Below are positions 1 through 64,000 of a stretch of DNA of 64,000 nucleotides, piece by piece; position 1 is the stretch's first letter; every line of letters starts with the position of its first letter. The notes under the pieces are model-generated. The model worked only from the letters and a program-made list of their open reading frames with translations, made no database searches and had not been told where the DNA came from. Origin of the DNA: Lanius collurio (lineage: Eukaryota > Chordata > Aves > Passeriformes > Laniidae); contig JACBWW010000046.1 of the NCBI GenBank assembly GCA_020086605.1, positions 6,086,133 through 6,150,132 on the forward strand. The letters are read 5' to 3'. The translations under genes and the position numbers were made by a program.

Positions 1-623
1 CCTCATCTTGTACCAAGTCCAGTTTTCTTGGGCAAGAAGATTGCTGATGGTAGAGCCAGACTTTGTGAAAGGTGCCCGGCAGTGGGTGCTGCCTTAGAGA
101 GCCTGGGGTGGCGGGAAGGCTGTGCTCCCCAAGAGGATGGGGACAAACCCAGTATTTTATACAGGAGTGAGGAGTGAACAGCTCATTCCCTAAATCTGAA
201 TCTAGAAGTGGAGCAGAAGTGTCTGGCAGATGCCTCTGTATTTGGTGTGGTGTTGAGGTTTTGAACAGGCAAACTATAAAATGTAATGTTTGAAAGGAGC
301 AGGAGCGGATTGATTTTTATTCCTTTAGAATGTTTTCTTGGCTGCTGTTCCAAGACATTGGAGTTGTGTGGGTTCTTTAGGACTGTCTGGCCTGAATGAG
401 CTTTGCTTACTGTAGGAATGATGACAGGAAAAGGATTTCAGGAAAGGTAGCTCTTAAGTGAAGGTGCCTTGATGAAGCTTATGTAACTGCCGTATTGTGA
501 CCTTAGCTTCTAACATTTGTTTGAGACCCCAGAAAAATTTTGAAGAGTGGTCACATACGTACTTCCATGTTTTATTTGAAGTCTGATTTCTCTATCAGTG
601 TGTTTCAACGTGGGCAGGCAGTC
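1..623. other. Flanking single-copy DNA, no gene recognised
   Basis: Left flank of the LTR element. I see no convincing open frame, repeat family or RNA gene here. It ends directly at the left target-site duplication. Confidence 0.6.
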
Positions 624-629
624 ACTAAG
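624..629. repeat. Left target-site duplication of the ERVK-like element (ACTAAG)
   Basis: ACTAAG sits directly against the outer end of the left LTR and is repeated exactly at 3290-3295. A 6-bp duplication is typical of class II (ERVK/betaretrovirus-like) integrases. The exact match shows the element is complete and was inserted by its integrase. Confidence 0.93.
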
Positions 630-924
630 TGTTTAATGGGGAATCCTTACAACATATATAAGACGGCAATGAATGTTGGAAGGAAATATGAAGCGATATT
701 TTTATAGATGTTCAGAGATGTTTTACTCCTCCAGCCGCATGGCTGGAGTTCCCAGGCAGACCCTCCAGTCATGGGACCCTGCTCTCTTCCCGGGCCCCGG
801 GCACCCAAACCACCCAATCAGGAACAGGTATGGGGCACATGTGACATGGGGACAGGGAGCAGAGACAGACCCGTACACTGCAGGGTCCCTCCCCCCGGGA
901 CTTCAGGGGAGAGGTACCTCCACA
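630..924 (-). repeat. 3' LTR of the ERVK-like element
   Basis: 295-bp LTR. On the minus strand it begins TGTGGAGGTACC (924 downward) and ends ATTAAACA (at 630). It aligns along its whole length with the 5' LTR at 3006-3289, with scattered substitutions and small indels. The polyadenylation signal, AATAAA in the 5' copy, is AGTAAA here (plus TTTACT at 722-727). The last bases lack one G compared with the other copies. An 8-bp-stem palindrome (CTCCAGCC-GCAT-GGCTGGAG, 729-748) lies next to the poly(A) signal. Confidence 0.92.
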
Positions 925-943
925 ATACACCCTTTCTTTTTAG
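925..943 (-). other. Polypurine tract of the ERVK-like element
   Basis: Directly upstream of the 3' LTR on the minus strand is the purine run AAAAAGAAAGGG followed by TGTAT. This is the expected place and composition for plus-strand DNA priming during reverse transcription. It confirms that the element reads on the minus strand. Confidence 0.7.
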
Positions 944-1236
944 ATAAAATGAGCATTGGATACAGTTGGATAAACAACAAAACAATTTCAAAAGAAAGGA
1001 AGCCACTATCTTGAGTCCCCAAATGTCCAAACAGATTCTCTTTGGAGCATCAGAAGGGAGAGAGGACTTGAGCATGCTTCAGATGGAAACTGAGTCAGGA
1101 GTGGGTTTTTTCCTTTCTGTACCTGTTGGAATCTTAGAAAATGACAGTTAATTTCTTCCCTCCTTCCTTTTCATCCCCCCATTGGCATTGCAAAGGGATT
1201 CATGGTGAATGGAAAAGCCTGGTTTTGTGAGGGGAA
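944..1236 (-). other. 3' internal tail of the element, possible env-end remnant
   Basis: Segment between the cold-shock frame and the polypurine tract, read on the minus strand. One frame near 940-1010 gives a short hydrophobic, Leu/Cys-rich stretch followed by basic residues. That resembles the membrane anchor and cytoplasmic tail at the end of a retroviral Env, but the match is too short to assign. There is no A-rich tail here, which argues against the Y-box segment having arrived as an ordinary LINE-made processed pseudogene. Confidence 0.3.
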
Positions 1237-1617
1237 CTACAAAGGGAAATTTGGGCTGGGCATATATGGGAGATAAAGGGGCATGGGATAAAAGGGGAAG
1301 GTGGGATAGGGGAAAGAATAGGGATTATGGGGATATTGTCTAGCATATCTACTGCCTTTGACAGGGACACCCCCAGGGCCTGTAAAACATGCGGCCTGTG
1401 GGCCCTTCCTTCCTTGCACAATTTTAAATGCCACCCTTTCTCCTCCTTCTAAGCTTGGAACATTACTTTTGGGGTTATTTTTCACAATAGCAGATTTATG
1501 GACAAAAATACTTTTTCCTGTATCATTTTTCAATAAGAAACCATAATTTTTCTTTACGTTATACCGTTTAACAGTTCCAAAAACCTTAGCTGCGATAATT
1601 TTTTTCATTTTCTGCAT
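1237..1617 (-). CDS. Y-box-type cold-shock-domain protein captured by the LTR element
   Basis: Open frame of 126 codons on the minus strand. Residues about 4-92 match the cold-shock domain of vertebrate Y-box proteins (YBX1/2/3), a five-stranded OB fold that binds single-stranded RNA and DNA. The RNP1 strand reads NYGFLLKND where Y-box proteins have a GYGFINRND-like motif. RNP2 reads IFVHKSAI, and the Y-box hallmark TGPGGVPV is intact near residue 80. By eye about 55-60% of domain residues match the vertebrate consensus as I remember it. The conserved Trp of the KWFN motif is Arg (KRYN), so stacking may be altered. After the domain the basic/acidic tail of YBX proteins is missing. Instead there is a roughly 34-residue Pro/Tyr/Phe-rich tail, then TAG. 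The frame stays open upstream to about 1731 through a Gly/Pro/Ser-rich stretch without an ATG, so the Met at 1617 is the first in-frame start. Human YBX1 is about 324 aa, so this is a domain-sized fragment. Whether it is expressed is unknown. Confidence 0.8.
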   Translation of the reverse strand: MQKMKKIIAAKVFGTVKRYNVKKNYGFLLKNDTGKSIFVHKSAIVKNNPKSNVPSLEGGERVAFKIVQGRKGPQAACFTGPGGVPVKGSRYARQYPHNPYSFPYPTFPFYPMPLYLPYMPSPNFPL

Positions 1618-2237
1618 TCCCTTGTTCTTACTTTCACTTTTGGTTTTGCTCGCTCTCGCGCTGGAGCTGCCGCAGCCAGGACCACCAGGGCCAGGGCCGC
1701 CAGCGCGTTCCTGCCGCAGGGTTTTGACTCCTCAGGATCGCGTTTGGGGCCGCGCAGGTCCGGTCTGGCTGTGCTGGTGCATGCCACCACCTTTGGCCCC
1801 CTCTGCTGCTTAATGCTGTGCATTAAACACAAAGCTGCTCCGCCTTTGGCCCCCTCTGCACCGCTGCTTGGCGCTGTGCTCGCTTCTGCTCTGGAGCTCC
1901 ATGCGACTGCAGCTCCACGCTTTCTGGTCTTTAGCATGGCTGCGCCCTGTAAGGCGTTCTGTTCCAGCACGTGTGCGTGGCTTTGTACCGCCAGCGCTGC
2001 CGCCGCTGCTGCTGCTGTCAGCTACAGATGTGTCGCTGCTGGGCGCTAGCGTGATTCTCACCCCCACGCCGCTCCGGCTCGGTTTGGCGTGGCTCACTGC
2101 GGTCGCCATTGTGACTGCCGCTAGCGCCGCTGCCTTTCTCGCTCTGGGGCTCGGGCTCGGACTGTTGCTTGCCACGCGGCGCGGGGCAGCCACCACCGGG
2201 ACGCGCCTCTGCTGCCGCCACTCTCACCACTGCCCTC
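1618..2237 (-). other. GC-rich segment upstream of the cold-shock frame, probable captured 5' part of the host gene
   Basis: Strikingly GC- and CpG-rich compared with the AT-rich flanks. On the minus strand it holds several short frames rich in Ala, Ser, Gly and Arg. One begins with a good Kozak context (CACAATGGC near 2109) and stays in the cold-shock frame, but stops at 1810-1812 and again near 1732. Y-box genes have Ala/Gly/Pro-rich, GC-rich N-termini and 5' UTRs, so this may be the rest of the captured transcript, now broken. No residue-level match to a known N-terminus was recognised. The motif CTTTGGCCCCCTCTGC occurs twice (about 1792 and 1844), marking an imperfect local duplication of about 50 bp. 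Confidence 0.45.
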
Positions 2238-2321
2238 GCTGCTGCCCTCACAGCTCATGCCTCTGCTTTTGCTGCTCGCGCCTCTGCTCTCGCAGCTCGT
2301 GCTTCTGCTCTCATGGCTCGC
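2238..2321 (-). repeat. Four tandem 21-bp repeats encoding a heptad
   Basis: Units at 2238-2258, 2259-2279, 2280-2300 and 2301-2321. The last three are close matches (GCCTCTGCTCTCGCAGCTCGT type on the plus strand) and the first is more decayed. On the minus strand two frames give seven-residue repeats rich in Ala/Glu/Arg or Glu/Arg/Gln, which would favour a charged helix or coiled coil. Retroviral Gag proteins often have such charged linkers. The repeats lie between the gag remnant and the cold-shock frame, so they could belong to either. Confidence 0.7.
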
Positions 2322-2407
2322 TATATGCGTTTTTCAGCAGCTATTTGTACTGTCTGTCCTTCTTTATTCACTCTAAGAATACCTCAGAGACCCCTAGGAA
2401 TGCACTC

Positions 2408-2880
2408 TCACATCCAGTGTCTTTGTCGTCGCTCTCTCACCCGCTGTCGCTCGGGAGTGCACTCTGATACAGGGATGGGGCCTGCTCTACGGCTTGTGCT
2501 TTTAGGGGGGCTGGGCCCCTCCACCGCAGGCACCTCAGCCACAGGCACCTCTGTGTTACTGGGACCGAGTATATGCTTTATGAGAGCATCTTCAATTGCA
2601 AAAGAAGCTAGGATCAATTCTACTGCCATTCCACTTCTTGATTGAATCATTATCAACTCATCGATTTCTTTCCAAAAATTGTCCCCTCTAGTTACAGGAA
2701 AACCAACATCAAAAATTATGTCTTGAGTAACATAAAAGAAATTTTTGAAAAGCTAGTTGAAGAAAAGTGTTCTAAATGTCCTAGGTCCAGTTTTGCATTT
2801 TGTTTCGCTAGAATTTCTTTCACTTCTAAGTACATTTTTCTCTGTGGCTCAGATAGCCACAGCTCCTCTGATTTCTCCAT
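2408..2880 (-). pseudogene. Broken gag start (matrix/p10-like) of the ERVK-like element
   Basis: An ATG at 2880 follows the leader about 125 bp after the LTR, where gag should begin. The first frame runs to a stop at 2716 and the similarity then continues in another frame at 2408-2656. At least one frameshift and in-frame stops therefore break it. Residue pattern and spacing (amphipathic N-terminal helices, a Trp-led helical segment after the break) resemble the betaretroviral Gag p10/matrix domain. A Pro/Glu-rich linker and an Arg-rich end follow. Capsid, nucleocapsid zinc knuckles and all of pol are missing. This copy cannot encode a working Gag. The family call rests on pattern only. Confidence 0.5.
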
Positions 2881-2925
2881 CTGGTGAGAAAGTACAGCCA
2901 AAAACAAGACAATAAGAAAGTTCAA

Positions 2926-2933
2926 TTACTCAC
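2926..2933 (-). promoter_or_regulatory. Candidate major splice donor in the element leader
   Basis: The minus strand reads GTGAGTAA between the primer-binding site and the gag ATG. This matches the vertebrate 5' splice-site consensus and lies where retroviruses keep the major donor. It could let the cold-shock frame be made from a spliced mRNA, as env usually is. No acceptor was assigned with confidence. Confidence 0.35.
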
Positions 2934-2985
2934 AATTCACATCAATGTACTCCGGACCTTTAGAAATCGTTTTCAGGGATCGAAT

Positions 2986-3003
2986 GTTCGCATATCTCCA
3001 CCA
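2986..3003 (-). other. tRNA primer-binding site, tRNA-Ala-like
   Basis: Two bases inside the 5' LTR, the minus strand starts TGGTGGAGAT. This is complementary to the 3' end of tRNA-Ala(UGC) as I remember it, including its CCA. The next eight bases diverge. The 2-nt spacing from the LTR is normal for retroviruses. Confidence 0.55.
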
Positions 3004-3005
3004 TT

Positions 3006-3289
3006 TGTTGTAATGGGGAATCCTTACAACAAGTATAAGATAGCGATGAACTTGGAAGGAAAGATGAAGCGATATTTCTGTAGATGTTCAGAGATGTTTT
3101 ATTCCTCCAGCCGCATGGCTGGAGTTCCCAGCAGACCCAGTCACAGGATCCTGCTCTCTTTCTGGGCCCGGTCCCCCCAAACCAACCGATCAGGAACAGG
3201 TATGGGGCACATGTGACATGGGGACAGGGACAGACCTGTACACTGCAAGGTCCCTCCCCCTGGGACTTCAGGGGAGAAGCACCTCCACA
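3006..3289 (-). repeat. 5' LTR of the ERVK-like element
   Basis: 284-bp LTR that on the minus strand begins TGTGGAGGTGC (3289 downward) and ends CATTACAACA at 3006. It has the usual TG...CA ends. The minus strand shows an inverted CCAAT-like motif in U3. A poly(A) signal AATAAA (plus TTTATT, 3098-3103) lies next to a perfect 8-bp-stem palindrome at 3105-3124. The same family recurs at 630-924, 22473-22716 and 40203-40497. Confidence 0.93.
3098..3103 (-). promoter_or_regulatory. Polyadenylation signal AATAAA in the 5' LTR
   Basis: AATAAA on the minus strand, just past a conserved hairpin-forming palindrome. It is kept in the solo LTR at 40203-40497 but mutated to AGTAAA in the 3' LTR of this element. 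Confidence 0.65.
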
Positions 3290-3295
3290 ACTAAG
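3290..3295. repeat. Right target-site duplication of the ERVK-like element (ACTAAG)
   Basis: Exact copy of 624-629, directly outside the 5' LTR. Confidence 0.93.
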
Positions 3296-6200
3296 GTAGA
3301 AAGGAGGAAGAAAAATGAGTTCACTGCCTAACTAGTGGTATTTGCAAAATAGGAACCTCATTTTTTACGTTCAGCTTTGGCTTCTGCTTTTCTGACGCAG
3401 GTTTTCTGTGTCCAGATAGAACCTGCAGCAGTGCTTTCATGTTAAAATTTCTGGTTTAGACAAAAAAATTGTTTTCTTGCTTGGAAGTCAGAGTTAAACT
3501 ACTTCATGCTCCCTCTGGGGAAGCTTGTTACCTGGTTACTAGCTAGTACATAATGGAGGCATGTTGGATAGTGGTAGTACACTGAATGCTACAGCTGTAA
3601 TTGAACCACACCAAGCATCACCTGCTTTTAAGTTAATAATGAGTTTGAACTATTTATAAGCAAGGAACACTGTGAAAAGAGAGGGCTTGTTTGTCTCTGG
3701 AAGAAAGTCCTCTTAAGGTCTAGGAGCATGCATTTATGTTGTATATTCTGAATGCTAAATCTAAAAGAGGTGTCACCATGGGTCTGGCACTCAAGTGTCC
3801 GTGTAAGGCATCTGGCACCAGTGGAGCCCAGCATCCACCATCATATGAGCATCATTGGCTTCCTTCTTGCTCCTCAGAGGAGTACATGCTGCCTTTAGCC
3901 ATTTCATGGAATGTTAAAATGGCCCCAGGTGGTTTCCATGCTTGGATGGTTGGATTGAGGTGTTGGTTGGATTGAGGTGTCCCTCACTGCCAAAAATATT
4001 GCTCTGCTCAGCTGACCCTGCTGCTGCCAAATGGCCCCAAGTTACAGCAACTTGGTGAGCATCTCCAGAATGGCAGAGGAGAGGTCATGGTACTTTGTAT
4101 CTCACGGTCTGGAGGAATTTGGAAGGAGGCATTTTATCCTCTCCATTTCAAGAACTTTCTGCAAACTGCCTGACATTTGTTCAAGTGAAAAACTTGCAGG
4201 TGATAGTATAGGTAGGTTTTGGTTTCCAAACAGGAAAATAAGAGGATGAAAAACAATGGTATGGATTTCAGGGGGGAATAGACTGCTGTTAGTGTTCTCA
4301 GATGTGGTTATATCTCAAAGAAAAACAGATCTTCACTTCATCATTTTAAACCAATTTCATGGTTCGGCAGTTCTACCCACTCGTGTCATCTCAGCACCAT
4401 GGGCTGCAAATGGGACCCATGCAACTTGCAGGAGGTGAAGCACTGCTGCAACACCCTTCCTGCACTCAGCCCTTATATGGAGCTAGAAAGGCCAAGCAAA
4501 GTTTCTTTTTATGTCCACAAAATTGAGAACTTAAATTGGGCTGTTTAAAAGATTGCAACATCTTATAAATGATGTCTTGGAGCAAAAATAGCAACTGCTT
4601 GTCTGACTTCAGGGATTTAACTGTGAGTCTGTGACCTCTAGAGGCTAAGAATACGCAAACAGCTTTCCATCACTCCCTGCTCCAGCAGAGATGTGTTCCT
4701 GTGATTACACATTTTTGTAGCATCTTATGAACTCTTGTTTCACATGGTGATTCCTCTAACTTTGGAAATGTAATTATAGTGCACCGTAAATTTTTTACTT
4801 TTGGCAAGATTATTAGCGAAGAATGTTTTATTTGCAGAGATCATTTTTATAGCTATTCTTAAACTAATACCTTAAAATGGTAATGGACATCTAGACTCAG
4901 TAATACTTGTGCCTAAGGTGCCACATGGATATTTTTTGCCCATGCATATTTACATGCGTGTTACATTAGATTTAACTTTAAGTAACCTCTCCTGCTGTAG
5001 TGGGGCCATTTCTGGGATGTAATGGGCAGCTACAATTTGTTTTCATTGGCATTGCACACCAGAGAAGCGGGAAATAGCTGCTCTAGCTGAAAGCACTGTG
5101 TCCAGCATGCCTTGGCTTACAAGCTCGGATGGAGTCACAGATGGTGCTGCTGATCTGGCTATGGGTCTTACTGAAAACGGTGAGTGCTGGGGATGGAGCC
5201 TTGTAAATCCTAAATAACCAGCAAAGTGGTCTTGATTCCTGACTGTGGTATTTGCAGCATAACATTATGGGTATTCTTTGGTGTATAATTTAATGTCTGA
5301 ATCTTTTATTAGCTTTCCATCTGTTTTCAAGGTGTTAATGGGACAGTCCCCATGCTCGTTCTGCCATAAACAGGAGGTTGCTAAATGGGATCAGATCCAC
5401 CTTAGTTCAGAGGAACGTGCAGATAGACTGTACCCTAGACCCAGGAAGATAGATTACTTGCAAGATCTAAAACCACAGTCTTTGTTCCAATGAATGTTAG
5501 ATTTTCTGGCAAGCCCAGAGATCTTGGTGGTGTCTGGAGGTGGCAGATCCCTCTCAGACCTGTGGACATCCCTTGCTTCCCCTCTGCCTGCAGCACTGAG
5601 TTCTGCTACAACCTTACATCCTCATATGCTGGGAGGAGAAATAAATAATTCTTTTTCTTACTATTTAATAAAAGTAGGTTGCAGTTTCAGGGCTGTAGTT
5701 ACTTCTAGCTGACCTCATTGCTGCCGTCACTTGAGGTGCTGCAGACTGAGTTGGATGCCTGTGAATGTACACTGAGGCTCCTCTTCCAATCTGCTCTCTT
5801 TGCAAGGGGGAAGTGGGTAGAAGAAGGGAATCTCTGCTCTAGAGAGAGGAGGCTCCAGTTTTAGTTTCTCTTTTGATTAATTCAGTGTGTGCAGCCCCTT
5901 CTCCTTTCCTGGTTGTGATGGGGAAGGACTTCCTCCTTTTCAAGGCTATCTGAAATTCATAAGGAATCCAGTATTCAGGAGGTTGTGCCTTTGGGACGAC
6001 ATGGTGCAAGGGGCAGTACTTTGATGATGGTGCATGTATTTTTCTTTGTGAAACAAAGACTTTCCTTGCATAAGTAGTGCTGTGCTTGCCCTGTTGCTTC
6101 ATGAGACCCTAGCAGGTGGCTGTGATCTGTCATTTGGTAATTGTCTAAATGCAGTGATGTTGATTTGGTGATCACTTTTCTTCTGTTCTCTTGATTTATG

Positions 6201-7316
6201 CTTGTGAACCTTTCTACTGTCTGGGTTTTTTCTTGGTTTTGGTTTAGTCTTTTTTTTTTTTGTTAATGATACTATCCTTTTGTTCTCAGTCTATTTTAAG
6301 GCTTAAATAGCTCAATGTGCCATGACAGGAGTTTCACAGAGTGTCACAGAAGGCCACTGTTTTCTTGACTCCCTTGGTCCAGATAGAGAGCAGGATCTTT
6401 CACTTCCCTCTGCAGTCATCCTGGCCCCAGCACACCTGGAGTGAAGGTCTCCTCCCTGGTGGGACAGGTGAGCAGAGTCTTTCAAAACAAAAGTCCACTG
6501 TGCAGTTTGCAGAGTCACACAGATGGCACAGAGGATCTTGGAATAAATGGTAATTATGGACTAAATAGGTTTATAAAAATTAGAAAACCATAATGAATAT
6601 CCAAATAGCTTTGTAATATGGTGTTGCCATAGAAACAGAGTTTATACAGCACCTCATCATCAGAATTGTGCCAATACTGTCTCCTACTTCACCCAGTTGT
6701 AGAGCTGTTTTAAGCAGCTGAGTCCTTGACTTGAAGTATCATGAGGGTTTTCCAAGCAAGTTAGCAAAGAGAACACCCAGCTGGCCTGAAGTCAGCATGG
6801 AGCACAGGGGAACCCCTGGGTGCTTTTGCTTCAGGGGAACGTGGGTGCAGTGTGGCAAGGGCTGGGACCCCCCTAGTGTTGCTGGTCCAGCCTCAGCTGT
6901 ACCAGGTTGGCTTGGTGGTGGCTCCTTCAGTTCACAGGACTGCTGTCTTCAAGGAGCACAGTTTCCTTCTTTGTCAAACTGAGCTCAGAGCCTGTGGCTT
7001 GGAGCACTAATGGGTGTGGTCATTATCAGTATGTGCAAATGAGGCTAGGCATTTTCTCTGTGCAAATGGACCCCTGGAGAGATACCTCATTTTATTTTAC
7101 AGACAGTGCTAAACCATGATTTTCCCACGCCCACCCTTTCTTCCCTGCCTCCACTCAGGCTCAGGGTGAGTGATGGAAGAAGGAAGCAGCATGCAACTCT
7201 GTGACAAAGTGGGATATGAGCATTCAGTGAAACGTACTCCAAGAGAATATTCAGCCTCCCAAAATAAACTGCGAAGTAAGCCCATTCAGGGTCAGGCAGC
7301 AACAGCAAACATCTGA
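3296..7316. other. Single-copy DNA, no gene recognised
   Basis: About 4 kb without a convincing exon, RNA gene or repeat family. Small signals only: a doubled GGTTGGATTGAGGTGT near 3948-3980 and a T tract near 6249. Confidence 0.5.
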
Positions 7317-7321
7317 GGAAA
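7317..7321. repeat. Left target-site duplication of the ERVL-type LTR (GGAAA)
   Basis: GGAAA directly before the LTR start TGTCTTGG, repeated exactly at 8258-8262. A 5-bp duplication fits ERVL-type integrases. Confidence 0.85.
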
Positions 7322-8257
7322 TGTCTTGGTTTGAAAAGACAGATGTCTGCTAAGGAAGACAGGAGCCTCCCTTGAAGTGAAGGATGCAACCCCCTTCTCT
7401 CTGAATTATTATAATTTTGAAATTAAGGGGCTTTCAGGCAAAGATATAAAGAATAGGAATAACAGTTCTTTACTAAAATACAGATATATAAACAGGCAAA
7501 CAAACAACAATAACTATAGTGGTGACAACAAGACAGAAGCACAAACCCAGTGCCAGCCTCTCTCGGCTGTCAGGCCCTTTCCCCTTTGGTGCAGTTCCAG
7601 TCACAGCCGGCAGGGGCGCTGGCGGCTCCCGGTGAGCAGGGCAGGTGCGATGGTTCCCCCGCGGCTGCAGGGGGCGCTCCGGAGCAAGCTCGGGGAGCAC
7701 GCAGTAGTGGCGGCTTAGATCGCGGGAAAAGGGATGGAAGAAAAGCTTCACAAACCTCCCTGGGCAGCTGATCCTGGTGTCTGTCCGGGCTCTCCTGTCC
7801 AGGCAGGCTGGAGCAGCAGTAGGAGCACAAATTCCGGGTGGCAGGCGAGATGTATCGAGCTGCAGAGCAGTGGTAGGAATCCCTGGAGCTCTCGGCAGGC
7901 AGGACGGGCTGGGCTACAGAGTGGCAAAGGCTGAGGCAGCAGGGTCTGCAGCTCAGCTCCCAGCGAGGCAGGGAAGGACAGGTTTTGGATCCCGGGGTTC
8001 TCTCCCGCCGAGAGAAAAAAACCAGCAGGAAACCACAGTGCTGATGAGAGTGGTCTGCCCGTCTCCACACCAAGTCCCGAGTGCTGAGCACACACCCAGG
8101 TGAGGACAGTAGCCCCAGATGGGCTCTTCCCCGCCGTGGCCAGTTCTTTTGTTTCTCGCAAGTACCCAGCAATTTGTTGTCTCGGTAACATATATGGGAG
8201 AAAATTCCTCAATAGGAAAAGAAAAAAAAAAACAAGGAAACTCCCAAAACCCCAACA
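7322..8257 (-). mobile_element. Solo LTR of an avian ERVL-type retrovirus
   Basis: 936-bp LTR with TGTCTTGGTTTG at one end and CCCCAACA at the other, inside exact 5-bp TSDs. The TGTCTTGGTTTGAAAAGACA-type end is one I associate with abundant passerine ERVL LTRs. The minus strand carries an AGTAAA/AATAAA-type poly(A) signal near the left end and GC-rich sequence to its right, so sense is probably minus. No internal viral sequence is present, so this is a solo LTR left by recombination. Long open frames across it (up to 200 codons on the minus strand) have no recognisable domains. Confidence 0.85.
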
Positions 8258-8262
8258 GGAAA
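8258..8262. repeat. Right target-site duplication of the ERVL-type LTR (GGAAA)
   Basis: Exact copy of 7317-7321. Confidence 0.85.
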
Positions 8263-11200
8263 ATACAAAAGCTGCCTACAGAGTCCCTAGGGCTGCACTC
8301 TGTGGAGGGGCTCAGGGCACCACAGGACCAGTACCAAGTACCCAGGGGGTCTTTTTCTTAACGAAAAATACAGCAACTCCCTTTGTGCTATAGAGACTTA
8401 ATTAAACAACAGCATGTGGTTCTTGTGCTTCTTGGTGATAACCGAGTGCCAGATGATGGGATGTAGCAGAGCTTTCCTCATGAAAGTACTAGTACTGTGC
8501 TGTGAAAATGAGACTCGCATTAAAAACAGTCCTCCGATTAATACTGGAAGTTGAGTGCTCTGGGTTCTTATGTATGAAACTAAACATTGTGTGTCTGATG
8601 TAAGATGCTTGCAAGACAGGTAATTAATAACATTAGAAACTAATTAACTGCAAGTCCCGTGTATCTGATGGTGACTACCTGAGCAGACTTGATTTGTAAA
8701 TCACTCTGGTTGTTGTGGAGCGGACTGGGGCTTTTATTCTCTCACAGCCTCCTGCTTGCTCAGGTGGGGAGGGGACAAGCCCAAGAAAGGGCTTGGTGCC
8801 ATTCTAGGCTTGTTGCAACCTTTCATCTTCCTCACCTGAAAACACAGGGATGAGCGAATTAGCAAACAAGTTCATGCTTCCATGTTTTCCAATCCCTGTG
8901 ACATGGATCCAGTGGGAACTGGTGGCTGACACCTGGGAGTAGGATGTAGCAAGGCTGGAAGTGGGTCTGCATTAATGAGGTGGTGCCTGCCTTGGCCCGT
9001 TGCTCCTCTGTACCCAGGTCACACCGAGTGACATCTGCCAAGGCCACAGAGAGGCAGAGCTGTACTTTTAGCCTAATGAGCAGCAAAACTTCTTTCCAGC
9101 ACAGGAATGCTTTGGCTTCTCCCACATTCCTGCTTCCATCCATCAGTAGCAGCACAAGGGTGGATGGGTCTTCAGTGGGAAAGGGCTCAGTGACGCCTTG
9201 TGGTCCCCATAATCCATTCCTGGAGAGCTGCTGCCTTGTTCCTTCGTTGGATTTGGCATTGGTCAGCTCAGGATGGCTTTTGAGGGGGGAAAACCCCAGA
9301 GGTTAGCAACTCTGTGCTCTTGCTGTCCTGTCCTCCAGCCCCCTTCCTAGTTGACAGCATCATCTTCAGTCTTGGATGTGGGGTTTTGGAGATGTTGTGG
9401 TGGATGGTAGGGTTGTGCAGGGGAGAGTGCAGCATGCCCAATCTGTAGGTTATGGGTGATTGAGCTGTTCTCTGCCATCTCTGGCTGCAGTTCCTGTGTG
9501 TGGAGCAAAGATGTTTCAGGTGTAGGTGCTGCTTTTAATGCAAACTCCCTCAATAGGAGCACTTGGAAACCCTGATGGAAAAGGGCCAGAGACCTCAAAC
9601 CAGCAAGGCCATGGAGAAAAGTTAAAAGGGGAAAAATGTAAGAGTGAACTGTGTGTCCGCTTTTGCCTGGTTTGGAATGTTCTCACCGCCATGCAGGATA
9701 CCACAGGCTGCTCCATGCACTGCCAGTGCAAAGTGGCAACTTGAATGTGCCAAGAGGGAGTGAGACTCTTTGGGACTTTTTTTTGCCCTTCATAAAGGTA
9801 GTAAATATGGCTCTCTTCTCATGATTACTAAATCAAAACTCTATTGATTCCTTCTGTGAAAATCCAGAGTGACATAAAATGTTTTATTTATGCTTTTAAC
9901 CCAGGCTTGCTGCAAAAATGCTGGTTTTGTAAATAAATGAAATTAAATTCATTGCCAAGCCAGAGGCTTTAAAAACAGTACAGCTCTCCTTGGTGTCTCC
10001 TGATTGATGGGAGGCTCAGTTGTGCTGCCTCATCCCAGCAATTATGGGGCTGCCTGTGAGCTGCCTTGGGCACCACTGGTGTGGGAACAGAATCCAGTTC
10101 TATGTGCAGTGTCAAGACCAAAGGTGCTGTCATATCCTTGTCTGTCCCCTGCCATTGCACTTCCTCCAGGAGCTCAGAAGCTACCAAAATGCTAAAACAC
10201 CTTTCCCTTCCAAAGAGTATTCCCTGTCTGCTCTAGAAGAAGGAAGCAAAATGCAAAAGGTTTTGAGAATAAAACACTAGTCAGCAATGTGTCTCTACCC
10301 TCTTTGCAGCTGCATTCTGCAAAGGACATGCCAAAAGAAGGAAAGCAGGTTGCTGTTGCTGCTGCTCTGCTCTTGGGCTGCCAGGGGAAATGGACCCCAC
10401 CATGAATTTGGTGAGCAGGCATGTCCAGAGTTATTGGGACTTGTTCAGACCCTGCAGCTGATCCTATACAGGAGTGGTCATGCAGGGCACTGGAGATAAA
10501 GGCAGTGTGGCATTGCTCATCAGCACAGTATTAATTGTAGTTGTTTAGTGTGGTGATTAGGTTCGTTTGTTCAGATGTCTAATGCAGCAATTAGCCCCAT
10601 CAGGGTGTTCAGTGATAGGTTACAAGTACTTTCTTTCTGCCAAGGAGTACTCAGCATCTCCAGCCTCCCGGTGCTCCCACATAATGTAGCACTCCTGCAC
10701 ATTATCTCAGAAATAGTACAAGGCTGGTACAGGGATGCTGCTGGGCTGCCGTCCAATCAGAACCCAAATTGTCACTGATGCTTTCTTCAGTTCAGTTCCT
10801 GAAATATGTGGTGTTCTGCTTCTGGCAGGGACCTGCATGTTTTGACCTGCATTGCTCCATCTAATGCTTTGGTTGAACCTCTCTTAATAGGAATGAGTTT
10901 TGAACCAGCGAAATCGCCTATGGCTAAAACCTACTGTGATGTGCTAGATGTCCTCGGCTGCTACAAAACCATCACTGTTATCTGGGATCATGTCCCTTGT
11001 TTAAGACCCTGGGATAGGAGACAAAATATATCCCCCAGTGCTGAAACAGAAAGCTATTGATTTTTTCTTCCACTGGGTGAGTTTGGTTTCTGCGTTTTGA
11101 TGGATGATAAGTTGAAGTGTAACATAATCCCCAAGCTGTGGGGGTTTGGTGCTCTCTCGGGGCAGTGCCATCTTATTCCCAAAGCTATCAGGACTGACAG

Positions 11201-12645
11201 GCTGCTGGTATTGCTCCACAGTGCTGCCCTGCTCTGGTGAGGGGAGAGGGAGGCACCCAACAGAAGCTTTGCAATGGTGTGTTTAATTAGCAGAACACTT
11301 AAATGTGAGCATTGGATTAAAAATCTGGGGCCAAGAAGTACTGTGGCTCTCAGGGGAGGGGGGAAATGCACTAGATTTAAGGAAATAGGCTGTAGAGTGT
11401 CAGCAGCTGTCTCTGGGGGTTTGCTTGCCCCTCCACCCAAGGCCTGACAGGTGGAGGCTCTGCCTCCTGCAGGGAATGCTGGCCTGTCCCACTTCCCTGC
11501 TCAGGTCTGCTCCAAGAGTCAACTCATGGTATCTTCCACTCTTCATCCTCCAGGTCACAGAAGTGCATGAGGAACACTAGAAACATGGTGCTCTCTGTAA
11601 GCTGGAGGCAGCTACACAAGCAATTTGGGGAGAAATGAGATGCTTTTGGTACCTCAGGAATTCTAGGCTGTAGCCCAGTGCTGAGCAGACACAGGACTGC
11701 ACTCCATCTTCAGGTGGGCTGACGACATGGAGCCCTGCCCAGGGAAGAGGTTCTGGGTAGGCGAGTCCCTGCAGAAGTATTTTTGATGGGGCTTCTACCA
11801 CATGGCTGATGAACATATTCACTTGGGGAGGTCTCTGGAGGAAAAAGAGCCAGAGAATTCGTTCCAAGGCAGGTGAACTCTGGTAAGAACAGTTTCCCAC
11901 AGTTCTTCATAATTTAAAAGCAGTTTCTTTAAACAAAGTTGCTTTTAAGACTTCCTGATTTTTATCAGGAAAGCAAGCTGACTTTTTCCTGGTTTTAAAA
12001 CTAAAACTGAAAGAAGAAAAATAGCTGCTGGCAGTAAGTACATGTCATGGGAAAGTAAAGCATAGAGGAGGTGCAAGAGATGAAGCTGCAGTAGGTGTGT
12101 GCCAGGTACCCTGACACCTCCAGCCTCTGCCTTGATGGGGAGGGATGCTGGACCACTGGCATCCAACCCAGGTAAAGAGTTGCTACCTTCTTACCTCCAA
12201 AATAACTGTACTTTGAGAAGGGCAAAGCTGTTGACAAACTCATCAGGGAAGACACCAGTGCTAAGAAATGCTGTTTTTTGACTGGGAGTTCACAGAGCAA
12301 GATCAGCTTTATGTTGGTTGCTGCTTCATGCCCAGAGGCAGGGAGCTTCAAAGTGAATTATAAAAGTATTGTATGTCCGTACCAGGAGGGTGGCTGCTGA
12401 AAGGAGCCTTCTTCCACTCTCCCTGGCAGCCATTCAGGCAAGAGCAGAGCTGGCTGTAGAAAAAGCACTAATTCAGCCCTGGGGCAGCAATGCCGTGGCC
12501 AGTTACAACAGCTTGGCTGGACAAGGTTGAGTGGAAATGCTGAAGCATAAGAGAACAGGGGCAAACATTGCACTGAAGATACATTCTCACAGTGGTGTCA
12601 CGCTGTGTCTCCCTGGGGGAGTTCCCTGGCCTTCCCTCCCATTCC
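8263..12645. other. Single-copy DNA, no gene recognised
   Basis: No exon, RNA gene or repeat family that I can support. Open frames are short and compositionally ordinary. Confidence 0.5.
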
Positions 12646-12646
12646 C

Positions 12647-12666
12647 ACACGTGTACCCACACGTGT
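12647..12666. promoter_or_regulatory. Doubled canonical E-box (ACACGTGT twice, 12-bp period)
   Basis: The palindrome ACACGTGT occurs at 12647-12654 and 12659-12666 in a 12-bp tandem duplication. CACGTG is the core site for bHLH factors such as MYC, USF and CLOCK/BMAL. No promoter or transcript is visible nearby, so function is uncertain. Confidence 0.35.
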
Positions 12667-15600
12667 ACCCATCCACCAATGTTGTGTGCTTTTTTGTTAC
12701 TCCGGGGCTTTTCCTTGGACACCCGTCTGCCCTGAGCTGAGGATGGAGCAGGGCTGCAGGCAGTGATCAGGACTCTGCTGTGGAAGTGATGAAGGCCACC
12801 CCCAGGGCACCTGGGGCAGGGAGCAGTGCCAGGGGTAGCCTCATTCTGATCAGCACGGAGGTTCTGTGGCAAATCCCACTCCTCAGGGTCTGAAGCCCTC
12901 TCTGCTGAGGAGCTCTCCACAGGCTTTATGTTCCCACAGGGATGCAGAACCTGGCAAGGCCTGACTTGGTGCACCAAGGTCTGTCTTTGCCTCTCTTTTG
13001 GCTATTGAAGGTTTCACCTTTTTTCCCAGCACCGCTCTTTTGCTAGCGGAGTCTGCTGTATAACATCTTGATGTTTCCCCCACTGGTGGGAGAAGTCTCC
13101 AGAGGGCATCTGGAGCAGAGGGTCAAGGTAGTCCTTTGCCCTGAGCTGTTCCTGAAATGTTTATGGCACCAAAGGGTAGGGCTGTCCTGCAGAACCAGGA
13201 GCAACAGGTGTCTGAGGGAAGAGCACTGCAGCAAGACCGCATCCACTGTGATTTCCTGTGCACCATGATAAGCTGTCTTGATTTCTTTGTGAATTATTTA
13301 AAATGCAGGAATAGCAAACTGAAGTCTGGCTGGCTGGTTTTCTTGTGTGCACAGGCTAGATTAGAGCAGGAAGCTTCATTACAATGAGCTTAGAAGTCTT
13401 CAAAGACTTGGATATATTTTCCCCTTCATTGGTAAGCATCCCCTGCTGTGCCTGGCCACAGGAGTGTGGTGTTCCTGCAGACCCAGAATTGTGCATTAGC
13501 ACAAAACCATGCACTTAGTGTTGTGCAAACTAGGTTTTTCTCCCACAGGCTATCAATTCACTTGTAGTGGAAGAGAGGGTTCAGAAGATGTTTAAAGGGG
13601 AGATGTGTATTTTTCTGTGCCTGGTAATACCATCAGAGCTACTGCATCATGTTGCTGCTCCTCATGCTGGCTGCCAGAGTGGTGGTCATCTCAATGCAGA
13701 GAAAGGCAGGTTATCTCAAACCCACCCTATTCCTGTAGAGAGCTCTTCCCATGTAAAAGGAGTGTTTTCCTACTGTCTCTGTGCTGAAAGCTATGCTTTA
13801 GGTAACATGCTGCTTGCAATGAAGTCTTTCTTCTTTTTAAAGCATAACATTTTATCATATATTGTGGTGCTGCAGAAATGAAAAAAAAAGCTTTCCTCCT
13901 TTTTACTGGCCAACTAAATGCAAGATTTTGCTGATTTTTGAGAAGGGATTGAGCATCCTGCTACCAAGGAGAGCATCCTGCCCAGGCCAGGCATCCAGGT
14001 ACCAATGACAGAAAAGAAAATTATGGTCTTAAACGGGTTAGGAGAGATAGGAGAAAGACATGCTTCTCTGGCCCTTGTGGGCTCTTGACATAATTAAGGC
14101 AGGCAGCTGACAATGCTGAGCTTGTGGTGTGAAGTAAACCAGACTGATCAAAAGCCATGGATATAAACATTGCCATTATGCAGATTCATGTGTGAAGGGT
14201 TATCCTAATCAATTGTTACTCCTATATCACATCAGTGGCACTCACACAGATTTAGTGATGCAGCCAGACTGTGTGTAACGCTAGGGAGTGTGTGCCTAGA
14301 GAATACACAGATCCCATGGTTCACGCTTTTTTGCCTGCTTGTACTCTTAGTTTTTTTCAGAGGTAAAGTAACAAGACAAAGGTTTAAAAAATTCAGCGCT
14401 CAATTTCCTTTGCTGAAGAATGTGCTTCCCTTTTTGTGATGCAGAAGTTACTTGGAAAAATATCACTAATATAAGATGTACCTCATAATACCAGGTCATA
14501 AATACCTGCTCATGCACATCTAGATGCTGTAGTATTGACTGCACCATGAAGAGCTATGGGAGGTGTTCCCACTGTGAGTTAAGATCTACCCAGAGTTGGG
14601 ATTTCAGGAGTATGTTGGAGGTGCCTGCTGATCAGCTGTTAATGCCAAGTTGAAAGTCAGCCTCTTATTTGAGCTCTTGGACTATTCTCAAAGACATTTG
14701 AGTTCTGTGAGGATTTAAACTCGAATTGGATCATGATTTGCATGACTAATAATGCATGTATGATGATCCACTTAGCAGCAACCATGACCTGAGCTCACAC
14801 ACAGCAGCTTCGGCCTGTCAAATATGTTTGACTGTAACACTAAAATAACAGGAATGAGGGAGCAGCAGCTTCTTTTATATCTCGAGCTCTTTGGATGCAC
14901 TTGAATCACACTAAATTTTTGGATGTTTTTTTCATTTTTCATTTCCTGAGTGACAAAGACCCAAATGTTTTATAGCTGAAAGCCAGATGCCAAAAGCTGA
15001 AACTATAAGAATATACAATACTGTTGAGTTGTGTCATAAAGCCACATGAATATCAGTGCTGAATCCTAGAGGCTTGATTTTCTTCTCCTTTATTCATTTA
15101 ACTCCAAATTAACCCTGTTCAGCTGCTTCAGGCTGACATGAGATGGGCCCTGAATTTGGCTATTTCAGTCCTGAGTGGGCTCTCATGTTTGCACAGGGTT
15201 TGAAAAGGCAACACTCTTACCTGCATCCAAGTTTCTGTGGCATCGATCTTGCCCTGCTGCCACGCAGAGATCCAGGCTTGGAGTTTCATCATTGCTTTTG
15301 GTTAATTAAAAATTGGCTTCACTAGTGCATGACACGAAGTGAGAAGCACATGCACTTCACACCATGATCACTAAATATTTCATATTGTCCCTGGATTTTT
15401 TTCAATGTTTTTGGCTTACCTTTGTAACTTAGTTATGTTTGCTGCAGCTGCAGGGGATTAGACCCCTTTTTCTTCTCTCCCATCAGCTGGTGTGTTCTTT
15501 GCAGTCAAGTTGTAAACAGTTCTGTTTGTTTTTCTGCTGGTAAGTCTGAATGAGAGGTGATGAGTAAATAGAATGATGATGATGGAAATGTTGATAGCTG

Positions 15601-18600
15601 ACAGTGAACATTGATGGCAAAGATCTGTAGCAGATGTTTTGTACCTGGAGTGTACTAAATCAAAGAAAATAATTAAGACCAGTTAATTGAAAGGTGAGTT
15701 GGGTGAAGGCAAGAAATACTGGAGTCCTTGCAACCTTTCAGTGCTGTTCAGATTGGCTGTAAAGAAGGTTTGGAGACTGGACATGGATCCTCTGCAGGTA
15801 CACGTCAGATCACAGGGTGACTGACAATAACCAATTGCAGCTTCACGTTTAGAGAGCTTTATCTCCTGTTTCTGGCTGCTGTGTTTTGAGGCCAAAGTCC
15901 ACTTGTATCTTTTATTCACAAATGCTGATGTGGCTAAATGAATGGTGCAGTGCAGTTGTTATAAATAAACAAATGTCAGTATGAGGCTTTAGCAGATGAA
16001 AGGCTCATTGATAGGAGCCAGCCCTGATAATGGCTCTGCAAGTTCCCTCAGAATTCTGCAAGACAAAGCAGAGGAATCAAGTTTGAGATCTCTTGCAGGA
16101 ACTTCCAATCTTGGTGATGGTGCTTGCTCTGTGCAGGATGAGAAATAGCAAAATACTGGAGAAACCATTATTGTTACTCTTGTGGAAAGATGGAGGAGAA
16201 CTGATGGAGGTGGCTATGATAAACTGGTATTTTATGGGAACATTTTTCTGTCTTAACCTCTCTCCTGCAGCTGCAGGAGCCTGTAGCTGTCGATACAGGT
16301 CAGTTCTTTCAGCTATCTGCTTGGCATCCCTTTCCTGCAATTCTTTCTCTGGTTTTATTTGTAAAAGTAAAATATCAGCAAGCTATTCTAACCCCATGCT
16401 TGTATCTCTTGCCTGTGACTCTTGGGGGTATATGTATGACACACCTCGTGCCAGAAGATAAAGGTTCTAATAGCAGATGCTGCGTGTCAAGATCTCTGGA
16501 CATGGCAGGGAAGTTCTGGGTTTAATAAAATCCATACAGCCTTCTGTCTTACTGTGGCCCTGCTGAAACTGAGGAGGTTTGGCTTGAGAGCACAGCATGG
16601 TGTTGCTGCAGAGAGACCCACTGGAGGATGCTCTCCATGGGAAATCTCTTTTGCTGTCCCCCAGTGCTTCTCCCTTTTGCACTTGGATTCAGGATGATGC
16701 TGTATCTCAGCATCACTGCAGAATAAGGCCTTACTTGCATCTGGGTGCTGCAGCCTGTCTGACAACTGGCTCAAACCATGCATCAGCCAGTGGAATTGAG
16801 GTGGCATCACTTGGTCCTGTGCATTGGGGCAGGCAGGTTTGGGCAAGGAAGGGACAAACATGCTGTGGAAAAAGCCAGGGGCCAGCTTCCAACTGAACAT
16901 CCAGGGGCATATCTTACTGTTTATTTTGTTCAGTTTATTTGCTGAGAGCTCAAAAAGAATTGCACTCAAAAAAAATTACTGAGGAAGAGACTTCCTCCTT
17001 TGGAAAGAATCTTCCAGGCTTCTGTTTGGGTTTCAGCTGGCTCCAAGCTGGCTCTGTGTGGCCAGGCATTCAAGGCCACTGGTCTGTCCCAGTGCCTGTG
17101 GAGACACCAAAAGCTGCTGCCACAGATATGGGAACAAATAGCTTGTTCAAAGCACTGGCTGCAATTTGAAGGCAGTTTCCTGCAAGGACAGTGAATTTCC
17201 TTCTACGTGCAGCATCAGCTGACAAGGATGTGTTTTATTTTCATGTCTGTCACCAGGCCACACAGACTTGGTTCTGGTGGTGCTTGGGTGTTCCAGTTGG
17301 GATGCAGGTGCTTTCATCCTCTGGCATTTCTAGGGGTATCCTCCTCTGTAAAAATGCTGTTGGCATAGAGATGAATTTTCTTAATAAGGAAACTGATCCC
17401 TTCCCCAGGCCAGGTTCTCTTCCTGTCTACACCAAAGCAATTTGGCTTCAAAGTATGGAGAGATTGACTCCTTTTGGGGGGTTCATGACTTGGCTGCCCA
17501 GCATAGTCCGTGGGCGGATATAATGAGCAACTGGCCACTGCTAATTCAGGACTGCCCTGGAGTGATGCAGGGAGCAAGCAGCTTGCCTGGTTTTGCTTCT
17601 GTTTCTGCCTGTTTTTCTCTGCAGTGACTATTCTTGTTCCCTGTTTTTACTGGGCCACAATTGCACTATTCCTTACACTTCTTTTTCCCCTGGATTTTAT
17701 TTTTTATGGCACCAGGGCTATGATGATGGTTGTTTCTTTCCCCCTGCTGTAATAATTGGTACTTCAGGAGAACTGAAATAGGCAGCTCTGCCTTCATGCT
17801 GGATTGCTTAATGCATTTTAATTTAATTAATTACATTGTCCATTTTGATAACATCATGGACAAGGCTCAGGAAGTCAAGGCCTGGAGTAGGGCCTTGGGC
17901 TAGGACAGCCTTTTAGTGCTTTATAAAAGCTTTTGTTAGAGGTGTGTGTTGTTGTCTTCCCTCAGTAGTGGCTCCATTAATGCTGTAGCACTGTAGTGGG
18001 GCCAAGGCAGGTGTTCCCATTCTGCACATTTGGATTTGTGCTCTCAGTGTCCTTTTTTCCAGCTTCTTGAATGGAAAACGATCCTGCAGCAGTGTTCTGC
18101 TCTGATTTCACAAGATGAAACTTGAGCTTGCATCTCCAGTGCTGCTTTGCTGAATGCTGGGATCCTGGGGGTCTTACAGTTCACCCTCTGAGCCCCATCT
18201 CCAAAAAGCGCTCAAAGGGAAGCCCCAGAAGTCTGGAAACCTGAACTGTGGTTAACATTCCAGTAAGGCATCTGTTCAGCCTCTCCACTAAAGTACTCAT
18301 GGCTAGAATCTTTAAAATTGCTGCCCAGAGTGGGGAAAATAGAAACCCTTAGTGGAGAAAACAGAAACCCTTATTTCTGCAGATTTGATTTTCCATTATT
18401 TGGCAAGAGAGGACCTGGCTGCAGTATGAAATGTTACAGCAAGCAGTGCTGTGATATTTCATCCATCAAAATACTTGTCCCATTAATGGCTACAGCCATT
18501 TTTCTTGCTGATGATTCCGCAAAGGAGAAAGTGGCCTGTTGTCCTGGAATCAGTTAGGAATCATCACCCTGTCAGACTGGGAGAGTAGTGTTGGGGTAGG

Positions 18601-20628
18601 ACCAGGGATGCTCTCTAGGTTAAACTCTGCTAAGCTGAGATAAAGATTAGATGCAAGACTTGCTGGCTTACAGCACTGCAAAGATGTCTTGAAAAAGCAG
18701 GTGAAACCAACCAAAGGCCAAGGAAAAACAGTTGCACTTCCCAAAGTGACGGCTTGTAGGGGTGTAGTATGATAGCAACAGTAATGGGTGTTTCCTCTGG
18801 AGAGCTGATGGATGCAAGACTGGAAAAACTTGCCTGGCAAATCAAAGTGCTTGCAGCATAGAGGGAGGGCAAGAACTTATTTTTGCAGGAGTTGCTGTCC
18901 TGCAGGTCAGGGAGAGCTCCTGAGCTTCCTGTACACTTGGGGATGGGGAAGGAGAGAGCACCCCAGCCTACTGAAGAACAATTCAGTGGAGAGTACAGCA
19001 CATGGCTCACTTAGTATTTTAAAGCTTTGAGATAAAGGATCAAACTCCAATTTAACTTTAAAATGGGATTCTCAAGAACTGTTGGGGTTGGATTTATCAA
19101 GTGATGCTGCATAATTCATTGCTGATTTTTATCACATCATTTAAACATTAAAAAAGCTATCAGAAGGTCAGGCCGGGAAAGTTAGCTGTTGACAGCAACC
19201 TTGTCCTTGACTCAACCTCTCTCATACCAGCCATGCTTGCTGACTATATCCAGCAGTCAAGGCAGAGCCCAGCAGAGCTGCAGGAGGGGAGAGGGGTGTG
19301 GGGTGGGTTTTGTGGTGTAGCTTGGGCAGAGAGATGAAGAGAGGCTTGAAAATGATGGTATGCTTATCTCACCCTTATGTCCTGCAGAGCAGAGAGCTGG
19401 GGTGCTGTTGTGTTGTCCAGAGAGGTGTAAAATACAGCCGGCATTAGCACATTATGGCAAAAACACAGCCCTTGGTGCTGGCTGCCTGCCACTTCCCACA
19501 GGGGCTGTAACTGATGGAGCCTTCTTGCAAAGAAACTTCATGAAACATACATTTTATTGCTTTGCTTTCAGGGCCTTGATAATTTGGGAGTTAGCACTTC
19601 TCAGACCCAGTGACACTCAGACTGTGTTTTTCTCACAGTGAAATGGCTTTCAGAGGCAGTCAGTAGTTCTTCAATTCAGATTTTTGAAGTGTTACCAACA
19701 TGGTTTACAATAATGGTTTATTTATTTTTCTTAAACTTTGCTTTTCCTTGGGAAATCCACACAGATGGTTGTTTTGTGCATCTTGGAGCATCCCATAAAC
19801 TGAGCTGGTGTGTGTCTGCATGTTCTGCTGATGCTGTTGGTTGTTTTTGGAGATGAGGATCGCAAGAGAGCAACAGAGGAAAATATTTGATTGACACATT
19901 GTTTGTTCCTGACTCATTTAATAGAATTTAATTTAGATTCACCATGATTTAACTTCAAAAAAAGAAATTATCTGCACTCGAGGTATTAAAAATAGTCTTT
20001 CTAATTGCAATAGTGTCTGGCAAAAATCCTGATTTTTTAAGTAAAGTCAGACTAACTCCTAAACCATAGGTGAGGTTGAGTTACGGAAGTGGTAGGTTTT
20101 TAGTTGAGATTAAAGTAGTACATTTTTGTAGCTGCCAAGTCCTCTCAACAAATGCTGAGGCTTGAGGTCTCGTGCCATGGGTGATACAGAGCATTCAGAG
20201 CTCTGGGTAAAGGCTTGGGACTTGTATGTGAATATGACTCTTAATAATGCAAACAGCCATGTGAACCACAACACCAGGTTATTTAATGACCAGGCTTTTT
20301 CTACTAGGATTTTAATGCTGTATGAGGTTCAGCACGTTTTCTCCTCTTGGATTAGCCCTGGTGCGTGGCAAGAAGCCTCAGTGAGTGTGTATGTGATTTG
20401 CATGGGTGTTTTTTTCTTTGCAGTCTTTCTGGGAAAAAAATAAAAATCTTACTCTTCACAGTCCTCAGGGGCATTCTCAGAAGTTTTTCTCCATCCTATT
20501 CCTAGGAATTGACCAGGAGAGCCCTCAAAGCATCCCTTTTCCCCCCATTGCAATCTGTGTGCTGAGTGCTGTGCTCTGTCCCTTCTCAGTCGAAGGTGCT
20601 GAGACCCCAACAGCAGCAAGGTGTGAAA
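12667..20628. other. Single-copy DNA, no gene recognised
   Basis: About 8 kb with no supported gene. It includes a tandem duplication at 18331-18374 and an AT-rich, TAATAA/ATGCAT-rich stretch near 14680-14800 that looks like a conserved non-coding element. Confidence 0.5.
18331..18374. repeat. 22-bp tandem duplication
   Basis: Two adjacent copies (18331-18352 and 18353-18374) of a GGGGAAAATAGAAACCCTTA-like unit with few differences. A small local duplication with no evident function. Confidence 0.6.
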
Positions 20629-20860
20629 TCATAGAATCATGGAATGGTTTGAGTTGGAAGGGACCTTAAAGATCATTTCAGCCCCTATGCCATGGGCCGG
20701 GACACCTTCCACTAGACCAGGTTGCTCAGAGTCCTGTCCAACCTGGCCTGGAACACTTCCAAGGATGGGGCAGCCACAGCTTCTCTGGGCAACCTGTGCC
20801 AGTGCCATACCCTCAGAAGGAAGGATTTCTAATTTCTTACTAATATGTAATCTTTTATGG
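20629..20860 (-). mobile_element. CR1 LINE, truncated 3' end
   Basis: The plus strand starts ATCATAGAATCATGGAATGG and continues with GAGTTGGAAGGGACC. This is the reverse complement of the avian CR1 3' untranslated end, so the element reads on the minus strand. Similarity continues through the GGGCAACCTGTGCCAGTG segment to about 20860. Only the 3' end is present, as is usual for 5'-truncated CR1 copies. No reverse-transcriptase frame remains. Confidence 0.9.
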
Positions 20861-22466
20861 GCTCTGATGCTCAAGACCCTGACCACTGGGTTTCCTTACG
20901 CTTCCTGCATCTCCTGGGCTGCTCCAGCTGCTGAGCCTCTCCAGCTGTGACAGCATGGAGCAAAGCAGTGATGCTGCTCCAGAAGGAGCTTCCCTGCCCC
21001 ATGCTTCTTGCTGTTCTCTCTTCACCAGACCCACAGCACTGGCCAGAGACTCACTCCTCAGCCCCCAGGTTGCCCTTCCCACTCTTGTTCGAGCCCCTGT
21101 AAATCCACAGGGTACTCCCTGGGAAGGAAATCTCCACCGTATTTACAAAACTTTGTTTTCATAAACTGCTGGTTGTTTAATAGGGCATAAAACAGCCAGT
21201 ATGAGACAGTTATTTGCTCTACAAAATCATTCAGCTCCCTAGCTCCAATTTTACACAACGCTTGCTGCATTTCATTTATTTTTTAAAGAAATGTGACACA
21301 GTAGATTAACTATTGATAGCAAAATACGGAGTTTCCTGTACGACTGTCACTTACCTTCCTCCATCCTCTCACTTTTTAACCCCAGATGATCAAGTAGTGC
21401 AAAATTCTGTTGCTCCTACAGTGGAATAGGTGCTGAAATACCTCAGTGCAGAGAAATTGTAGAAGGATGTTTTTGGACATTTCTGCTGTTTTCTGTCTCC
21501 TCAAAGCTAGTATCAAACTTCCAATGCCTGAAATGACTGCGAAATATTTTGTTCAGCCTAGGTAGTAGCATTTCCCATGGTGACTAGTCAGCCTCCAGCA
21601 CCTTCAGCACAGAGAAATATTGCCATTGTCAACATAAATTACCATGTATTAAGTAAATAATGCATAATTAATGTTATGGCAAATAATTTATTGTGCAGCT
21701 GATCAAGAAATACTTTTTTGAAAAAAGAAAGTAAATAGGTTGAGGGAACCTATCAGAAGGTTTGACTTTTTTTTAAAATTTGTTTATTTTAGCTCAGAAA
21801 ACCATCAGTGAGAAGAAGAAAATCACCTGACCAAATCCCTCTCTGTTTTTGCACAGGGTGACAGTCTCCTCTTGTCCCCCAGCATCAGTGTTTCCCCCAT
21901 GGTCCATGCCCTGTGCCAAGGATGATGCAAAGTAGGTGGTGTAGGAGCTGGTGGCAGCCTGGCTCACTGGAGAGTGTGGAGGCACTTTGTCTCACTGGAC
22001 ACTGCATTGTCCCACCATCCACATCAGGGTGCCATGGAGACCACCTCCTTAAAAAAGATACCCAAAAGTGAGTGCTGGAGTGGGATGCAGACCTCCTTGA
22101 GCTTCTTTTCAAATTGCCACAAAGGTGGCCAAGGGACTGTGGTTAGATACCTTCCTGCAGAGAAAATCACTTCTGTTAAAGAATTCTTTAATCTAGTGCA
22201 GGATCCATAACAAGAGCCACAGGCCAGAAGCTGAATAACCTGGGCCTGATTTCCATGCATGGCTGTGCTTTAACTCTCAGTACAAAAACTGCAGCAAAAC
22301 AGAGAAGAGAAGAAATACTGATGCAGCCCCAGAGCTGCCACGGTGCTCCCAATTGTTCTGCAGGGTTTTCTCTTTGGGCTTTGAAATAGATAAAACTCAA
22401 TTTTATGTGGTAGGTCCTGGGACAGGCTCCTGATGCAGCGCATACTTGCAGAGGTGGAAACAAAAC
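20861..22466. other. Single-copy DNA, no gene recognised
   Basis: No gene supported. 21620-21715 is AT-rich with repeated ATAATTA-type motifs and may be a regulatory element. Confidence 0.5.
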
Positions 22467-22472
22467 AATGGC
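22467..22472. repeat. Left target-site duplication of solo LTR (AATGGC)
   Basis: AATGGC, repeated exactly at 22717-22722. Confidence 0.88.
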
Positions 22473-22716
22473 TGTTGCAGTGAGGGGAATCCCACAACAA
22501 TATATATGACGACGATGGAGTTGGAAGGACAGATGAAGCAGTATTTTTGCAGATGTTCAAGGATGATTTTATTTCTCCAGCCGCATGGCCGGAGTTCCCG
22601 AGCAGACTCCTCTGACCTTCTCCTCCCCGCCAGCTCCCAGGCACCCAAACCACCCAATCAGGAACAGGAATCGGGCACACGTGACCTGGGGACAGGAACA
22701 GGGATGTACCTCCACA
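22473..22716 (-). mobile_element. Solo LTR of the same ERVK-like family
   Basis: 244-bp LTR closely related to those at 630-924 and 3006-3289 and in the same orientation. On the minus strand it runs from TGTGGAGG to GCAACA. It is about 40-50 bp shorter in the U3 part. The poly(A) signal is AATAAA (plus TTTATT near 22568), followed by the hairpin palindrome (CTCCAGCC-GCAT-GGCCGGAG), where one changed base would give a G-U pair in RNA. Exact 6-bp TSDs show a clean solo LTR. Confidence 0.9.
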
Positions 22717-22722
22717 AATGGC
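22717..22722. repeat. Right target-site duplication of solo LTR (AATGGC)
   Basis: Exact copy of 22467-22472. Confidence 0.88.
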
Positions 22723-23685
22723 AAGGAAGGATGAGCATCAGGCACCAGGAGAAGGAATCATGAATCGTGTGTTTTGTAAAGGGCTAGAGCAGCTCCCTCA
22801 CCAAAGTGCTGCTGTGTGTGGGAAGCTGCAGGTAACGACAGGAGCATTGCACCCTCACACAGGGTCAAGTGCAAGGGCAAGTTTCTGAGATTCTAAATTA
22901 CATTCAGACATGGTTTGTGCAGAATTGGTGTCAAAGGTGAGGCTGATCCCAGGAGGCAGTGGTGAGAAATGAATCTGCCGGTCTGCACAGCCCCTCTACC
23001 TCCCTAGGTGAATAAAGTTTTGCAACTTTAAACAGTCATATGGAAGTCTCAGAACTGTGGAGATGTGTTTTCACCCCAGTGCTTTTATTGCCAGTTCTAG
23101 TGAGAGCAGTGTAATCCCAGTGGAGGAAGCGTCAGAGAACAAACAAGTTACCAGTCAGTCTCAGTGGAACACTTGACTTGTAAAACATTTTTTAACAAGA
23201 GTGATGCAAAGTAAATCAAAAAATGGGCCAGTCTTCCTGTGCCAGCTGACTTTTGCAGTGGTATTGAAATAAAAGGGGTAACAGCTCTGTACTTGTAAGC
23301 TGAGCAAAATTGCTCGCAATTACTGCAATACAATGATTTTGGTGTCTTTCCAGTGCTTTTTTTAGGGGATTGAGCAATGTTTGTTAGAAAAGGATGCGTT
23401 CACAGTGGATAAGCAAAACCTGGGATTCTTAACTCATTGTTGCTCATGGGAGAAGCTTTCTTAGGCCTTTTGCCATGAGAACAGGGAGAACACGGCCTAC
23501 TCCATGTAAGGTTGCCTCTGTACATGATTTGACCCCGTGCTGGAAAAGGGATGCTCCCTACAGAGCAGGAAATTTTCCTCTGAAATTTTGAGGCAAACTG
23601 TCTTAATATATGCACATCTCTTTGGTGGTGGGTGATTCTGTACAGGAGTCATTGCTACTCAGACAAATCTATGCAGAGCAACCTT

Positions 23686-23715
23686 AAATAAATTTTATAA
23701 ATAAATAAATAAATA
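23686..23715. repeat. (AAAT)n microsatellite
   Basis: Short run of AAAT units with one TTTT interruption. Confidence 0.8.
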
Positions 23716-26007
23716 CTGGCATGGCCTTCAGAGAAGAACATTTTCAAAAAATGAAGGTTTTGACCAAGGTTGGTTTAACCTAGTTATTTGGAGGTCTGTA
23801 GTCCTGACTTAGCAGGGGAGTGACTGCACTTGTGGGATGTGGGCATTTGTGTGCCATCCTGCTGCCATGTGTCCCACACAGAGCTCACTTGGGAACTCTG
23901 AGGTGAGGAGACCCCAGTATCCCTGCTGTGAATTGTCCTCATCAGCTTATTTCTGACAAGTCTCCAGCTACCAGTTTTAGTCCACTGTAATTGAGGAAAC
24001 ACTGGCGATGCAAAGGTTGGGAGATGACAATGTTTATTTATGTGCTTATTTTATTAGATCTTTACATCTAATCTGATGGTCTGTCTTGGACTGTGGCTTA
24101 CCTTCAGTGTTAAGATGAGCCCAGGAAGTATAATTGCAAACTCTTGCACAATCACCCCAATAGCTGTGCACCCTTGGCCTGATGTCTGCAGCTCATGTTG
24201 ACACAAGTCAGTGTGAAAGCATTAGAGGTCACACTAGTGAGTCAGGCACTAGGTGGACTGGAAAATTTGGAACTATTAGGTTTTCAAGTCAGGAAGATCA
24301 AAATTTTGATTTCTGGTTTTTAGGGGCCTCGCTTCCTCCTTAGAGGGCCAAGTGTAATTTCAGGTCTGCTTGACCTTTTAGCTTGGAGAAAGGCAACCTT
24401 TGTACATGATTCATGAGCACAGATCTGTGAAACATGAGAGAAATGGTTTGTTCATTGAACATGCAAACAAATTACTTGCTCCAGCCTGGAATTTAATGTG
24501 ATGTTAAGCTCTGAGAACATCTACATTTAATTACATCTAAGGTCCAGAAAACAAAATGGTGTAATTAGAAGTAAAGCCCTTCCTACAGAAGGAGTTTATT
24601 GTAATAAAACCCTGACTTTCTACTCCTTGGAGATGCAAAGAAGTGTTAACTAAAACAAATCATCTTTAGCACAGGTTTCTTGGTTGTGTTTTGGGACTGG
24701 CTTTCAGTCTGGATGTCCCCTTCTGCAAGAGGTGGTTTGGAAATGTAGCAGGAATAGCCTGTCCCTCTGGCATGGGGTTTTTGTCCTGAGTAGCATTTCT
24801 CTCGTGAGCACCAGTGGCAGGTGGGCAGTGGCTGTCCTAGGGCAGCTCTCCCCTCTTCACCTTCAGCTCCTTCAGAGCAGTGATGCAGAACACTGACCCT
24901 GAATGCTTTTCACCAAATATGTAATGTTCCTTCCATCCTGCTTTTATTAGTGCACATAATCTCAGGCTGGGATGGTCAGTGACTGAGGGAGGAGTAAAAT
25001 AGTTTTCCATTTTTTTTGTCGTTTGAGGAGTTCCCAGGGAATGGAGACTTATAAAATAATATATACTTGCGTAACTAATTTTAGCAGCCCTGGCCAAGTT
25101 ATGTTGCTTTGCTTTTGATTTTGCATTTTTTCTTTTTGCAGCCACATTTTGTCCCACTCTGCCCCAAAACATTGCCATTCTGGGCAGGAAGTTGGACTCC
25201 ACCTTGGCAGTTTGCCATCTGCTGTCAGAGGTGGCAGCATAAAAAATTATGGACGCAATCTAGCCCTTTGCAAAACCGACTGTAAAATGCTGAACTGTAA
25301 AACCCTTACCTCCTCTCAGAAGCAAGGCTGGGGTTGTTAAACACAAAATATTGCACATTAAAATGGCATTAATCAGCTTGACTGGAAAAAAAATCTCTTC
25401 AGAATCTTGCAAACTCCAAATGGATGCTAAGGTTTGTAGCTTTGTCCTTGACTTGCTCTCTTTTACTGTGTGCGCAGTTTCTCCAATTTCTCCACACCTC
25501 TGCAAACGCAAACTCTCAATAGAGAAAACCAGACTAATTGGAAAGTGTTCAGGCTATTAAAAATTAGCTTACACGACAGTATTTGGTGACTAACTTTTAA
25601 CAATTCTTAATATTCAAATTTTCTTTTAATATTTTTCCCAGCCTCGTGGCATGCTAAGTTTATGTTTCTGGAGAAACTGATTTTACAGAGGAAAGTGAGT
25701 TGCAGGCTCTGTCCTGTGCCTAAACCGAGTATCAGCATGTGCATCCAGAGCTGTTTCAGTCCATGGTTCATTCTAGGGAGATGTGGCCTTCTACAGAGGC
25801 TGTGGAGATGGCAAAATAACTGGTCTGTGTCAGAGGAACTGCCTGTAAACTGAGAATATCGCACTGCTTGCATTATTGAAGCACCCTGCAACTGCCTTTG
25901 GCTGGTGCTGTCACAGTGCTTGGGCAGAGAATTGCACATCTGCGTTTCTAGGCTGTGGATTCTGCATGCTGGCATGCGCTGCCTGCAGATGCATTAGTGT
26001 TGACCTG

Positions 26008-26050
26008 GAGTCAGAGAATGCAAGGTTGGAAGGGGCCTCTAGCCATCTTT
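26008..26050 (-). mobile_element. Possible decayed CR1 3'-end fragment
   Basis: The plus strand GAGAATGCAAGGTTGGAAGG and the following GGCCTCTAG resemble the reverse complement of the CR1 3' end, as at 20629, with many differences. The match is too short to be certain. Confidence 0.35.
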
Positions 26051-26922
26051 TCATTCCTTTCCTTGTACCAGAGCCAGCTTCACAGTCAAGTCAGGTGCTT
26101 GCAAGGTGATTTCTGCTTTTGGGGCAAAAATCCATGTGTGGACATAGATATCCCCACACTTGGACAAGTGACTTGTCACATAACCTGCCATCAGAAAAAC
26201 ATTATTTAAACCCTCCTGCTTGGAAAAGTCCCTTGCTAAGGTAGGCAGGAAACACTTTAGGAAAACCAACTGCAGAATGTAAGACTCTTTAATCTTTGTG
26301 GAGCTTCAGGCAGAAATGTGTTTTACAGGGAAGGTGTGCACAGATGAGCATGAAGTCTGCAATGCAAATCACAGTGGCGCTGGAGGGTGTGTGAGGGATG
26401 GAAATGGCCAGGCTTTGCTCAACTAATTTGTGCTCCAGATTGGGAGAGCTGTTTCTATAAATACAGGGAGTGCTTTAAGGACCAGTATAGCAGGTGGCGT
26501 TGCACAGTTAATATTCACATAGGCAATAAACACCATTTGCTGAAGATATGTTCAGCAGTTCTCATCATCAAATCCACTTACTTTAAAAAATGTGATTGGT
26601 ACCTTAGTGAATACATTGCTGGGGGAATATGCCTTCATTCTCAAAGAAACTGGAAGAAATATCGGAATCACTGGTGTTTATCATTGCAATCCAGCAGTAA
26701 AAACAACATTTGGGGGAAAACATGAGAAATGAGCATTAGCAAAGTGCGTGATTATGGTTTAAGACCTACTATAATAGGAATAATTCAAAATGTAGTTTGC
26801 TAATGGCTTTCAAGTATAGTCTTTATCCTGCTTTTGATTTCAAATAGTCAGGTTTAAAACAAGGGGATAGCAGACGTTTAGTCTGCTTTATTACTGGTTG
26901 GAAAGCACTTCAGCTCGCTTTA

Positions 26923-27258
26923 CAGTACAGTATCTTTTTTGTTCTGGGTTTTTTTTCCTTTCCTTGAATTCTGTGCAGTTGCTGTTTCACTGGTTTTTTT
27001 ATACAGTATCAGCTTCGATGTGATCTGCTGACGTGTCTTGTTGGGCTCATTGGAAGAAGAGCCTTGATGAAAGTACAGTGGGTTCTTCGGGTGGGAGAGG
27101 AACTTTGCCTTTCCCTTCGCCCTCCTCCTTTGCTTGCAAGGACCGTCAGGGCTGTTCACTGTCATCAGGTGCCTCACTTTGACTTTATAGTTCAGACTCA
27201 TTAAAACCAAGCAGTAGTAAAAGAAGAAGGTGCTGTTGAGTCTGGCATTGATTTTTTG
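26923..27258 (-). CDS. Possible coding exon or small basic protein, unrecognised
   Basis: On the minus strand this frame is open from just after a TAA near 27259 to a TAA at 26920-26922, about 112 codons. The first ATG is near 27201, which would give a product of 93 residues. Codon choice looks more gene-like than neighbouring chance frames, with third-position C/G and several CpGs. The product would be very basic, with an N-terminal hydrophobic Phe/Tyr/Leu stretch upstream of the ATG, then an Arg/Lys-rich centre (CKQRRRAKGKAK) and a Lys-rich end. A branch-point-like TACTAAC lies just upstream (minus strand, near 27270), which would suit a terminal exon, but the tract before any AG is purine-rich. 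I do not recognise the family. It could equally be a chance frame or an old retrocopy. Confidence 0.25.
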
Positions 27259-30200
27259 ATTTTCTCGTTGTTAGTAACTGTGTGCAATCACCCTTGGGGA
27301 GATGCTGAACCAGTGAATTTCCATCAGAAAGATGTCTATTTTGAGGACTGAATTATTTTAATTATTTGAATTTTAAAAACCCCAAACAAAAACCAGTGTT
27401 AAGCTCATTCTGAGCTCTTGCTCCTAGTCGCTTTCTTTTTAGCTGATATGAACAAACACATTGATTGAATACGCATTGGGCCACACAGTGCCTGGCAGAA
27501 ATTTGAGCAAAATTATACATTTTAATTTTTTTCTTCCCAAATGCTTCAAAATTTAGACAGTTTCTGGTATTTTACTTTTCAAGGTTGTAACAGTTTGGAG
27601 TGAAGTGCAGTAATAATTTGAAGGGTTTTTTCTGTTTTAAACTATGTAGACTTGAAGTGACACAGGTATGGAAGTAATATTTATGTTGAAGGCCCTGGAC
27701 TGCTGTAATTATAATAGAGGTAAATGGGGATTTTGTCTTCTGTGTTTTGGGTCTGCTGCTATCCCACCTGGGGACACTGGAGTAGTGGTCGATAGATGCT
27801 CTGTCAGATCCCTCACTGAAGGTCTTCTAAGATCTTTCATCTTTTTAAGACTGCTGAGTAAATAATTTTATGCAAATATATTAAGCTTATTCCTCAGCAT
27901 TTAAATTAAAACCTTAGGCATTAGAGAAGCTGAAATACCATTAGGTTAAGACTTAAGACCTTCAGAATTTTTTTTTCTGATTTGATCCCATAAATCTCTC
28001 ATGAGCTTGAAGGTCTCTAGAAGCTCACAAAGTTCCATTGATTTTGCAAAGCCAAGCTTCTGCTTAAGTGCTTTGCAGGATCACAGCCAAACTTAGGTTT
28101 TCTTTATTTGCTTATTCCAAGCCTGTGGGGACACATTTTTAAGCTTTTCCTAGTAATCAGGGAGTAGAAATAATTTATGTGTTTAACAGCAGTTCAGATT
28201 CTGATTTCACATGATTGCAGGAGCTCAGGTTGTCTAGCATGTAATCAAATGTAAAGAGATAGAAGCACTGTAAGGAACTATCTGTTTATCATGTGTTTCT
28301 TATTTTATCTTTGAGATACCAGTTCACATATTTTCCTTGACTTTTAAAGGAGAAGGGAAAAAAAAAACCAAACCAACAAATAAACACAACAAGAAAAAAT
28401 ATAGAAATGCCAGGCAGAATTTCTTTGTACCACCCCCCAGTGTGTCTTTTCCTAAGGATACACTGCAAAGGTCGATTCCTCTTACTGCTCAAATGAGAAT
28501 TGTTCCTTCTCCGAGAGCCAGATCAATTGCAAGTAACTGCCCTGCAAGTTTCCATCTAGCTGCTGGGCAGGAATGTGAGCCACAAAGTAGTAGTGAAAGC
28601 CACCTGAAATGTACAGTCTCCAGGAGTAGATGGAAAGCAGTGTGCTCCATCAGGTTGGAGGAACTCCTCAGCTGTTTAAATGTATGCTCAAGTATTAAAA
28701 AATTATGTTTTACGGAGTTCCTTTATTATGGTTATGTGAGGCTTGATCACATAAATTATATGGGCAACAGACAGATGCTGGAATGAAGTTCTTATGGCTA
28801 TGTTTTTATTTCCATAAGGAAAAAGAATGCATTTGAAATGCAACATGCAGCTACAGATAGAAATCTTGGTAAATGCAGAGCAGACTTTGAATTCTGCACG
28901 CTACAGGGTATAAATTACAGCTGTCTCCTTTCTGGACCTTTTTGGGGTTTTTTTTATATTTTCTTGGCTAGAGGACCTGTACCTTGAAGCCAAGCTTTGC
29001 AAAGTTTTCTTTGTCTTGCCTGCAATTCTGTGGCTATTGTGTGAGCTTTACCTGATTGAGGGCTGTAAATTGGAGCCCAGTATTGTGAAAAGTGGTGTAA
29101 AACCCATCTCAAATATAAGCAAATACTGTAAAGGAAGACTGGTATGACAGTTCCTGGTTCTTACTGGTATTATGAATACAATTACAAGTGTTAAAAATGT
29201 GTTTCGAAAATTGTATTGTTTTGTTAATCAGGGTCTTTTTTGTTTCTCTCCTAATGCCTTTCACCTGCAATAATTGGAAACACCTGAAATTATTGGATAT
29301 TTGGCATTTTCTGGTTTTCATCTTAACTCTTCTGGAAATTCCTACTTGCAGGTAAGCTCATTGTTATTACACAATGCATGCAGATTTGCATCTTTTGTCT
29401 AACCTAACTTTTACATGACATTTTAGAGAGGAAATGGTCAGCAATTGAAATTGAATAGTCTGTGGTATATTCCATTCTGTCCCCAGTGATTAGGTACTAG
29501 TGCTGAAAAATATCAGCCAGGGTAAAACTGAATTTGATGGGCCATGTGAATGTCAAACACAGCATAATACATTTAAGAACCTACCAAATGAAACCTCTTG
29601 AAATTGATTTTTTGATGGTTTCTCTCTAGGAACTAAGATTTTACTTGCGTTATTCTTCTTCGAGGAGCAAAATAAGTTTCTAATCCTCCTGCTCCTAAGA
29701 ACAGCTCAAAGACAACCTAAATACTGAGAGCTGAAGTCAAAAAGTATGGATGTGTTTGTGTAGCTGAAGGATTCTTGGAGTTTTTCTCAGATTTTGAAGG
29801 CTTGATCCTGGATTGCCTCTGGTTGCTGTTTTTGAATTGCTCTCCTGCACAGCCTTCACTCCTGGAAAGCTGCTGATGTTAGCTGGACAGTATCCGTGCT
29901 TAGGTGCAACTCTCCCCTTCTGTTGCTGTACACCCTCTGCAAGGCATTGGGATGACCCCAGAGGAGTGACAGGAGGCCCAGCAGTTCTGATGTACTGGGT
30001 CTGGCACATGCATGAGCACCACCGGGCAAGGGGCAGCAGTGGCAGGTTGGCTGGCATGCGATGAATAGGGATCCAACCCTGCACGGATTCACTCTTGCAG
30101 CTGCTCACCTCCAGCTCCTTGCAAGCAGAGGACTTTGCTGAGCTGCAGCACCCAGGTCAGTTTCACACCCAGGTGTGGTGGCTGCTTTCTCAGTGCTATC

Positions 30201-33200
30201 TCATTGGGGACTCTCCAGCCAGGACACCTTTCCTGATGCCCTGCTCTAGTCACTCACCCAGCAGAGACAATTAGGTCTGACCAAACTATTTCCTTTTTTG
30301 AGTTTAATATCTCACCAATAAGCATAACAAAATTGTTGGCAATTCCTCTCAGGTCTGTCCAATCGGTCTGTTCCATTTCCATGATGCAGCAGGGTTTTTT
30401 TGGCAGGACACAGATTACTTTTTTTATTTTGTGAAAGGAGATTTAATTATAGTGCAAGTGGGCCACATCCATCATTTCCAGTTCAGAGCCCATAAAGAGC
30501 TTCTCTCTGTGTTTTGGGTATGTGGAGTCACAGGGTTGTTTTCACTGCATTTCCCTTGGGCTTGCCAAAATTATAGCTAATTAGGGCAGAAACAGGCCAC
30601 CTTCCAGGCTGTTCCCTTCTGGGATTTTTTTTGGATGTCACCATGCACTTTCCACACAATTGCAGTACTTCGTGCTCTTGCCTCTATTTTTTTGCAGTAA
30701 GTTGTGTAAGCTTTGGAATTTGGAGCCTTAAATGAAAATGATAACACAATGCTGGTTTTATTGAGCTGGAATAACTGGCCAAGGAAACTGGACAGAAATA
30801 GCAAGGCAAATGTATGCTGGCTGAGAGTAAATGAGCAGGAACTGCTCTAGGCTGGACAGGTTTGTGTTTGTGTGCAGTCTTCCTTCTCTCTCATGTTTTT
30901 GGTTTTTGTTTTATGACTGTTAGGTGGTTTAAATCAGTCTCTCCAAGTGTGAAGCAAAAGGACATCCCTGAAGCTGATACTTGGCATGAAATGAAGTTCA
31001 GGATAAGCACTGAAGCTTTTATTTCATGTACATACTTCATTAGTAGGAGGAGGATCACTTTTTTGGGTAGCTCTGAGTCTTTTTCCTTTCGGGCCTGAGA
31101 GTTAATGCTGCAAAATGGGCACTCTGAGGATCCCTACCATCTCGTGTGCTTCTGTCCCAAACACACCAGGTCTGAATTTCAGACAGATTTCAAGCAGGTA
31201 GAACTTGACCCAGTGGTGTCCTGAGAGCCCAGGATTTGAAGCCTGGCACCACTGAAAAGCAGCTGAGCACCTACCTGAGCCCGTCGGGGTGCAGCAGGTT
31301 CTCAAGAGACAATTCAAAATCAGTGGGGATGCTTTGATACCTGCTCTCCTGTTTATTTTTGTACCTGGAGTTTGTTTTTGTTCCTGGGACTGTGTTATTT
31401 TCTAGCCTTCTATTTTGTGGCATCCCAGGGGCACGTGGCTGCTCCTGGGCTGTAACACCCACTGTGCCAGGCTGTGCTGCCAAGTGAGCTAGCCATTGGC
31501 ATGACTTTTCAAAATGCAGTGAGGACAATAAGGCAACTATTGCTTTAGCTATTGCTGTTGTATGTGGTTGCATAAATGTGCTAGATTATGATTATCTCTG
31601 CCTCATAATTAGCAATTTGCATAACTGCTTGCTGTGAACAGGAAGTCCCATCAGTGTTATGAAGGATTTATTTAGCTGTCTGAATGTATTTTTGTTATCC
31701 AGTGCAGAAAGAGAACAATGGAAATGGAAGCAGTCCCAAATGCTTGATGTTATTTCTAACCCTCACACATAATTAACGAGAGTACTAATTGTTCAGCACC
31801 AGAAACTCATTTGTTTCTCTTTAGACTGGAAGAACATTAATTCTCAGAGTGCCTCTTTTTTTCCTCACAGCCAGCGGGATCATAAACTCTGCATTCAGTT
31901 GTAACCAGATTATATTTGTTGTGTTTGCAATGTAGCATCTGTGATAGTCTTGTCTTTTTCCAAGGCTCTGTCTAAGCAGTGAAATCTATGTAAATGTATG
32001 TAGTCATGGCTGTGTTTCAGACTCTCAACAATGGATTCTTGTATCGGCTGTTGTCATAAGAAGTGAGGGCTCAGCCAAGGTACCAGTGATACCTTGGGTG
32101 CCTGCTTGTTGGCAGAGCATCCCTGCCTAGCAAGTGCCAAAAGATGAGACCTGCTTTGCTTTCTGGCTTCACCTGTTCATCTGCTCCTACGCTCCAGATG
32201 ATAAAATACACTTTTGGAAAAGAAATTTTGCATTTCTGGGTTTGATTTTGGAAAATGGGGTGCAGAGTTGGTTGTGCCCATGTGAAGGACCCCATACAAA
32301 ATTGTGGTTTTATTTGCACTCATGCACGCTGGAAATTGTGGGAGCTGGGAAATCCGTCTCTGTGAGCAAGATTTCCATTCAAAGCCATTTAAGTGTAAGT
32401 CTTGAGTGAGTTCTGTTTTATGCCACATAGACTGAGTTTGATGTAAAGCTGGGTTAGTATGATGGAGCAAAGGATAGTCTGGCAAAGAACCTAACTCTGG
32501 GAATTATCCAGTTTTTAATGTCTACTGAATCTTGAGCTGCAGTAGACTTTATTTGGGAATTTTAAAAAGTACATAGTTCTTCCTCAGGAAGCTGCTGGGT
32601 CCTGACAAAAACACGAGTTCTATTTTTTCTGATCCTGAAATGGGGCAGCACATCTCACCATGTTCTTTTTTTTTGCCCAGCCTTGTGCTGTAGGGCTGCA
32701 TGGCCACTTTCTCCTTGGTGTTCAGGAAGAAGCACATCTCTCTCTGATGGCAGCAGGTTTGTGTCCACATCAGAAGAAGATCTGCAGAGCCTGTGGTTGA
32801 GTCTGTGCAGTGAGGAGTTAGGAAAAAAGTGTGAGTAGCTTAAAAAAATGATTGGGTGAGAAGGTCCTTTTAAGTTTTTGGTGGTAATCCTGAAACATAA
32901 GATTCTCTAAAGGTCTTTTCCTGTACTAAGCTGTAGCTTTTTCTGCATAAATAATGCTGGAGAAAAGTAACTTATTTGTGGAACATATGTCCTACATGGT
33001 AACAAACATTTATAATGTCTGGACAAAGAAACCACTGCTGCACTGAGAGCCTTGAAGCAGGCCACTGAAATCATGGATCCCTCAGTATGGGGTTGAGAGT
33101 GCTCTTAAATGGTGGCCCTAATGCATGGTGGCTAAAAGGGCAAAATAGGGTCTTTAGAGAATTTGCCTGAAATGAGAATATTGTGTAATCCAAGAGCCAA

Positions 33201-36200
33201 AGGACTTAATATGCAATGAACCCAAAATCTCATTTAAAGGAGTGAATGTCCAGGCTTGCACCAACATAATTTACTTATTTTTATGAGTATTTTCTATGCA
33301 CTGCTAATAAGTATGAGCTATTAATGGGTTTTTAATCTGGTTTGCATTTGTTACAGGTTGAGTGTGAGGCTAAAAATAATGCTTGCTTAGAAGCATGAAA
33401 GGTAAAGCTGTGTGAGTGGGTCCTCAGTCCTTCTTGGAGCTGGGGTGTGCAGGGCAGTGCCTATTTGCAATGCCAGTGAGCCACCAACTCAATTCATCAG
33501 GCTGTGAGGATACTCTTCTGGAGCATTTGCACCAGCATTTCCCCTGAAACAGGGTCCTGCTCTGACTGGATGGGTTTGAAATAGGTATTTTGGGGCATAA
33601 TCTGTGTTTCTCTGTTCACTGGGCACTTAGAAATCGAACTGCTTATGAAAGGGAAGAGAGGTATGGGTATAAGAGATACTTATTGTTGATGTTTCCCAGT
33701 CTCCCATACCCTCATGTATTTCTCCCACCCTTCCTCAGCCATCAGGTAACACAAGTAATGCAAGTAATAAATGCTCATGTAAGGAAGGGAAGAGTTGGGC
33801 ATAAATCATTAGAGGGAAAAGGAACAATATCTTTAAGACTTCTTTGCTCCTTTTAAATTTTTTTCTCCTTTCATGGAGCCATTCTCTCCTACGAGGTTGG
33901 ATTCTCAAATGGATCTCTCTCTGGAGGGGGTTGCAGATTGAATAAGAATGAGAGAAGTTGCTTATTGGAGTGTTCCCTGTTTCCAATTGGGAGATCTCAA
34001 CTCAAGAAAGGGAAGAAATTAGCAACTCTGGCATCCTGGAATAGCAATAGCTAGGGCAGGTAAGAAATTTGTGTGTGTTCCCTGCTGGAAATTTAGCTTT
34101 TATCAAGGAGAAAATATGAAACAGGAATTGCAGAGAGGCTTTGCATCCTTATTTCACATCTTCCTTCTCACCATTTGCTTGTTGTGTCCCAAGGGTGTGC
34201 AGGGCCAGAAGAGCTCTCCTAGCATATGCTGCACAACTCCTCTTGCTGCTGCAGCCTGGTAAGAGATGCAGCCCAAACCAATTTGTCCAGAAAGAAGAAA
34301 ATGCAGAGAAAAGGCAGCTCTAGGACTGCCTGGTGAGATGTGGCAGCATAGCTTCTCTTTGTAGCTGAAAGTTTTCTGATTGTTTTGCCTCAGATGTTTA
34401 CCTTTCTAATCTGTGGAAGCTCCCTGAGGAAAAGAAACACTTTGTGATAAATAGTTTTGTCAACAGCCCAGTTTTCCTTCAAAAGCATTATGATGGAAAC
34501 TTCTTAGGAGCATGCTGCCTTGGTCTTACTTCCCCTTTGTTTCCACAAGCAGATGTGATTTATTTTGCCCTTTGATGTATCATGCAACTCCCACTAAAAG
34601 CAACCGTGATTGTGAAAAAGCTGTGGGAGCAACTCTTTGATGCTTCCCAAGATTTCATTAATGAGTGGGAATGACCCAAAGTCTCAGGGACTGTTTGATG
34701 GAGTTATAGCTGGCATAAATTAATTTATAAGCATCGGTCTGAAGTACACAATGACGTTGGCATGTTCTGGATCTTGTTTTGCTGTGTTTGTTGGTGCACT
34801 GTACTTTTCACACTGGTTTCCATTCTGTTATGTGGCTGATACTAGTTTAATTGCAGAGAGGAGAGGCCAATGCCCTGGTTTGATGGAAGGGCAGAGGAGG
34901 TTTGTGTCCACTGAACTCCATCTGAAGTCTGTAAGGCATTTCCGTTAAAAGCTGCATGCCTGCATTACTGGAGAATATGATAAATATTTTATTCTGAGAT
35001 TTTTTTTTTTTTGTAATCTATGTAGTGTCATCTAGTATAAAGGCAGGGAGATCGTTGAAAACTTCCTTAAGGTACCAACTTGATACTGCTTAATGCTTTT
35101 TTCTTGTTGTTCTTTGTCTTCATGTTCCTTGGCTTGCATGAAAATCAGTAAATAAAACATCAGACCTGAACCCCCCCCAATCTTCCTGGGGCCTAAGAGA
35201 GGAGGAGTGCTCAGCACAGCTGTTGTGACTGCAGCTTATTTCCACTGTGGGCTTCAGAGATGGATGAAATCCCAGCAGCATCTGCAGGAAATGCACAGCA
35301 GAGGTCTTTAGCATAGCACTGCAAAACCTGGCTCTGTACAGGATGCTACTTAAAATTTGGCAGCTTTGTGTGGCTTCAGAATGTACACTGAGTACCTTCA
35401 GATGCTGCCTTCCCCTTGGACTGTGGCTGCCCAGTTGGGCCTTAGGGTGTTACTGGTGAGAGTGACAGTGTGGCCGGTCAGTGGTCAGGGCTGTAGTGAG
35501 CAGTGCAGCCACTTGTCTGTCTCAGATGGCACCTAAGTGTCCAATTTTTCATATTCATCCTTCTTCCTGCTGCTGGAGGTGCCTATTGAATGCAGCCTGT
35601 ATCTCAGGCTAACTTTGCTGCCCAGACATTATTAAAGGAAATGAATTCACAGTGCCTGCAATGCTATTTGCTGCTTTGTTATGTAGTCCTAGAGTAAGAG
35701 CAGGTCAATACTGCATTCATTCTGGCTTGATGTGACCTGTCTGAAGCCACTAGAGTAAATTCAATTTGTGTTTATTTCTCTGCTAGAGTCTGTTCTTCAT
35801 GGGCTTGACACAGAATTAATCGTACCATGCTTTTACTTATTTTGAAAGGAGTAACTGTGGAAGGACTTAATCCCAGAAAGAATTTGTGCTGGCTTTCAGA
35901 TACACCTTGTCTAATGTTTCTGTACAGTTTTTGCCTGATGGTACTTAGCTAATCCATCTGATCATAATTCTCACAAAGTCCTTTGCAGTCTCCACTGCCC
36001 AACCTCTGATTCCCAGGAAAGGTTTTTATAGCTGAGACAGTGCTGTAAATACTGTGGCTCTCAGCTGGGATTTTTTTTCCACCACATAATTCATGGACCT
36101 CAGTAATGTGACTTCCCCAGTGAAAGGGCATTTATAGATTTCACTCTCTAGTGCCTGATCCGTGACCTGCTGGAGTCAGCAGATATCTTCCTGTTGACCC

Positions 36201-39200
36201 TATCTGGCTTTGGATCAGGTGATAAGGAGCCTTTAGAGGGAGAGCTATCTGTTCCTTTCTAATGGCTGTTTCATATGTCATAGATTTTTCCTGGTTAGAA
36301 AAGGATATAAAACCTGGGATGTTAGAAACCATAATACTTTGTTAATTGGATTGCATTAAAGCACATTAATCAAACTGAAAGGGAATGTTAACTGGATTTT
36401 CATGTCTGCTACAGCAGCACTTAGAGCCTTCTGCAAAGATGAGGACCTGTTTGGTGGTGCTTGAGGACAGAGGAGTCAAACCAGGGTTTCTTTGCAAGGA
36501 GCTGGATGATGCTTGTGTGAATCTGTGGATGTGAGAATTAATGTTGAGCTGCAGGATCCTGCATTGTGATCCCTTCCGGCCTGGTGTACCACCAGGCCCC
36601 AGAGATTTGAGCTCAAACCAGCTGAGGGCTCAGGCTCGCTGAGCATATTGAACATAGCAGATGCAACAAAATATTCCTGTAAAGAAAGACTGGAGCCTGT
36701 CCATCAGCTTTCCTGGTTTTAGAAGCTGTTTCTCCCAAGCCTCTCCTGGCACAGATGGCTTTTTCTCTCTTCCCAGAAATGTTCACCAGGCAGAAACAGA
36801 AACAGCAAATCCAAGCCTGTGAGCACACGAACATCGTCACAAGTGTGCCCTCATTGCAGGTTTATGAAAGGATGCTGGAAGGTTTTAAGTCTACTTTTAT
36901 GTAGAGATAAGTACGTTAAAAAACCTTTGGGTCCTTTTCTAGGAATCTGTTAAAAAGGAGGTGATATGATAATGATTTACCTTTCAGGCTGCTTTTTTGT
37001 ACATCTCTGGCTTCTGGGAAGCCTGTTGGCTGCACCAGTTGTTCAAACACAGCAGTTTTGGGTAGCTGGGAGGTTTTTTGCAACAAAGTGGTTTTTGTTT
37101 CAGCAGATTCTCATTATGCAAAAAGAGAAACAGCCAAGGCAAGTGTTTAAACCTACTTAAGATTTTGACTGCATCGTCTGTATAATTGAAAAGCACTGCG
37201 TGGGTCATTGTTCTGCTCCAGCTTTGCTGCTACTACTTTGGCAGATGTTTAAAGATCTTTCCTGATGCTGAACCTGGCACAGGGACTTGACCTTGATGTG
37301 TTACAGGTCCTCCTGCTCCCCCAAGAGACGGAGCTGCAGGGAAGGGAAGGGGCTGCAGTTTGATTTCCCCCCAGTACAGCTACCCCACTAGTAAACAAGC
37401 ATTAATCATCTATCCCAATGCACTGGTCTTCAATTGAAAGTGGTTGTTAAATTCCTGATTGTAATTGTGATTTGCATTGCCAAGCAGCACCTCGGGTTTA
37501 AATAATCGATGTTTCATTTTCTTGTTCCATCCATGTGTGCTGGTTGTATCCCTGAAGGGAGGTTTGGTCTGATTGTTTGGTGCCTCTTGCTAACCCAGTC
37601 CCCTTGTCTTACCTTGGCAACTAACTGCTGGGTTTGATTTTTGATTCACCACTTGCCTTGGGTTGAAAAAGCATTCCAGAAAGTCACTTCTTACAATTTG
37701 GTGTTAATTGACTAAAGTAACTTAAAAGTAGAGGATATATAAGAAAACTAATACATTTCTTGAAAAATTCTTTTCTTGCATTCAGCTTTGAGTTGGAAAG
37801 GAAGTATTGCTCACAGTTACACTCAAACCTGGTCATAGCTGGTCATCCCATCCATTTTACATGATCGTACAAATTTCGCACCTTATTTTCATTCATAAAC
37901 TGACAGTAGACCAAAAGCTGTCATCTTCTGTCTCTTCTTGTTCTGCTGCTCAACCCTGAACAGTCTGATCATTAGCAGACCTACTTGAGTAAGTGGCTGG
38001 AGAAAATATCCCTCTTTCCTCAGCAGATGGTTCCTAGGCTGTCCTGATCCAGCCCCATCCAACAGACCTGATGACTGGGGAAAGTCCCATCACCCAAACT
38101 CAGGTCCTGGTCTGCTCAAGGGCTGCAGAACACAGAAGGTGTACCCCAAGGCAGGGGCACTGGGCATAAGGAGAGGTGAGCCCAAGTCCCTACTTCTCAG
38201 GTCATGTGCAGTTTATCAATACAGATATGCACCACTGTCTTGGCAAAGTGTTTTAACACACTTCTGAGAAAGACGTGTCCCCCCAGTGCTGTCAGCAGTC
38301 TTAAAGCAGCAACAAAGCAATAAGCTTATCAAATATTGAAGCCAGGGTAAATCAACAATGCAGTGTTGATGGTAATCCATCAAATCAGTGAAATCACTAT
38401 GTAAGGATTCATTAATTTGGCTACTGATTTGAAGTCTGTGGGGTGAGTCTCCTTCTGAGGCAGGTGATCTGGGATTTCTAGTCAGTCAATCATATCGATA
38501 ATTGCAAGCTGGCTAAGTCATATGGAAAAGAAATTATCATCTGACACTTCAGCCACTACAGTAGAACCAGCTGCACACATGTGGCGTGGGAGGGCTGGGA
38601 AGGACTCTCCAATACCTTTTGTTTTGTCACACAGGGATGAAAAGTCATCAGGGCTCAGGAGCAGAGGGCTGCTAAGATGTGGAACACATTTGAAGCTGTG
38701 GTCTGTCCCTCATCTGTGGTTGCGGTTGGCCTGTCAGCGTGTTCCCAGGGATTGTGGATGTGTTCGGTTTAATGAGAGGGAACTAAAAGGCCTGCTGCAT
38801 TTTTAATTGTATTTGCATGTCTCACAGTGCTGGATGCAGGCTCTTTTAATGTTGCTGAAGGAAGTCTTACTGACTTCAACTGTGCATGCTACAGTTTGAT
38901 CACGTAGCTTTCAGGATATGGTGAGAAGTTGTAGAGGACACTGTAGCTCAATCCATCTCTAAAAGAAACCAGGGGGTGAAGGGCTTTTCTGGGAGTTCAT
39001 GATGTTGGTGGAACTCCTCCTCTTTGCTGCTTCTGTGACTCCAGCCCTGTTCAAGCACCTCACCTCAGTGTGTTAACGCTGCAGGGCCTGGCCAGGACTG
39101 GGTTTCTGATGCGCCCAACCGGCATGAACCACCCATCCCTGGAGAGGTGATCTCATCCAAATGGCCACTGCTGGGAAAGCTCCAGATGAAAGGCTGAGAA

Positions 39201-40196
39201 TTGCTTTCTCTAATTGCTTTTTATCCAGAAAAAATGTTTTGTTGCCTTATTTATGACTTCTTCTGTAACATGGAAGCCTGGGATGAAAAGGCTGAAGGCT
39301 TCCTTTTATTTTTGTCTGCAAACTCCCTCTCACTGCTGTGGATTTGCAAGTTCTTTAACGGGATAAAAGTTGTGGCTAAGGCTGGCCTTCCCCTGAGTTG
39401 TTTCATTATGCTGTTGACATGAACACTAAATCGTGCTTTCCTTTGCTGCATGCTGAAGGTCACTGCTGCAGTATGATTGTAATGAGCCTCAAAAGCCAGT
39501 GTCTCAACTCAACAGAGCTCTCTCTGGATTGCCCAAAAAAACCCCCAACCATTTATTCTTTATACTTCTCAGGCTACAGATGCTGAAGGCATCATGTGAG
39601 CCTGAGTCTTGCAGCTCATCGATGTTGGATGATGCTTTGATCTTAAGGGACTTGAGGGCTAACAGAAGGAATAAGGCAGTGGAATAAAATGTAGGCAGCA
39701 TTTCAGGTAGTAAATGCAAGACTCAGCATCAGAGTGCCCACACTGAAAGTAATGGCCCTTGTCTCAGATCAGCAGGAAGGAGTTTATCTCCTCTATCTTT
39801 CAGATGTCTGAAAATTATCTGGAATTTAAAGCCTATGGGAGTGAGGCTACCATTGCAGAAAAGAGGGGAGGAATGGGGGTTGTCTAAAGGCTAGTTCCTT
39901 TCTCCTTCCCCATTGTCTTCCAGCAATAAGCCTGGGAGACTGTGCTGCTGAACAGGGATGTGCTAGGTAAGGAGGGGAGCATCCCATGCTCTGGTACAAG
40001 GCAGAAGCTTCTGAAATCTCGTGCCCTACCTGGCAGTCTGTTCTGGTGCTCTGCTCTTGGTCAGGCTGGCTGTGACATGATATGCTTGCAAAGCCTTGCT
40101 CTGTGTGACTCCAGGAGAGTCAATTCACTCCCCCTTAGCCACCTGCAGGAGGGTGGATTGCAGGAGCTGTCATTAGAGTGTGGGAATTTTTCTTTG
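27259..40196. other. Long single-copy stretch, no gene recognised
   Basis: About 13 kb without a supportable gene, LTR or CR1 copy. Homopolymer runs occur (for example T12 near 35000). The stretch at 31583-31640 contains TAATTAGC and ATTTGCAT motifs and may be a regulatory element. Confidence 0.5.
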
Positions 40197-40202
40197 GATT
40201 TG
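40197..40202. repeat. Left target-site duplication of solo LTR (GATTTG)
   Basis: GATTTG versus GATCTG at 40498-40503, one mismatch in six. Confidence 0.75.
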
Positions 40203-40497
40203 TGTGGAGGTGCCTTCCCCTGAAATCCTGGGGGGAAGGGACACTGCAGGGTACGGGTCTGCCTCTGTCCCTGCTCCCATGTCATTTGTGCCCCATGCCT
40301 GTTCCTGATTGGGTGGTTTGGGTGTCTGATGCCCGGGAAGAGAAGAGGGTCCCGTGACTGGGGTCTGCCTGGGAACTCCGGCCATGCGGCGGGAGGAATA
40401 AAATAATCCCTGAACATCTAAAGAAATATCGCTTCATCTGTCCTTCCAAGTTCATTGCTGTCTTATATATGTTGTAAGGATTCCCCTCATTACAACA
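40203..40497 (+). mobile_element. Solo LTR of the same ERVK-like family, plus orientation
   Basis: 295-bp LTR from TGTGGAGGTGCC to CATTACAACA, full length and in the opposite orientation to the other copies in this window. It shows the family's inverted CCAAT motif (GATTGGGTGG near 40308), the hairpin-forming palindrome around 40377-40396 with one stem mismatch, and AATAAA just after it. The flanking 6-bp duplication has one mismatch. Confidence 0.9.
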
Positions 40498-40503
40498 GAT
40501 CTG
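40498..40503. repeat. Right target-site duplication of solo LTR (GATCTG)
   Basis: Partner of 40197-40202, five of six bases identical. Confidence 0.75.
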
Positions 40504-43500
40504 TGAGCTGAAACGAGGATCGGGGACCTTTATGGGGCTGTATTTAGGACCATATTTGCTGCTCAGCACAGTGAAGAAGTGATTGCTGTGAGAGACAAGG
40601 GAAGTCACTTATCTGTGATCCAGACAGTGTGTGACAGTTGATTCTGCCCAGATTGGACAGCCGAACGTGCAGCACACAGTGGGTTTGTATATCTTGCTCC
40701 AAGCCCTGTTACAAATAGTCCTGGGCAAGAGCCACTTGCTGACGGTGCAAACACCCCTGGGTGAAGGGAGGGAGGCAGCTACAGAGCCGGTGCTCTGCAA
40801 AAGCCAATTATCTGGACATGTTTTTCAGCAGGAGGGACTTCCCAAAGCATGGGAACAAGGAAATTTGCAAACTCCAAAAGCTGCCTTATTCCTAGGTTTT
40901 GCTTTATTTTAAAGCTGCATCTGCCTCACTAGAGATCCAAGTTTCCTCCTGTGTGCTGCTTCTGTCCAAGGTAGGCTCTCCTGTGCCTTTGCCATGCTCA
41001 GTGTGCTAAGAGGTGTCTTAAAAACTTCAAAGAGCGGAAGTTCCTCCTCTTCTCTGGGCAACCTGTCAGTGTCCTGGTTACTGGTACACCTGCCCATGGA
41101 CATCATTCAGTGCTGTGTGAGCAAAGGCATGTGAGCACCCTGCATGGAGAGGTGGCGCTCCACCCCTGAGCATCGTGGCAGCTGTGTGGAGCTGGCTTTG
41201 CTTGAAGCTCACTCCTCTTAGTGGCCCTGATCAGTGAGCAGAGAACTGAGTCAAAATCTGACTGCAAAAGGATAAGGGCACGGCATTATCCCCCCCACTG
41301 CTCACTGGAGCCCTCAGAAGTGTCAGTATAGCTTTTACATTCATAGCTAAGGTTGGCTCCACTGTGGATATATATTCTTGCCAAATTCATGTTCTTTGAC
41401 ACTAACTTGCCCAATTCTTTTATGATGCAGCTAATTTGTCCCATGATTTTTTACTGCAGAGCAGTACACAAATCTGCATGTTGTGATCTGTTCAGCACTA
41501 GAGTGTTCCCCATTTGTTTGCCTTTGCATCTACTGCTTTTAATTGTCATCTGGACAAAGTAAAAGTTTTGTATTGTGTTAATAATTGCTGGTGTACTGGT
41601 TCTGGAGCAATGCTTACAGTACCTGTGATGCCTTCTGGATGGGAAGGTGCAACTCCCACCAACCAACTCCCACCAGCAACTCCCTCCTGCCAGCATCACA
41701 CACTCTTTCAGCCCCAGGATGTATAGCCAGGCTTTGATTTTTGACCAGAAGATAAATGTTAAGGTGGGCAGAGGTGTAAAATTATCAGAGGTTCGATCCT
41801 GAGTTTTTGCAAGCACCTAGTGGGAATAAAGGGATTTCTTCTATCATTTGGTCTTTGGAAGAATGGACTGACACAAACCAGCAGGCAGTTTTCTGGCCGA
41901 GTGCTGCTTAATAACACATTCAGTATTGATTAACTGTAGTTTTAAGCCCGTTTGGACAATTCAGCCACTTAACTGAGGGGTTGGAACACAATGGAAGAAA
42001 TGTAAATAAGTGTAGTTCCCCATTTGATCATAAGTTTAAATTTTAAAATCCTTTGTGTATGAATTGAGTTACTGTATTCCCAGGGAGAAGCTAGTTTGAT
42101 TTATGACCTTTTGATGTCCCAAATACAATTAGCACTCCATAAGTATGCTGATACTATCATGGGGTCCAATGACTTGAATGACTTCCAGTTACCCCTGTAT
42201 CGGGAAGAGGTGTCAGAGCTAATGAAATTCTCTCCAAAAATTATTGCTTTATTAGACAACACAATCCTTTGGCTGTCTTTTGCCCAGTGAACTGTCAGGA
42301 AAAATGCATCTTGGGATCTCAGAATGTTCCTCTTGTTTCTTGTCACAGTTCTTTCTCCTCACTCATGCTTCTTGGGATCACGCACATCGTACACTGCTCA
42401 TAGTAACACACTGGGGGCTTTTGAGCACCCAGAAAGTGTGACCCAGCCCTCTGCCCATGGTTGTGCCATGCAGATCTGCCTGGCAGAACAGATGCAGTCT
42501 CCTGAGCTGAAGTACTCACATGGCCAAAACGCAGGCTGAAAGACAGCAAGTGCATCTTGGAGGACATGAGGTAAAGGAAGTAGATAGGGTGATTTGCAGA
42601 AAACCTGGTAGTTCTTGTGTTAGACTTGGCACCAGGTATATTCTTAACAGATTAGTGACAGCCAGAGCCCCACAGAAAAAACTTTTAAACATCCTCACTT
42701 TTTGTAAATAGGTATCTTTCCCGTGCTCCTGCAGTATGTTAAGACACTATTAATGCTCTTTTTTAATGTGTGAGGGAGTTGGAGAACACAGAGCCACAGA
42801 GCTTAGCCAGAACTTAACAGAACTTTGTGTTTCCAGTTGCCTTTCTTCATGGATGCACTTTGGACTGTTTTCCCTTCATTTAATTACCATGATGATAACT
42901 GCAATGTTTCCAGATGCTTTTTAAATTTATTTCCTTTCCCAAACAACCACTGGAATGGCAGGAAATGCTACAATAGCACCAGACAGCCAGGGTGCTGCAC
43001 AGCTGAGGCCAGGTTCAGTAACAGCTTGTGCCTGCTCACGTAGCCCAGAAATCTTTACGCAGCCGGTATCCGGAGCAAATGAAATTTGATGAGCCTTCTG
43101 CCTTTTCTGAGAGGGAGCTGGGTGGTTGCTTTTTTGCCCTCTTCACACTGCTGGCTCTGTGCACCAATTAATCCATGCTAAAAGGACTTACAAGGAGCTT
43201 GTTATTCTGTGGGCTTGTGAAGTGGCGGCTCGCCAGATTTGAGCTCGTTTCAGGTGTTTAATAGATGGAAAGTTGATCACTTGGTAGCTGAACCCACACC
43301 CTCTTGGTGATTCTCCCGAGGCTGTAAAACACTCTGGGATCCAGCAGCTTGGGAAAGGCCAGGTATTTATGAGACAGAATAACTTTTAGCCTAACTAAAA
43401 AAAAAAAAAGCACAAAGATACCTGCCTGAGCTTCATATTACTTGGAGTCTGTCATGGCTGCCCCTCTATTGACACAGTGTTTCATCTCCCTATCAATACA

Positions 43501-46500
43501 ACAGTGATAAGCAAATAGAAAGATAATCACTAGCAGATTAGCTGTTGCTTTGGAAGATTATGCTTCACAGTTAAGGAAATTTTGCTCTCTTCATTGAATC
43601 TTCAATGAACATAGAACTAAATTTTCTTGTTTTATTGGCTTTGTTTGTAATAAATAAACCCAAGCTGAAAAATACATTTGGAGCATAGAAATATGGATTT
43701 GTTCGAGGCAAGATGCTTCTCAGGCAAACTTAGAAAAATCCTTGCCAGCAATTTATTAGGACAGGCTGTATATGAACCCAGGAGAATATTTTGCCATCAA
43801 CATCAGATCACACCCTAAAGGACAGAAGGAAGTCTTTGCTAAGGGCAGCAGCAACCTAGGCATGGGGAGATTTTTTTTGTTGTTGTTTTGCAGCCTTGGG
43901 ATACCTCTTCTTTAACCAAATTAGTACAAAAAATAAGAGCATCCAAAGTATCGCTGTTTGGGGACAGGATTAGAGGTCACAGTTTGTACAGACAGGATCA
44001 AAGCAGGCTTGCTGCAAATACTTTTTGTATAAAGCCTAAGGAGGGACTGTCCAGGGGAGGAATATGGGCAATAAACTGCCTGCAAGTTTGCAGACTGTAG
44101 AGTCCCTCCATGATGGCAGATGCTGTGCAAAATAGTCTGTTCCAGTGTTCTGAATGTTGTGCCAGAAAATCAGCAAGACAGCAGCATTCTGTGGTTGAAA
44201 GCAGCAGAGGGAGAGGAGTGTGTGCTGGGTGTCATTTTTTCTTCCAGATTACTATTTTTGAGGCTTCTGGACTTTATTGTGCTTTGGTGGATCTCAGCAG
44301 TTTGAGCATGGCCTAAGTCAGGCTTTTGCAAACTTGGCAGGCAGAGGTGCTTTTGGTTCATCTGTTGTTGCAGAGCCTGTAGATAGCCTGAGAAATGGGT
44401 GAAATTCGTGAAAATTCAGTGTTCAGATTGCTGCTTCTTCCTATATCCTTTCACAAGCACTTGGAGTATCTGATCTGAGCTTTGTTTCTTTCTCTTCAAT
44501 TTGCCCCTCTGCAATTTGTCTTGGAGGAGCCCTTAGATGGTGATGACAAAAAGCCACAAAAGAAATATAAAAGGGCGTTTGTTTGACAGGAGGGCTCACA
44601 CCTGCTTTTACCCTTTGTGATCTGCTGCACAGGGAACAGAGTTTTGGGGAGTTTAAAGTTCCCTCACTAAAACACATTTGACCCTATGCTGCTGTCAGAG
44701 AAGCAGAACCCACTTGAGTTATCACTGGCTAAATGAGGGATAAAGCTGAATCCTGCTCTTTCATAGCCCCAAGTTGAGTGTTGGACCCTGGCAGTGCTCT
44801 GATGTCCCCTACCACAGTGGAATTATCTTCAGTGGCCCCATACCTGCTACTGCAGCATGTGGAGAGGAGCCCAGCTCCAGCTCCTGCATCATTCTACCTT
44901 CCAGCACAGGAAGGTGACATGGTGTGACTGCTCTGGGCTCTTCTGTGGCAGCAGATGAGCATGTTGATACATAAATGTCTGTCTCACACCTCAGTGCTCA
45001 AATCAGCATCACAGTGGAGCCCGGAGATGTCCAGATGCCCTGCAGGATTAACCAAGATTTAAATGTGTTTGGGTTTTCTCCATCCTGGTCATGCAGTAGA
45101 TTTTGCATTACCTGTTGAAAAAGTCTGCATGTGCCACTCAGATCCCTCTCCTGCCTCTTCAGCCTATTTTGGGATGGACTATTTTTGTATTGCAGCACAG
45201 GCGACACACCTGGGAAAAGCGGCATTGCTAACAAGGGCTGCGGCACTGCTGGGAGGATGACACCTTACTGGTCCTCTGAAGTGAAGGGTTTAAATGAGTC
45301 ACTGCCTTGTGATTTATTGGAAAGTTTTGGTTGTCGTGCTGGTTCTCAGCAGCTGATACAAAGAAGGAGAAAAAAGCCCACCCCACAACAAAACCCTGCT
45401 AGAAAAGAGAACTGAATGGTATGTTCTATCCATTGCAGCCTTTGGTTGAGGATGGGGTGATTGTTACACTAGTCTAGATAAAAATATAGTGCAGTTACAA
45501 CTGTGGATATGTTTGCTCTCAAAAATGCTAATGTTACATAATTATTCTCTTTTTTTTTTGCACATGTATCCTGCCTATCAAGTGAGATCCCGCACTAGAG
45601 TATTTGATGAGTACCTTCAGTGTTCAGCACAGTTAAATCTCCTGGTTGAGAGCTGTTCCTAAAAACACTTATAAAGTTATGTCTTGTTATAAATTATCTA
45701 AAGCCTGTTATTTAGCTGTGATTGGTATGCTTGTGTGCAGAACAGAACGTGCTTTGTTTATTGAGGCTTTTATTTCCCTAACAACTGCAACTGGATTCAT
45801 GTCCCAGGTGCCACAACCTGCCCTAGTGAAGGCTGTCCTGTCTTTGTTCAAATATTGTGTTTATTAGCCATATCTTGGTGGTTTGTTAAAAGCAGAAATT
45901 AAGAGGTTATCATTTGCATTCCCCTAAGTTGTCTCAGGCTAAGTGAGGCTTGCAAATGATGTGCTGGAATTAAATTCCAGTTATGTTAATAAGGAGAAAG
46001 CAATTGGAAAATTGCATGGGGGTCTGTGCTGGGGCACCAAGGATGTTGGATGTCAGCAGCAGGCACAGGGCTGAGGTTTCAAGAGCCCTTGAGCTTGCAG
46101 AGCTGCTCCTGTTAGTGCTCGAAGGAAAGTTTGTCCCTTTGCTTTATAGTGAGACAACACGAGAAACTTGAAATAGAATAGGAAAGTGGGAGCTGTCCTG
46201 TTACTGCCGTAACATGGTGGTGAAGAGCATATCCCCATGCTATAAGGATGGCAACATACTGCAGCAGAAGAAATCTTAGAAGCAGAAGGAATATTTGTAA
46301 ACCTGTGCTTGGTGTGAGTGTGGCACAGCCACCCTCTTGCTATCCTTCCATCATTGAAATCCAGAGCTACTCTGTGAGTGCTAAAAAGCTGGCAAAGAGG
46401 GTTTCTTAAGAAATCCCCAGCCTTTCTCACATCCTGTGAGAATTCTCTTCTTCACATACAGGCTAGAGCAAAACAGAGCCACAGTTTTGGTAAATTATTC

Positions 46501-48199
46501 TAGCACCTGCAGAGTGTTTTGAGAACCAGGGAGTTACCATTTTTACTCTAAGAATAATATTTAGAAATGGGTGATTTGCCACTTTACTTGTCAATTTTGG
46601 TGGGTGGCTAACAGTGTAATAGTGTACTAAATTCCTTATTTGCAAACCACACTATAAGATGCAAATTCTTCATTAAAGCGAGGTCTCAGCTATGCTCTGA
46701 CCATTACCTGCCTCATGTCATGATCTCAGGGCCTGGGGTGTTAAACAGCGACACTACTTCTCTCAAATTAATCCATCAATGTCCCAGAGCTGTTTTGACT
46801 GCAAGACCAAAGCCTGGAGAGCATATGCTTCCAGAGAACCCATAATGTATAGTGTTCACAACTGGTCTCTGTGAATTTTTAATTATGCCAGATCATTTTC
46901 AGTAAATGGGACTCCAGGCTCAATTAGGGCTGTCAGATCCAATTTCTCAGTCACCTACTATGGAACTCATCCTGTATTGTTTGCAGTAATTTCCAAATCC
47001 ACAGGAAAGATGAGACTTGCAAAAAAAGGACTGTCTGTGGTATTTCCCATTCTCGCAACCTCCTTCAGCAGGGTGATCGGAGCACTGGATAGAAGGGAAA
47101 GTAACATGCTTGGAGAGATGTTTAAACTGTTGAGAAGTATTTTTGCCTGAAAGAGCAAGAATACAAAGTCTGGTCTTTGCATACATCAAGGTAGCTTGCC
47201 AAGTCCGAGAACTTGCATCTTTAAAAAGTCAGATCATTTCCTCTAGTGTGAGTGCAGTTTTGTGGGGCACTGCTCTGTTACTGGGTCTTGTCATGGGACA
47301 CCAAGCTTGTACCTCAGATGTGATGGTCCAGATGGAAGGGCTTGACTGTCAAGCTTGCCAGGAGCTTGCACTGGTACTGGGGGGAGCAGTGGTCCTTCCT
47401 CTGCTCTTCCTGAAGGCTGCCCCACTGCTCTGGTAACTTCACTGGAATTGTACTTGCACTGTCCCTTTCTATTTCTTCAGCTTGCTCTAGCTGTTGTCTC
47501 TCTAAAGGAGAGAAAAGGAAGATGCCCAGATAACAAAAAATGCTGCCTTTGCTCTTTAGATCCATGCAAAATTTGGTTTTGAAAACAAATGGGCATCTCT
47601 GTATGCACTGACCTGGATTTCTGTTTAGCAGGCTGGAGCTGTGCATGGGCAGCTTTCCTCCTGCCTTTGGCTCTTGGGGTACTGCAGAGCCAGGAATGCA
47701 CAGAGCATCTTCTAAAATAAACCCTGAGTCTACAGAATGGTTTATCACTCACAAGCTGCCTGGTGCAGGTACCTGTGGGGAGGCCCACTTTGCTCACCAC
47801 AGGGAAGTGGGGTGTGTATCCAGACTCCCTTTCTGGGTGCAGGAGTGCATGGAGAAGTTTACTTTGAACAGAAAACAGCACACAGAAATAACAAACTGTC
47901 TTTGGTCAGCCAGCTCTGCACTGGGATGCTCGGCTGTTTGCAGACAAATTGAACCCGGGCTCTTTGCCACGCTCCTTTGGTGTCTTTCTTGTGGCTAATA
48001 TGAGACTCTTGGCCACATCCGACTGAGGAGTCATTGCAGCAAAGTCCCTAACAGATGTTGAATGGTGCAGTGATGTCCATTGCATTCCTTCTTCAGCCAA
48101 AGGCAGCAGGGAGCCAGGCTGGCTGGCTATCGTGATCCACTAATACAAGTAAGGGTCATGATGGTTCATATATTGATCTCAGAGTGCAAAAGGACACAA
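40504..48199. other. Single-copy DNA, no gene recognised
   Basis: No gene supported across about 7.7 kb. 42115-42300 is AT-rich and looks like a conserved non-coding element. An A12 run lies near 43398. Confidence 0.5.
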
Positions 48200-48740
48200 G
48201 GCATTTCAGTCTTAATCGAAACAGTGCACCTTTATTAAGTGCCCACAACATGGTAATGCGATAGAGGAGAGAGAGAAAGAGATAAAGAAAACAAAGTAAA
48301 AGGGTAGAGAGGAAGAAGGGGGGGAATAGCTACCAACAGAGACTAAGTCCTCGTGGTCTTCTGCCAATAGATTTGCCTTCTTTCTGTGGGGAGATCTCAT
48401 CTTGGTTAATTTAGAAAGTGTCTTTATAGTCCTTTTCAAAAGTGAGGGGCAACTGGCCAAGAAGTGGGGAAATCTACAGCCATTGTTATGAGGCCCATTG
48501 CTTTGGGAAACAGGTACAGGACAGGTACAGGATAAGTCATTCCTTTTTGCTCCAGCACAGTCCTCCCCACCTTGGCAGCAAGAACAGCGCAGTCCACCAT
48601 GACCTGCACTAATTTTCTCAGAAATGTGTACCAGTTCCCTGTGGGCACACCTGCAGGCAGCACTTGGCAGACATCCCACTTCAGCCAGGTCAGGACCCCC
48701 ATGCTCAGTCTGTCTTTGCCATGATCGTGAGGCAGATGAG
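48200..48740 (-). mobile_element. Probable LTR fragment, boundaries uncertain
   Basis: On the minus strand AATAAAGGTGCACTG near 48230 looks like an LTR poly(A) region. The plus strand next to it is a purine run (GAGAGAGAGAAAGAGATAAAG), followed by a segment that resembles passerine LTRs I have seen. I could not find matching ends or a target-site duplication. The 281-codon minus-strand frame at 48212-49057 crosses it and has no recognisable domain. Confidence 0.4.
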
Positions 48741-50679
48741 GGATCTTCAGACAGTCTCTTACACTGTGCTGTGAACCTGCCCTGAAGAACAGAAAGGCTG
48801 TGGATGTGTTTGAGTGTGCTGGGTGTTCTTGGGGACTGTCTGCCCTCATTGGTCCCAAAAGGTTTGGAGAGGCTATATTTTTTTTTACTTAAATCCCAGA
48901 GCAGAACAAACCCTAAGGAGCATGAGGGAAGGGGATACAATGAGCTGAAACCAGTGTGAGTATACAATGTGCCTGTCCTTGTCTTCTCCTTAAAGGAATG
49001 GGTACATGGAAAGAAAGGGGTGGTAGGGTGTAGATGGTGGAGCCTTTTCCTGACCATCCACTTTCTGGCACTGTTTCAGTCTGCTCAGAGATTGCGCGCG
49101 CTGAAATGAGAGCTGGGTTATAAACAACATCATCCGTATGGATCGCTGTCCCTTCTGCTCTCTGATGATGGCAGCACTGGCTAATGGACCAGGCGGTGTT
49201 GGGCAGGGGGATGTATTTACCCAGCCACGTACCTGAGATCCAGCAATGGATTTTAACACCACTTAGCCCTCTGGCAAGTTAATAGCCACCTCCACAGCCT
49301 GCAATCTCTCCTCATCCTCTTAGTAAAACACTGACCTAGGTGAAGTCTGGGCAGAGAAAAACTGTTTCTCCCAGACAAATGCTGGCAGCTACGGTCTGGT
49401 CCTGGCTCCAGCAGACACTCTGCTGACTGGCAGCTGTACTCCTGCACTCTGTTACCTTGCAGCCTGTTTCCTCACCAATTTCTTCTGTATGCTCTTCTGA
49501 CCCATGTATTTTTGTTGTTGAGCCCTTCTCTGTGTTTGATGCCTTTTCTTGCTGACAGGGAACTGCCAGTTCTTTCTGCACACTTGGATCTTCTCCCTTG
49601 TTTTATCCAAGAAAACCATTAAACAACAATAAAAGAACATCAGCAGTGGCACTCAGCAGAACTGGCTTTTCCTACTCTTCTGACATTTTGCATCTTTGTC
49701 CCATTTTTATGCCTGATTTGAGATGGTGTATCTCTTGGTAAGCTGCTCTTGGCATGAGGTCTGTAAAACATCACTGGCACTCTTGGGACATGGTGAATGC
49801 TGCTTTAGCAGAGCCATCAAGTGGTACCTCTGCATTCTGCCTCTGCTGCATTTGCCAGCCTTCCATGCTAAATATCACCATGCATCTCCATCCCATCTCA
49901 GGCCCAGGTGACAGGAGGCACTTGTGCCATCAGGCTGACCACAGCTCCCAGCAATTCCTGCTCTCCATAGCCAGCTGGGTGTTTTCCTCTATATCCCTTC
50001 TCAATGGTTATTTATCTTCGACCCCAATTTGACAGAGGAGTCTCCAGATAAAGGAACCAATTAAAAAATTATGGGGAGTATGGTGAGAGAGGAGGGAGGT
50101 GGACTGTGGGTTTGTAAGAGGCTGATTTCTTTAGAAGTTTAATAATGTTTTACTGAGCTTTTGCTTCAAAGCAATCTGCTGAGTGTGTCTCACTCCTTCC
50201 TGCTCTGAGCATCTAACTGCTAACATGTTCTTGGCTGTGATATTCTCCGCACTTTAGGGAGGCTGCCAAATCTTTGCTAATCCCAGAGTGCAGACAAACC
50301 TTCCATTTTAAAGGTCCCATAATAAACAAAAAAGAGAAGGAAATCACAGAGTAAATGGCACAGAACTCCAGTGAATCTGCCATGGAAAGATGAAAGCTTG
50401 CACACTGGTAGCCAACATTTGAAGTGGCACCTCCAAAGTCTCTGGCAGAGTGTTAAGACACCCCTGCTGGTGGCCTGAGCCAGTTACCTGATAACAACCA
50501 GCTCCCCCACACTGTGTCTGATGTGGGGGTGCAACAGTACCTCAGATAACCACACATAACCAGGGACCAACTCCACAAGGGCAGGTGAAAAGGATGTGGC
50601 TTTGATATCCCTTTGTAAAATTAGCCAGTGGTGCTGCCTGAGTCTCCTCCTTGATGGAGGTAAGGAGCCAGAGAAGTGA
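48741..50679. other. Single-copy DNA, no gene recognised
   Basis: No gene supported. The left part may still belong to the LTR-like sequence at 48200-48740, whose right end I could not place. Confidence 0.45.
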
Positions 50680-50684
50680 GGAGT
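50680..50684. repeat. Left target-site duplication of LTR (GGAGT)
   Basis: GGAGT directly before TGTTGTGG, repeated exactly at 52059-52063. Confidence 0.85.
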
Positions 50685-50728
50685 TGTTGTGGTTTGACAC
50701 AACTAAGCATCAAGCACACAAAAAATCA

Positions 50729-50734
50729 TTTATT
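50729..50734 (-). promoter_or_regulatory. Polyadenylation signal of the 1,374-bp LTR
   Basis: AATAAA on the minus strand, about 45 bp before the LTR end. It sets the sense direction of this LTR. Confidence 0.6.
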
Positions 50735-51370
50735 TTATAAGGAAAACAAAATAAGAAGATATTGAGGAAAACTAGATAGCTGCAAGGCAAAAAACAGGTT
50801 CAAACTTAAATGGTTGCAGTACAAGGAGGAAGTTTTATTACTAACAGAATTGAAAGATATAACAAGAAATTAAAACAAACACCCCCCCCTTCTTCCCAGC
50901 ACTTTACTCTTTTTCTTAACTAGCACAAAAGATAACACAAGATAGGATTCTAGTCAGTGTCACAGTTCTTGAAAAGTCTCTCTCCTATGCTTAAGGAAAA
51001 AAGGGTTTTCTTGCTTTGCGTGGTTCCTCAAACTGTCCCCAACAACAGACCCGTCCGGAAAGAAACAAAAGCTGTGGTGTAATATAGCTCTTCTATGAAA
51101 AAATATCAGTTTTTTCACAGTGCCACACCTGGGCCATCACATGGGGTTATCAATCTTTTTAAGGATCGATCATTTTGGCCTGAACACAAAGGCTTTTTCT
51201 GCTACAAATCCTTAAAAACCTCTCACTGCTTCTATATCCTGGCATAGGCACTCTGTCTTCACAATCTTCACGGGTCACACGTAAGTCTTCCATCCCCCAT
51301 GTACTTCAAATGAATTAAAGAGACAAACAGTTTGAGATATTACAGTTTCTTACCACCGCATGCCAGAAGG

Positions 51371-51378
51371 ATTTTTAA
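51371..51378 (-). promoter_or_regulatory. TATA-like box of the 1,374-bp LTR
   Basis: Minus-strand TTAAAAAT directly downstream of a CpG-rich block and upstream of the probable R region. It fits an LTR core promoter. Confidence 0.4.
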
Positions 51379-51618
51379 GCTCCGCGCGAGGAACGCGGCA
51401 CCGCCCCTTTTCTCCGCCGCCATTTCAGCTCCGTCTCACATGGCTCACTCTCTCTGACTCCGAAACCTCTATGTTGAAGAATGTTCTTGTTCACGCTTTA
51501 TGGTGAAGAAAGCCTTGCTCCCTTTGTGCTGCTGGCTGCAGAGAGGAGGCTCCGCCGGCTCCGTGTGGAGATCAGGGGGGACCCGCCGGTCCCAAGAAGC
51601 CGCTCTGGAAAGATTTTA

Positions 51619-51866
51619 GCTGTGTGCCAGTCCATGGCTGGGTTTAGCTGTGTGCCAGCCCATGGCTGGGTTTAGCTGTGTGCCAGCCCATGGCTGGGTT
51701 TAGCTGTGCCAGCCCATGGCTGGGTTTAGCTGTGTGCCAGCCCATGGCTGGGTTTAGCTGTGTGCCAGCCCATGGCTGGGTTTAGCTGTGTGCCAGCCCA
51801 TGGCTGGGTTTAGCTGTGTGCCAGCCCATGGCTGGGTTTAGCTGTGCCAGTCCATGGCCAGGTTTA
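51619..51866. repeat. Minisatellite, nine 26/28-bp units in the LTR U3
   Basis: Seven 28-bp and two 26-bp copies of a GCTGTGTGCCAGCCCATGGC-TGGGTTTA unit. The short copies (fourth and ninth) lack one TG. The inner copies are almost identical. Only the first and last carry TCCATGG in place of CCCATGG, and the last also has GGCCAGG. Most units contain the perfect inverted repeat CCAGCC-CAT-GGCTGG. U3 tandem repeats in retroviruses often act as enhancers. Confidence 0.95.
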
Positions 51867-52058
51867 GCTGCCTGGGCTCTGGGATGGTTCCCTCCCCACC
51901 GACCCAGCCCAGCCCGGAGGCTTCGAGGCCCCCCCACCTCCCTCAGGCGGGCTGGAACAAGAGGAACTCCCGCCTTTCCGTGCGGTTTAAATGTGTAAAT
52001 TGTGAGAAGCGTTATTGGTCCAAAAATCTGTCTATCAACTCAGATTCAACCCACTACA

Positions 52059-52063
52059 GGAGT
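52059..52063. repeat. Right target-site duplication of LTR (GGAGT)
   Basis: Exact copy of 50680-50684. Confidence 0.85.
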
Positions 52064-54672
52064 ATATTGCATTTTAGATTTGAGCTGCCTGGATGTCTGT
52101 GTCCTTTACAAAGCGAACCACAGCCCACAGTGCCCCTACATCCAGACCCTCAGGGACATGGCATCCTTTCTCACCAGCAGCCACAGTGGTGCTGGATGGT
52201 TTTTCATTGAGCATCTCAGCGAAGCTGTGCTGAGCACCATCAGCCTGACAGCCAGGCAGGAGAGCACTCCAGTATTAATTAACTCACCCTGCCAAGAGCC
52301 AGTATTGATTTGCTTTTACAGGACTTTGATGAGTCTTGATGATGATTCTATGGAGCTAGGAAGATTTCCTGCCCTCAGAAGACTAGAGCAGCCATAATTA
52401 TAAAATAATTGTGTGTTTTCTTCTAAAGTAGTATTTTATTATTTGATGAATCTCTTCTTTGTACTGAGTGGACAGTATGACTTCACAAATTACTTGTTTA
52501 CTGTCATGCTCTGATTTATAATTCTCCCTTAAAATTTTAGAGGGTGGGTTTTTTCCCAGATATGCATTCAAATTACTGTAAAAGTAGGTCACATAATATT
52601 CGTGCAGATGTTCCCCTTCCCCTCTCGCTCCAGCTCCCCATTGGTGTATGGGCTGACAATATGTTTGTGCTGATGACCCAAAGCACCACTTTGTGAAAGA
52701 TGAACCGATCTCATAAATCTTTCACCATGATCCTGCTGTGTGTTAAAGGCTTACATGTAGTTTGGAATATTAATTAAAGGCAGTTAAACCACATTTTTTT
52801 TAAAAAGTGTGTCCTTAGTGTTTTCTACCTAGAAGAGATTCTTGTTCTGCATTTGCCTTGCATGCGCTGTTCCTTGAAGTGCTTGCTAAGGTTTAGGGAG
52901 TGTTGCTGGTGGGGGAGAGTGCGAGTCAGCCTTGCTGCCTGTGCCAGCTCTGATGTCCCGAGCTCAGAGGAGAATAGTGGGAGGGGTCTCTTCTCCCGCT
53001 CTACTCCACCAGGGCTGCTGCGACCTGCCATGAAGCTGGGGACAGGATTTATGTTGGTTTGTGTGGAGAAAGAAAGCAAAAACAGGGTAGAAGCACAGTA
53101 AGGTAAGGCAGAAGCTGGTCTGGCAGCAGCTGTGAGAGCAAAGGGGGACAGATATAGCAGGAAGCAGATTTATACCACTGTTTCCTCGGCACTGGATAGG
53201 AGTTTTCCCGTAGGAGGTTTTTATGGAGAGGTGCAAAGAGCTGTTAAGTCATTAGTGCAGTTTCCCATTGTGGCAGCATTATTTCTCGTTATCTCCACTT
53301 TATAGCTCCTCTTTCTCACTAGCGACTACTGACCCAGTAAATATTTGTCCTGACTGTATTATCCGCATCCCAAATGCTTACCTTGTCCTCTGGCATGCAA
53401 CTTAAAGACATTACAGCCCCTTTTTCTACCTGACAGGGAGAGTCTGACAAGCGCTGGCTGCTAATGCCTGCTCGGGAAACAAATCCTGATCTTCAGTAAG
53501 GGCTGGGCAAGTTATCCCCCACAAAAGCACTTTTCTTCCTTCAGCTTTTAAACCCTCGACTTCGAAGACGTCCTTGACAAAACAGCTTCTAAAGCAATCT
53601 TCCCATTTCACAGCACCAGCTCTTTGCCTTCTTTTATTTTCTGTTCCATTAACTCAGTGTTTTGCAGCCAACACTCCTGTTAATTAGGTGCTAATTTATT
53701 ATTCCAGCCAGTTGTTATTACTGTGTAACTCGCCTCCACACACAGACACACCCCACCCCCAGGCTGTCTCAGGTTTGAGTTTTGGGTGTTCTTCCAGCCA
53801 TGGCATCACTATAAGGCTAGGTGACCAGCAGCCCCAAGTTAGCATCCAAGGGAGACACCAAGACTGCCCTGGCCATGAAGGGCAAAAATAAGGTCCCCTC
53901 TGGGGATGTTCCCAGTGCTTCCTTCCCCAGCTCAGTATCATGCCTGTGCATGAACCCCTATTCCAGCATGGTCCTTTCCAGGCAAACCATCCCCATGAGC
54001 ACTGACAGGATCTTCTTCTCAGGGCATTTATATCTCGTGGTCAGTTGATTTTAAAGAGGTATGACTGCTTATTGGAGCACATGCCATCCCTCTTCCATCT
54101 GGACTCCCTCATGTCCATTAAAACCCAACAGCATTTCTGTGGGGGAAGGATGAGTCACACTGGCAAAATTGGACAACAGTTTTCTCACTCTATTCTTACA
54201 ATTTTTTTCTTTAAATATTAACAATAACTTTTTTTATGGAAAATCAAGCTTGTAAAAACTCCTGAAGATAGGAGTAATTATCCAGCTGGCTCTTGTTAGT
54301 GCATCTGCCCTTGCTTCAATTCATTAATTAGTGATATTAATTAGTTGTATTATTTGCAAGCTGATACTTCTAAAGCAAAGGAGGCTGGTTGCAAGAATGT
54401 GGTTCATAACCTCTCTGTGGATGAGTAAAGGTTTATTGGAGGTGCCCTGGAGAGTTGTGGAAATGCCTGCCGGGTAGCAAAGGTGGCTATGTCCATTACT
54501 GCTGGCAGGAGCATCCTACAATTTTGGAGATAAAATACTGATTTTAATGATGTTGTTTGTGTGTATAGGATCACAGCTGCTGTGCTGGTGTCTCCCATTT
54601 CAGTGAATGTTGATTTTGCCTATGTGTTGAGGACATTTCTGTTGCTCAGCATCCTGGTGTGCCCTTCCCGCC
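52064..54672. other. Single-copy DNA, no gene recognised
   Basis: No gene supported. 53640-53705 and 54300-54365 are AT-rich with repeated TTAATTAG motifs and may be regulatory. Confidence 0.5.
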
Positions 54673-55538
54673 TGTTATGATCCAGTTTAAACCCAGAAGA
54701 GCAAAGAAAACTAAGTCTCTGTGTATAAAATGGAAAGAACTTTGCAGGTTCAAAATATACCCAAAAATGTGATTAAAACCTGTGAGAAACAAAGCCCACT
54801 CCTCTTTTTGGGGTTTTATAAATTTAATAAGGGACAATAGGGGACAAAGGTCACTTAAGGCAAAATTACAATGTTGGGTGTGTGGCTCATAGTCGGAGAC
54901 ATGCTCACTTACACAGATTTTCCAGTTATATGTTTTAGCATTATGCATATTAATAAACCACAATGCATATGCATAGTTCTTTTCTGAGAACTAATTTACA
55001 TTTTTTAGAAGGGATTAACATAGTGCCTCCCCCAGTCCGCCTTTTAGAACATGCGTAATGTGATCATGGGGATCTTCGGGGGTCTTCTCCGATGAAGGCT
55101 CAGATCTTCCTCAAATCTTGAACTTTTTAATTTTGTCTTTGGAGCATGCACAGTTATTGTGTTTCTAAGTCTTTCTGGATCCAGCCAGTTTAAATTCTTT
55201 ACTTGGTGGTTAATTGGCTTCACTTTTGCTAATTTCTCATTAGTACATCCTGCTACTTCCCTTATCTAGCTGTACTTGTCTATTTTTGAGATTATTCACC
55301 TGGCGAGTTTCCATTTATTTAAGCCTTAAGCAATTAGTTAACTATATACTAGCTATTACATTGTATAAAAAGTTATGATTCAAATTATATAGGTATAGAA
55401 AGTTATGAATCAGGTTATATAGGTATAACTCAAGCTATATAAACATCTTGTAACTTTGACCCCAGTTATAATGTTAACTAGTTAATATCTGCATAGCAAA
55501 GTTATTCTTAACATGTTTGCACATAATATTTCCTAACA
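54673..55538 (-). mobile_element. AT-rich LTR with terminal inverted repeats
   Basis: 866-bp block whose ends are TGTTATGA and, on the minus strand, TGTTAGGA (7 of 8 identical). On the minus strand it has a TATA-like TTATATAGC (about 55436), AATAAA (plus TTTATT near 55315) and the general look of an avian ERVK LTR. Left and right flanks (CCCGCC and TTCTAA) do not match. The insertion may therefore be rearranged, or one end may be misplaced. Confidence 0.5.
55369..55428. repeat. Two 30-bp tandem repeats
   Basis: Units at 55369-55398 and 55399-55428 share AAAGTTATGA and TTATATAGGTATA. A third, decayed part-unit follows. They lie in the probable U3 of the LTR at 54673-55538, upstream of its TATA-like box. 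Confidence 0.8.
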
Positions 55539-55624
55539 TTCTAATACATAATATTTCTTACATTTCACTACCCATGAAAGCCAATGCTATAATAACTGTT
55601 TATCATAAACCAGAGGAGGTTAGA

Positions 55625-56150
55625 TGTTGGTGCCAAAAAATTGACATATTTTATTTAACAGTAAAAGAGGCAAAGAGAAAGAGAAAAGAAAGAAAGAAAG
55701 AAGTGTATGTAGGGGCTGGGGGGACAGGGAGAGAGAGACAGAGGTTAGGTAGAAGCATATCACCCTTCCGAGTGTACCAACAACGTCTTGTTGCTCCCAT
55801 CCATATGGTCTTCTTTGTGGTGAGGATCCCCCACCACCATGCTGAGAAGTATAAAATCCAGTGGAATAATATACGTTTAGGGCCAGGTGGGGACACTCAG
55901 GTGCCTCCCTTGCAGGGGGCCAGTTTGACACTGTCCTTTGCAATGCTATGTATTTGTTGCATCATGCTGCAGTGCTCTGGTGCAGGGTCTGGGGCACCCT
56001 TGGGGGGTGCCTTTGATGGGCCATGACACCCCTCTGCTGTGGATAAGCTTTTCCCCAGGTGAAGGGCCCTGCAGCTTGGGCTCCCCTGCACAGCAGAGGA
56101 TGGGGTGGTCACTGTGCCTCTAACCAGAGGCTTTTCCCACACACAGCCAA
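55625..56150 (-). mobile_element. Probable second LTR fragment, right end uncertain
   Basis: Starts TGTTGGTGCC. On the minus strand AATAAAATATGTC lies about 30 bp before that end, as in a short U5. A purine-rich run (AAAGAAAGAAAGAAAG) and LTR-like sequence follow. No matching target-site duplication was found, so it may be truncated. It lies 86 bp from the LTR at 54673-55538. Confidence 0.42.
55671..55702. repeat. (GAAA)n purine microsatellite
   Basis: Run of GAAA and AAAG units in the LTR-like block. Confidence 0.75.
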
Positions 56151-59100
56151 AGCCTCTCTTCCTCCCACCCTTTTGTGTGAGGGTCTGACAGCTGATAGCC
56201 CTCGTGCTTCTGTCTCCATTCCCAAGGTGTTAAGCCATGTGCTCTGTGAATGTATCCTTTTTCCCCAGCCCTGGGTTGTTACTTTATCTTCATCAGCAAG
56301 TGGCCAAGGGCCTCAGTCAGAAGGCCTATTCAGAGTGTGGTGGTCATCTCTGCAGCTTTTGTAATATTTTGCTATAATAGGCAAAGGTCCATCATAAAAA
56401 GGCTTAAGTCATAAAATATAGTATTTCAGTCTCCAACACCTCTCCTTTCTGACTGTGGTGCTCTGGGGGTTTTGTCATGCTGTGGTGAACCCAGATGGCT
56501 TGAGAGCTCTGCTGGCTCAGCTCTGCAACTGGTGTTGCAGAAGGTGGTGAGTCCTCCTGGCTCCACATCATGGCCCCAGGGGATGTTTGTCAAGGCCCCT
56601 TCTAAGCCATATCAGATTGAAAGCCTGCATCAGCTCCAGTTACCTGCTGTAATGCCAAGAACAGATCTGTTATTGCCTATCCTCAAGGTCCACAGTTCAG
56701 TTCCAGGTTTGTTTTCAAAACAGCAGCTTCTCTGCAACGTGACTGTGTCAAGTCTCTGGTGGTGTCAGTTGTGTCACTTGAGGATATAGCACAATGTCAT
56801 CGAGCCCTGCAACAACTCAGCCTTAGCAACATGGTTGAGGTCATTTATGTAACCAGACAGGCCGACGCTTGCTGTGAAGATGTAAGGGTGTATCGTGTAA
56901 TTTAGGCTTTCAGGTCTTTTGCATATGCCACAGTTGCTTAAGAGGATCGTTTTCGTCAAGGAGAGCAAGGTACTGCCATCAAGGAAGAGAGCTCTGTGGA
57001 GATGGGCATATGAGGAGACGGGTCACACTGTGGTGGCAGAAAAGGCTGAAGCTGCAGATAAACAAAAGATGGTTTGGTGAGAGAATTGGGGTGCTGCTGT
57101 CAACTGTCAATTATCCCATTCAGTTTTGTTTGTGCTATGGTCAGTTGACTCCCCCATGATACTCCAAGCCTGACAGGAGCAGTTAAACAATCTTTGCAAT
57201 TTTGTTAACACAGCTTCCAGGATGTGAGTTGAACTGAGAGACATGGAAGCAGGGAGTTTGGGTACAGGTCCCTACTGTGCTCCTGCAGGGCAGTGCCAGG
57301 GTGAGCAAACCACACAGCCAGTCCTCCTGTCAGAGATACTGAAACTGCTCAGATTTAATTCCAATGATGCTTAGAGATCAGGTAGTGTCTGTGGAATTAG
57401 GGCCTTTGGTTTGAACGTATGCCAGGAATTGCCAACTCTTGCAAAATACCCAAGCTGGTTTTTGATTTTCTATTTCCCTCTCCCTCATTTTATATCTAGA
57501 AAGGTCACTAAGTATTAATGCAATATTTTTGGCTGTATAAGCCATCAGGGAAGGACCAAATGGTGGCATTGAAGAGGTGGTGGAACAGTCACAGTTGGAG
57601 CATGGGCTCTCCTGTCATTGCTTCTTTTACTGCTGTGGAGAGCTGTCCCATTCCCACCATCACCAGGTTTTTTGCTTTCTGTGGCACAGTTACCCAGGGT
57701 GCTCAGCAAGTGAGTTGGCTGTGGGGTGCCATTGTTCCAACCCATGGGCAGGAGAAAGCTACTTGGATCCCATGTTGGAAAACATGATGCTGGGCAGCCC
57801 TAAGGAGCAGCTGTTCTTCGAGCAGTTCTTTTGTCCATATAGATTAATGGCCCTTTAGACCAGGAAACTGTGCAGATTTTAGGGGTACAGCAAGGGGCTT
57901 CAAAGGTGGGACCGTGCATTTGCAGAGTGGGGCTGCCTGTGGTGTGATCCTGCTGGGCCATGGTATGATCCTATGCTGTGACTGTGGGCATGCTCAGACC
58001 CCAGAGCTCACAGTAAGTGTTCACCTGACTCCTTTCAATGTTGATCTACAGGCAGAGGCTCAGTAGGTGGTTAACACTTTTCCCCCTGCTGTGTGCTCTC
58101 ACAACTTGAGGTAATTTGGTGATTTGACATAGTTTCTCCCTCACACCAAATATAAATCAGCAAATTGGCACAGTCTGCAGGACTGTAGCACTGCTGTCGC
58201 TGGGGCAGAGACAGTGCAGCAGGTGCTGTTAGTGTGCAGCCAATGTGCTGCTAGCATACTGAAACCTGAATTTCTGCTGTGTGCGAGCCCCAGGAGAGTC
58301 GTACTGCAAACAACCTCTCTTGTCCTTGCAGACCCTTGGCCCATCACCCAAACCCTTCGTGCCCTGGACCAGACAGTGGGTAGGTGCTCTACCCCCCCAG
58401 CTCATCATTCACGGCTGTGTTGGGGGCTAGCTTCATCTGTGAGGTGTCCTGATGGCCTGGTGTGGACACAGGAACCCGAGCTGGCCCACAGTTAATTAAC
58501 TATGAGAACCACTAATTTTGTACAGCTTCATAATTAATTTCTTAGGGGTTTTTTTCTTGGTGTTTCTGTTAATGAATTAACATGTGCTCATAGAAGTATC
58601 CTAGTAAGGCTTGAAGAGCTGATTTACAGGGCAGAAAAAAACCCTCTCATTTTGCAGCAGCATTTAGCTGATGAAATGTAAAGATGCAATGAGCTGATTA
58701 GTGATTCTGGTAATGTAATTAGTACCTCTGTTCTTTCATATGTGCAGAGCTGGAGGTTGAGCTGAGCACTCATTGAAAATTTGCCCTGAATGCGCAGTTC
58801 AGCGTGCTCAAAGTTATTGCTCCCTCGTTATGATTCCTCCAGTAATTCCAAATTAAGTAGATATACTTGTAAACTAAAAGCAGGGCATGCCTGTGAATTG
58901 CAAGGGCTGGAGAATTCGGTTGCAGGATGGGAATGTTACTACTATGATTCACCACAGACTGGGCAGGGAGGGGCTGTAGCAGAGCAAACACCTTGGTGGC
59001 TGTCACTCCTGCCAGATGCAGAGCTGGTGGTGGAGCCTGTCTCAAGTCCTTGTCTGCACTTCCATGGCTGCTACAGGCAACCAGCCTCGTGTGGTTCTGC

Positions 59101-61240
59101 AGTTACTTCTTCTTATCATTGCAGCCATCATAAACCATAATTCCCAGTCTGAAACCAAGCTCAGATGAGCTCATTTTTCCATGCAACATGATTTTGGCAT
59201 GCCTTACATGAAGCTTTTTTTTCCCTCCCACATTTTTAATAAATATAACATTATCAAAATATTAGTGATGCTTGATTTGCTGCTGTTGGTTTACCACAGA
59301 TAACAGCATGGAGTGTTCTTCCTGTTCTGATTCAATAGTACATGACAAGGGAATCCAATTAGTTCAGATTTAGATGACATGCCTTCAATTATGTAATCCC
59401 GTTAGGAGGTGCCTGCAGCCAAGTCTGTGCTCACAGTCTCAGCAGACATAACTCTAATGGGATGTGTTGCACTATTGCTATGTGGTAAGCACAGCTTTGA
59501 TAGAGAGCATGACCTGTCTCTCCCAGTTGTGTTTGTGGGAATGGAGAACACAAAAAATGACCCAGCTGTACTTGAGGCTCTAATCTGGCAACAAGTTATG
59601 TCACTACAAGAACAAAGCTTTGCAATGAAAGGTGAACTTGCAATGACTGTATATTTTGTGTATTCAAAATCATTCACTAAGTGCAGCACTTTGAATATGA
59701 TCTTATATTCAATTCCATAAATGGAAGAGGTATTGGTTTTAGTTTTTTCTCTTGAATACCATCTCATATTCATATGTACTTGGAAATGTTGGATATTTAT
59801 GAGAATATAAAGCAGTGATGACAACATAAGACTAAATCTTAGCACAGTTACTACTTGCTTTAAATTATTAATTTTTAAGAAGCAGGATAAAAAATTCTGC
59901 TATGCAAATTCTGTGGCACTGGAGTTGGTGTACATATCCATTACCATAAAGCTATCTAAATAGTGGTTTTAAAATAATTGTATAATGTTGATGCAGAGTT
60001 ACAGTTTCTGCAGGCAGAAAGAGGCAATTCTAGTGGCAGATCTGTCTCCCCAAGATGTGGGATGTAACATCTCTCATAAATAAAGCTGTTTAGATGAATT
60101 TAGCATCACTTGCAAACCAGAAGATTTCTGCAATACCTTTAGGTAACATGGCTCAAGCAGGATTTGACGGGGCTCAGCTCTCCAAGGGCTGGGAAGAAGC
60201 TGGATGGGCTATGTGGGGTGTATTTTTGGTAGAGGGTGCTCAGGCCTGTGAAAACTGCAGAAATTTAAATACATTTAATAGCCATTAAAAGGTCAAAGCT
60301 CTGACAACTGTGTGACATCTCGTGCCCAGTCTTGCCCTGTGTTTGGGCTGGACCTGCAGACAGGTTTATTCTGCAAAGCAGGGATGTGAGCTGTACCTCT
60401 TTTGGCCAGTGCTAACTAGAGCTTGGCCAAACAGTATTTAAATATATAGCTTTTATTAGGAAGAAAATCTCCCTAATCCTTGCTCTGTGAAAGTATGAGT
60501 GATAGCATCTCTACTTTCATAATCTTTTGCAGTTCTCACGTGAATATATGAAAGAATTTAATAATGATCTAGGTTAGAAAATGATCATGCATATGCATAC
60601 ATCTTTAGTATCAGTCTTCTCTGACTTTCTTTCCCCTTACTTATGTTGAGAGAGTAAGCCAGCAAATGGTTTCAATGTATGATGCATCCAATATCACTTT
60701 TCCCATAAACAGAAAAAGTATGCTTCCTCTGTTGATGTGATGAGACCAGGATGCATTTAAGTGTCTAGAGAAAGTGTCATTTTGTTTAAAATAATGTGAA
60801 GGGGAGCCCAGTCACAGTATATTGAAATGCATTATGGAGGTGCTTCTGTTTTAATGACAGGACAGGGGAGATGCAACTAAAGATGCTGCTGTTGTGCCTG
60901 AGCCCTGTCCCAGATCACCACTGTTGGGAACCCTTTTTGCACCTGCTGCTCTTGTCCCCATCCCTGCACAGATGCTTTGCCAGAAAGCCCCACTCAGGTG
61001 GTGATTAGCTGTGCATTAATCTGACCCCATGGTAGATTGCTTAGCCTGCAGATACAATGGAGTATATCAACCTCAGTTCAAAACCCAGTGTAATTTTGTG
61101 GGAATTAATTGTTCAGATAAATTTGGTAAAGCACAGTTTCTTAATCTGCTGAATGGGAAAAGACACTACTGCCTGCAATTTGGGAATAAATTGGATTATT
61201 CTAGATTAACCTCTCCAGGAATGGAGACATAGGAAGAGGC
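56151..61240. other. Single-copy DNA, no gene recognised
   Basis: About 5 kb with no supported gene. 58495-58730 and 59220-59400 are AT-rich stretches with repeated TAATTA-type motifs that resemble conserved non-coding elements. Confidence 0.5.
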
Positions 61241-61697
61241 TGTTGCTGCTCAGACAGTCAATTTTCAGGTTTATTTATTGCAGCAATCCAGCTGCCAGCA
61301 TGACTGAAAGCAGAGCCTGAGCCACTGCCATGCACTTCATCCTGCTCTGGAGCACCTGTTTGCTGAGTTCGAATGCAGAAGCATCAATCTGCTGCAAAGA
61401 AGGCCGCGTACCCCAGCACTGGGAGCACTGGACACTGCTTGGGCTTCTCTCTTGGGGAACAAAATACCCAGGCATGTTTCCCTGGGTGTTCAGGAGTTTG
61501 TTGGAAAGTTTTGTTAAAGCATCTGTGCTCCAAGACAAGTTCAGTCCACAGATCCTGTTTGATCTACAAGCACCCTGATTGGTTCCCTTTAGGAAGAGTT
61601 TCCCCGGTGGGCTTAGAGGAACACCAGAGGTCTTGCCATCTTCACCTCTGGATGCCAGCGTGGTGCTGGATTAAGTGACAGTGAGCAAATCTACACA
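61241..61697 (-). mobile_element. Candidate solo LTR with an offset flanking repeat
   Basis: On the minus strand the block runs from TGTGTAGATTTG (61697) to GAGCAGCAACA (61241), with TG...CA ends. It has CCAAT (GGGAACCAATCAGG near 61575-61588) and a doubled poly(A) signal AATAAATAAA about 35 bp before the end. The 7-bp sequence AAGAGGC flanks it at 61234-61240 and 61699-61705, but one extra base lies between the LTR end and the right copy. A minus-strand frame of 87 codons (61275-61538) ends inside the AATAAATAAA, so a small retrocopy is a weaker alternative. Confidence 0.45.
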
Positions 61698-61705
61698 TAA
61701 GAGGC

Positions 61706-64000
61706 AGAGTCTACGTGGCAAATGCTTTTGTGACTAAATATCTCTAACTGTCTGCAAAGCTGGTATTGGCCCCTTCACCTCCAAAGATCTGCTCAGTTTC
61801 AAAACAAAATGGCAACAGTCTGGGGTCCAAAAGATCCATGCCTTGGCCTGTGCAGCATCTCCCTTTGTCTGATCTTTGCAGTAGTACATCCACATCCTGG
61901 GGGTGTCTGCACAAGCTGAATGGTGAGAGCAGAGCTGGTGGTCCCAGCACTGTGCCAGCACAGGGGCATGACAGGACGGATGCCCTTCCTTGGAGACCTG
62001 GCTTGAAGCTGATGCTGACAGTGAGAGGAGTTATTGCTCAGTACAGTGAGTGGTGAGAGGAAATGTTAATTGTATTACGTTCTGGGACACCTTTCCAGAA
62101 AATGTTTCCTTGTGATAATTGCAGCACTGATGCCATAAGCCGTGGCAGGAGCTCCCCTTTAGTGGAAATGAATGGAATGGAATATCAGGAAAGCTTTACA
62201 GGATTCAATTTGGTCACAGCCTGTTAAATCAAGAGCCTGTTCAATGAGGGCATCATGTGCTCTTCAGCCTGGCCACACACAGCTAGGAGGGACAGCTGAA
62301 AGCTCACTGTGTTTGCTGCTTGAATGTGGGGATGCTGCTACATCTGTTCTCCAGGAGTCACTGGACCCACACCCTCTCCTAGTGTGTTGTGTGAACTGGA
62401 TAATAAAGCTCCTCAAAGCAAAGACCACGTTTGCCATGGTGCTGTCAATCCAGGAGATGAGTATTCACAGGTCCTCCTTGTCTCCATCCACATGTGTGTC
62501 TCCTCTGTCTTGAATTATATTTCATGTTTTGTAAGAGGGGGGAAATATACATGTGAAAGTGCAATCCTGATCTTAAGCATCGAGGGTTTTTTGGAAGGAT
62601 GGTAGAACAGCTATGAATGGAAAAACTTCTGGCTTTGCTACTCTGTTGTTCCCCGGTGATATGGGACTTGGCACTGGTGGGTCCTGAAGGGGCACTCGTT
62701 CCATCCTGTACCTTCTCCTTGGGGACACCTTCTGAGGGGACTGCTGAGTACACCAGATGGGTAGAGGAGGAAATCTCAGGACTTATAACTGATATGAGTG
62801 GAGTTCACTGAGGAACAGGATGAGATAAACAAATCAGGTCCTTCATGGAGATGAAAGTATCAGGATCACCACTTTACTCCCTTGAGTCGGGCAATTTCTG
62901 AGTGCTCTCCCACTTCTTACCTGCCGTGCTTTTGGGATGTATGGAGTTGTGCTCCAGTTTGCTTCTTTATTGGAAACATTTGCCTGGAGGAGGACAGCTT
63001 GGGTCAAATTTCCCAAAATTTCCCAACTTTCCCAAAGCTGTGCTCCCAGCTTTGGAGGGTTGTGGTGTTTCAGATGGGTAGGGGAGATGCAGTAGAGATA
63101 GAACTTAAAGCTGATGATTGGCGAACTGTAAATTTGAGCTGGAAAATGTGGCTGTACTGTAAAATTCAGGACACCATCTGTTTCAGTGCTTGCTTGCAGT
63201 AACATTTGTACTTGATAATTAAAATATCACACACATTTTTAGCCAGAATAATCCATGGAGAAGTAGAACTGTGTCTTCTGAAAATCTTTTAAGAGATACT
63301 CAGATAGGAGCTATTCTGTTTTGAGCAATCTCTTGCTGCTCATAGAGGAGTTTTGTTTCTTGCCTTTTGTTGTTGTTGTTGTTTTCCTTTTTTTCTTTCA
63401 TATTTTGAGGAGGAGGTATGGGGAGTGGGAGCAATGGCAGATCCTTTTGGAAGGAGCTGTGACCTCAGTGAATAACCCTACTTGTCATGTGGTTTATTTT
63501 GCTTCAGGTTTATCATACTGGGGTTATCATATCCTTTCTGGCAGGGGTAGGTTATCTTTGCTTTCAGCTAAAATCAACTTGATTTTAAGGGTTCCTCAGC
63601 TAGTCTAAGGAAGACTTCCCTCCAGCTGCCTGCTTTTTTGGCTGTGGCTGGTGAGGGCTGGGAGCTCAGGGCTCAAGAACTGCAGTGAGAAGTTGCTCAA
63701 ATAAAGGTCAGATCTTGATCCAAGTTTGTGATGCTCTCACAGTGAGAGAGCCAGAGCAAAGGGCAAAGCAAGTAGCACTGTTCATGGGCAGCAGAATTGG
63801 GTGCTTTTTGCACAGCTGTGCAAGTCCTTCAGCTGGCACAGAAGAGAGATGGATTCCTCTCATTGCCCAGCCCAGGTTGCTGCCTCTTTGTGGTGGCCTT
63901 AGTTCAGCTGACACCCTGGCTGGAATTTGCTTCATGGCACTGAAAAGATGGAAAAATTGGATTCACTTTTGACTGTCTGGAAGTAAGGTTTTGAATATCT
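61706..64000. other. Single-copy DNA, no gene recognised
   Basis: No gene supported to the window edge. A short (TTG)n run lies at 63369-63384. Confidence 0.5.

What the first reader, a model, noticed from the sequence alone, without database searches (positions are those of the whole stretch)
624..3295. LTR retrotransposon that transduced a Y-box cold-shock domain
Seen: two related LTRs, exact 6-bp TSDs, a primer-binding site, a polypurine tract and a broken gag start, all reading on the minus strand, with a cold-shock-domain frame in the same orientation inside. Known: transducing retroviruses replace viral genes with spliced cellular coding sequence, and Y-box proteins bind RNA and DNA through this domain. 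Inferred: a passerine ERVK-like element captured a Y-box gene in the germline lineage. I know of no described avian ERV with a cold-shock domain, though I cannot search. The missing A-tail and shared orientation argue against a nested LINE-made pseudogene.
Basis: partly seen in the sequence, partly recalled or inferred. Interest (0 to 1): 0.92.

Follow-up and report, generated by a model that had tools for sequence, protein, structure and literature searches.

The report
Retrovirus-derived repeat carrying Y-box domain
A retrovirus-derived repeat found at 182 or more places in one (likely songbird) genome carries, about where a retrovirus would have its capsid, a predicted RNA-binding cold-shock domain that was likely captured once from a host Y-box gene, and codon statistics indicate that the domain was kept under selection while the repeat spread.

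Summary
624-3295 is a 2.66-kb LTR element on the minus strand: 6-bp target duplications, two related LTRs, a tRNA-Ala-type primer site, a purine tract, a gag-position N-terminal domain broken over two frames, and an open frame with a cold-shock domain (CSD) closest to Y-box proteins. It is not a one-off: 190 scored CSD matches in the same genome merge to 182 places; first looks list 1,042-1,304 candidates. All 20 copies read with context show LTR - 5' segment - linker - CSD - tail - LTR, with no room for pol or env. Two further copies have one open frame (503-506 aa) joining N-terminus and CSD. Uncharacterised crow and scrub-jay proteins share the layout. All element CSDs tested form one clade (98/99). 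Variants shared among copies favour third codon positions, private ones do not (p = 1.2e-4; LTR control p = 0.91); fixed differences between the two subfamilies show no such bias. Best reading: a non-autonomous ERV lineage that swapped capsid/nucleocapsid for a captured Y-box CSD, likely to bind its own RNA, using reverse transcriptase in trans (inferred). Donor paralogue, helper and retroviral class are unresolved.

The parts
3290..3295 (.). target-site duplication (CTTAGT in element sense) at the 5' end of the element
   Evidence: identical to 624-629
3006..3289 (-). 5' LTR
   Evidence: 257 of 296 columns identical to 630-924
2986..3003 (-). primer-binding site, tRNA-Ala(AGC) type, decayed in this copy
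   Evidence: 18/18 in L024 and L025, 17/18 in L014 and L019, 10/18 ungapped here
2881..2985 (-). leader
   Evidence: 85-95% identical in the nine type A copies
2550..2880 (-). gag-position N-terminal (matrix-like) segment, type A, split over two frames
   Evidence: ORFs 2716-2925 and 2408-2752; 1,081 first-look candidates, 150 scored; matrix identity by position only
1606..2549 (-). Arg/Gly/Ser-rich linker with 21-nt repeats around 2205-2318
   Evidence: repeat families D1 and D5; the linker is open in L049 and L050
1342..1605 (-). Y-box-type cold-shock domain; W65 of YB-1 is R in this copy
1237..1341 (-). start of the Tyr/Pro/Phe-rich tail within the open frame
925..941 (-). purine tract just before the 3' LTR
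630..924 (-). 3' LTR; Y-box-like motif CTGATTGG (as CCAATCAG on +) at 814-821
624..629 (.). target-site duplication at the 3' end of the element
   Evidence: identical to 3290-3295
40203..40497 (+). further LTR copy of the family, without internal sequence in the window
   Evidence: 83-88% identical to the two LTRs
22484..22709 (-). further, shorter LTR copy of the family
   Evidence: 77-80% identical

Best explanation
This is one decayed copy of a multi-copy, retrovirus-derived repeat family without pol or env that encodes a Gag-like protein in which a Y-box cold-shock domain, likely captured once from a spliced host Y-box mRNA, sits about where capsid would be and is predicted to bind the element's own RNA. 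Shown: the LTR-bounded anatomy, a tRNA-Ala-type primer site, the same order in all 20 copies read with context, a single open frame joining N-terminus to CSD in two copies, one clade for the element CSDs tested, and a third-position bias of shared CSD variants that private variants, LTRs and the 3' tail lack. Inferred: capture by template switching between a packaged Y-box mRNA and an ERV genome, at the cost of capsid, nucleocapsid, pol and env; the MA-linker-CSD protein coats or protects the element's transcript, as YB-1 is reported to do for retroviral RNA; reverse transcriptase, integrase and perhaps capsid come in trans from other ERVs in the same germ cell; recombination later swapped 5' halves between subfamilies.
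For: Family and anatomy: 40 DNA and 150 protein CSD matches scored, 182 places after merging; 20 of 20 copies with the same order; single frames in L049 and L050, and 10 of 150 matches in frames of 499-509 codons. Primer site. 24 of 150 N-terminal (type A) matches have a listed CSD 1,028-1,232 bp downstream, 2 of 2 more that were read carry it, and 0 of 150 has a listed capsid match within 4 kb, against 4 of 5 Gag_p10 controls at 639-822 bp. One CSD clade, 98/99. Selection: private variants 63/58/52 over codon positions 1/2/3 with 9 stops, shared variants 12/11/34 with none, Fisher p = 1.2e-4; LTR p = 0.91, tail p = 0.84. RNA-contact residues W65, F74, F85, H87 kept in 35, 35, 35, 34 of 37 copies (their role is recalled). 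Same layout in crow and jay proteins. Pol-bearing ERVs with frames up to 1,119 codons exist. YB-1 and retroviral RNA: PMC6040738, passages.
Against: RNA binding, packaging and mobilisation are untested. The 43 fixed CSD differences between the two subfamilies (29 replacement, 14 silent; positions 16/9/18) show no third-position bias and are close to the 69-70% replacement expected from random mutation, so constraint on that branch is not shown by them. The N-terminal segments give no significant bias (p = 0.25 and 0.34). No profile identifies the N-terminal segment as matrix (profile comparison with Gag_p10 2.5% probability, P = 0.018). No helper with the same LTR or leader was found. All match lists are capped, so missing capsid matches are weak evidence.
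Confidence: 0.7

Rival explanations
1. The captured domain works on the host rather than on the element's RNA: it acts as a transcription factor on the LTR (which has a Y-box-like site in U3), or disturbs host mRNP control or silencing in germ cells.
For: CTGATTGG is exact in 41 of 58 LTRs of the window's group, and its window ranks 21st of 299 in agreement between groups. PMC6040738 (passages) says YB-1 binds the RSV promoter. The selection data fit any function of the domain.
Against: The site is exact in only 2 of 25 LTRs of the other group. Fusion to a gag-position N-terminus in L049 and L050 fits assembly or RNA handling better.
Confidence: 0.18
2. The CSD is a passenger: the element moves in trans through its LTRs, primer site and leader, and the domain has no role.
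For: Elements without pol can move in trans (recalled). Many copies have broken frames. Fixed CSD differences between subfamilies show no silent-site bias.
Against: Third-position bias of shared variants and no shared stop, absent in LTR and tail controls; open frames of 499-509 codons in 10 of 150 matches; retention in crow and jay proteins.
Confidence: 0.09
3. A LINE-made processed Y-box pseudogene landed in one ERV copy.
For: Intronless CSD inside an ERV in the window.
Against: 182 places, and the same LTR - CSD - LTR order in 20 of 20 copies; own clade.
Confidence: 0.01
4. The domain comes from another cold-shock protein (LIN28, CSDE1 or a bacterial Csp), not from a Y-box gene.
For: Such structures also match.
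Against: Y-box structures lead by far: 7.5e-29 against 2.6e-10 for the best bacterial one and 3.6e-4 for LIN28. In one search the named cellular proteins among the 120 listed are mostly Y-box proteins, many named YBX2.
Confidence: 0.02

Closest known systems
Crocodilian ERVs with captured KIT-ligand (CrocERV29) and nectin3 (CrocERV31), PMC4299795 (passages)
   Same: ERV lineages with an intronless host coding sequence, several copies, and purifying selection on the captured frame.
   Different: There the captured genes are a ligand and a surface protein, added or replacing env, and six nectin3 insertions are named; here an RNA-binding domain is fused in frame behind a gag-position N-terminus, pol and env are gone, and 182 places are listed.
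Acutely transforming avian retroviruses (v-onc capture; recalled)
   Same: Host mRNA in place of viral genes; dependence on a helper.
   Different: Those are short-lived exogenous viruses with growth-control genes; this is a long-lived germline family.
Crow ERVK subfamily corCorLTRK1b, the 2.25-kb NDP insertion, PMC7341801 (passages)
   Same: Length (2.25 against about 2.5 kb) and LTR length (296 against 284-295 bp), in a corvid; crow proteins of this family exist.
   Different: The paper does not mention a cold-shock domain (0 occurrences in its main text), and its sequence could not be compared here.
Cellular Y-box proteins YBX1/YBX2/YBX3
   Same: Ungapped CSD with the RNA-contact residues kept.
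   Different: 52-60% (window's subfamily, out-of-frame rows left out) or 66-73% (diverged subfamily) CSD identity to YB-1; a Tyr/Pro/Phe-rich tail instead of the basic/acidic C-terminal domain.

Membership tests
Endogenous retrovirus / LTR element | Paired LTRs, target duplication, primer site, purine tract | tested here: met
   Window copy and 20 of 20 fetched copies have LTRs on both sides; a 6-bp TSD was found by script in 10 of 21 (7-bp in 2, 4-bp in 2, none in 7); primer site and tract
ERVK / betaretrovirus-like class | 6-bp target duplication | tested here: met
   Window copy and 9 of 20 others; not exclusive to this class
ERVK / betaretrovirus-like class | Gag_p10 matrix profile | tested here: not met
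   No Gag_p10 match; profile comparison 2.5% probability
ERVK / betaretrovirus-like class | Placement by pol phylogeny | not testable with these tools
   The elements have no pol
Y-box cold-shock domain | CSD closest to YBX proteins, with RNA-contact residues | tested here: met
Y-box protein (whole) | Basic/acidic C-terminal domain | tested here: not met
   Tyr/Pro/Phe-rich tail instead
Gene-transducing retrovirus | Host coding sequence without introns, replacing viral genes | tested here: inconclusive
   CSD continuous over 88 codons and no room for pol or env; host YBX1 C-terminus appears as separate stretches on C64, but its CSD exons were not mapped
Gene-transducing retrovirus | Mobilised by a helper retrovirus | not testable with these tools
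   Pol-bearing ERVs exist; none linked

The most novel reading that the evidence does not exclude
An ERV lineage rebuilt its Gag by replacing capsid and nucleocapsid with a host Y-box domain and so became a capsid-less, self-coating ribonucleoprotein parasite of other ERVs; in (likely songbird) germlines it outnumbers the pol-bearing ERVs that it exploits, and the hooded-crow NDP plumage insertion is one of its members.
Probability: 0.3. Interest if true: 0.93.

Novelty: new variant of a known kind. Interest (0 to 1): 0.86.

Why it matters
Host-gene capture by retroviruses is known mostly for growth-control genes in defective exogenous viruses (recalled) and for a ligand and a surface protein in crocodilian ERVs (PMC4299795, passages). 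Here a host RNA-binding domain became part of the Gag-like protein of a long-lived, highly amplified element and diversified. YB-1 is a recurring cellular cofactor of retroviruses (PMC6040738, passages), so this would be a retroelement that made the cofactor its own. It makes testable whether a Gag-like protein can do without capsid and zinc-knuckle nucleocapsid, and how defective elements come to outnumber pol-bearing ones. If the crow NDP insertion belongs here, the family also touches a well-studied speciation trait.

Tried and rejected
Viral contigs (IMG/VR) scans with the CSD frame and with an N-terminal frame found no relative. The first protein search with the window's 164-aa frame gave 2 hits, both invertebrate CSD proteins; length limits shut out longer relatives. 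Solved structures with the N-terminal profile: 0 matches up to E = 10. Naming the donor paralogue was dropped: many names are YBX2, but element CSDs are within a few percent of equal identity to YBX1, YBX2 and YBX3, and the tree does not place them with one of these. Autoregulation through the Y-box-like site is weak. One type A match on C27 lies 2.9 kb upstream of an RT-thumb match in the same strand, as gag to pol would in a full provirus, but no capsid match is listed between them and its DNA could not be fetched; left open. Papers: the listings (titles and starts of abstracts) showed no paper on an ERV or LTR element with a cold-shock domain; subscription papers, preprints and Repbase/Dfam were not searchable.
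Full report
What is in the window. On the minus strand, 624-3295 is an LTR element with exact 6-bp duplications, LTRs of 284 and 295 bp (257 of 296 aligned columns identical), a primer site two bases after the 5' LTR, and a purine tract before the 3' LTR. Between them lie a leader, a gag-position N-terminal segment split over two frames, an Arg/Gly/Ser-rich linker with 21-nt repeats, and a 164-codon open frame. That frame holds a cold-shock domain (Pfam 5.1e-17); the best solved relative is zebrafish YB-1, 7.5e-29, ungapped over 89 residues.

It is a family. The window's genome is held (1.097 Gb, 2,132 contigs). The CSD frame as DNA gave 40 scored matches of 1,042 first-look candidates, all 89-100% identical over nearly the whole frame. 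The YB-1 CSD as protein gave 150 scored matches of 1,304 candidates, all at E <= 2.8e-27. Merged, the 190 matches are 182 places. Scored counts are lower bounds; candidate numbers are only indicative. Some contigs look like haplotype pairs (the window's copy recurs at 100% on C45), so distinct insertions may be about half of what the candidate numbers suggest.

Architecture of copies. I fetched 20 copies (ranks 3, 5-18, 20-22, 24 and 27 of the 40) with about 4.7 kb on each side. All 20 have LTR - 5' segment - linker - CSD - tail - LTR. Over these and the window copy, length is 2.39-2.97 kb, except 4.08 kb in L009, which has extra sequence. Nine of the 20 have the window's leader and N-terminal segment (type A). 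The other eleven have a different 5' part; in nine of them protein comparison finds a diverged N-terminal segment (type B, 21-50% identical over matched stretches), in L010 and L017 none. Aligned peptides of both types share motifs in their first half. Twenty further loci (L029-L048) came from the protein search: most have LTRs about 66-84% identical to the window's over matched stretches and CSDs 66-73% identical to YB-1. L032, L043 and L046 combine a type A segment (89-91% identical DNA) with the diverged CSD, so the halves have recombined. L023 lies inside another, inverted copy.

The protein. In L049 and L050, fetched because the match table showed long frames, one frame of 506 and 503 codons runs from the N-terminal segment through linker and CSD to a Tyr/Pro/Phe-rich tail; 10 of 150 scored matches lie in frames of 499-509 codons. 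The four corvid proteins share N-terminal segment, linker and CSD; P0005 starts 15 columns later and P0004 ends after the CSD. A search from the CSD and tail of P0005 gave 289 proteins, 120 listed: two more corvid entries, the unnamed P0009 (a YBX2-like protein) and P0010 (a YB-like CSD with a tail of the same style), then cellular proteins mostly named Y-box, many YBX2.

Where the CSD sits. Of 150 scored type A matches (1,081 candidates), 24 have a listed CSD 1,028-1,232 bp downstream in the same strand; the one other close pair is the nested L023 case. Two more, picked for long frames, were read over 451 bases each and both carry it. None of the 150 has a listed capsid match (150 scored of 261 candidates) within 4 kb downstream, while 4 of 5 betaretrovirus-type matrix matches have one at 639-822 bp. 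The lists are capped, so the contrast with the control counts more than the absence.

Selection. 39 of 43 rows gave a gapless CSD. L013 and L023 were dropped because part of the domain is out of frame, and L048, intermediate, was left out: 17 and 19 copies in two groups. Private variants fall 63/58/52 on codon positions 1/2/3, with 9 stops; variants shared by three or more copies fall 12/11/34, with none (positions 1+2 against 3, Fisher p = 1.2e-4). The same count on LTRs (55 rows) and on the 3' tail (27 rows) shows no shift (p = 0.91, 0.84). The N-terminal segments (14 rows each) lean the same way without significance (p = 0.25, 0.34). Mean pairwise dN/dS is 0.35, 0.38 and 0.36 within group I, within group II and between them. 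Against this, the 43 differences fixed between the groups are 29 replacement to 14 silent, at positions 16/9/18, close to random expectation (69-70% replacement), so that branch shows no constraint by this count and may reflect relaxed or adaptive change. Copies were picked by similarity, and rows are related, so p-values are guides. The YB-1 contact residues (recalled) W65, F74, F85 and H87 are kept in 35, 35, 35 and 34 of 37 copies; the window's own copy has lost W65.

Origin. In a tree of 32 CSDs the element sequences of this genome, crow, jay and P0010 are split by a 98/99 branch from the Y-box proteins included, so one capture followed by divergence is the simplest reading. The tree has 88 columns, one row (human YBX3) is from recall, and the donor paralogue is unresolved. 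The element CSD is continuous over 88 codons. Host YBX1 shows up on C64 as two stretches of its C-terminus about 0.5 kb apart; its CSD exons were not mapped.

Priming and age. The genome's tRNA-Ala(AGC) gene predicts the primer site: of 23 rows, 2 match 18/18, 2 match 17/18, 2 match 14-15/18, 2 match all of the 12 bases printed, and 15 match 8-12/18 without gaps, several of them apparently by a one-base shift. LTR divergence is 0.028-0.168 over 21 elements, 0.124 in the window. With the rate quoted in PMC7341801 (0.0158 per site and million years, passage) the window copy is about 4 million years old; with 2-3e-9 per site and year (recalled) about 20-30 million.

How it likely works. The elements have no room for pol or env. 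Pol-bearing ERVs with long frames are present (253 first-look candidates for RT thumb), fewer than the CSD candidates. I infer that the MA-linker-CSD protein binds the element's RNA and that reverse transcription and integration come in trans. PMC6040738 (passages) reports that YB-1 stabilises HIV RNA, regulates MLV vector and MMTV production in an RNA-dependent manner, and binds the RSV promoter; this is the ground for the mechanism, not a test of it.

What is known. Capture of host mRNAs by ERVs is documented in crocodilians (PMC4299795, passages). No listing showed an ERV or LTR element with a cold-shock domain; only open-access papers were searched.

Noticed in passing
window 22484-22709 and 40203-40497: Two more LTR copies of the same family without internal sequence, so three insertions of the family lie in 64 kb.
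   Followed up: partly
L023: A copy inserted into another, inverted copy of the same family.
   Followed up: partly
LTRs, e.g. window 814-821: Y-box-like motif CTGATTGG in U3: exact in 41 of 58 LTRs of the window's group, 2 of 25 of the other.
   Followed up: partly
G000 C27:12509777-12512885: A type A N-terminal match 2.9 kb upstream of an RT-thumb match in the same strand; a possible pol-bearing relative, not read.
   Followed up: no
G000 C45 and C46: Two contigs that look like haplotypes of one chromosome in opposite orientation; several matches occur as such pairs.
   Followed up: no
P0010, unnamed source: A protein with a more YB-like CSD and the same style of tail, but no recognised N-terminal segment; possibly an earlier form of the captured gene.
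   Followed up: partly
L049, P0003, P0006, P0010 against NCBIfam: Their CSDs also match the bacterial retron Se72 effector model (5.0e-7 to 9.9e-6, below its cut-off), another reverse-transcribing element with a cold-shock protein; probably a general CSD match.
   Followed up: no
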